Shown: positions 1 to 36,514 of the stretch, one piece after another | Position numbering within the stretch: the stretch's first letter is position 1 | Layout of the letters: every line of letters starts with the position of its first letter | Virus record (IMG/VR): IMGVR_UViG_3300013101_000034 | Coordinates: 1 to 36,514 of that record | DNA from: a virus | DNA: 36,514 nt | Reading direction: 5' to 3' (one strand) | The notes under the pieces: model-generated | The model's database searches: none | Told to the model about the DNA's origin: nothing | What the model saw: only the letters and a program-made list of their open reading frames with translations | Position numbers and translations under genes: made by a program

Positions 1-1809
1 AACAGGTATGTCATAAATAATTGTTGTGGTTCCATCATCAACAGTATTAGACATCATATAAGATTTTAAATCTTGTCTAAAAACAAATGTTGCTGAATAC
101 TGACTAATAGTTTTTTCAAATGGTAAAGATTGGTTGGTTATAGTAAAATAATATGTTTGTTCACCTTCTGGAATTGTTAAATAATCAGGAAAAATATAAA
201 CAAACTTATTCATAGTTGGAACATTTGTCATTACATACACAGCATCTTCAGATACAATTTTCATTTCACATTCACACAGATCAAAATCAGATTCATTTGA
301 ATAATATGATAATTCAAATATTGCTTCTGAAGTTGCATCGTCTGTTTTAACATTTAAGTTATTAATATTAAAATGATATAAATCTTGATCTTGATGAGAC
401 CAACTTTCAATTAATGTAGGAACTATATTAATTTCTCTCATTATATAATGATAATACGCTGCAGTATTTTGAGAATCCAAAGTCATTTCAAATAGAGTTA
501 TATATTCAATTTCATCTTTTTCAATAATAATATTTCTAGGGAGATATGTTGTAGATGAAGATATTTCATGCCACACATCTTCACTGTAATATTTATATTT
601 ATCAGTAAATACATTTCGTGAAGGAACTAAATCATCACCAAATTCTAGTACTGTATATAACTGAATTTCATTTACTTTTAAATCTGATCTTTTTAATACA
701 GGTATTGAATTTTTTCTTATTGGAGCATCTGGTATAATAACATCAAAGTTTTCATAATCTGTTTCAGATACTAATCTATTTAAACTTACTAAACTTTTAA
801 TTGAATTGCTTCTTATTTCTTGTAAATCTTCTTCATCCTCACCATTATATGCGGGAGCTGCATTAATTACATCATAATCTACTATTGTAGTAACTCCAGT
901 TTGTTGAGTATATATTCTACCACCACTTGTAATGGATCCTGCAATAGAATTTCCATCTTCCCCTTCTGTTACATTAACATAAACAACAATTGTAGATCCA
1001 GGTAATGGTTGTTGACCAATAATACCATTTCCAAAATATATTCTTCTACCTTCTGGAGAAACTCTTAAAACATAACCATAATCAGAACTACTCATTAAAT
1101 ATAAACTATTAAATTGAGTATATAATCTACCTGTATCAACGCTAGAAGCATCTGGGTCTTTTACATATACTGCTATATCAGCAACTTTTCCATCTATTGG
1201 AACATTAATATCTGTAAATTGAAACGGTTGTAAATCATCATCTAGTTGAAATTCTTGTACTGTTGATTGATATTGTTTTGTAGGCATTATAAATTGAAAA
1301 TTTTGATCGTCTGAGGTAGTATCTATTGCAACAGGAACATCATATACTTTACCATCAACTTCATTTGTTATAGTAACTGACGTATTATTAGTTATTGTAA
1401 CTAATGTATCATAATATGTAGTAAAAACAACACCATCAGCAGTTTGAAATTCAAATCCACTAGGAATATTAAATGTTGAATCTAGATCATCAAATGGTAA
1501 ATTTACTGTCATTAATAAATCAGCTATTGAATTTGTTGCTTCTTTTGGACTGTATCCAAGGAATGAACTTAAATTATGAATAGATTCTGGTAATTGAGCT
1601 TGAGTTAGAAAAAACTCTCTATAGATATTACTTTGGTAAAACATAAGATTGGATGCAAGTGTTGTAAAAATATCTATTATATATGAAAGAAATGAAGATT
1701 GAGTTAAGTCAACCTCATCTAATTCCATATATTGTTGTAGAAATTCTATTACTTGAGCTCTTATTGCATCTCTTGATGCATATATTGTTTCAGATACAGG
1801 TGTTGTCAT
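1..1809 (-). CDS. Baseplate wedge protein, J-like / T4 gp6-like (C-terminus cut by window edge)
   Basis: This frame is open from ATG at 1809 to the left edge, giving 603 codons with no stop, so the C-terminus lies outside. An AGAGG ribosome site precedes the ATG. The N-terminus (MTTPVSETIYASRDAIR) leads into a helical segment. The middle carries RRIYFGNGIIGQQPLPGST followed by a V-Y-V-N-V-T-E-G-E-D-G-N strand. This FGNG...G..P.PGSTI pattern is typical of the baseplate J family, which includes P2 gpJ and T4 gp6 and forms the wedge ring around the hub. It is the last visible gene of a minus-strand unit after the terminator near 3060 and sits close to the gp25-like gene, as expected for wedge components. 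The family call is firm; equivalence to gp6 specifically is inferred. Confidence 0.8.
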   Translation of the reverse strand, partial: MTTPVSETIYASRDAIRAQVIEFLQQYMELDEVDLTQSSFLSYIIDIFTTLASNLMFYQSNIYREFFLTQAQLPESIHNLSSFLGYSPKEATNSIADLLMTVNLPFDDLDSTFNIPSGFEFQTADGVVFTTYYDTLVTITNNTSVTITNEVDGKVYDVPVAIDTTSDDQNFQFIMPTKQYQSTVQEFQLDDDLQPFQFTDINVPIDGKVADIAVYVKDPDASSVDTGRLYTQFNSLYLMSSSDYGYVLRVSPEGRRIYFGNGIIGQQPLPGSTIVVYVNVTEGEDGNSIAGSITSGGRIYTQQTGVTTIVDYDVINAAPAYNGEDEEDLQEIRSNSIKSLVSLNRLVSETDYENFDVIIPDAPIRKNSIPVLKRSDLKVNEIQLYTVLEFGDDLVPSRNVFTDKYKYYSEDVWHEISSSTTYLPRNIIIEKDEIEYITLFEMTLDSQNTAAYYHYIMREINIVPTLIESWSHQDQDLYHFNINNLNVKTDDATSEAIFELSYYSNESDFDLCECEMKIVSEDAVYVMTNVPTMNKFVYIFPDYLTIPEGEQTYYFTITNQSLPFEKTISQYSATFVFRQDLKSYMMSNTVDDGTTTIIYDIPV

Positions 1810-1820
1810 GTTTAATACCT

Positions 1821-2465
1821 CTAAATTTCAAGTAAACCAGAATTATCATTCCACATGTCTACTAGATTAATTTTTAGTTCCTCATCTTTAACTAACATTT
1901 TAGCTAAAGATTCTGCTTCCTCTACTGTATGAACTTTTTTATCATAATCAAAAAATACATATGTATCTTCTGTCTTAGCTTCTACTTTTTCTGTTCCTTT
2001 ACTTTCATATACTTTACATCTTAATTTCCAATATCTTTTTTCTGTATTAGGATAAGGCTCAACTCCAGTAACTTTAAAAATTGGATAAGTATCATCTGAA
2101 GATTGTAAAAATTCAGATTCAAATTTAACTATATCTCCAGCATAAGGAGTTATTCCATATAAAGATGGAAACACTATACTCGTTTCTTGTTCTTTAATTA
2201 AACCAAATTCAGATCCATCAAAGGCAGTTGATATTTCTTCTGAAAAATATACAGGGAGTAATAAATATTTATCCCATTTAATTCCAGATAAATCTCCAGT
2301 TCGTTCATAAGCACCACCAAACATCTGATCATCATCCCAAACAGTAGTATCTTTATTTATATTCCAATATGTAGTAAGGAATGCAACACCATGTCTGGCA
2401 TAATACTCAAGAGTTAGTCTTTGATACTCATGAATATATTCATATAAACGTTCCCAGTTTTGCAT
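1821..2465 (-). CDS. Putative virion protein, possibly neck/head-completion (gp14-like)
   Basis: A 214-residue protein starting with MQNWERLYEYIHEYQRLTLE after a GAGGT ribosome site. It contains WDDDQMFGGAYERTGDLSG and YLLLPVYFSEEI, then a beta-rich half with YAGDIVKFES and a V-E-P-Y-P stretch. The run 'GD+V.F... I..V..VEPY....YWKL....Y' recalls the C-terminal half of the T4 neck protein gp14, but this comparison is from memory and weak. It ends in TAG 11 bases before the baseplate wedge ATG, so the two are co-transcribed. No signal peptide or membrane segment is visible. A structural role is likely from context; the exact one is uncertain. Confidence 0.5.
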   Translation of the reverse strand: MQNWERLYEYIHEYQRLTLEYYARHGVAFLTTYWNINKDTTVWDDDQMFGGAYERTGDLSGIKWDKYLLLPVYFSEEISTAFDGSEFGLIKEQETSIVFPSLYGITPYAGDIVKFESEFLQSSDDTYPIFKVTGVEPYPNTEKRYWKLRCKVYESKGTEKVEAKTEDTYVFFDYDKKVHTVEEAESLAKMLVKDEELKINLVDMWNDNSGLLEI

Positions 2466-2468
2466 ATT

Positions 2469-2975
2469 TTACCTCTTTATAGATGATATAAATTTTGATA
2501 TTATAGGACGAGACATTGCTTTTTTCTTGATAGCGCTCATTTTAAGTTGAACTCTATTTGATATTTGTTCTTTAATCAGCGGTGTCATTTTTCCTTCAAT
2601 TAAATATACTTTCATATTTCCTTCACTATATTCTTTAGAAAAAGAAAAAATAAGATTAGAATTTATATATTTACCTTTTTTCTTTAATATAACTTTAAAT
2701 TTATCTTTTTCTTTTGTAACACTACAATACAGTTCTTCCATCTGAATAAAATGTTGATTTTCCTCAAACTCGTCTATAAATATATTAGTATATTCAGAAG
2801 GAGCTTTTAATACTAATTGAGAAACTATTTCATTATCTTTCATCTCACCTACAACATTATAAACTGAAAATGATTCATTCTTTTCTATAATAAGAATCTG
2901 TACATTACCAATATGCTTTTTCTTAAAGATTCCTTTATATGTTTTTATAATACCATAGATAATTCTATTTCTCAT
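2469..2975 (-). CDS. Hypothetical protein, basic, in baseplate operon
   Basis: A 168-residue, lysine-rich protein that I do not recognise. The start has an AGGAAA ribosome site. The N-terminus (MRNRIIYGIIKTYKGIFKKK) is strongly basic and amphipathic. The middle is predicted beta-rich, with repeated V-L-K and E-L-Y-C strands, and the C-terminus is basic again (IKKKAMSRPIISKFISSIKR). It is the first gene after the terminator at 3055-3093 and runs into the neck-like gene with a 3-base gap. Its position suggests a small virion or assembly protein, but nothing in the sequence fixes a function. Confidence 0.6.
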   Translation of the reverse strand: MRNRIIYGIIKTYKGIFKKKHIGNVQILIIEKNESFSVYNVVGEMKDNEIVSQLVLKAPSEYTNIFIDEFEENQHFIQMEELYCSVTKEKDKFKVILKKKGKYINSNLIFSFSKEYSEGNMKVYLIEGKMTPLIKEQISNRVQLKMSAIKKKAMSRPIISKFISSIKR

Positions 2976-3054
2976 AATATTTTCCTATTGTATATAGAAC
3001 TTGTTTAGTTATATTAAGCTTTTAAGTTATTGTTTTTATTCTAAAAAAAATGGT

Positions 3055-3093
3055 AAAAAAATCGGTTCTTGGTTATATCCATGAACCGATTTT
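3055..3093 (-). terminator. Intrinsic terminator after gp25-like gene
   Basis: Arms 3058-3068 and 3083-3093 are perfectly complementary (AAAATCGGTTC / GAACCGATTTT), with a further TGG/CCA pairing inside the loop. Read on the minus strand, the hairpin runs straight into a T tract. It lies 10 bases downstream of the gp25-like stop. Confidence 0.85.
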
Positions 3094-3102
3094 AGTTTGT
3101 TT

Positions 3103-3531
3103 CTATTCTTCTAATTTTAACATTGTTTCCTTGGATATTTCTACTGCCATTGAAGATTCTTCATCATCATATGTTAAATCAATATCTACAATAAAACCAT
3201 GTCCATCCTGCATAAAAGTAATTTCTATATTTGTTAATAAAGCTCTATTATCATACATCATTAATCGAGTTTGTATTTCATCCTTAATACCGTCAATAGT
3301 TATATCGTCAGCAGGATCAAAAATATATTTATATAAATTACTTCCATATTCTGGATTTGCAATATAGGTTCTAAGTGGTGTTAACAATATATTATTCCAA
3401 GAATTTATTACTGCCTGAATATTTGAAATTCTAGAGAAATCTCCTCTTGAAGAAATATTATCTATATAATCAGTAATTCTATCATCTGAACCGGTTATAT
3501 TTTTTTTAAATCTTTTTAAAATAGAAGCCAT
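3103..3531 (-). CDS. gp25: Baseplate wedge subunit, T4 gp25 / lysozyme-like family
   Basis: A 142-residue protein, about the family's normal length. The block NNILLTPLRTYIANPEYGS, then L-Y-K-Y-I-F-D-P-A-D-D, then IKDEIQTRLMMYDNRA followed by a T-N-I-E-I strand, is the diagnostic gp25/gpW-type fold: an LLT.PGER-like loop, a helix carrying I...I...L..YEPR-like residues, and terminal beta strands. In T4, gp25 is part of the wedge core that starts sheath polymerisation. The start ATG overlaps the stop of the gp51-like frame (TAATG), so translation is probably coupled. It is the last gene before a strong terminator. The lysozyme name is historical and no catalytic activity is implied. Confidence 0.9.
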   Translation of the reverse strand: MASILKRFKKNITGSDDRITDYIDNISSRGDFSRISNIQAVINSWNNILLTPLRTYIANPEYGSNLYKYIFDPADDITIDGIKDEIQTRLMMYDNRALLTNIEITFMQDGHGFIVDIDLTYDDEESSMAVEISKETMLKLEE

Positions 3532-3686
3532 TAATTCCTCCTTTCTTCCATCAATTTCAATCGCTGATCTTCAATATCTGTTTTCCATTTAAGAAGATCA
3601 TTGAATCTTTTAACAGGCATGCTCATGATATCTAAATAATTTTGATGTAACATTTCAATACATGCAAATATAGATTCATTTAACAT
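3531..3686 (-). CDS. Small gp51-like / tail-chaperone-like frame, probably expressed as a +1 frameshift extension of the gp26-like protein
   Basis: From the ATG at 3686 this frame gives 51 residues (MLNESIFACIEMLHQNYLD, then IMSMPVKRFNDLLKWK and a charged tail ending ERRN). The helix followed by 'I..MP..RFN.LL.W' resembles the C-terminal half of tail assembly chaperones and small hub-assembly proteins such as T4 gp51. The ATG has no clear ribosome site. The frame stays open upstream through TTC GCA TGG TGT ACT CAG CCT AGT into the end of the gp26-like gene, which suggests frameshift expression. Its TAA overlaps the gp25 ATG (TAATG). The coding call is good; separate initiation versus frameshift is unresolved. 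Confidence 0.65.
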   Translation of the reverse strand: MLNESIFACIEMLHQNYLDIMSMPVKRFNDLLKWKTDIEDQRLKLMEERRN

Positions 3687-3708
3687 TTTTTTATAGTCGT
3701 CTGCAGCA

Positions 3709-4500
3709 CTAGGCTGAGTACACCATGCGAAAAAATTGAGACACTAAATCTATGTCTACATCCTCCTCCGCACTACAGTGCTGACAAAATGTTTTCATTT
3801 TTAATTCCATTCCATATTTACCAAATTCATCTTGATATGTTTTATGAATAATTCTTTTATCTCTAGCAGGTAATGTTAAATAAGCATCTAAAATATCAAT
3901 TCTGTCATTATATACTTTAGATTTTTTATCATCTTTCATATCCTGCTCAAACCTATCAATAATTAAAGTCTCAGTTATTAATTCAATTGAGGAACCAGGT
4001 CTACTGCTTAGATTTTTTATAGCCATCATTTCTTCATATAGAGAAGGCTGTCTAATATATACAGTTATACCTTTTGATACTGGTAATTCTTTTTTAACTT
4101 GTTTTTTCAAAATATTTTTTTCTGGATACATATTAAAATTAAATGTATCAGAAGCTTGAATTGTTACTGGATAGGTTTTATTACATGAAGAGCATGTAAT
4201 ATCATAATTACGAACCTCTTCATAAGTAATATGATATAAACCATATAACAATGCATCTCTATCTTTTAGAGTACATATTCTTAAAAAAGACTCAAAATCT
4301 TTAATAATTGTTGGTTTTTTAACTAATGTTTCATAAATACATTTATTTAAATGTTCAGTAATTTTGTTTGGTGAAATTAAACTACCTTTCATTTTTTCTT
4401 CTTCTGAAACATTTAAACTCCTTACATTAAATGTAAGATTAGTATGAGGTGTAGTAACCTCATATTCCGGATACTTTAAATCAAATCCTGTAAATGGCAT
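3709..4500 (-). CDS. Baseplate hub/chaperone protein, T4 gp26-like, with zinc-binding cysteine pairs
   Basis: A 263-residue protein. The start MPFTGFDLKYPEYEVTTPHT matches the 'YPEY.VTLP' opening of gp26-like baseplate hub proteins of T4-type phages, and residues around 90-110 (DRDALLYGLYHITYEE) fit the same family. Two CxxC pairs are visible: ITCSSCNKTYPV near residue 120 and FCQHCSAEEDV near residue 240. Together they could bind one zinc, splitting a ribbon across the domain. The gene ends FFRMVYSA with TAG at 3711-3709, beyond a TTT TTT CGC slip site. It sits directly before the gp51-like frame and gp25. In this family the product is an assembly factor for the hub rather than an abundant structural protein, which is inference here. 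Confidence 0.75.
   Translation of the reverse strand: MPFTGFDLKYPEYEVTTPHTNLTFNVRSLNVSEEEKMKGSLISPNKITEHLNKCIYETLVKKPTIIKDFESFLRICTLKDRDALLYGLYHITYEEVRNYDITCSSCNKTYPVTIQASDTFNFNMYPEKNILKKQVKKELPVSKGITVYIRQPSLYEEMMAIKNLSSRPGSSIELITETLIIDRFEQDMKDDKKSKVYNDRIDILDAYLTLPARDKRIIHKTYQDEFGKYGMELKMKTFCQHCSAEEDVDIDLVSQFFRMVYSA
3727..3735 (-). other. Candidate +1 programmed ribosomal frameshift site
   Basis: The minus strand reads TTT TTT CGC in the gp26-like frame. A Phe tRNA on the second TTT can slip +1 onto TTC, while the next codon CGC should be rare in this AT-rich genome. The +1 frame is bounded upstream by a TAG five codons before and is then open into the 51-residue gp51-like frame; frame 0 stops six codons later. 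The slip site lies in this short shared open stretch. No experimental support. Confidence 0.5.
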
Positions 4501-4549
4501 TTTAAACCCCTTTCATTCATATCTAATTAATAAAATTCTAACTTTAAAA

Positions 4550-5281
4550 TTATAATTTGGTAAGTTTATTTTGAACATTACCAATTTTTTTCTGTAAACT
4601 ATCTTTACAATTTTCACTATTCTGTGCTTTGGCACATACCCCCAAACCTGATTTTAACTTTTGCATTCTTAATCTTAAAGCTTTATCTTTTTGTGATTTA
4701 AGACATGCTGCTTTATCAGGTTTACCTTTACACATTCTTGCAGCTTTATCTAAATAATTTTTATAAATTTTAGTTGCTGCAAATGCTACTAATGATACAG
4801 CAGCAGCTCCTGTAACGCCAACTGCTATTGAACTAAGAGAGCCTTTACTAGCTGTATCTACAGCAAGTTTGGCTGCGGCTTTACTTCCTTTTTTAATTAA
4901 AGATTTACTATTTCTAACAGCTTTTTTCATATTGCCATGTAAACCTTGTAACCATGATTGTTGATCTCCTGCTTCTGTAATAAATTCTAATATTACTTTT
5001 GAAGAAGACAAATTGTATTTTGATATCGGACCAAGTTCATGAATCAGTTTATACATTTTATTATCATATTCATAAACTAACTTATGAAATTGTTCCCACA
5101 GTTTATATTCTTTTTTAATATTATATTTTTCTAGTGGGATTTCATTGTTTACTATAACATTCATGATCTGATAATCTGAAGCTTCAACATGTATAAAATA
5201 TTTTAATTCTTGATTATCAGTCATTTCATATATTGTATTTCTACATATTTTTAAAAACAATAAAGAATCTTTTATGTTCAT
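4550..5281 (-). CDS. Virion-associated unknown, paralog A, with central hydrophobic helix and basic Cys-containing tail
   Basis: The start is placed at MNIKDSLLFLKICRN because GAGGG lies just upstream; an in-frame ATG at 5296 falls next to the terminator and lacks a site. The N-terminal 100 residues share a pattern with the next gene upstream: 'LFLK..R', 'EASDYQIM......IP', 'LWEQFHKLV' and 'ELGPIS....SS..ILE'. After this come a basic stretch (MKKAVRNSKSLIKKGSKAAA), an Ala/Val-rich hydrophobic helix (about residues 150-175) and a lysine-rich tail with cysteines (ARMCKGKPDKAACLKSQKDK). The order suggests a soluble head, a membrane-active or tape-like helix and a nucleic-acid-like tail. Function is unknown; its place between tube and hub genes suggests a tail-lumen, injected or assembly protein. 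Confidence 0.6.
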   Translation of the reverse strand: MNIKDSLLFLKICRNTIYEMTDNQELKYFIHVEASDYQIMNVIVNNEIPLEKYNIKKEYKLWEQFHKLVYEYDNKMYKLIHELGPISKYNLSSSKVILEFITEAGDQQSWLQGLHGNMKKAVRNSKSLIKKGSKAAAKLAVDTASKGSLSSIAVGVTGAAAVSLVAFAATKIYKNYLDKAARMCKGKPDKAACLKSQKDKALRLRMQKLKSGLGVCAKAQNSENCKDSLQKKIGNVQNKLTKL

Positions 5282-5297
5282 AAATCCCTCTACCATG

Positions 5298-5336
5298 AAA
5301 AAAAATAGTCGGACCTGTTTAGAAAGTCCGACTATT
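5298..5336 (-). terminator. Intrinsic terminator between the two paralogs
   Basis: Arms 5304-5314 and 5326-5336 (AATAGTCGGAC / GTCCGACTATT) are perfect, with an 11-base loop. On the minus strand they are followed by eight T residues. It lies only about 17 bases before paralog A's start codon, so paralog A probably depends on read-through. Confidence 0.85.
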
Positions 5337-5354
5337 TAATTTAATTAAACTGCA

Positions 5355-6110
5355 TTATTTTTTATTTTTTTTAGCTTTTATATCTTTTGAGATTTTTGCT
5401 AATTTAGTTGCAGCAACCTGTTTTGCTGCTGGAGTCTTTGCAGCAGCTTTTTTAGCTTTCCACATTTTATAAGCTTTATAAAGACCATAAACACCAGCAA
5501 CAGCAACAGCACCTTTTGCAATATCTGTACCTGATATAGACTTAGCTTTTGCTTTTGCTTCTAAACCTCTTTCTTTTTGTCTATCTCTTACTGCTTTATA
5601 ATCTGCTGCTTGTTTAGTAGTTCTAATTAAAGGTTCATATTCTTTTCTATTTCTTTCACCTTTCAACTTCTGAATTTTCTTATGGGCTGCACTATCTCTT
5701 GTCCAAGTAACCCCAAATTTTTCATTTAAGAATTCGTTAGATAATGTACCATTTTCTTTTGCAAGCTCAAGAATAGGAGCTGCTGAAGAATAACCCATAC
5801 CACTAACAGGACCCATTTCAAATATTATATCATTAATACTTTCTTGGATTTCTTCATCAAAGGTATGAAATTCTTGAACAAGAACTCGTTTAAAAATCTC
5901 CCATACCATTTGTTCATTATCATTATCAAATTTATTTTCAGGCATTTCACCTAAAGTTAAAAGATGCATGATTTCATAATCTGAAGCTTCATTTTGAATA
6001 TAATTAATCAATTCAGTTTTTTCTTCTATATCTGATATTTCAACTGATTCAACAACATCAGTTCTAGCTAGTTTTAGAAAGAATAAACTTTCAAGTGTTG
6101 GATGTAACAT
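5355..6110 (-). CDS. Virion-associated unknown, paralog B, with Ala/Lys-rich C-terminus
   Basis: A 251-residue protein starting MLHPTLESLFFLKLARTDVV after a GGAGG site. It shares with paralog A 'LFFLKLAR', 'YIQNEASDYEIMHLL..GEMP', 'VWEIFKRVLV' and 'FEMGPVSG..YSSAAPILEL', so the two arose by tandem duplication. The second half differs: a charged helix (KIQKLKGERNRKEY), a glycine/alanine hydrophobic patch (AKGAVAVAGVYGLYKAYKMW) and a histone-H1-like tail of Lys/Ala repeats. It follows the tube gene and ends at a strong terminator. I do not recognise the family; an internal or injected virion role is possible. Confidence 0.6.
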   Translation of the reverse strand: MLHPTLESLFFLKLARTDVVESVEISDIEEKTELINYIQNEASDYEIMHLLTLGEMPENKFDNDNEQMVWEIFKRVLVQEFHTFDEEIQESINDIIFEMGPVSGMGYSSAAPILELAKENGTLSNEFLNEKFGVTWTRDSAAHKKIQKLKGERNRKEYEPLIRTTKQAADYKAVRDRQKERGLEAKAKAKSISGTDIAKGAVAVAGVYGLYKAYKMWKAKKAAAKTPAAKQVAATKLAKISKDIKAKKNKK

Positions 6111-6149
6111 AGTAATCCTCCTGTTTAAAATATATTTTATTTATTTTTA

Positions 6150-6890
6150 TTAATTTGATGAACCATAACTAGAAATAATACCACTATCTCCACGAGCTGG
6201 TTGTACAAAACTATCATGAAATTCTTTACATTTATCATATACCCAATCTTCATGCCAAGCATAATCAACATTAAATTCTATTTCAATATCTAATTTACCA
6301 ATACTTTCAATATCACTAGCGTGTAAATCAGCTGGATCTTTTGTTGGATATACTCCATCATAGCAAGCAAAGTATTCAATAGTTTTTGCATCTGGTGCTG
6401 TAGTCCAATAATATAATAATGATGAATATTGAGCTGTAGAATAACCAACACCTGCTTGATCATCTAATGTTTCTGATGCTCCAGTTCTGTAATCTCTAAT
6501 TGATTTAACCCACTTATGCATAAATGTAGTAATAGGTAAACCTTGCATTTCAGTAAATTTAACAGAAACTGAATTTCCATAATCTAAGTTTCCAGGAACT
6601 GCCCATTTAACTCCACCTAATCCTGTAAACTCTATTTTGTTTAATGTTCCACCTGGTGGTGTAACACCTGTACATGTCGCTGCTAATATTTTTTGTACGT
6701 CACCTTTGTCAATGCTATCTGTGACTCTATCACCTTTACCGATTTCTAACATTAATCCATTTGGTAATTTATCAAACCATATAAAATGATATCCTGTTAT
6801 GTAAGGATCAGCAACACCTGTACTATGTCCACCCCAACGTCTAGATAGTTGATTCTGAGCAGTATTTATAAAAGCACTTTTTAAACTCAT
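6150..6890 (-). CDS. gp19: Tail tube protein, T4 gp19-like
   Basis: A 246-residue protein with a strong GGAGGAA ribosome site. It opens MSLKSAFINTAQNQLSRRWG, continues YHFIWFDKLPNGLM, and has the family core W-A-V-P-G-N-L-D-Y-G-N-S-V-S-V-K-F-T-E followed by GLPITTFMHKWVKSIRDYR. The pattern 'VPGNLDYG..VSVKFTEM.GLPI...MHKWV..IRDYR' is characteristic of myovirus tube monomers, which stack into the DNA-conducting inner tail. At the C-terminus, I-E-I-E-F-N-V-D-Y-A-W-H is the closing strand seen in the same fold. It is longer than T4 gp19 (about 163 residues), mainly through inserts in the middle. It is the first gene of a unit preceded by a leftward promoter-like motif at 7020-7034. Confidence 0.9.
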   Translation of the reverse strand: MSLKSAFINTAQNQLSRRWGGHSTGVADPYITGYHFIWFDKLPNGLMLEIGKGDRVTDSIDKGDVQKILAATCTGVTPPGGTLNKIEFTGLGGVKWAVPGNLDYGNSVSVKFTEMQGLPITTFMHKWVKSIRDYRTGASETLDDQAGVGYSTAQYSSLLYYWTTAPDAKTIEYFACYDGVYPTKDPADLHASDIESIGKLDIEIEFNVDYAWHEDWVYDKCKEFHDSFVQPARGDSGIISSYGSSN

Positions 6891-7019
6891 AATAATTCCT
6901 CCGTATTAACTTCTTTTATATATATTTTAAATCCTTTTCTGAATCAAATGGAGAATTCTTTTTTCAACAATTTATTTATATTTTTTCAGCCTTCACATGA
7001 TGATCCTGAATATATTTTC

Positions 7020-7034
7020 TTTATAATTTGTTCT
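7020..7034 (-). promoter_or_regulatory. Leftward promoter-like motif (AGAACAAATTATAAA) before the tube gene
   Basis: This copy is base-for-base identical over 15 bases to the copy at 25622-25636. It lies about 130 bases upstream of the tube start and just after the hairpin at 7070-7105, the expected order of terminator then promoter. Confidence 0.55.
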
Positions 7035-7069
7035 AAATAAATTGTTAACTGGTTTAACCATCGACGTGT

Positions 7070-7105
7070 TTAACTCCCTATCTATAATACAAGATAGGGA
7101 GTTAA
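7070..7105 (-). terminator. Hairpin, probable terminator of the 65-aa gene
   Basis: Arms 7070-7083 and 7092-7105 are perfectly complementary over 14 bases (TTAACTCCCTATCT / AGATAGGGAGTTAA) with an 8-base loop, 10 bases after the stop at 7115. The trailing T tract on the minus strand is poor, so termination is less certain than for the other hairpins. Confidence 0.6.
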
Positions 7106-7114
7106 TATTAATAC

Positions 7115-7312
7115 TTATTTTGCTTTATCATTCTGAATTGAAAGAGATCTAAAGTCTTTTAATAGATTTCCCAATTGCATGCTAAGCTTTCTAGCTTGAA
7201 GAGCTTTTGTTTTGCTACCCCTGCCATCTTTTCCGCCTTCGGCTAATTCTGTAAAAGCTTCAAATCCCTTATTTAGATCCTCTACTGATTCATCATATTC
7301 TACTAAACTCAT
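7115..7312 (-). CDS. Small basic-tailed protein, weakly histone H1/Hc1-like
   Basis: A 65-residue protein with a strong AGGAGGAAG site. An acidic N-terminus (MSLVEYDESVEDLNKGFEAF) is followed by a glycine-rich turn and the basic helix RGSKTKALQARKLSMQLGNL with L-L-K-D-F-R. The 'K..KA...ARK....L..L.K.FR' pattern recalls small phage and bacterial histone-H1-like proteins, but the match is by eye and short. It is a single-gene unit with its own upstream promoter-like motif and downstream hairpin, set between the abundant sheath and tube genes, so it may be highly expressed. It could equally be a tail assembly factor. Confidence 0.6.
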   Translation of the reverse strand: MSLVEYDESVEDLNKGFEAFTELAEGGKDGRGSKTKALQARKLSMQLGNLLKDFRSLSIQNDKAK

Positions 7313-7364
7313 AACTTCTTCCTCCTAATTAAATTAATTTAAATTTTCATATTCCACGATATGA

Positions 7365-7379
7365 TTTAATATATGTTCT
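7365..7379 (-). promoter_or_regulatory. Leftward promoter-like motif (AGAACATATATTAAA)
   Basis: A copy of the AGAACAWAT motif 53-67 bases upstream of the 65-aa gene and directly after the sheath terminator at 7410-7453. Confidence 0.5.
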
Positions 7380-7409
7380 TGTTTAAATACTATATTAGCG
7401 TCACAACGG

Positions 7410-7453
7410 AAAAAACAGAGAATAGAAGACTTTTACATATCCTATTCTCTGTT
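7410..7453 (-). terminator. Intrinsic terminator of the sheath gene
   Basis: Arms 7414-7425 and 7442-7453 (AACAGAGAATAG / CTATTCTCTGTT) are perfect, with a 16-base loop. On the minus strand a T6 tract follows. It starts 7 bases after the sheath stop. Confidence 0.85.
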
Positions 7454-7459
7454 ATCTAT

Positions 7460-9439
7460 TTATACAATAAAGAAATTTAAACTAATTTTTTCTACAACAC
7501 GTGTTGGTTCTAAAGTAATATTAACATGAAAAGTTTTAGTTTTTCTTTCATAATCAGTTGCTCCAACATCAACAGTGTAACTATAAAGACCTCTTCGTGT
7601 TTTGATGTCGTCTAAAAATGGAACAATCCCACCAGCAACAGAACTCCATGTAACTGGATCATTTTGTTCAAAAATATAATATCTGCAATATTGTTCAAGT
7701 GCTCTTTTAACATAAAGAACAAGTCTTACAATATTTAGATCTTGTAATGCACTTGGTTTAGCTTGAGATGTTAATTGACCCCAGTTAACATAACCAGGAT
7801 TAAATTTAACAATTGGGTTTAATTGTTTTAGATACATTTCATCTCTTTGACCCAATCTTGGATTAAATCTAAGTTCTTTAATTGTATCAATTGAAGCTCT
7901 ATTAAAACCAGCAGCAGCAAACCAAATTTCAGATACATTATCATTTCTTGGTAGTAAATAAGACATATGATATACTGGAGAGAACCATACATCTTGACCA
8001 GTAAATGAATCATATACTTTATTATACTCTTCATATAATGCACAAAAATAATTATTAAATACATGTGTATTAGTACGACTGTCTATTGATGCACTAAATG
8101 TTGAATTATCTCCATTATCCATAATAGCTACACAATCACGTCTAGTTTGACATAGAGTTGAAATACTAGTTTTAACATCTGATGGATAACCACAATCAAA
8201 TACTAATGTAAAATAAATATTCTCTTGGTCAAGAAGATCATCAACTAAACTAGAACCATCTTCAACACTTGTTAATTGACCCAAATACCCTTGACTTAAT
8301 AATTGAGTTGCTTCAACTGTATCTAACTCCCCACTTGTATTAACTAAACTTCCATCACTTCCTTTTTTCAATGGAGCTGGATCATCTAATGTAAATGCAG
8401 AAGCTACTGAAGTAAAAGATTTTGTAACACGATAAGTAATTTCTCCAGTTTCATCAAACAATGAAGTATCACCTATCCAACTTTGAGTAGCTCCTAAAAC
8501 TCTATCATTATATATTTCAATAGTATCGTCATCAATAAGTGAACCTAACCAACCTTGTAATCTATTACCACGTTGATCCATTAATTCAACACCATATTCA
8601 TAAGGAAAAGAACCAGAAACCCAACTATTGAAATCTTGTTTGAGATCAGTTAAAGTAGCATTTCCAGTTGATTCATCTATAGAAACAGTTCCCATTTCTT
8701 TACCATATACTTTAATTAATGTATCATAACCACTTGACATAATTTCATCGCCATCAAGAGTCATTTCACATCTTAAAATACTTGAATAGTTGTTTAGAAT
8801 ATATTGAATCCAAATTGAATCTCCAGTACTATCTCTAGCATTTGGATCAAATGAAATTTCAAATGATTCTGTAATAACTTCACTTCCATCTGATTGCTTT
8901 TCATATAAATCTAATACATAAATACCATTAAGCATTGGGTTTGCATGAGCAGTTAATCTCATACTTAACGCATTATAGTATTCCCCTCTACCTATTGGAT
9001 AAATAACACATAAAGGAAATGTAGTTCCACTGGATGCTAAAGCAGTTCTAATTTCAAGTTTTGAATTAATATCTACTGAATCAATATAGTCGTATGAGAT
9101 AGTTGCTGTTGAATCAGTTGGTGCAAGATCTACATTAATTCTGATATTTGAAAATGAAGCATCATCTGGCATACATCTAATGTAATATAATGATCCTGAT
9201 TCTCCTAAATAGTTATATGCACAATATGGTCCTTGACCATAACTTTTACCATATTCGGTAATATTTGGTTCGCCGTATTCACTAATAAATTCGGCTCTAC
9301 CACCTACAAATTTTAAAACGTTGTCTTCACCTTTTTTAGTGATACCGCAGATTAATCCAATTGTACTAGGAACAGCTGCGACATAATTACTTAAGTCAGT
9401 AATTGTAGTATATACACCTGGTGATATTGGACTTGCCAT
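7460..9439 (-). CDS. gp18: Contractile tail sheath protein, T4 gp18-like
   Basis: A 659-residue protein, the same size as T4 gp18, with a strong AAGGAGGAAA site. The N-terminus MASPISPGVYTTITDLSNYV is the standard sheath opening (SPGV...E.D.s). The C-terminal domain (about residues 540-659) has VNWGQLTSQAKPSALQDLNI, then R-L-V-L-Y-V-K-R-A-L-E-Q-Y-C-R-Y and F-E-Q-N-D-P-V-T-W, ending in a terminal strand E-K-I-S-L-N-F-F-I-V. This conserved block forms the inner sheath ring that contacts the tube. The middle is the variable outer region. A strong terminator follows and the 225-residue virion gene precedes. The sheath contracts to drive the tube through the host envelope. Confidence 0.93.
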   Translation of the reverse strand: MASPISPGVYTTITDLSNYVAAVPSTIGLICGITKKGEDNVLKFVGGRAEFISEYGEPNITEYGKSYGQGPYCAYNYLGESGSLYYIRCMPDDASFSNIRINVDLAPTDSTATISYDYIDSVDINSKLEIRTALASSGTTFPLCVIYPIGRGEYYNALSMRLTAHANPMLNGIYVLDLYEKQSDGSEVITESFEISFDPNARDSTGDSIWIQYILNNYSSILRCEMTLDGDEIMSSGYDTLIKVYGKEMGTVSIDESTGNATLTDLKQDFNSWVSGSFPYEYGVELMDQRGNRLQGWLGSLIDDDTIEIYNDRVLGATQSWIGDTSLFDETGEITYRVTKSFTSVASAFTLDDPAPLKKGSDGSLVNTSGELDTVEATQLLSQGYLGQLTSVEDGSSLVDDLLDQENIYFTLVFDCGYPSDVKTSISTLCQTRRDCVAIMDNGDNSTFSASIDSRTNTHVFNNYFCALYEEYNKVYDSFTGQDVWFSPVYHMSYLLPRNDNVSEIWFAAAGFNRASIDTIKELRFNPRLGQRDEMYLKQLNPIVKFNPGYVNWGQLTSQAKPSALQDLNIVRLVLYVKRALEQYCRYYIFEQNDPVTWSSVAGGIVPFLDDIKTRRGLYSYTVDVGATDYERKTKTFHVNITLEPTRVVEKISLNFFIV

Positions 9440-9548
9440 AATGTTTCCTCCTTGTTACGGATTTTTAAGTTTTTTAATCGTTTTCAATTCTATTAGTTGT
9501 GGAAATCCTTTGGAGGTTCTCTATAATTAACCTTTTATATTTATTTGC

Positions 9549-10226
9549 TTAACAGTATAAATACCAGTAAAATACTAATTGCCTTGTATCATCTTTTACG
9601 ATACTAGGAAATGTAACTAAACTAAATATATTAAATGGACCAGTATGACCAGCAGCATTACTATCTGCTGTGAATAATCCGGCTTCATTTAAATTATATC
9701 CATTTGCATGATCAACAGAAATTGTTGTGGTTACTTTTAATATTAACCATGAATTATCATTTAAAGCATCTTGTTGAAACTCTATTGAATCAAGAGGATG
9801 TTTATAATAAGACCCTGCTCTAAAATCAGCTAAGTTAATATCTGTTGTATGTAATGGTATTTCATTAGATAAACCTGTCATTGTATTTGTTGGTGTATTA
9901 GGGTTTAATGGATCTCCAACAGGAGCACCACCATTACCAAGACCAAACCAACTTATAAATTCATCAGGATCTGGATCAATATTTGTATTTTCAATATTGC
10001 ATATTCTAGATGCTATCCATTCTCTACCGACATATAAAACCAAATTGCTTTTGCCAGCTAGTTTCTTTTTACCATCTTTATCAATAGAATATATTTCAAC
10101 AAATCCTTCAGGTTTTCTTTCTTTTGAATTTATACTATTCGTAGAATCTTTTAAACATGAAGAGCCATAGTTATCATCAATATTAACAACTATAGTTTCC
10201 GCTTTTTTATCTTTTTTTCCTTTCAT
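9549..10226 (-). CDS. Virion protein, tail-fibre/collar type
   Basis: A 225-residue protein with a GGAGTTATGCAATG-type start. The first 45 residues are charged and low-complexity (MKGKKDKKAETIVVNIDD). The body has LVLYVGREWIASRICN, WFGLGNGGAPVGDP, then NEAGLFTADSN, I-F-S-L-V-T-F-P-S-I-V-K and a closing strand Q-L-V-F-Y-W-Y-L-Y-C. The 'NEAGLF ... F.LVTFP.I.K....L.F.WY' ending is common in phage fibre or plate proteins that bear glycine-rich loops. It is first in a leftward unit with the sheath, about 110 bases upstream of it, and has a promoter-like motif at 10267-10281. Exact placement in the virion is not known. Confidence 0.6.
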   Translation of the reverse strand: MKGKKDKKAETIVVNIDDNYGSSCLKDSTNSINSKERKPEGFVEIYSIDKDGKKKLAGKSNLVLYVGREWIASRICNIENTNIDPDPDEFISWFGLGNGGAPVGDPLNPNTPTNTMTGLSNEIPLHTTDINLADFRAGSYYKHPLDSIEFQQDALNDNSWLILKVTTTISVDHANGYNLNEAGLFTADSNAAGHTGPFNIFSLVTFPSIVKDDTRQLVFYWYLYC

Positions 10227-10266
10227 TGCATAACTCCTTTATGTTCTTTACAAACCTACTCTAATA

Positions 10267-10281
10267 TTTTTAATTTGTTCT
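10267..10281 (-). promoter_or_regulatory. Leftward promoter-like motif (AGAACAAATTAAAAA)
   Basis: An AGAACAAAT motif 41-55 bases upstream of the 225-aa virion gene, back-to-back with the rightward motif at 10324-10346. This is a divergent promoter region. Confidence 0.5.
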
Positions 10282-10323
10282 TATTTTTGCTTGTGATTAG
10301 TTATACAATTAAAATTATTTAAT

Positions 10324-10346
10324 CTATATATATTAATATACATAAT
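10324..10346 (+). promoter_or_regulatory. Rightward promoter-like motif before the winged-helix regulator
   Basis: It begins CTATATATATTAAT and ends ACATAAT. Twenty-two of 23 positions are identical to the copy at 33539-33561, and the first 14 are identical to 35787-35800. All three lie 50-75 bases before the first gene of a plus-strand unit. Confidence 0.6.
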
Positions 10347-10394
10347 GAATAGGTATTTGTAGTTAATTTTAATTTTTATGAAGGAGTGTGTAAA

Positions 10395-11294
10395 ATGAAT
10401 ACAGCAGTGAAAAAAATTGAAACAATGATTAAATCACATCCAAATGGTTTTACTACTAAATCTTTAAGAGATAATAAAACCTTTGGAGTATCTTGGAAAA
10501 CAGCTAATAAATATATCAACATTTTACTTATGAATAAAAGTATTATATTGAATAAAAAAATAGGAAATTCAAATATATATAAAGTTGTAAACCCATTGAA
10601 TTTTGAAGAACATCCGAGATCTGCATTAAAAAGAAAAACAGTTAGAGAAAAAAATATTAAAAAGAACAAGAAGGTAACTATAAAACAATTAGTTTCCACT
10701 TGTATTAGTAAAATGGGTAATGGAAGATTTAAATTTTCAGATGTATTTATAAAAATAGATGAAGATAAAAGACTTGAAACCAATGCAAAATCATTTTATT
10801 CAGAATTTGCAAAATCTGTTAACCGCGGTAGTGTAATTAGAATTAGTAAAAATCTTTTCGAACTACCGAAAAAAGTTAAAAAACAGATCATTTCAAAATC
10901 TAAATTTAAAACAGATGAAGTAGGTGAAAGTATTGTTTCTTATATTAAACAATTACAACAAGAAAATATTGATTTAAATAAAAAACTTGCAATTGCAACT
11001 GCAGAAGATTATAAAAAGAAGTCAGAAGACCTTAACTCTGATTTAAGGAAAGCAGAACAAAGATATCAAGATACAGCAAGAATTGTAAGAGAACTTCAAC
11101 TTAAAAATAAAAACTTGAGAGTTGATGTAACAAAATATATTTCCATTGATGGGCATAATAAACTTATAAAAAAATGGGATGAAAAAGTTAAAAACCTTTC
11201 AATTGTAATTAATAAACTGAATAAAATAAAATCGGGAGGTATTATTTTAAGTTCATTTGATGAATTAAAAAAGGTTGCTTTACAACAAACATAG
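10395..11294 (+). CDS. DNA-binding regulator: two winged-helix-like segments plus coiled coil
   Basis: The start is set at ATG 10395 (MNTAVKKIETMIKSHPNG) because AAGGAG lies 8 bases upstream; an in-frame GTG at 10386 overlaps that site. Residues about 1-65 look like a winged helix-turn-helix (GFTTKSLRDNKTFGVSWKTA..., then a wing G-N-S-N-I-Y-K-V-V). A second similar segment is near 95-160 (FKFSDVFIKI ... SFYSEFAKSVNRGSVIRI ... LFEL). Residues about 170-245 form a long charged coiled coil (IKQLQQENIDLNKKL). It is a lone plus-strand gene inside the minus-strand structural block, with its own promoter-like motif and terminator. A phage transcription regulator or DNA-organising protein is inferred; the target is unknown. 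Confidence 0.7.
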   Translation: MNTAVKKIETMIKSHPNGFTTKSLRDNKTFGVSWKTANKYINILLMNKSIILNKKIGNSNIYKVVNPLNFEEHPRSALKRKTVREKNIKKNKKVTIKQLVSTCISKMGNGRFKFSDVFIKIDEDKRLETNAKSFYSEFAKSVNRGSVIRISKNLFELPKKVKKQIISKSKFKTDEVGESIVSYIKQLQQENIDLNKKLAIATAEDYKKKSEDLNSDLRKAEQRYQDTARIVRELQLKNKNLRVDVTKYISIDGHNKLIKKWDEKVKNLSIVINKLNKIKSGGIILSSFDELKKVALQQT

Positions 11295-11302
11295 CGGTAA
11301 AT

Positions 11303-11332
11303 AAGGGACTCAACATAATTGCTGAGTCCCTT
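11303..11332. terminator. Bidirectional terminator between convergent genes
   Basis: Arms 11303-11312 and 11323-11332 (AAGGGACTCA / TGAGTCCCTT) with a 10-base loop, between the convergent stops at 11294 and 11362. A T-rich stretch follows on the plus side; the minus side is weaker. Confidence 0.75.
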
Positions 11333-11361
11333 AGTCCATCTTTTATTTTTTTGTTTATTTT

Positions 11362-12147
11362 TTATGCTTGAATATTAGTACCACACTCTGGACAAAATTT
11401 CACCCCATGTCTTGATTTAGTTCCACAAGTAGGGCATTTCTTTTTTGTTGAAACAAATAAAGGGGTTAAAACAGGAGCATCTACTTTATCAGTACCTTTT
11501 AGCCTAATAATAATTACTCCATGATCCTCAATAGTTCCAACATATGTTTGATTAAAATCTTGTTTCAATTCAGATCCAGGAACTGTTATCCCTTCATCAG
11601 CTTGAGGTAATTCACATTTACCAAGACTATCCATAGTAACATTACTTGAAACATTATATGCAGCTGTGATTTGCTCATTTACTCCTTTAGCAGTACCACA
11701 ACCACTACCATATACATCATTGGTATGATTATGAAAACTTCTATATACTGTTGGATAAGTATAATCCCAATTTGTAGTAACTGCATAATCAACAGTTCTT
11801 TCAAAACCAAACTTAACACGGATAAAACCATCATCAATTTTATCACCACGATGATCTTGGATTTTTTCTGTTTTTTGAATAAATTTGAAAGCATTTTTAA
11901 CTGCGTTATTAACCAAGACACCTTTTAATTCGGTATCTTTATTAGCATCAATAACTAGTCTTTTTCCACCCAACACATCAGTTCCATCAATAGAAACTTC
12001 AGCTACTGCTCTTCTATTATCAAGATTTTTTAATAGGATAGAATACTCTGCTCCAAAAGGAAGGATGACATCATTCTCTTGAGATACTTCTCTAAGAATT
12101 TTACCATTACATTTGATTACCACTACGAACTTTTTACTATATACCAT
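11362..12147 (-). CDS. Phage structural-type protein with C-terminal zinc ribbon
   Basis: A 261-residue protein. The N-terminal domain contains ILPFGAEYSILLKNLDNRRA followed by V-S-I-D-G-T-D-V-L-G-G, then FKFIQKTEKIQDHRGDKIDD and a G-F-I-R-V-K-F-G-F-E strand. I recall this '(L)PFG.EY.I.LKN...RRA...V.IDG.DVL' plus 'HRGDK..DG.IRV.F' combination as a recurring family in large phages and some bacteria, usually of unknown function. The C-terminus is a zinc ribbon: KKCPTCGTKSRHGVKFCPEC and then G-T-N (C-x2-C-x10-C-x2-C). It follows a promoter-like motif at 12211-12225 and ends at the convergent terminator. A virion surface or decoration role is plausible but not shown. Confidence 0.65.
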   Translation of the reverse strand: MVYSKKFVVVIKCNGKILREVSQENDVILPFGAEYSILLKNLDNRRAVAEVSIDGTDVLGGKRLVIDANKDTELKGVLVNNAVKNAFKFIQKTEKIQDHRGDKIDDGFIRVKFGFERTVDYAVTTNWDYTYPTVYRSFHNHTNDVYGSGCGTAKGVNEQITAAYNVSSNVTMDSLGKCELPQADEGITVPGSELKQDFNQTYVGTIEDHGVIIIRLKGTDKVDAPVLTPLFVSTKKKCPTCGTKSRHGVKFCPECGTNIQA

Positions 12148-12210
12148 AATTTCTCCTAAGCATACAGACTAGATGCTTCATGTTTAAAGTCTGTGGAATA
12201 AGATGGACTA

Positions 12211-12225
12211 TTTATTATATGTTCT
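12211..12225 (-). promoter_or_regulatory. Leftward promoter-like motif (AGAACATATAATAAA)
   Basis: The motif overlaps the end of the 783-aa baseplate gene and lies 64-78 bases upstream of the zinc-ribbon protein start. Confidence 0.5.
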
Positions 12226-14566
12226 TAGATAATTCTGAATCAGTATTAGTACTAATATAAGATGTTCCTGTTAATGATATATTTTTATAAGTATCTAATG
12301 TTGTATTAAATATATTAATTGTTGCATTAGCACTAGCAGTTAATACCTGTACCTTTAATTCAGGACCATCTAGATATCTTTCAACATAACTCTCATGCCA
12401 TATTATAGTTGATCTGTCTTGAAAATTTGTATCTTTTCCTTTAAATACAGATGAAGAACTACTAGTTCCCATAAGACTTAAACTCTCAACAATAACTACA
12501 ACAAAACTATCTGTAACAACAGGTTTAGGAATTAATTCATCATAAGTTTGACCCACATCCATTTGAGTTGGAGGTCCTAAACCAAAATTATCATGCATTG
12601 TTTGCTCAATGTCTGTGATGGATTCATCTGTTGTTATAATAACATCGTTATTAACTTCTCCATTTTCTATTTCCCATCTATCATGCCATTGTTCTTCATA
12701 TCCAGAATCAAAATTAGCTCCAAGATCAAAGTGTTTATCGAATTGTCTAGTAAACCCAACACTATCATGAAAAAATTGCCCAATTTCATATTCTACACTA
12801 TCACACATTCCTCCATCAGGATGGTTTTTAATTAATTCCATTAAACATTTTTGTAAATATGGAATAATATCATAATATCCACCGCTATCATATTTGAAAT
12901 TTAGATATTCTGGAGGCATAGGAATATCATATCTTCTTCCTATATCATATAACCATTCTTCACTAACATCACAAAGAGTAGGAGGAAATAATGATTGCTC
13001 CTCTGTTGGTGTTGGTGGTGGTGGCATGTTATCGAAAAATTTACCAATATCCCATTTCCAACTACTTTCTAAAACTTGTCTAATCCATTCTTCTGGATCT
13101 ATTTCTGGAATTTGTATTCCTATTGGACAATGATCATCTGGCGGTCTTATATGATTATGTATATTTTGCTGAATGCCAGTTAAAACCCAATCACTAAGCA
13201 TAACAGATTCAGTTAATGGATTTTTAATAGAATAAGCTGTATCCATATAAGCTAATCTTGCTCTATATGGTTTGAAAAAATTTATAATTTTTGTTAACTC
13301 TTTTCTAAAACCAAGACCTAACATAGTTATAACTAAACTTGGTGATTTTGAATCAACGTTTAATCTAATCCAATTATCTAATGTTCCAAGTAGATATGTA
13401 ATTAAAAAAGATTCATCTCCTAAGGCAAACCATGAATCAATAACATCTTTAAAGTTTTGATTTAAAGAAGCAAGTAAAGGTTCAGCAGCATTTAAAGAGT
13501 TTAAAAAATTCTCTGATAATGGTCTTGACCAACTACTGAATAGCTCTTCAAGTCTAGTTTCTCTTTCTTCTTTTGTTTGAGGTCTTTTTATTAAATCTTC
13601 AGCTATAGAAGTTAAACTTGATAAATTAAACGGTACAGGAGGATCTCCTAAATATTCAACTGTTCCATCATAACAATTATAATTTGTAAATGAATTTGTA
13701 GTTCCATAACCAAACATTTTTTCAAAACAATATATAGTTCCTACATAAATATGAAGCAATGGTAATACAAGACCTAAATTTTTAACTGGTGTATTATATG
13801 GTAATTCTAAACTAGATGTATATCTATCATATTGATCTTGAATTACTCTAAATAAGATTGATAAAGATATATTAACTGAGTATAATGAAAATATTGAACT
13901 CAAAGAAAAGTATGGAGTCTTTGATGGTAAATTAATTTTATTAGTTGTTATTAATGCTTCTATATCAGATTTAGTTTGAAACCAATGAGGGTCTGGATCG
14001 GTAAGTGCTTCAAAAGGAACATCTGTATCTAATAACATAGTACTTCCAGTAGCAGCTAGTCTAACAGATTCTCCTCTAAATACTAAATTTCCAAATTGGT
14101 CTTTTTGTAACCAATATTCAATTAGATCAGTATCAGAAAAACCATAATAATCTAAAACATCAACTAATGTTTCTGGAGATCCTTTTTTCTTATAAAAATT
14201 TACTAAATCTAAGAAAAAATTTGCTTTAGTTGATAGAGGTACTAACTCTAATCCAATAGGAAATCCAAAACTCCTAAATAACTCACTTAAATCTTGATTT
14301 GGTAATTTATGAACATCAGATGCATCTTTTTGTGTTGTTGCAATCGTTTTATGAGAAGAATACCAATCTATCAGCATTTGTCTCAGTTTATTATAATCAT
14401 TAGAATTGAATGTAGTTTGATCTAATACAGTTTCAAAAAATGATTCAACAGTTATTTTTTCAGATGTCGCTAAAGTGGTAGTTAATTCACTAAGGTTAGG
14501 ATCAGTTGTCCCATCCTTGAGATACTTCATTATTCTCCAAAGATCATCAATTGTAAACACTATCAA
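12215..14566 (-). CDS. Baseplate protein with tail-protein-I-like segment (P2 gpI / T4 gp7 type)
   Basis: A 783-residue protein. The N-terminal third contains FFLDLVNFYKKKGSPETLVD followed by VLDYYGFSDTDLIEYWL and LVFRGESVRLAATGST. The 'F...L..FY..KGSPETL..VL.Y.GF' block matches the way P2-type tail protein I packs a KGT/KGS helix, and similar segments occur in baseplate wedge proteins such as T4 gp7. The C-terminal part has aromatic/acidic stretches and a poly-proline loop (MPPPPTPTEEQ) and ends in a beta-rich region resembling a fibre-attachment domain. It sits directly after the giant repeat protein (31-base gap), so a role linking baseplate and fibres is likely. Confidence is high that it is a tail protein, moderate for the subtype. 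Confidence 0.6.
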   Translation of the reverse strand: MIVFTIDDLWRIMKYLKDGTTDPNLSELTTTLATSEKITVESFFETVLDQTTFNSNDYNKLRQMLIDWYSSHKTIATTQKDASDVHKLPNQDLSELFRSFGFPIGLELVPLSTKANFFLDLVNFYKKKGSPETLVDVLDYYGFSDTDLIEYWLQKDQFGNLVFRGESVRLAATGSTMLLDTDVPFEALTDPDPHWFQTKSDIEALITTNKINLPSKTPYFSLSSIFSLYSVNISLSILFRVIQDQYDRYTSSLELPYNTPVKNLGLVLPLLHIYVGTIYCFEKMFGYGTTNSFTNYNCYDGTVEYLGDPPVPFNLSSLTSIAEDLIKRPQTKEERETRLEELFSSWSRPLSENFLNSLNAAEPLLASLNQNFKDVIDSWFALGDESFLITYLLGTLDNWIRLNVDSKSPSLVITMLGLGFRKELTKIINFFKPYRARLAYMDTAYSIKNPLTESVMLSDWVLTGIQQNIHNHIRPPDDHCPIGIQIPEIDPEEWIRQVLESSWKWDIGKFFDNMPPPPTPTEEQSLFPPTLCDVSEEWLYDIGRRYDIPMPPEYLNFKYDSGGYYDIIPYLQKCLMELIKNHPDGGMCDSVEYEIGQFFHDSVGFTRQFDKHFDLGANFDSGYEEQWHDRWEIENGEVNNDVIITTDESITDIEQTMHDNFGLGPPTQMDVGQTYDELIPKPVVTDSFVVVIVESLSLMGTSSSSSVFKGKDTNFQDRSTIIWHESYVERYLDGPELKVQVLTASANATINIFNTTLDTYKNISLTGTSYISTNTDSELSKNI

Positions 14567-14597
14567 ACTCCTTTTATTGTTTTAACTCTAATTTATA

Positions 14598-17500
14598 TTA
14601 TGTTCCTTTTTTTGACACATGTTCAAAGATACTTTGAGTTAAGTATGCTTCATAACATGTTTCTATAGGACTAACCGGATTTGAAAATAGAGCTGTTATG
14701 TCAAATTTAGAATATTCACCTGTCAATTGTAATTCAATATATATATAAATCATTTTCGATAACGTTGAATTTAAGCTATCATAATCTATTCCAGTTAATG
14801 TAGCATTTTCAGGTTCTAATCTATATACTAATAATCTATCTAGCATAATAACTTCATGAGATTGAATATTATATAAATTAATTTCATAATCTGAATCATT
14901 TTTAGAATCTCCATCTGCTATATAATAACTAGCAACATCTGGAGTTAACATTATTCTTGTTTTAATACCTTCTGGCCAAGACTGTTTATCTTCAATTTGT
15001 CTATACATATATCTATAACTGATTTTATCATATTCATCATTAAATAATAATTCTATAAATGATTGTTCATAAACATGTTCTCTTGAAGGAAATGGCATTT
15101 GATGAATATTTAAGCTTTTATTATTAACAACAAAATGATCATACCAATATTGTAAATCAGCTGTAATTCTTCTGGTATATATATTACTAAGATATTTATC
15201 AATTTTATTAGCTTGTGATAAAGTAGTAATATCTACTGACCCTGATAACACTTCATTTACTACTCCTAATGATAATGTTGTAGCAACATCAACATGAAAA
15301 TTTATAGATGATGTAAGTATTTCATCTTCTCCAAGATATAATGGTTCAACTGTACATAAACTAGAAATTGATAAAGATCCAGTTAAAATTTCAATTATAC
15401 CTATATCTAGATCAATGTTTGATACAAAAGATTGAATATTTACAATTGATGTGTGACTTATATCCAACCATAATGTATCAGAATTAGACTCTGAATAAGA
15501 ATTTATTGTTGTTGAAAGAATAGTATCAACTCCAAGAGTTAATTCAGAAGGTGAAACAATACCGACTATATCAATAGATGATGTTAATGATTCAGAGACT
15601 CCAATAGTTAAAAATAAATTAATATCACTTTGTATAAAAGAAGTTCCACTACATTCTTCAATAATACCAAGAAACCCTGGTGCGCTAATATTACTAATCA
15701 ATATAGAAGATCCTGACAAACGTTCTGCATATCCAATAGATAAATCACAAACAGCTTCAGTAGTAAGTGAAATTGATGCACTTAGTGGTTCAACAACACC
15801 AGTAATATATTCAGCATTTGCTGATGTACTAATAAAAGATGTTGATGTTAATAATTCCTCTGAACCAACTATTAGTTCAGCGTCAGGTATATTAGAGGTA
15901 TTTACTATAGATGCATTTATAGCAATACTAATATATAAGTTATCACTTAACCCTGTATAAGAAGCAATATCAATAGATGAGGTTAGTATTTCAGTGGTTC
16001 CTAATATGATATGACCGCTAGAAGAAGAATTGTTTATACTAGTAGAAGTTAATTCTGTATCTATACCAATTGTTAAGTCAGAATCAGTAACAGAATTTGT
16101 AAATATAGAACTAGACACTATTTCAACAAGACCTAATATTAGATCTGTTCCTGATTGATTTGTTTCAGCCAACACAGATGCCGATAACTCTTCAACTATT
16201 CCTATTCCTAAATAAGGAGTTATAATATCAGACTGTATATGAATTTGTGAAAATATTGAACCAGAATCACCTATAAATAAATCACTATCTATTATACTTT
16301 GAATATTAATAGAAGATCTTAATAAATATTCTATTCCAACATATATAAATCCATCTACAAATGATTCAACAAATAAACTTCCTGTTAAATTTGAATCCAT
16401 ACCCAAATCTAAATCAGAATCATTTACTAAACTATTTATATTAACAGATGCGGTTAATTCATTTATATCACCTACTGTTAATTCTGTTTCTACTGTTGAT
16501 TGAGCAATTGCTATAGAAGTGTATGCAAATTCAACACCCAATAATGAGTTTGTATTTGATTCTGCTAAATGAGTATTATATAAATCAATAACATTAATAT
16601 TCAACCCATCAGTTTTTACAGAAGATTTTAAATTTACAGTTCCGCTTTCAAAGTCTTCTGCAACACCTAATTTCATTGTTCCCCAAACTTCAGATGAAGA
16701 TGAAGATGAACCAAAATAAGTAGAAATCAAAAACTCTGAATTTACTATATTTGATATTATATTATTTGTAGATGATAATTCAGTATCAGCACCCATAGAT
16801 AGTTCAGATATAACATTAGAAACAACTTCTGAGCTTCCATTAAAATCTAATTCAAGAGGTGGTTCTGAAGCAATAGATACTATATTTGAAGACCCAGAAA
16901 GAATTTCTTCAAAATAACCTAATGTTAATTCAACTGGTGATATATTAGATGTAGGTGTAATAGAAGATGTCAATAATTCTTCAATTCCAATAATTAATTG
17001 TGAATCTGCAACATTACTTTGTATTAAAATAGTGTTAGAAAGATCTTCTATAACTCCCATAGTTAAAATAGAATCAGCTATTGAAATTGAAAATGTTGAA
17101 GATGCTAATAGTTCAACAATACCTATAGATAGCTCAGAACTATTAACATTTAATATAACAGAACTTGTTGATTCTAATATAACATCATCTCCTAATGACA
17201 ATATACCAATAATATCAGAATATATAAAAGAAGAAGCTTCTAATATTTCATCAACCCCTAATGTTATTTCAGATGATGTTATAGATATAGAAAATGTTGA
17301 AGAGGCTAATAACTCAAATAAACCTATTGATAGTAAACCATCAGCACTAGTTGAAGCTAATGTTGAAGCTTCCATAAACCTCTCTATTCCTAATTTAAGT
17401 TCTGCATCTACATTTGATTGAACTGAATTATCGGCTGTTAATTCTTCTGCGATTCCTAATGTTAATTCTCCAGGAAAATTAGATTGTGTTATAGATGTAG

Positions 17501-20500
17501 CTGCTACAATTTCTAATATACCAACTACTAAGTTAGCATCAACATTTGTTGACATATAAATTGATGATGACATTGGTTCTATAATACCAAGACTTAGATC
17601 TACATCAACAAAACTTACAATTTCACAAGTTGATGTTACTTGCTCAATTATTCCTATAATTACATCAGATACTAATCCTGTAGTAATATTAATTGTTGCA
17701 GTTAATTGTTCTGCATGTCCAATAGTTAAAAAGACCTCAACATTACTTGAACTAACAATTCCACTACTTAAACTTTCAATCACTCCTGTAGATAGTTCAG
17801 AAACTATATCAGTTGTTGTTATTGTAACAGATGCTAACATTTCAATAGCACCAATAATTAAATCAGGAGTGCCAACTACAGAATTGATCAAACCTGTATG
17901 AGTTAGTATTTCATTTATACCTAAAGTAAGTAACCCAGTTGAATTATTAATAGTTGATGATGATCCAGTTAATCCTTCTATAATTCCAGTATCTAATGTA
18001 GGAGAGCTAACATTACTTAATACATTATTAGTAGATGCAAGAAGTTCTTGTATACCAACTACTAAATTAGAATCAATATTTGAAGTAAATACATTGGTAG
18101 CACTTAAAATTTCAATATTTCCAAGAGTAAGATTAGATAAAAGACTACTTTGTATTATGCTATCACCTTCTAATATTTCTGTAACACCCATCTCTAATTC
18201 AGCATCAACAAGACTTTGTATTGAAGAAGATCCATTTAATAAAGTATCACTACCAAGAACAATAAATCCGCTAGTGCTTGATTCTATATTTTGAGTAGAA
18301 GTTAATTGTTCTATAGCACCTATAGTTAGATCTAAATTAATTATACTTATACTAAATGCACTTGAAGCTAATATCTCCATTATACCAGTCGTTAATAATG
18401 AATCAACACTAGTAGTAATATTATTTGATGATGAAATTAAAACTTCATTAACTCCAGTACTTAATTCAGATGTTGTCACACTAACAATATTAGATGATCC
18501 TGTTAATTCTTCAGATATTCCTATATTAAAAATACCATCAACCAATGATTGTGATTGAATAGAAGATGACAGTGATTCTGATTGTCCTAAATTTAAATTA
18601 GTATTATTTATATTAGATGTAAAATTAATAGAGCTATTTAAATTTTCTGCTACTCCTAAGATAATTAATCCTGAAGTGATTGATTGAATCACAGAAGTTG
18701 ATGATAAAGGAGTATCCACACCTAACTCTAATTCAGCTTCTGCTAAACTTACAGAAAATAATGTTGATGATAAAATTTCTATAATTCCTACTGATAAATT
18801 AGAATCAACACTACTTGTTATATTATTTGTAGCACTTAAATCTTCTATAATACCTAATGTAAGATTTGGAGAAACATTTGATTGAATTAATATACTGCTT
18901 GTTAAAATTTCACTATTACCTATATAAAGATCAGAGTCAGTTACTGATATAGAAAATGAAGAACTTGCTAATAATTCTATTTTACCTATTGATAATAATG
19001 AATTTTGAGAAAGTTCACAGTTAATTGTAGAAGATAAAGATTCTGTTATACCTAATAATAAGAATGAACTAGAAGAACTCTCTAAATTAATTGAAGATGA
19101 TAAAGGTTCTGTTATACCTAATGTCAGTATAGAATCTGTAGATGCAATAACTATAGAAGAAGTTCCTAATATTTCAATAACTCCAATTAATAATAATCCA
19201 TCAACTTCAGTAGTAATAAAATCATTTATTATTATTGTATGATGTAATTCTTCTATTACTCCTAATGTTAGATCAGAATTTGAAACATTAGATACAATAC
19301 TTGTAGTATTAGCTAATAATTCAACATGACCAAGTGTAAGAATAGTTTGAGGAATAGAAGATTGAATAGATATAGAACTAGATAAAGTTTCTGTAATACC
19401 TAAAATTAAATGAGAACTTATTGAAGACTCTATTAAATTTGTACTACTTAATGGTGTATCAATACCAATTGTAAGATTTGAATCTAAAACATTTGAAGAT
19501 ATTGAACTAAAGCTAGATAGTAATTCTACAATACCCAATGAAAGTAAACTATCTACTTCATTACTTATAGAAACGGTAGAACTTAATTCTTCTACATGAC
19601 CAATTACTAAATCAGATATTATATTTGATTGAATTAAACTACTACTTGCAATATCTTCAATTATTCCTAATTCTAAATTAGAATTAATAGATGAAGAATT
19701 AATACTAGATGATGCTAATATCTCAACAGCACCTATTGTTAATACACCTGTTATTGTCCCACCATCAGTAGTTGCATCAGCAGTACCAGTTAAATATTCA
19801 ATCGCACCTTTAGTTAATATAGAATCAACATCAACTACAGAATCACTACTTCCAAACATAAATTCAGTTACACCAAAGGTAATAAATCCTGTAATAGAAG
19901 TATCAGTTTGAGATAAACCTGATAATTCTTCAATTTCTCCTGTAACTAATTGTGGTGTTGTTGTTGATGTAATACAATCAATAGAAGATGTTAAATTTTC
20001 TATTTGTCCTAATTCTAAATCAGGAGTAATACTAGATGTAATAGATAATGAACCGCCTAATAATTCAACAATACCGAAATTAAGTGATGCACCAATACTT
20101 GATTGAACTATACCTGTTGCAAATAGATCCTCAGAAACACCTAATGTTATAAATGATTCTGAATTTGTAGAGATGCTAATACTTGCTGATAATTCTTCTG
20201 CAGCTCCCATAGTTAAAACAGAGTCAGTTATTGAAATTGAAAATGATGACGTTGATAATACTTCTACAATTCCAACTGCTAATAAGGATTGTATGTCTGT
20301 GTTGATAATTGTAGTAGCTGCTAATACTTCTATTGCTCCTATTGTTAATTCAACATCTGGAATATTAGTAGCTCTACTAGTATATTTATAATATTCTGGT
20401 TCCCATATAATATCTTGAGTATCACCATAAATAACATAAGTTTTTGTTGCAGATAGTTCTTCAGAAACACCTAATGTTATAGTTGATTCTGCAGAGGTTG

Positions 20501-20657
20501 TGATAATTGAGGTACCTGATAGTAGTGTTATTACTCCTATTGTCAATACAGAATCTGTAACTGTAGACTCTACATTTACAGTAGATTCAACAAAATAGCT
20601 ATGGAATTCAGGATTCCATTTAACATCTATTCTATTTATATAAACAACATTAGCCAT
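14598..20657 (-). CDS. Giant repeat protein: about 75 tandem 22-residue repeats plus 200-residue C-terminal domain
   Basis: A 2019-residue protein preceded by AGGGGAT. Residues 37-1818 are about 75 imperfect copies of a 22-residue unit: L-x-[IL]-G-[IV]-x-E-x-L-[ST]-[SG]-[ST]-x2-I-x-S-x-[VI]-x3. Most units are 22-23 residues, rich in Ser, Thr and Ile, with a near-invariant Gly and Glu. The N-terminus duplicates a 'W.PE....Y' segment (VKWNPEFHSYFVEST and IIWEPEYYKYTSRAT). The C-terminus (1819-2019, TRRITADLQYWYDHFVVNNK onward) is unrelated and probably folds alone. Regular spacing of hydrophobic and Gly positions suggests a beta-solenoid fibre, but this is a fold guess. It sits between tail-fibre and baseplate genes, so a long adhesin-like fibre or whisker is the best inference. 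Confidence 0.75.
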   Translation of the reverse strand: MANVVYINRIDVKWNPEFHSYFVESTVNVESTVTDSVLTIGVITLLSGTSIITTSAESTITLGVSEELSATKTYVIYGDTQDIIWEPEYYKYTSRATNIPDVELTIGAIEVLAATTIINTDIQSLLAVGIVEVLSTSSFSISITDSVLTMGAAEELSASISISTNSESFITLGVSEDLFATGIVQSSIGASLNFGIVELLGGSLSITSSITPDLELGQIENLTSSIDCITSTTTPQLVTGEIEELSGLSQTDTSITGFITFGVTEFMFGSSDSVVDVDSILTKGAIEYLTGTADATTDGGTITGVLTIGAVEILASSSINSSSINSNLELGIIEDIASSSLIQSNIISDLVIGHVEELSSTVSISNEVDSLLSLGIVELLSSFSSISSNVLDSNLTIGIDTPLSSTNLIESSISSHLILGITETLSSSISIQSSIPQTILTLGHVELLANTTSIVSNVSNSDLTLGVIEELHHTIIINDFITTEVDGLLLIGVIEILGTSSIVIASTDSILTLGITEPLSSSINLESSSSSFLLLGITESLSSTINCELSQNSLLSIGKIELLASSSFSISVTDSDLYIGNSEILTSSILIQSNVSPNLTLGIIEDLSATNNITSSVDSNLSVGIIEILSSTLFSVSLAEAELELGVDTPLSSTSVIQSITSGLIILGVAENLNSSINFTSNINNTNLNLGQSESLSSSIQSQSLVDGIFNIGISEELTGSSNIVSVTTSELSTGVNEVLISSSNNITTSVDSLLTTGIMEILASSAFSISIINLDLTIGAIEQLTSTQNIESSTSGFIVLGSDTLLNGSSSIQSLVDAELEMGVTEILEGDSIIQSSLLSNLTLGNIEILSATNVFTSNIDSNLVVGIQELLASTNNVLSNVSSPTLDTGIIEGLTGSSSTINNSTGLLTLGINEILTHTGLINSVVGTPDLIIGAIEMLASVTITTTDIVSELSTGVIESLSSGIVSSSNVEVFLTIGHAEQLTATINITTGLVSDVIIGIIEQVTSTCEIVSFVDVDLSLGIIEPMSSSIYMSTNVDANLVVGILEIVAATSITQSNFPGELTLGIAEELTADNSVQSNVDAELKLGIERFMEASTLASTSADGLLSIGLFELLASSTFSISITSSEITLGVDEILEASSFIYSDIIGILSLGDDVILESTSSVILNVNSSELSIGIVELLASSTFSISIADSILTMGVIEDLSNTILIQSNVADSQLIIGIEELLTSSITPTSNISPVELTLGYFEEILSGSSNIVSIASEPPLELDFNGSSEVVSNVISELSMGADTELSSTNNIISNIVNSEFLISTYFGSSSSSSEVWGTMKLGVAEDFESGTVNLKSSVKTDGLNINVIDLYNTHLAESNTNSLLGVEFAYTSIAIAQSTVETELTVGDINELTASVNINSLVNDSDLDLGMDSNLTGSLFVESFVDGFIYVGIEYLLRSSINIQSIIDSDLFIGDSGSIFSQIHIQSDIITPYLGIGIVEELSASVLAETNQSGTDLILGLVEIVSSSIFTNSVTDSDLTIGIDTELTSTSINNSSSSGHIILGTTEILTSSIDIASYTGLSDNLYISIAINASIVNTSNIPDAELIVGSEELLTSTSFISTSANAEYITGVVEPLSASISLTTEAVCDLSIGYAERLSGSSILISNISAPGFLGIIEECSGTSFIQSDINLFLTIGVSESLTSSIDIVGIVSPSELTLGVDTILSTTINSYSESNSDTLWLDISHTSIVNIQSFVSNIDLDIGIIEILTGSLSISSLCTVEPLYLGEDEILTSSINFHVDVATTLSLGVVNEVLSGSVDITTLSQANKIDKYLSNIYTRRITADLQYWYDHFVVNNKSLNIHQMPFPSREHVYEQSFIELLFNDEYDKISYRYMYRQIEDKQSWPEGIKTRIMLTPDVASYYIADGDSKNDSDYEINLYNIQSHEVIMLDRLLVYRLEPENATLTGIDYDSLNSTLSKMIYIYIELQLTGEYSKFDITALFSNPVSPIETCYEAYLTQSIFEHVSKKGT
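15205..20549 (-). repeat. Coding tandem array, period about 66 bp, roughly 75 units
   Basis: Units are diverged at DNA level but keep the 22-codon register. Sub-types recur: one has F-S-I-S before the turn (for example LASSTFSISI), one replaces the Glu with Asp-Thr (GIDTPL, GVDTPL, GIDTEL, GADTEL), and the D-T type is several times followed by an L-I-L-G or I-I-L-G unit. This suggests growth by duplication of multi-unit blocks. Confidence 0.85.
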
Positions 20658-20687
20658 TATTATCCCCTATACAAAATTGCCGACAAA

Positions 20688-21053
20688 CTAACCGCAACTT
20701 TTTATATTTAGTTTAAAATTATTTGTTTTATGTTGATAGGAATTTTTATAGTTAGCTGTAAATACAGTAAACGATTGGAGGAACGATTTAATATCTACCA
20801 TAGGAGGACCATGGGTTTGTATTGATGTACCAATACAATTATTAGTAGATATAGAATCGTAACCAGTATCAATAAAATTTAATACTGGATCGATTACTAT
20901 AGTATTTACAGTTTTAACTTCTGATGTTACTTTAGAATTGCCGCTAAAGTACATCAACAGAGCAAAACTTGAAGGTTTGCTCACTGACTCAACGGAAGAA
21001 ACTCCAGACATTGATACAATCATGGATTTTCTATTAATTGTTAAGTCAGCCAT
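20688..21053 (-). CDS. Hypothetical small tail-region protein
   Basis: A 121-residue protein starting MADLTINRKSMIVSMSGVSS after a GGAGGG site placed close to the ATG. It is Ser/Val-rich with no cysteine pattern, signal peptide or clear membrane helix; I do not recognise it. The middle has VKTVNTIVIDPVLNFIDTGY and the end is basic. It lies between the tail fibre and the giant repeat protein with gaps of only 25-30 bases, so it belongs to the same adsorption operon. A fibre connector or assembly factor would fit the position, but nothing in the sequence shows it. Confidence 0.6.
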   Translation of the reverse strand: MADLTINRKSMIVSMSGVSSVESVSKPSSFALLMYFSGNSKVTSEVKTVNTIVIDPVLNFIDTGYDSISTNNCIGTSIQTHGPPMVDIKSFLQSFTVFTANYKNSYQHKTNNFKLNIKSCG

Positions 21054-21078
21054 ATCCCTCCATTTTAAGAAATATATT

Positions 21079-24000
21079 TTATTTTATTGCACAGTAAACT
21101 AATTTTTCTTCTGTATCACCATTAGCTTCAAGAGTAGCACCAATTTTGTATAATAATTCTAATTCAGTTTCAACACCTCTTGCACAACCATTACCTGTAG
21201 ATATAATTGGTTGTCCTTTTTGTACAGGACCTATTATTCTTACAGGAACTTTTCCAACAAGACCTACTGTTACACTATTTTTTAGATCACTATTCATTAC
21301 ATAACCAGCTTCTGCAGAGATCACTCCAATTACATTTGAACATTTTTCTCTATCACATTGTTCAACTTCATATTCACCAGAAGTAGCTGCACAAACAACT
21401 GTACCAGTAATAAGATCTTCATTTTGACATGTATGTTTTTCAGCTAAATCCGCATATCTTGCTTGTGTTACTGTAGCAGTAATAACACCAGCACTGAAAT
21501 TCCCACTAGCATCTCTACTAACAATTCTACTAGCAGTATTAGCTGAAGTTGCACCATGAACAGCAGTAGCATTTTCATGATCATATGCCCAATTTGAAGT
21601 TATGCTTTTATTTGTTTCTCCATTAACAGGTGTATCATCAATACCTCTAACTGCAGTTATATATGCAGCTCCATTAGCTATTTGATTATTATTAGTAACA
21701 TTAGTAGCATTTGCTGCTATACCATTTAATTTAGATAAAAGAGTATCATTAAAATCATTTTGAGTTCTTACATAAGTTGAGCCGTCAACAACAACATCTT
21801 GACTAACTTGATTTGCTCCAGTACCCCAATCTATATGAGTATCATTAACTTTATCTGCTCCAATTGTCAATGCTACTGAACCAGTTACGTCTCCAGTATG
21901 TGTTGCATTTGTAACTTTAGCATTATTTACAACATGCTCATCATACATTGTTGTTGTCATTACACCAGCATTTGTAATATTTGCAGCAGCTATTGTATCA
22001 TTAGAACCATCACTTGATTGTATTTCTACATTCGTTGGAGCTTCTACTACTGTTATATTAGTTGTTACGTTAGAAACTTTAGCATTATTTGTTGAAATAT
22101 TACCAGCTAATATATCTGTTAAATCATTATGTGTTCTTACATATGTTACACCATCACCTACATGATCTTGATTTAATATTACAGTTCCTATTTCACCATT
22201 TACACTTAAAACAGAATCGGTTGGTGTTTGTAATTCATTAAAATCAGCCATTGTACCAGCAATACCAGCATTACGCATATATGATCTATTTTCATCTGAC
22301 CTAACAACAACATCACCTTCTTCTGTTGTTAATGCTAACATAGCAATTTCTGATACAGCTACTTGAACTGTTGTCAAAGCTATAGGTGGTAATACACTAC
22401 TCGGAACAGTACCTGAAGATAAATTACTAGCATTAGAAGCATATGTAGTTACATAATCTCTATTAGCTACATCTGATCCTGTAGATGGAGCTGGTAATCC
22501 TGTGATTGAATTATTATTCATTTGGATATCATCACTAAAACTAATAGCATTACCATCACTTGACATTATATTTTTTCCAGCTAATACAGAAAAATTACCC
22601 TTCATTTGGATAACACCACTTCCTGCCGGTAACAATTCAATATCACCAGTACCAAGAGATTTAACTTGTACATTTTGATCTGTATCAGCACTTAAAACAA
22701 TTGTACCTGATGAATCTTCAATTACTTTTTGATTATTTACATAAAATGAACCTGGTCCAACATATACATCTGACCACTGTTTAGTAGGACTACCTAAAGA
22801 TCTAACATCATCACTATCTGGAAACATATCTCCTGCAACTTCAATATAACCAGAATTAGTTCCATCATCAATAACTTCTACATATGTATCATCTTGTGAA
22901 ATTTTATTAGAATCAAAAGGAGAAACAGCAGTATCAACATATGTTTTAACAGCTTTCTCAGTTGGAACAACATAGTCTACATTTCCAGATAATGTACCAT
23001 CAGATGAAAATTCTCTAACTTCTTCTCCAGTTGCTAATGTCAAACCATTTATACCAAATGTACCAACAACTGCATTTGCTGCTTCAAATACAAATTTGTC
23101 TTGAGTTTGATCAATAAAAAGATTTGTCTCATCAGTAAGCCCAATTGTTATATAATATTCATCAACAGATAATGCTGTAAATACTGTACCATTTGGAGTA
23201 ATAGTTAAATCACCCTCAATGTAATTCTTTTCAGCGCCTTTAACATATAGACCCCAGATATCGCCTGTTGCTCCGACTGACCCAGCAGACAATTCCATAT
23301 AATCCATGTAAACATCGCCAACAGTTGATGTTGGATGTACTTGTATTGATGTCCATACGCCATACAAATCAGTAACATTAGAACCAGCCTCTGCTCTTGC
23401 AGAGTTATGTATTGTTTTTAATTCTCCAACTAAACCAGTACCAGCAGCAAGAGCAATATTTTCTATAGCAGTTATAACATCTGTTGGTTTGGTAACACCT
23501 ATCTCTTGTCTTGCCCACACTGAAAAACCAGTGACATATGAAACTTGAGCATCTGTTTTTACCCTTGCGTATGATCCACCACCATAAATAGAATTATAGT
23601 AACCGGTTCCGATAGTGTATGTTGCAAATTCAGCACCATAAATATCAATCGATTCTGGTTCAGTTGTTGCTCCAGCTATTTCAGTTTGTGCCCAAATTGA
23701 ATTTACATAACCATATGATGTATATGGTACTGATGAAACATTTGATAATTCAATAGCATTATATGATTCATCAACATCATGTCCATCAAGATCAATTTTT
23801 AAACCACCGCCACTATTTGTATTAGTGATAGTCATATTATAGTCACTGGATCCCGCTGGTTCAATAACCTTAACAACGTCTGCACTACCAATAGAGGTAG
23901 TAACTATTGTATCAGTAACTGTTATTCTTCCAGCACCCGATGCTTTACCCATTCTAATTGAAGATGCTTCGGCATCCCAATATTGAACTTGAACCCCATC

Positions 24001-25572
24001 AGCTACAACTTCAACATAACCAGCATTAGTACCATCATCAACAACTTCTACATATGAATTATCTTCCCAAATTTTGTCATGATCAATCTCACTAATACTT
24101 GTATCAACATAAGTTTTAACAGCTTTTTCTGTTGGTACTGCAGTATCTGAATCATCAACTAATGTACCATCAATTGAGAATTCATTAATTATAGCTCCAT
24201 TTTCAAGACTAACCCCTTCAAATTCGATTTTAAAAGCTTCAATGCTATTATCAGTAACTACAGTTTCTTCATCAGTTTGATTAACAGTTATAAATGTATC
24301 AGCACTAACACCAATAGTTTGTAAATTTTCATTAACACTTACAACTTCAGTTGTATTGGCAGTAGCAATTATTGTAGATCCTGTTTGATCCACATCAATT
24401 GCTGTATCATTATAGGTACCAAGTCTCTGAATAGTTGATTCAAGACTTAATAAATCTTGAGAATTAACAACAACTTTAAAAAAGTCATCAAGAAGAGATG
24501 TAAACATATTTGTAGTAAGATTACCAAAACCAACACCTGTAGGAGAAACATACATTAAATCTTCAGAACCAATAGAAGTTAAAACAGTTGCATCTGTTAT
24601 TGTTATTCTTCCTGCACCAGATGCTTTACCCATTCTAATTGAAGATGCTTCAGCGTCCCAGTATTGAACTTGGACACCATCAGCTACTACTTCAATATAA
24701 CCAGCATTAGTACCATCATCAATAACTTCTACATATGAATCACCTTCCATAATTTTATCAGAAGAAATTCCACCAAGACTTGTATCAACATAAGTCTTAA
24801 CTGCTTTTTCTGTTGGAGTTGCATTATCACTATTGCCAGCTAATGTTCCATCAATTGAGAATTCATTAACATTCGTACCACTTGTAAGAGTTAATCCATC
24901 TACCTCAAATGTTCCAACTGCACCTGCACCATCACCAGCATATATATCAACTGAATCTGCTGATTGAGAAATTACAATCCTTGAGTCTCCAGAAACACCC
25001 AATCTTTGAGTATTTTCTGTTAAACTCAATATCTCAACAGCACCAACAGAAGCACTAACCCCTGTATCACTTACTTCAACTTTACCTGCACCTGATAATT
25101 TACCCATTCTAATTGTGGCTGCTTGGGCATCCCAATACTGAACTTGTATTCCATCAGCTATAACTTCAATATAACCAGCACTAGTGCCATCATCAACAAC
25201 TTCTACATATGAATTATCTTCCCAAATTTTGTCATGAGTTATACTTAAATTATCAATAGTATCTAAAGCTTTTTGAACATCATCATCACTAGCACTTAAA
25301 ATTCCAGTGAATGATGTTGTAACTAAATCTATTTGGTCAGCATTAGTTCTTACTAATAACCATCGTTTAGTTCCTGGGTTTGAGTCAGGAGCTATTATCT
25401 CTGGAGAATTTTCAGCTGCGCCGCTAGAAGCATCTAATGAATAAATATATGTGGTGTTGTTCATAAATACAATACATGCGTCATTTGCGGCTAAGATATC
25501 GCCATCAATAGCATCTAATGAACCGGTACCACCACCTGTTAAAGAAATTGCTCCATATATATAATTTGCCAT
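21079..25572 (-). CDS. Large tail fibre protein with repeated beta cassettes
   Basis: A 1497-residue protein. The N-terminus (MANYIYGAISLTGGGTGSLD) resembles a fibre attachment domain. Four cassettes begin 'KI.ED.SYVEV.DDGT.AGY.EV.AD'; the first three continue GIQVQYWDA..A..IRMGK. Each cassette is preceded by a D-x-x-x-PTEKAVKTYVDT helix, typical of trimeric phage fibres. Near residue 930 is SLGSPTKQWSDVYVGPGSFY, a T4-type fibre signature. The C-terminal 150 residues (ARYADLAEKHTCQNEDLITG ... GKVPVRIIGPVQKGQPI) match a domain I know from ends of large-phage fibres. The role is host-receptor binding. It is first in a long leftward unit with a promoter-like motif 50 bases upstream. Confidence 0.85.
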   Translation of the reverse strand: MANYIYGAISLTGGGTGSLDAIDGDILAANDACIVFMNNTTYIYSLDASSGAAENSPEIIAPDSNPGTKRWLLVRTNADQIDLVTTSFTGILSASDDDVQKALDTIDNLSITHDKIWEDNSYVEVVDDGTSAGYIEVIADGIQVQYWDAQAATIRMGKLSGAGKVEVSDTGVSASVGAVEILSLTENTQRLGVSGDSRIVISQSADSVDIYAGDGAGAVGTFEVDGLTLTSGTNVNEFSIDGTLAGNSDNATPTEKAVKTYVDTSLGGISSDKIMEGDSYVEVIDDGTNAGYIEVVADGVQVQYWDAEASSIRMGKASGAGRITITDATVLTSIGSEDLMYVSPTGVGFGNLTTNMFTSLLDDFFKVVVNSQDLLSLESTIQRLGTYNDTAIDVDQTGSTIIATANTTEVVSVNENLQTIGVSADTFITVNQTDEETVVTDNSIEAFKIEFEGVSLENGAIINEFSIDGTLVDDSDTAVPTEKAVKTYVDTSISEIDHDKIWEDNSYVEVVDDGTNAGYVEVVADGVQVQYWDAEASSIRMGKASGAGRITVTDTIVTTSIGSADVVKVIEPAGSSDYNMTITNTNSGGGLKIDLDGHDVDESYNAIELSNVSSVPYTSYGYVNSIWAQTEIAGATTEPESIDIYGAEFATYTIGTGYYNSIYGGGSYARVKTDAQVSYVTGFSVWARQEIGVTKPTDVITAIENIALAAGTGLVGELKTIHNSARAEAGSNVTDLYGVWTSIQVHPTSTVGDVYMDYMELSAGSVGATGDIWGLYVKGAEKNYIEGDLTITPNGTVFTALSVDEYYITIGLTDETNLFIDQTQDKFVFEAANAVVGTFGINGLTLATGEEVREFSSDGTLSGNVDYVVPTEKAVKTYVDTAVSPFDSNKISQDDTYVEVIDDGTNSGYIEVAGDMFPDSDDVRSLGSPTKQWSDVYVGPGSFYVNNQKVIEDSSGTIVLSADTDQNVQVKSLGTGDIELLPAGSGVIQMKGNFSVLAGKNIMSSDGNAISFSDDIQMNNNSITGLPAPSTGSDVANRDYVTTYASNASNLSSGTVPSSVLPPIALTTVQVAVSEIAMLALTTEEGDVVVRSDENRSYMRNAGIAGTMADFNELQTPTDSVLSVNGEIGTVILNQDHVGDGVTYVRTHNDLTDILAGNISTNNAKVSNVTTNITVVEAPTNVEIQSSDGSNDTIAAANITNAGVMTTTMYDEHVVNNAKVTNATHTGDVTGSVALTIGADKVNDTHIDWGTGANQVSQDVVVDGSTYVRTQNDFNDTLLSKLNGIAANATNVTNNNQIANGAAYITAVRGIDDTPVNGETNKSITSNWAYDHENATAVHGATSANTASRIVSRDASGNFSAGVITATVTQARYADLAEKHTCQNEDLITGTVVCAATSGEYEVEQCDREKCSNVIGVISAEAGYVMNSDLKNSVTVGLVGKVPVRIIGPVQKGQPIISTGNGCARGVETELELLYKIGATLEANGDTEEKLVYCAIK
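23933..25238 (-). repeat. Three near-identical about 150-bp direct repeats inside the tail fibre gene
   Basis: Copies lie at about 23933-24082, 24614-24760 and 25088-25238. They share long identical runs, for example TTTACCCATTCTAATTG and CTTCTACATATGAAT on the plus strand. A fourth, more diverged copy lies near 22830-22905. They encode the repeated EVVDDGT...QYWDA...RMGK cassette. Confidence 0.8.
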
Positions 25573-25621
25573 AACTTCGCCCTCTTATATTTTATTAACT
25601 ATTTTTGTAGTAAACTATTAT

Positions 25622-25636
25622 TTTATAATTTGTTCT
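25622..25636 (-). promoter_or_regulatory. Leftward promoter-like motif (AGAACAAATTATAAA) before the tail fibre
   Basis: Identical over 15 bases to the tube-gene copy at 7020-7034. It lies 50-64 bases upstream of the fibre start and immediately after the terminator at 25683-25722. Confidence 0.55.
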
Positions 25637-25682
25637 AAAAAATGTTTAGAACTAGTAGTAAACTATTTTAAATTGTAGACGG

Positions 25683-25722
25683 AAAAAACCCTCCTAATCA
25701 AATAAATGATTAAGAGGGTTTT
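25683..25722 (-). terminator. Intrinsic terminator after the duplicated tail protein
   Basis: Arms 25685-25700 and 25707-25722 (AAAACCCTCCTAATCA / TGATTAAGAGGGTTTT) have one mismatch and a 6-base loop. A T6 tract follows on the minus strand. Confidence 0.85.
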
Positions 25723-25748
25723 AATAATATATCAATTAATAATAAATA

Positions 25749-26531
25749 TTAATCCATTGTAATATCTAATGCTCCATCGGCAAATGAAGGTGTATCATTT
25801 TGACCTATGTTTCTACTATTATCAAGTGCTCCGTAAAATAACATATTACCAACAGTTAAATCATCCCACATTGCAAAGTGAGTTACTGTACCCCAAGCTG
25901 CAGAAGCCTGTGGAAATGTAATAGCACCATCATTTTCTGTAGCACCACCTGAAGCTGCATCCCAAGTATTTTGTTGAACTCTAGCATAGTTATCACCAGA
26001 ATGTTCACTAAAACCTGAACCATCATCAGTTGGATTAGCTTTAGAAAGTGATACATAAATATCAGCAGTAGTATCATATACATCGTTACCAAAGATATGA
26101 TCTAGAACTGCATTTGATAAGAATGTTGAAATACCACCAGTGTTAAAAGAAACATCAATAGCGCCATCTTGGAAAGATGCATTATCACCTGCACCAATAG
26201 TTTTTGAAGCAGACAATGCTCCATGTGCTATCATGTTTCCACCTGATATTGCATCGGAAATAAAGAAATGTGTAACTGTTCCCCAACTTCCTGTTGCTTC
26301 TGGATAAGAAATAGTACCGGTATTTTCAGTTGCTCTTGAAGAAGATACATCCCAAGAATCATGATTAACTCTTGCATATGCATTTCCTGCTGGCTCAGTA
26401 ATACCTGTAGCGTCATCAAGCGGATCCGCTGTTGAAAGTCCTACGTAAAGTGCAGCAGGTTGTGTCCAGTCACCTGTTTTTAAAACGTGGTCTAAAACCG
26501 CGTCTTCTACATAATCTGATAAACTACCCAT
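25749..26531 (-). CDS. Tail-fibre/decoration protein made of two tandem copies of one domain
   Basis: A 260-residue protein formed by two homologous halves (about 1-130 and 131-260). Each half runs 'L.NAVLDH....', 'IYVSLS.ANP.DD.SG', 'YARV....WD.A', 'ATEN.G.I.FP.A', 'WGTVTHF...D', 'GNM..YGAL' and 'F.DGALDI'. I recognise this as a small phage structural domain common next to tail fibres in cyanophage- and T4-type genomes, where a single copy usually makes the protein. Here it is duplicated in one chain. It has its own upstream promoter-like motif (26598-26612) and a strong terminator, so it may be abundant. Confidence 0.7.
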   Translation of the reverse strand: MGSLSDYVEDAVLDHVLKTGDWTQPAALYVGLSTADPLDDATGITEPAGNAYARVNHDSWDVSSSRATENTGTISYPEATGSWGTVTHFFISDAISGGNMIAHGALSASKTIGAGDNASFQDGAIDVSFNTGGISTFLSNAVLDHIFGNDVYDTTADIYVSLSKANPTDDGSGFSEHSGDNYARVQQNTWDAASGGATENDGAITFPQASAAWGTVTHFAMWDDLTVGNMLFYGALDNSRNIGQNDTPSFADGALDITMD

Positions 26532-26597
26532 GAGTAATTCCCCCTAAATTTCAGTTTGAATAAAATATTAAATAAATATTTTTTTTAAAATAAATCC

Positions 26598-26612
26598 TTT
26601 TAAATATGTTCT
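26598..26612 (-). promoter_or_regulatory. Leftward promoter-like motif (AGAACATATTTAAAA)
   Basis: A copy of the motif 67-81 bases upstream of the duplicated tail protein, right after the exonuclease gene. No terminator hairpin is visible between the two genes. Confidence 0.5.
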
Positions 26613-26640
26613 ATTTGCTAAACCATGTTGGTATTAATTA

Positions 26641-27243
<603 letters not shown>

Positions 27244-27945
27244 CTATTCTGGATAATCAAATATCTTAACCTTATCATCGTAGTACCATTTATACATATC
27301 TCTTCTTAACTTAGCCATATGAAGTTTACCTTCTGCTTTTCTCTTTAAGTTATAAAAGATAACTCCTTCAGCCATAATATCTTTGTTACCACGTTTAGTA
27401 GCAAACCTAGATACTAAGTAGTCCTTAAACCACATACTCCAATTATCAAAGGTTCTATCATGCTCATGGAATGATCTATATTTGAGATGTGCTATAGTTT
27501 TAGTAAATGGATACCAAAGATGTGTGACCATTTTATAAGGGTTAGCTTGAAGTTTAGGTCCAATTAATTCGCCAGCTTGTTCACCGCTTTGTTCAACATA
27601 TCCTTTCCCTATTGATTGAAATACTCCTTCTAATAGGAACCCTTTACCCTTTATTATTTGTAGAGGGTCTATGATATTCTTTCTATTTTGAAGACCAATT
27701 AAACGACCTTTTTTTGTTTTAAGTTTAACATTACTACCATCTAATTTCTCAACCGCTATAGTATCAGGATCATCGAATACCCATTCATATCCTGGATTAA
27801 TTTCATTAACAACTAGATAAGCTTCTGGTCTTCTTAGCATTAATTTTCGTCCATGTTTATTCCAATCATCTCTATCAACTTTAAAGTCTTTTCTAATAAA
27901 AGGACAATGAAGTTTTGGAAAATCACTCATTGGTTCATCATTCAT
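27244..27945 (-). CDS. RNA ligase (ATP-dependent nucleotidyltransferase fold)
   Basis: A 233-residue protein with AAAGGAT before the ATG. Motif I is AVEKLDGSN with adenylated Lys67 and KxDG. Next come RLIGLQNRKNIIDP, FLLEGVF (103-109), the conserved GELIGPKLQANPY (125-137), motif IV AEGVIFYN (Glu193) and motif V HMAKLRRDMY (Lys212). This set and spacing match RNA-ligase-family proteins of the Rnl2-like superfamily. The catalytic core is complete but no C-terminal accessory domain is seen, so it may depend on partners. It sits between the Nudix and exonuclease genes, with a HAD phosphatase in the same operon. The reaction is sealing of 3'-OH/5'-phosphate RNA ends; the substrate is unknown. Confidence 0.75.
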   Translation of the reverse strand: MNDEPMSDFPKLHCPFIRKDFKVDRDDWNKHGRKLMLRRPEAYLVVNEINPGYEWVFDDPDTIAVEKLDGSNVKLKTKKGRLIGLQNRKNIIDPLQIIKGKGFLLEGVFQSIGKGYVEQSGEQAGELIGPKLQANPYKMVTHLWYPFTKTIAHLKYRSFHEHDRTFDNWSMWFKDYLVSRFATKRGNKDIMAEGVIFYNLKRKAEGKLHMAKLRRDMYKWYYDDKVKIFDYPE

Positions 27946-27949
27946 ATTT

Positions 27950-28408
27950 TTATCCTTTATGATATTTTAAGAATTTTTTAGTATTGTCTGAAATATTTTT
28001 TAATTTCTTTATGTCTTGAATAGTCATCCATTTAATACTTCTGTGTTTCTTAGGTTCATTGTTCTTAATTGTTCCACTATATTTTAATATTTCAAAAGCA
28101 TAAGCATGTACCTTTACTATTTTACCTTCTCTTTTATAATTACCCACCCAATTAAATAATAGTTTATATTCACTAACATTAATATTGAGTTCTTCTTTCA
28201 TTTCTTTTTTAATAGTTTTATCTATACTATCTCCTGGATCTACTTTACCTACAGGTAATGTCCAAAAATTAAATTTAACATGGTCTTGCATAAGAACCTT
28301 GTCTTTATTTTTATTCCATATTACACAAGCTATTCCTTTATGATTTTTTAAGTCACCCTTATTATATAGAATTCCTTCTTTTAGAAATTGTAAGTATTTA
28401 TCAATCAT
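27950..28408 (-). CDS. Nudix hydrolase with capsid-targeting-like N-terminus
   Basis: A 152-residue protein. The Nudix box runs from Gly54 (GKVDPGDSIDKTIKKEMKEE) to Ile76. It keeps the catalytic E-M-K-E-E core but has Asp for the first Glu, Lys for Arg and Asn for the late Gly, all mild changes. WTLPVGK before it is typical. The reaction would be hydrolysis of a nucleoside diphosphate linked to another moiety; the substrate cannot be read. The N-terminus MIDKYLQFLKEG closely matches that of the next gene upstream (MISQYLSYLQES), and both share an AAAAAAGGATTATAT leader. That form resembles T4 capsid-targeting peptides cleaved after (L/I)xE. Virion packaging is inference. Confidence 0.8.
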   Translation of the reverse strand: MIDKYLQFLKEGILYNKGDLKNHKGIACVIWNKNKDKVLMQDHVKFNFWTLPVGKVDPGDSIDKTIKKEMKEELNINVSEYKLLFNWVGNYKREGKIVKVHAYAFEILKYSGTIKNNEPKKHRSIKWMTIQDIKKLKNISDNTKKFLKYHKG

Positions 28409-28422
28409 AATATAATCCTTTT

Positions 28423-28905
28423 TTAAATATTTCCGCTTAATATTTTATAATTCCAAAAATAAGATCTTCTACTTTCATTTCCAAATTTAATAATTCTATA
28501 TTGATTTGATAAATTTGTAATCTTGATCTTACCAATTCTTTTAAATAAAGTTTTGTTTAATATCCATATTTCTTTAGTTTGTTTTGCATCTGATACTAAG
28601 TTTCTCTTGATTATGTCACTATTATGTAATATTTTTAATTTATTATAGTTGTTTGGTTCATAAACATCATATATCTTATTTTTATTATCGTTAATTTTAT
28701 TATACCCAATTGCTAATATATTATATTTAATATCAGGTGATACAGATACCCTTGGTATAATATTATTTTCATAACCCTGTTTAGTCATAAAATTATCTGG
28801 AATTTTTGGTGTTATTATTATTCTTTCTTTATTAGATTGATTAAGATGAAATAATCTATGAGGATAAGTAGACTCTTGTAAATAAGATAAGTATTGTGAT
28901 ATCAT
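28423..28905 (-). CDS. Unknown protein with capsid-targeting-like N-terminus
   Basis: A 160-residue protein. After MISQYLSYLQES it continues YPHRLFHLNQSNKERIIITP, then NNIIPRVSVSPDIKYNILAI and KEIWILNKTLFKRIGKIKI. The order 'FHL ... ITP..P.NF.TK.GYE... PRVS.SP.I ... YDVY ... WIL ... IGKI' recalls a small family of phage proteins of unknown function. The FHL and RVS-SP segments are loosely like ADP-ribosyltransferase-type folds, which I cannot confirm. The ribosome site and N-terminal 12 residues are shared with the downstream Nudix gene. If processed like T4 internal proteins it would lose about 11 residues at L-Q-E. Confidence 0.55.
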   Translation of the reverse strand: MISQYLSYLQESTYPHRLFHLNQSNKERIIITPKIPDNFMTKQGYENNIIPRVSVSPDIKYNILAIGYNKINDNKNKIYDVYEPNNYNKLKILHNSDIIKRNLVSDAKQTKEIWILNKTLFKRIGKIKITNLSNQYRIIKFGNESRRSYFWNYKILSGNI

Positions 28906-28973
28906 ATATAATCCTTTTTTTTAATAACCAAACATAGAATGCATTAAATCAAGTAACATAAAATCTCTAGCTC

Positions 28974-29108
28974 TTAGTAAATATCCAATAAACCAAATAC
29001 AATTAAAAACCCATAAGCAAATGCTAACCACATAACTATTACAATTACAACTGACAATAAAACTGTTGCACCATGAACAATTTTTTTCCATGTGGTTTTT
29101 GGTTTCAT
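28974..29108 (-). CDS. 44-residue single-pass membrane protein
   Basis: A short gene starting MKPKTTWKKIVHGATVLLSV. A basic N-terminus is followed by one long hydrophobic stretch (about residues 11-41) and the ending L-L-D-I-Y. Its ATG overlaps the TGA stop of the HD-domain gene (ATGA), and GAGGGGG lies just upstream, so translational coupling supports it as real. Topology by the positive-inside rule is N-terminus in the cytoplasm. The size fits small phage membrane proteins such as antiholin-like or host-modifying peptides, but no family is recognised. Confidence 0.65.
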   Translation of the reverse strand: MKPKTTWKKIVHGATVLLSVVIVIVMWLAFAYGFLIVFGLLDIY

Positions 29109-29674
29109 TTTACCCCCTCTGGATATTTTAATACATCTGCAGTAGATAGCATATCTAACATATGCACAAATTGTGTTTCAGGATAAAAGTTATGAAAATT
29201 AAAATTATTTTTATTTTTAATATCAGTAGACCATTGACCTGAGTGGAACCTTGCACTTTCTTCCATGACAACTATATCATTATCATCCATAACTTTTCTA
29301 AATGTTTCAAAGTTACCTTTAATTAAATCTCCAATCATCTGATCATGTTGTCCAGTAGTATGTTTTAATTGTCCTTGGTCTCCATATTTTAACCTATCAT
29401 GAAGAGCTATACTAAATAAAAGTCCATCACATCTGCTTGTCTTTAATTTAATTGATAACATTCTAACTATTTTAATCCCTGCATATAACATCTCATATGT
29501 ATGCTCAGCTATATCATGAACAGTTCCATCAGCTCTCTTATGATATTTACCACTAGAGCTTGAAGGTTTATTCCATATATCAGGAATCATCTTATCTATT
29601 CCTAACCAAAGTTTAAACCCTCCTTGTGTCATATTTTTTTCTAACAACTCATTGATCTTCTCTTGAAATTTCAC
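29105..29674 (-). CDS. HD-domain metal-dependent phosphohydrolase
   Basis: A 189-residue protein with a GTG start and GGGAG about 11 bases upstream. Metal-site residues are visible: His53/His58 (TVHDIAEHTYEM), the His92-Asp93 pair (IALHDRLKYG), His110-Asp111 (TGQHDQMIGDL), His144 (ARFHSGQW) and Asp180 (MLSTADVLKYP). This is the H...HD...H...D arrangement of HD hydrolases acting on nucleotides or cyclic nucleotides. It is close in length to YfbR-type 5'-nucleotidases but not clearly one. It lies between the 199-residue unknown and the 44-residue membrane protein, with coupled translation to the latter. The substrate is unknown. Confidence 0.7.
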   Translation of the reverse strand: MKFQEKINELLEKNMTQGGFKLWLGIDKMIPDIWNKPSSSSGKYHKRADGTVHDIAEHTYEMLYAGIKIVRMLSIKLKTSRCDGLLFSIALHDRLKYGDQGQLKHTTGQHDQMIGDLIKGNFETFRKVMDDNDIVVMEESARFHSGQWSTDIKNKNNFNFHNFYPETQFVHMLDMLSTADVLKYPEGVK

Positions 29675-29695
29675 TTTTTTTAAACTCCCTTATTT

Positions 29696-30295
29696 TTATG
29701 AATGGTAAGCAACCAATCTTCTAACTGCTATAACCAAATCTCTTAATCCATAAATACCCTGTCTAAGGAATGGTTCATACCCCTTATTTTCAGGATGTTT
29801 TTCATATAATTTACTAACATGTTTAATTCTATCTTCATATTTATCTATTAATTTTTCTAAATCTTTTGAACTTTTAGCATTATACATCTCTGGTATAACT
29901 CTATCTTTAAAATTAAAGTTTAACCAACCAACAGGATCTTTTCCAGTTTTTTTAATATGATCTAAACATTGTTTAAATAATTTATCATTAAGAAAATAGA
30001 AAAATCTCCATCTAGCCCAACCTTGTCTAAATTTTAATAAGAGATTATTACTTCCTGGTTTAATACTTAATTCTCTATTTTTCAATAAAGTTCTAATTTT
30101 TTTTAATACCTTTTGAATTCTTGGAACAACCTTACCTTTTGAATAATGAGCCATGTCAGCAAATGTTCCAATGTCATCAACAATGTCTTCAAACTCTGAT
30201 CCAAGTCCTCTCATAAAACCTTCTTGTTTTATAGAATCTTCGTCTAACTTATGGATAACACTAACATGTTCCATTAAATTTTTTAAATGTGTCAT
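29696..30295 (-). CDS. Hypothetical helical, basic protein
   Basis: A 199-residue protein with GGAGGG upstream of ATG. The N-terminus is MTHLKNLMEHVSVIHKLDED; the rest is largely helical and basic, with KVVPRIQKVLKKIRTLLKNR, KFRQGWARWRFFYFLNDKL and a closing GLRDLVIAVRRLVAYHS. Tryptophan and arginine clusters suggest nucleic-acid or membrane contact. I do not recognise the family. The N-terminal L-M-E could be another capsid-targeting cleavage site, but the fit is weak. It directly follows the caspase-like gene (70-base gap) in the accessory operon. Confidence 0.6.
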   Translation of the reverse strand: MTHLKNLMEHVSVIHKLDEDSIKQEGFMRGLGSEFEDIVDDIGTFADMAHYSKGKVVPRIQKVLKKIRTLLKNRELSIKPGSNNLLLKFRQGWARWRFFYFLNDKLFKQCLDHIKKTGKDPVGWLNFNFKDRVIPEMYNAKSSKDLEKLIDKYEDRIKHVSKLYEKHPENKGYEPFLRQGIYGLRDLVIAVRRLVAYHS

Positions 30296-30324
30296 CTATC
30301 TACCCTCCATTATATATCGATTTT

Positions 30325-30345
30325 CTATATATATTATTAACTATA
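30325..30345 (+). promoter_or_regulatory. Orphan rightward promoter-like motif, antisense to the caspase-like gene
   Basis: CTATATATATTA matches the first 12 bases of the three plus-strand promoter-like sites and is followed by TTAACTATA. No plus-strand gene lies ahead; it points into the antisense strand of the protease gene. It may be chance in AT-rich DNA. Confidence 0.25.
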
Positions 30346-30365
30346 CGTTTACGTTTTGAGAAAAA

Positions 30366-31349
30366 CTAAACCCCAAATATGTTTCTTTTTTGTATTAAAC
30401 TATCTGGTCCAATTAACTGAGGTTTTTGTGTAAAACCTCCAACATTTAATATTGATATTATATCAGCATGTACAGATTCCCAATTTCTATTCGGGTTAGT
30501 TGAAAGGGTTTGTAATAAACTTGAAGTCATTGCTCCTTGCCACTTGTCATCAATATAAGCATCTGCGCTTGTTTGATTATCTTTACAACCAGATAACAAC
30601 ACATGATCATTACCAATAGATTCACCAACTTTTATAATAGGCAACTCTCTATCAATACTTCTCATTCTTATATCAACAGGTGGTCTTATATATCTAATCT
30701 TATTTGGATTTGAACCGCTAAATTCTATTGTTTTATCAATAGAACCACTATGACACGAATCACATATAAATGTAAAGAAAACTCCATCAGCTTTAGTATT
30801 TAAAATATTTCCAATATCATCATCAGTCAAAGGGTTATTCCAATCTAAATCATGAGGACATAATATTTCATCTAGTTGATCTTCCAATTCATCCTCAACA
30901 CCTCTATCTCTAATTTGAGAACCATGACCAGAATAATGTAATACTAATTCATCTCCTGCAACAATATGATCAACCAACCATGCCATTCTATGCATAATAT
31001 TAGATCCTGTTGCTCTTTCATCAGTTAGTATTCTTATATTATCTGGTTTAAATCCATATCGTTTAATTAATATTTCATACATACCTTTAACATCATTAAC
31101 ACAACCATTAAGGTCAGCATTAAGATTAGGATCATATTTATTTATTCCAATGAGAACAGCAAACTTAGATGGCTCTCTTTGATTATCTATTGACCCTGGA
31201 ATATAATAATCATCCATACTTGTCGCATCAGGGTCACTCCATGGATCAGGTACTTCATTAGCTGTAGTCTCATCATATATCTCAGGAGGAATAGATGTAA
31301 CAGTAAATAAATTTTTAAACCAATTTAATATCATCATTATAAATTTCAT
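30366..31349 (-). CDS. Caspase/metacaspase-like cysteine protease (clan CD) with N-terminal hydrophobic segment
   Basis: A 327-residue protein. Residues 1-18 (MKFIMMILNWFKNLFTV) are a short hydrophobic, amphipathic segment. The catalytic domain starts at FAVLIGINKYDPN (63-75), with D-L-N-G-C-V-N-D-V (79-87), the catalytic His142 in LHYSGHGSQ, the acidic pocket segment DELEDQLDEILCPHD, and the catalytic Cys199 in FICDSCHSGS. The p10-like part has LLSGCKDNQTSADAY and WQGAMTSSLLQTL, then QKPQLIG. All these blocks match complete type I metacaspase/orthocaspase domains, which cleave after basic residues; specificity here is unknown. Its ATG overlaps the TGA of the HAD gene (ATGA). Possible roles are host-protein cleavage, virion protein maturation or blocking host suicide systems. 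The gene is intact, so activity is likely. Confidence 0.88.
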   Translation of the reverse strand: MKFIMMILNWFKNLFTVTSIPPEIYDETTANEVPDPWSDPDATSMDDYYIPGSIDNQREPSKFAVLIGINKYDPNLNADLNGCVNDVKGMYEILIKRYGFKPDNIRILTDERATGSNIMHRMAWLVDHIVAGDELVLHYSGHGSQIRDRGVEDELEDQLDEILCPHDLDWNNPLTDDDIGNILNTKADGVFFTFICDSCHSGSIDKTIEFSGSNPNKIRYIRPPVDIRMRSIDRELPIIKVGESIGNDHVLLSGCKDNQTSADAYIDDKWQGAMTSSLLQTLSTNPNRNWESVHADIISILNVGGFTQKPQLIGPDSLIQKRNIFGV

Positions 31350-31750
31350 ATTTTTATCCCTTGATTGTACATATCATCTAATTTTTGTTGAGCAGAAACC
31401 TCTACATGACTATCATTTATTAATGATTCATCTCCAATTATTGTTCCCTCATTCTTTACGACTTGAATAGCTCTATCATCATAAAATCTTTTAATCTCAG
31501 GTGTTTTAATATTAGTTACTTCAAGTTCTGGCAATCCATTATCATCTAACCAATCAATTATTGCTTCAAGATTATCAGGGTCGTCAGCTCTAGCAGTAAA
31601 TATTACTACCTTTATTCCTTCAGATAACCATTTCTTTACCTTTTCCATCATTTTAGGAATTGGTTTTCCAATAAAATTTCCACCTTTCCACTCATCATGG
31701 TGGGCTAACGTTCCATCCAAATCAACCCCATAGCATACTTGCCTATCCAT
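31346..31750 (-). CDS. HAD-superfamily phosphatase, PNKP-3'-phosphatase-like
   Basis: A 134-residue protein with AGGAGAGG before ATG. Motif I is GVDLDGTLAH (nucleophile Asp10, Asp12), motif II is VVIFTARADD (Thr52), and the late acidic motif is FYDDRAIQV (Asp91, Asp92). No cap domain is present, so it acts on large or end-bound substrates. The DLDGTLA start plus FTAR resembles both polynucleotide 3'-phosphatases such as that of T4 Pnkp and small phage HAD proteins of unknown substrate. It is translationally coupled to the caspase-like gene by ATGA. An RNA ligase further down the operon makes an end-healing role possible. Confidence 0.75.
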   Translation of the reverse strand: MDRQVCYGVDLDGTLAHHDEWKGGNFIGKPIPKMMEKVKKWLSEGIKVVIFTARADDPDNLEAIIDWLDDNGLPELEVTNIKTPEIKRFYDDRAIQVVKNEGTIIGDESLINDSHVEVSAQQKLDDMYNQGIKI

Positions 31751-31783
31751 TTTTCCTCTCCTTAATTTTTTAAATATATCTTT

Positions 31784-31798
31784 ATGGTTATTTGTTCT
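31784..31798 (-). promoter_or_regulatory. Leftward promoter-like motif (AGAACAAATAACCAT)
   Basis: AGAACAAAT lies 34-48 bases upstream of the HAD gene; the distal part of the motif is less conserved than in other copies. It could give the caspase/RNA-enzyme segment its own transcript. Confidence 0.35.
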
Positions 31799-31816
31799 TT
31801 TTTTATATTTAAATTT

Positions 31817-32164
31817 CTATTTGTCATCTTTTCTTCTGTCGTGGGGTACTTTGTTTTTTAAAGATAGGAATCTACTACCCCTCCATAACTTAGTAGGAAT
31901 TCTTACAAACCCACAATCAGTCTCAACAGTAATAGTAAATAATGTTATTTCTTTTATTCTCCCACGCTTACTATAAACCTCAACAGGACTTCCTAATGCT
32001 ATATGTCTATCTAACCTAATTTGAATATATCCTACTATTCCTTCAGCTACTACTTTTAATAACATTAGAACAACGACAACAATTAAAAAGCTAATAACTA
32101 ATGAATCTATATTAGTTTTTTGTATTTGGTCTAAAGCTTCAGCTATTTCTTTTGATCCAGTCAT
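31817..32164 (-). CDS. Mini MscS-like membrane protein (one TM helix plus MscS beta-domain)
   Basis: A 115-residue protein with AAAGGAA upstream. A helix at residues 21-46 (SLVISFLIVVVVLMLLKVVA) is followed by IALGSPVEVYSKRGRIKEI, then TLFTITVETDCGFVRIPTKL. The 'ALG..VEV....G.I.EI...T..V.T..G..+IP...' pattern is the beta-domain that follows the pore helix of MscS-type channels. Normal MscS is about 286 residues with three TM helices; this one keeps only the pore-like helix and the beta-domain. A small oligomeric channel or a decoy partner for host MscS are both conceivable. It is two genes upstream of the caspase-like protease. Confidence 0.6.
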   Translation of the reverse strand: MTGSKEIAEALDQIQKTNIDSLVISFLIVVVVLMLLKVVAEGIVGYIQIRLDRHIALGSPVEVYSKRGRIKEITLFTITVETDCGFVRIPTKLWRGSRFLSLKNKVPHDRRKDDK

Positions 32165-32179
32165 ATTAATATTCCTTTT

Positions 32180-33133
32180 TTAAAATGGGATTTGTAGTTG
32201 AACTCCCCATACAGTTTCATTATCAGTATCCATACCTATAAATGGAGATATGAATAAATTTTCCATCATTGGTAAAGGTTTTCCAATATTGTATTCAATA
32301 GGTGCAATGTATAGATATTCACTATCACTATTAGCTCCAAAACCTACACCAAGAAATCTCCAATCCATATCACCTTTGGTTCTACCATAACTAAATAAAC
32401 TAGCTTCTATTGCTGCAAATGAATCACTAGCAATATTTAATCCTAATGAAAATCTAGGGTTCCACATAAATGATTTTTCTTTTGGTGGTTTTTCTACCCA
32501 GTTAATACTCTTAATATCTATTGGAAATTTTTTATCTTTATCTTTATCAAAAACCTTACTAGTCATATAAGCTTCTACATAAGCATCTTTTCTTCCACCC
32601 TTACCATCTTCCTCTCCAATAGCAACATTAGTATAAAGATCTATAGGATATGTACCAGTTGTCCATTTTTTTTCTCCTTTAATATTTGGACTATACATAG
32701 CCCAACCCCAAGGAATTTCATCTTTCTCACCCTTACCCATATCTATCTCTTTTTTTATAGTTACCTCACTATAATTTTTAGATGCATCAGTTTTATCCAC
32801 ATAATTATAACCTACCTGTTCTTTAAAGTCTTGCTTTAATTGAGCTACTATATTTCCTATAGCTATTATTTGTTGATCTCTTGCTTTAACTTCTTCTGTT
32901 ATTTGTTTATTTAATAATTTTATCTGTTCTTGTAATAATTTATTATTATACTCTATTCTTTTAGAAGCAATCCCCTGACCTAGTTGAATCATCTGTTCAT
33001 TATATAATGTTTCTTTGGCATTAAAGTAATCCATAACTTGACCAATTAAAGGAGTCACAATAAAAAAACATCCAACTATAACTGCTATAGTGGATACTGA
33101 TTTAACTGTTATCCATATTTTTTCAAAATTCAT
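32180..33133 (-). CDS. Envelope-spanning-type protein: N-terminal TM helix, coiled coil, beta-rich C-terminus
   Basis: The start is set at MNFEKIWITVKSVSTIAVIV (ATG 33133, GAGGTG just upstream); a longer in-frame GTG start would overlap the ribosome site. Residues 8-32 are a membrane helix. Residues about 40-110 form a coiled coil (NEQMIQLGQGIASKRIEYNN, then KLLQEQIKLLNKQI). The remaining 200 residues are beta-rich with alternating aromatic strands and end V-W-G-V-Q-L-Q-I-P-F, an aromatic C-terminus like outer-membrane beta-barrels. If exported this could bridge inner and outer membranes, as spanins do, but its large beta domain is unlike known spanins. A host-receptor-blocking or envelope-modifying role is also possible. 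Confidence 0.55.
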   Translation of the reverse strand: MNFEKIWITVKSVSTIAVIVGCFFIVTPLIGQVMDYFNAKETLYNEQMIQLGQGIASKRIEYNNKLLQEQIKLLNKQITEEVKARDQQIIAIGNIVAQLKQDFKEQVGYNYVDKTDASKNYSEVTIKKEIDMGKGEKDEIPWGWAMYSPNIKGEKKWTTGTYPIDLYTNVAIGEEDGKGGRKDAYVEAYMTSKVFDKDKDKKFPIDIKSINWVEKPPKEKSFMWNPRFSLGLNIASDSFAAIEASLFSYGRTKGDMDWRFLGVGFGANSDSEYLYIAPIEYNIGKPLPMMENLFISPFIGMDTDNETVWGVQLQIPF

Positions 33134-33153
33134 TTTACACCTCACTTATATAA

Positions 33154-33468
33154 TTATTCTTTGTTAGAAACAATCTTTAAATAGTTTCTATTGTTTGGTT
33201 TATCTATATTATCTCTTTGTTGAATTTTACTTTTAGTTGAGTTTTTAACAAAAGCTAAAGTTTCTAAAATTTGTTTTTTACATTGTATTAATCTAACATT
33301 TAGTTCTGGCCATTTTAAGCTAGAAGCCATATCATTAACTGATGTAATAGAATTTTCTATTGCTCTCATGTGAGAAACAAATAACTTTAACTGCTCTACT
33401 TCTCTACTAATATCTTTCTTATTTTCATTTAGAGACTTATTACCCCCATTAATTATTTTAAAAGACAT
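33154..33468 (-). CDS. Hypothetical helical protein, first gene of accessory operon
   Basis: A 104-residue protein with AGGAG 7-8 bases before ATG. It is mostly helical and charged (MSFKIINGGNKSLNENKKDI, then REVEQLKLFVSHMRAIEN), has a helix-turn near WPELNVRLIQCKKQILETLA and a basic tail. I do not recognise it. It heads the leftward accessory operon, close to a promoter-like motif at 33489-33503, which suggests early translation within that transcript. Confidence 0.55.
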   Translation of the reverse strand: MSFKIINGGNKSLNENKKDISREVEQLKLFVSHMRAIENSITSVNDMASSLKWPELNVRLIQCKKQILETLAFVKNSTKSKIQQRDNIDKPNNRNYLKIVSNKE

Positions 33469-33488
33469 AACACGACTCCTATTTATAT

Positions 33489-33503
33489 TTATTAATATGT
33501 TCT
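33489..33503 (-). promoter_or_regulatory. Leftward promoter-like motif (AGAACATATTAATAA)
   Basis: The motif lies 21-35 bases upstream of the 104-aa gene and is followed by TATAAATAG, which resembles a T4 late promoter box. It is back-to-back with the rightward motif at 33539-33561. Confidence 0.5.
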
Positions 33504-33538
33504 ATTTTAATTATCCTTTCTTATTAAACATTTATAAA

Positions 33539-33561
33539 CTATATATATTAATAAACATAAT
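33539..33561 (+). promoter_or_regulatory. Rightward promoter-like motif before the Cys-rich paralog array
   Basis: It differs from the regulator-gene copy (10324-10346) at one of 23 positions. It lies about 40-60 bases upstream of the first Cys-rich gene, whose ribosome site is AAAGGAAA. Confidence 0.6.
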
Positions 33562-33598
33562 ATAACATAAACTAATTGTATAAAGAAAGGAAATATAA

Positions 33599-34063
33599 AT
33601 GATAATCAAACCAATATGTCATGAAATATATCCTCAAGGGTGTATAGTTTTAGCAAGTTGTAATAAAAAGTGTGAAGATTATATGATATTAGTTAAAGAA
33701 AAAGCTAAAAGAATAAATAGAGATATTAGAACAACAACGCCATTTGGTTTTACTAGACAAAGTTTATATAAATATTTAAGAAATAAGTCATCATGTGCTG
33801 TTTGTGGGAATGATGAAATTGTATGGTCTACTAGACGAAGCTTTGGATCGAATGGAGTTTTAATAGTATCTAATGCACAATGTTCTAATTGTTTAATTGA
33901 ATATAGTATTCAGAGATCTGACATATTAAAAGAGGTTACTTATTTGGAACCATTTAGAAGTCAAGCTTCTCCTTTTGTACCAACTAAATTTCTTAGATTA
34001 TTTAATACTATAGAAAAGGAATTTCAACAAAATGTTAATTCAAGAAATAAAATACATATGTAA
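33599..34063 (+). CDS. Cys-rich paralog 1 (N-terminal Cys cluster plus zinc-ribbon pairs)
   Basis: A 154-residue protein with AAAGGAAA upstream. The N-terminal cluster is ICHEIYPQGCIVLASCNKKC (C-x7-C-x5-C-x3-C). A second set is SCAVCGNDE with NAQCSNCLIEYS about 35 residues later, forming a CxxC...CxxC ribbon. Between them is a basic linker (KYLRNKSS). The same cluster opens four further genes downstream, each overlapping the previous one. No family is recognised; metal-binding regulator, RNA-binding or host-takeover protein are all possible. It ends 32 bases inside the next gene. Confidence 0.7.
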   Translation: MIIKPICHEIYPQGCIVLASCNKKCEDYMILVKEKAKRINRDIRTTTPFGFTRQSLYKYLRNKSSCAVCGNDEIVWSTRRSFGSNGVLIVSNAQCSNCLIEYSIQRSDILKEVTYLEPFRSQASPFVPTKFLRLFNTIEKEFQQNVNSRNKIHM

Positions 34064-34490
34064 AGATTGTATAGTTTATCCAACATGTACTAAGTTATGT
34101 TATAAATTTATAGATGAAGCTTCTTCTTTTCTAATAGATATAGAGAAAAATCAATTACCTGATTTATTTAAAAAATTAAGAAAAGAAGAAAGATGTTTGT
34201 TATGTGGTAATGCAAAATGTGAATCATCAATAACTACTACACATTCACATAATAAAGGATCACATATAAATGCTTGGTTATATTGTATTTTTTGTGAAAC
34301 TGTTTATAATATAGAATTTTATAAAGTTGAGCCTTTCTTAGCTGATATATATTGGGATTTTGATGGTGGTTCTAATGGGAATATGTTAGGTGTTAATTTT
34401 AAAAAATCTTTGGAAATTATAGATAATTGGAAAATAGATGAACTTATAACAAGTAATTTATTAAAGGAGAAAATTAATGGCAATAAATAA
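34032..34490 (+). CDS. Cys-rich paralog 2
   Basis: A 152-residue protein starting MLIQEIKYICKDCIVYPTCT, so the cluster is C-x2-C-x5-C-x3-C (CKDCIVYPTCTKLC). A ribbon follows with RCLLCGNAKCESS and later YCIFCETVYNIEFY. After it comes VEPFLADIYWDFDGG, a segment echoing 'YLEPF' in paralog 1. It overlaps paralog 1 by 32 bases and paralog 3 by 14. Its ribosome site is AAAGGAA inside the preceding gene. Confidence 0.7.
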   Translation: MLIQEIKYICKDCIVYPTCTKLCYKFIDEASSFLIDIEKNQLPDLFKKLRKEERCLLCGNAKCESSITTTHSHNKGSHINAWLYCIFCETVYNIEFYKVEPFLADIYWDFDGGSNGNMLGVNFKKSLEIIDNWKIDELITSNLLKEKINGNK

Positions 34491-34677
34491 ACATTTTCAA
34501 AAGACATATTGTCAAATATATAATTCAGATTGTTTATTATTACCATGTTGTAGTAAAATGTGTGATGTAATAGCAAATCAATACATGAAGGATTTCTTAA
34601 AGTCAATACCAGCAGAAGCTACATTTTATAAACCTATAAAAAATGAATATGATAAATGGAGCAAATCAAATGAATAA
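34477..34677 (+). CDS. Cys-rich paralog 3, short form lacking the zinc ribbon
   Basis: A 66-residue protein with AAAGGAG upstream. It keeps only the N-terminal cluster YCQIYNSDCLLLPCCSKMC (C-x6-C-x5-C-x3-C with an extra Cys) followed by a helical tail (DVIANQYMKDFLKSIPAEA). It looks like a naturally minimal version of the family, or a truncated copy that lost the ribbon. The array context and ribosome site argue that it is still expressed. Confidence 0.6.
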   Translation: MAINKHFQKTYCQIYNSDCLLLPCCSKMCDVIANQYMKDFLKSIPAEATFYKPIKNEYDKWSKSNE

Positions 34678-35062
34678 TATTATGAGAAGTATATGTGATG
34701 ATTGTTTGGTTTTACCTACTTGTGATATATCATGTGACAAAGTAGAATCAAAGATACAGAATATTGAAATTCATTTGGAATCTGAATTTGCACTTGACAT
34801 TATAATAAATAAACATCACTGTCCTATATGTGGTAGAAATGAATGTTCATATTATGAAGATACACATTCAACAAAACAAAATGTTATGTGTTGTTTTTGT
34901 TACTATATTTATAATATTCATTTATATAAAAAGAGTATAGAGTTAAGAAATACTCGGTTTCATGGTAATATGTTTGCGACAAAAAAGACATTTAAAAGAT
35001 ATGTTAAATATTTAAGAGATTCAAATTTAACGGAAGGGTTTATTAAATATGATATGCAATGA
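34670..35062 (+). CDS. Cys-rich paralog 4
   Basis: The start is placed at MNNIMRSICDDCLVLPTCDI because TGGAG lies 8 bases upstream; an earlier in-frame ATG at 34643 lacks a site. The cluster is CDDCLVLPTCDISC. The ribbon is HHCPICGRNECSYY with VMCCFCYYIYNIHLY, similar to paralog 2's YCIFCETVYNIEFY. It overlaps paralog 3 by 8 bases. The tail is basic (KKTFKRYVKYLRDSN). Confidence 0.65.
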   Translation: MNNIMRSICDDCLVLPTCDISCDKVESKIQNIEIHLESEFALDIIINKHHCPICGRNECSYYEDTHSTKQNVMCCFCYYIYNIHLYKKSIELRNTRFHGNMFATKKTFKRYVKYLRDSNLTEGFIKYDMQ

Positions 35063-35444
35063 GGTTAATCCTAATTGTTTAATTAAATCATGTTGTAGTG
35101 AAAAATGCCAATCAGTTATTGATTTAATTTCTAAAAAACAAAAAAATATAGATGAGTTTGATTATGATAATTTATTTAAGAGTATGATAAAGAATGAATG
35201 GTGTCCAATTTGTGGTAAAGATAGATTCCATTGTTCCAAAGTAAATAAACTTTTATATATAATAGATTGTCAATATTGTTGGACTAGATTTTCACTTGGA
35301 AGAAATAATCTTTTTGATAATCATTTAACTAAATGGGAAATAAAAAATGTGTATTATAATAAGCTTAAAATAAATTTTATTGGAACTGATAATAAATTAA
35401 TAAAAGATATAATTAAAGAAAATAAAATAAGGAGTGTAATATGA
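35049..35444 (+). CDS. Cys-rich paralog 5
   Basis: A 131-residue protein with GGAAGGG about 10 bases upstream of the ATG. The cluster is MICNEVNPNCLIKSCCSEKC (C-x6-C-x5-C-x3-C plus one extra Cys). The ribbon is EWCPICGKDRFHC with IDCQYCWTRFSLGR. The C-terminus is basic and helical (NKLIKDIIKENKIRSVI). It overlaps paralog 4 by 14 bases, and its TGA overlaps the next ATG (ATGA), completing the co-translated array. Confidence 0.65.
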   Translation: MICNEVNPNCLIKSCCSEKCQSVIDLISKKQKNIDEFDYDNLFKSMIKNEWCPICGKDRFHCSKVNKLLYIIDCQYCWTRFSLGRNNLFDNHLTKWEIKNVYYNKLKINFIGTDNKLIKDIIKENKIRSVI

Positions 35445-35701
35445 TGATAATAACAAAAGAAGTAATAAAAGAAATAGGAAAACAAATTGAACCTAATCTA
35501 AATTCAATGTCAGCAGTTGAACTTAGAACATTTAGACAGATTATTGATCATGTAACAAGTATGCAACTGGAACTTAATAAAAATGAAAAACTTCCAGTAA
35601 TTATTACAACAATATCAGAAGCTATAGAAAGAGAAACTAATGTCGAGGAAAAAACAAAACTAAGAGAAGAACTAAGAAGAATTATAAGTAATATAACATA
35701 A
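35441..35701 (+). CDS. Small helical protein at end of Cys-rich array
   Basis: An 86-residue protein with GGAG upstream. Two adjacent ATGs are possible starts (35441 or 35444). It is all helical and charged (MMIITKEVIKEIGKQIEPNL ... EEKTKLREELRRIISN), likely an amphipathic helical bundle or oligomerising peptide. It has no cysteines, unlike its five neighbours. It is the last gene before a perfect-stem terminator. The family is not recognised. Confidence 0.6.
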   Translation: MMIITKEVIKEIGKQIEPNLNSMSAVELRTFRQIIDHVTSMQLELNKNEKLPVIITTISEAIERETNVEEKTKLREELRRIISNIT

Positions 35702-35707
35702 GTTTAT

Positions 35708-35765
35708 AAATATTTTAAATAAACATGGTTCTTAACTATACATGTTTATTTAAAATATTTTTTTT
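35708..35765 (+). terminator. Strong intrinsic terminator, 20-bp perfect stem
   Basis: Arms 35708-35727 and 35741-35760 are perfectly complementary with a 13-base loop, followed by a T tract. It closes the Cys-rich unit and separates it from the next promoter-like motif. Confidence 0.9.
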
Positions 35766-35786
35766 GTTCTTTTAAATATCCAACTT

Positions 35787-35809
35787 CTATATATATTAAT
35801 TAACAATAG
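35787..35809 (+). promoter_or_regulatory. Rightward promoter-like motif before the 78-aa zinc-ribbon gene
   Basis: It begins with the same 14 bases, CTATATATATTAAT, as the other two rightward sites, then TAACAATAG. It lies 53-75 bases upstream of the ATG at 35862, directly after a terminator. Confidence 0.55.
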
Positions 35810-35861
35810 TGAATATAATTGTTATTAATTTAAATACATATTTAAAAGGAAGGAATATATT

Positions 35862-36098
35862 ATGCAAGCATGTCCAGATTGTAAACAAGTACCATATAAA
35901 ATTGCTGGTTGTGATGAATGGGAATGTGATTGTGGGAAACCAGTTGAATATATGTATCAAAATCATTGTTGGAATTGCGGACCAGAAGTCATGCTCAATG
36001 AACTAAATTCAGAATGGAGTAAGACACCTGGTATGGGTTTAGTTTGTTATAAATGTGGAAAAGATTTAACTGAATATAAAGGAATACATAATGGCTAA
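35862..36098 (+). CDS. Small double zinc-ribbon protein
   Basis: A 78-residue protein with AAAGGAAGGAA upstream. It has four cysteine pairs: ACPDCKQVP near the N-terminus, ECDCGKPVEYM, HCWNCGPEV and VCYKCGKDLTEY. This is enough for two zinc-binding ribbons. It is unrelated in motif order to the five Cys-rich paralogs but adds another small metal-binding protein to the same region. The stop overlaps the next ATG by 8 bases. Function is unknown; small ribbon proteins often bind nucleic acid or protein partners. Confidence 0.7.
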   Translation: MQACPDCKQVPYKIAGCDEWECDCGKPVEYMYQNHCWNCGPEVMLNELNSEWSKTPGMGLVCYKCGKDLTEYKGIHNG

Positions 36099-36201
36099 AG
36101 AAAAGAAAAATTGGTTTGACATATTAATGATATATTTCATTGCTTGTGGTATTGGGTTTAATGTTTTATTAATAACTTTATTATGGGGGTGGATATTATG
36201 A
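36091..36201 (+). CDS. 36-residue single-pass membrane protein
   Basis: It starts MAKEKKNWFDILMIYFIACG and ends in a hydrophobic stretch (L-L-W-G-W-I-L). A basic N-terminus and one TM helix imply a cytoplasmic N-terminus. It overlaps the zinc-ribbon gene by 8 bases, has AAAGGAA upstream, and its TGA overlaps the next ATG (ATGA). The tight coupling supports a real gene. No family is recognised. Confidence 0.6.
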   Translation: MAKEKKNWFDILMIYFIACGIGFNVLLITLLWGWIL

Positions 36202-36514
36202 AAGCAATATATGCAGGTAGTTTTAATTTATTTCATGCTGGACATTATTATGTTTATTGTAAAGCATGTAATATGTTTGGAAAAGATAATGTGTGGTTAT
36301 GTGTTGCTATAAATCCTGATAAAGATATTGATCCTGAATTTATTAAATGGACTCTTAATCCAATTACACCTAATGTTATTATAACAAAAGGTTTAGTAAC
36401 AAATGAAAACCCTGATGTATTAATTCGTGGATTAAGAGATACCATGGATTTAGCATCAGAAATGACTATGGCTGATTGGAATGAAAAATTAGGTTGTGAT
36501 ACTGTATTTATTCC
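36198..36514 (+). CDS. coaD: Phosphopantetheine adenylyltransferase (CoaD-like), C-terminus cut by window edge
   Basis: From ATG 36198 the frame is open to the right edge (105 full codons). It starts MKAIYAGSFNLFHAGHYYVY, with the nucleotidyltransferase HxGH motif in HAGH. Later it has DVLIRGLRDTMDLASEMTMA followed by D-W-N-E-K-L-G-C-D-T-V-F-I-P. This is the CoaD pattern 'RGLR...D.E.E..M...N..L...(T)VF..P'. CoaD joins AMP to 4'-phosphopantetheine in coenzyme A synthesis. NMN adenylyltransferase has the same HxGH, but the RGLR block favours CoaD. It would supply CoA or handle a related nucleotide during infection; the missing end leaves this open. Confidence 0.75.
   Translation, partial: MKAIYAGSFNLFHAGHYYVYCKACNMFGKDNVWLCVAINPDKDIDPEFIKWTLNPITPNVIITKGLVTNENPDVLIRGLRDTMDLASEMTMADWNEKLGCDTVFI

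Follow-up and report, generated by a model that had tools for sequence, protein, structure and literature searches.

A metacaspase gene carried by bacteriophages: a complete, predicted membrane-tethered protease with a possible host-directed role

Does a bacteriophage encode a complete metacaspase and, if so, what could it use the enzyme for? Enzymes of this kind have been linked to cell death in both eukaryotes and bacteria, and the question is raised by an ORF in the window, as we call the whole stretch of DNA analyzed, a 36.5-kb IMG/VR virus record with 29% G+C. Baseplate, tail-tube and tail-sheath genes of a myophage occupy its first part (1-9.4 kb), and the phage origin of the window is certain. 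The tail gene cluster also holds two tandem paralogs on the minus strand (4550-5296 and 5355-6110; 33% identity, E-value = 3e-14). At the other end, a run of small Cys-rich paralogs (33599-35444, plus strand; mutual E-values down to 1e-11) lies on the strand opposite to the structural genes and has one relative in L005, a metacaspase locus described below. An incomplete ORF at 36183-36512 (plus strand) encodes a nucleotidyltransferase resembling the pantetheine-phosphate adenylyltransferase CoaD (E-value = 9e-13, below the cut-off).

The metacaspase and its active site

The ORF opens with an ATG at 31349, its stop codon ends at 30366, and its 327 codons encode a complete metacaspase of peptidase family C14B. 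The gene and the residues discussed here are:

30366-31349, minus strand: complete metacaspase gene, 327 aa (ORF, Pfam C14, phmmer, AlphaFold2 and fold match)
30924-30926, minus strand: catalytic His142
30753-30755, minus strand: catalytic Cys199
30759-30761, minus strand: Asp197 of the predicted basic S1 pocket, with C83, D86 and S140 (invariant; comparison with TbMCA2)
30693-30695, minus strand: Arg219 in the p20-p10 linker, candidate self-cleavage site

C14 is the only Pfam family that the protein matches (PF00656, Peptidase_C14; 109.3 bits against a cut-off of 21.4, E-value = 3e-31), with residues 62-312 aligned to positions 2-223 of the 233 in the profile; the same search found no S77/S78 profile on it. 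Among solved proteins, the closest by sequence are yeast Yca1 (4f6o; phmmer E-value = 5.7e-34), Arabidopsis metacaspases 4 and 9 and T. brucei MCA2, and the best matches are all metacaspases with the sole exception of GSU0716. An AlphaFold2 model built with 34 homologs reached a pLDDT of 80 (core mostly above 90) and a pTM of 0.76. Its VIA Z-scores were 27.4 for AtMC4, 26.5 for AtMC9, 24.4 for Geobacter GSU0716 and 21.5 for Yca1, and Foldseek returned the clan CD fold with E-values down to 7.7e-20. The initial annotation had called the ORF a clan CD protease, to be checked by structure prediction and a profile search, and both analyses agree with it; the motifs that it had read (H142 in YSGHGSQ, C199 in DSCHSG, SGCKDNQTSAD and QGAMTSSLL) are all located as described.

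Both the p20 and p10 parts are present. The p20 part precedes p10, which is the type I order, and approximately 50 residues separate Cys199 from the p10 strand that the model places at residue 248. Because the Pro/Gln-rich or zinc-finger prodomain of type I enzymes is absent, its place being taken by a helix and an acidic linker, we term the enzyme type I-like. Assignment to the metazoan-type caspases (C14A) was rejected, as the Asp-specific S1 pocket is absent and acidic pocket residues of the metacaspase type are found instead. By every feature tested this is an ordinary metacaspase, and its novelty lies in its carrier.

Conservation was studied in 59 distinct viral sequences. All 58 that cover H142, C199, S140 and D197 keep these residues, as do all 56 that cover C83 and D86; the counts are partly built in for the His and C83 because the patterns of the first IMG/VR scan surround them, with C199, D197 and D176 lying outside those patterns. 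The His and Cys motifs read (Y/F)SGHG and D(S/C)CHSG. A second scan, with patterns that include neither catalytic motif, gave 10 further homologs long enough to show both, and the dyad is intact in all 10. Loss of the His/Cys pair in homologs, which the initial annotation had raised, was thus seen in none of them. The window protein is almost certainly an active protease.

Metacaspases cleave after Arg or Lys. The S1 pocket proposed for TbMCA2 consists of Cys92, Asp95, Ser156 and Asp211 (PMC4357240), and in a motif alignment C83, D86, S140 and D197 correspond to these four residues. The initial annotation had considered either a basic or an acidic P1 residue; by analogy, the conserved pocket makes a basic one highly likely, unlike the aspartate of caspases. 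For the TbMCA2 Ca2+ ligands (Asp173, 189, 190 and 220), D157 and D176 are nearly invariant and D177 is kept in 37 of the 59 rows; Asp220 has no conserved counterpart among these viral rows. Judging from the solved metacaspases, the protease is probably Ca2+-dependent. Arg219 (Arg in 50 of the 59 rows, Lys in another 4) is a candidate site of self-cleavage.

Two metacaspases of the set, at L060:6450-8594 and L063:4801-6795, are interrupted by an intein within the catalytic His motif (SGHG / CFSGDTR...VFVHN / SQ). The Intein_splicing E-values are 7e-21 and 1e-16, respectively, with weak HNH matches, and the two loci differ strongly in G+C content (43 and 58%). The intein is absent from L150, which is 76% identical to L060 outside the insert.

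Predicted anchor, distribution and lineage

Upstream of the catalytic domain two segments were distinguished:

31308-31346, minus strand: residues 2-14, predicted to form an amphipathic, hydrophobic helix at the N-terminus (KFIMMILNWFKNL) and likely to anchor the protein in a membrane (hydrophobic moment 0.62; helix in the AlphaFold2 model)
31167-31307, minus strand: residues 15-61, a disordered, acidic linker that connects the anchor to the protease (pLDDT approximately 45-55; sequence)

The model places a helix at residues 2-14, with a pLDDT of approximately 83 over residues 1-10, in line with the hydrophobic, membrane-associating N-terminal segment of the initial annotation. We consider it likely that the window metacaspase is membrane-tethered through this predicted anchor. 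N-termini in the lineage of the window carry 30-90 extra residues. An amphipathic, Trp/Phe-rich starting helix is found in the window and in L005, L006, L013, L012, L019 (segment MTWWAAFIDWIQNLFKSS, read by eye), L032, L060 and L150. L009, L010 and L161 have a true TM segment followed by a Lys/Arg-rich stretch, from which we infer a cytosolic orientation of the protease. L008 and L011, whose short amphipathic segments contain Cys and have a low mean hydrophobicity, were scored as anchored by eye. In most of the 46 bacterial homologs the domain begins only a few residues from the N-terminus, and almost none has an anchor. N-terminal TM segments have already been reported for some bacterial metacaspases (PMC3501461). 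On the tree, 4 changes suffice for the anchor state, whereas shuffled labels require 12.4; a single clade of anchored forms was not rejected (p-AU 0.34). As the segments vary in sequence yet keep their character, selection for membrane attachment is suggested.

A scan of IMG/VR with the single protein gave no match; an alignment-based scan of 2.9 million contigs found 61 loci, and the second scan added approximately 10 contigs. The family thus totals about 70 IMG/VR contigs, the largest of 527 kb. Exactly one C14 gene was present in each of the 15 phage records tested, 11 of which exceed 200 kb; a terminase gene was detected in 15 of 19 records and a tail-sheath match in 8 of these 19. PHROGs holds no family matching the window metacaspase, and the 50,697 phage genomes of INPHARED gave a single match, the unannotated 485-kb phage LR745208.1. 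The gene is rare among phages yet recurrent, and large genomes are well represented. The initial annotation had proposed looking for homologs with the same neighbours in other large phages: homologs were found there, and the neighbours are the same only in L005 and L013.

When bacterial homologs were included in the tree, L005, L006 and L013 formed a fully supported group with the window, and five further phages joined them at lower support, so that this lineage has at least nine members, all from phages and none from bacteria. Phage metacaspases as a whole fall in several groups. Since a single origin for all phage copies was also weakly rejected (p-AU 0.043), phages probably acquired metacaspases several times. 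Could the gene, then, be a recently acquired host gene, a passenger useless to the phage? In favour of this, phylogenetically near bacterial metacaspases reach up to approximately 43-45% identity. However, the gene is under purifying selection (dN 0.24-0.43; dS approximately 0.8 and upward, partly saturated), its lineage of at least nine members is exclusively phage, and the catalytic residues are intact throughout. This explanation is strongly disfavoured. With all catalytic residues preserved in relatives on about 70 viral contigs, phages evidently use the metacaspase.

Gene neighbourhood and alternative roles

The metacaspase closes a conserved cassette and is followed by an HD-like gene:

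33154-33468, minus strand: 104-aa protein that opens the cassette (ORF; conserved cassette)
32180-33145, minus strand: 321-aa protein with an N-terminal TM segment, a coiled coil and a strand-rich C-terminus; matches no known family, conserved only in L005 and L013
31817-32164, minus strand: 115-aa protein containing a single TM segment and weakly matching the MscS beta domain; shared with L005 and L013 alone
31346-31750, minus strand: HAD-like hydrolase gene overlapping the metacaspase start (phrog_1238); beside the metacaspase in L005 and L013, approximately 1 kb away in L011
29105-29674, minus strand: downstream HD-like hydrolase gene (phrog_5889, E-value = 3.9e-15); kept in L005 and L013

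This order (104 aa, 321 aa, 115 aa, HAD-like, metacaspase, then HD-like) is kept in L005 and in L013, the 207-kb phage G004, which is the nearest large relative of the window phage. The HAD-like stop and the metacaspase start overlap as ATGA (31346-31349), consistent with the translational coupling to a HAD phosphatase claimed at first. The HAD assignment is plausible given the DLDGTLA motif and phrog_1238 (E-value = 4.5e-13), with Pfam and NCBIfam matches all below their cut-offs. The L005 ortholog of the HD-like gene has a Pfam HD match. An operon with an MscS-like and an envelope protein had also been described: the cassette indeed persists in L005 and L013, but the MscS match concerns the beta domain only and is sub-threshold (18.0 bits, cut-off 20.2), and the supposed envelope protein, of 321 aa, belongs to no family and gave an unusable fold model (pLDDT 39). 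Beyond L005 and L013, no homolog of the 321-aa or the 115-aa protein was found, so the two reveal no function. In the same surroundings, L005:9446-9928, two genes downstream of the metacaspase, has a weak macro-domain match (E-value = 8e-4, below the cut-off), and a similar ORF directly follows the metacaspase of L013 (8814-9269).

Expression timing could not be read from T4-type late promoters (TATAAATA), as 18 were found and 14 are expected by chance; sigma-70 promoter and terminator scans were likewise at chance level. The metacaspase lies in a long block on the same strand as the tail genes, so it may act late, in connection with the virion or with lysis.

A lysis-timing or envelope-breaking protease would act with the TM proteins of the cassette, which in three phages comprises one protein with a TM segment and the MscS-beta match and another with a TM segment and a coiled coil. 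A holin-like gene of 116 aa after the metacaspase in L011, and a YkuD gene adjoining the metacaspase in one clade, point the same way. Yet the genes flanking phage metacaspases encode membrane proteins no more often than other genes of these loci do (23/179 vs 82/623, p = 1). The neighbourhood, which had been thought suggestive, thus does not hold as a general rule, being kept only in L005 and L013, and a lytic function is improbable.

Jumbo phages process many head proteins, and with the metacaspase sharing a strand with the tail genes of the window, it could act in prohead or tail maturation, or be an internal protein that is ejected, as in the virion-protein cleavage suggested by the initial annotation. 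However, 7 of 17 metacaspase phage records, G004 among them, also encode a canonical S77 prohead protease, which makes a capsid maturation enzyme unlikely and leaves the metacaspase free for another job; S78 was absent from the metacaspase phage records searched. A membrane anchor is also ill-suited to a capsid protein, and the window metacaspase does not have the capsid-targeting-like N-terminus present on two nearby proteins. Virion processing is therefore also a poor candidate.

Those two adjacent proteins (27950-28408 and 28423-28905, minus strand) have N-termini like the T4 capsid-targeting sequence (MIDKYLQFLKE and MISQYLSYLQE), one of them is a NUDIX hydrolase, and they may be packaged and ejected; the pattern matches 2 of 3882 internal Met sites. 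L011 encodes one protein with a similar N-terminus. Several unrelated genes of L012 and L060 share an N-terminal motif like (I/V)A.EL.KIA(K/R).L, perhaps another targeting tag.

Caspase-like proteases act in bacterial anti-phage systems, and the phage enzyme could belong to a conflict between replicons, either disarming host suicide, an interference also proposed in the initial annotation, for example if it cuts caspase-activated effectors or competes for them, or killing or excluding on superinfection. The PADLOC "caspase" model matches the domain (E-value = 2.5e-18) and phylogenetically close bacterial metacaspases exist. Against this, the match covers the shared domain only, the protease stands alone with no sensor or adaptor domain, and no known defence-system partner gene appeared among the seven cassette and flanking proteins scanned (six neighbours). 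On these grounds a caspase-containing anti-phage defence system was rejected, and the wider conflict explanation is unlikely.

A different order is conserved in another phage clade (approximately 10 contigs: L026, L034, L035, L037, L041, L042, L043, L048, L056 and L059), namely ClpX, YkuD, metacaspase, Hsp20, ClpS and a SufBD-like gene; some contigs show part of it only, and some begin only after the upstream genes. ClpS is an N-degron adaptor. Its rejection as a general partner of phage metacaspases followed from its presence in only 4 of 24 records. From the order of this one clade, where ClpX and YkuD precede the metacaspase and Hsp20 and ClpS follow it, phage metacaspases might be the cutting step of a phage-run protein turnover, in which host proteins cut after Arg/Lys would pass with new N-termini to Clp proteolysis, membrane-tethered forms like that of the window aiming the same activity at membrane proteins. 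We regard this as speculative and very doubtful.

A host-directed protease and its known relatives

Our preferred proposal is that the phage produces this type I-like metacaspase (C14B) inside the infected cell, where the N-terminal helix probably sets the protease on the inner membrane via the flexible acidic linker. In the cytosol, Ca2+, cleavage of its own p20-p10 linker, or both would activate it, and it would cut selected proteins after Arg or Lys. The likeliest substrates would be host proteins at or near the membrane, hence a role in host takeover. A survey of jumbo phages took patchy distribution as a sign of host-directed peptidases (PMC7824862), and the patchy distribution, solitary copy and membrane tether seen here fit a protease acting on host proteins. 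On the other side, no neighbour indicates a substrate, the cassette genes are family-less and occur in three phages only, and the TbMCA2 Asp220 counterpart is not conserved. We put the chance that the metacaspase is mainly host-directed, with host substrates that we infer, at about one half, and the complete proposal of a membrane-tethered Arg/Lys protease cutting host proteins in infection is just as evenly balanced.

A conserved, catalytically intact metacaspase family in large bacteriophages would show that phages deploy this enzyme too, and a C199A mutant offers a simple genetic handle on whether caspase-fold proteases serve host takeover or act against host suicide. Literature searches found only giant-virus cases of viral metacaspases, with an earlier mention of phage ones possible in the bioRxiv preprints and the majority of subscription papers, which lay outside their reach. 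In the survey of 224 jumbo-phage genomes, where phage peptidases are discussed, the word caspase is absent from the main text (PMC7824862).

Compared with type I (Yca1, T. brucei MCA2) and plant type II enzymes (AtMC4, AtMC9), the window enzyme shares the p20-p10 order, the His/Cys dyad, the S1 pocket, the fold (Z 21-27) and, at least broadly, three of four Ca2+ ligand positions, the one corresponding to Asp220 of TbMCA2 not being conserved. It differs in being phage-encoded and in having an amphipathic helix and acidic linker in place of the Pro/Gln-rich or zinc-finger prodomain. Bacterial stand-alone metacaspases (Desulfobacterota, Nitrospirota, Chloroflexota and others; L066-L145) have a single catalytic domain with the same motifs and up to approximately 45% identity, but nearly all begin a few residues before the domain and are anchorless, whereas the window lineage is phage-only. 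GSU0716 of Geobacter sulfurreducens (PDB 3bij) bears a bacterial C14 domain that is almost equal in size (Z 24.4), with lower sequence similarity (E-value = 1.8e-15). The metacaspase of LR745208.1, an uncultured phage that is the same as L025, is 37% identical over 79%, but it belongs to another tree lineage and is devoid of the N-terminal anchor. Structure matches of the model in BFVD are almost all from giant eukaryotic viruses, and metacaspases of Medusavirus, for which a cell-death role has been suggested (PMC6450098), Heterosigma akashiwo virus 01, Fadolivirus and Clandestinovirus are its best matches among viral structures. These are also virus-encoded, but their hosts are eukaryotic and the top Foldseek matches are 18-33% identical. 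The window thus presents a known kind of enzyme in an undescribed setting, the bacteriophage carrier being what is new.
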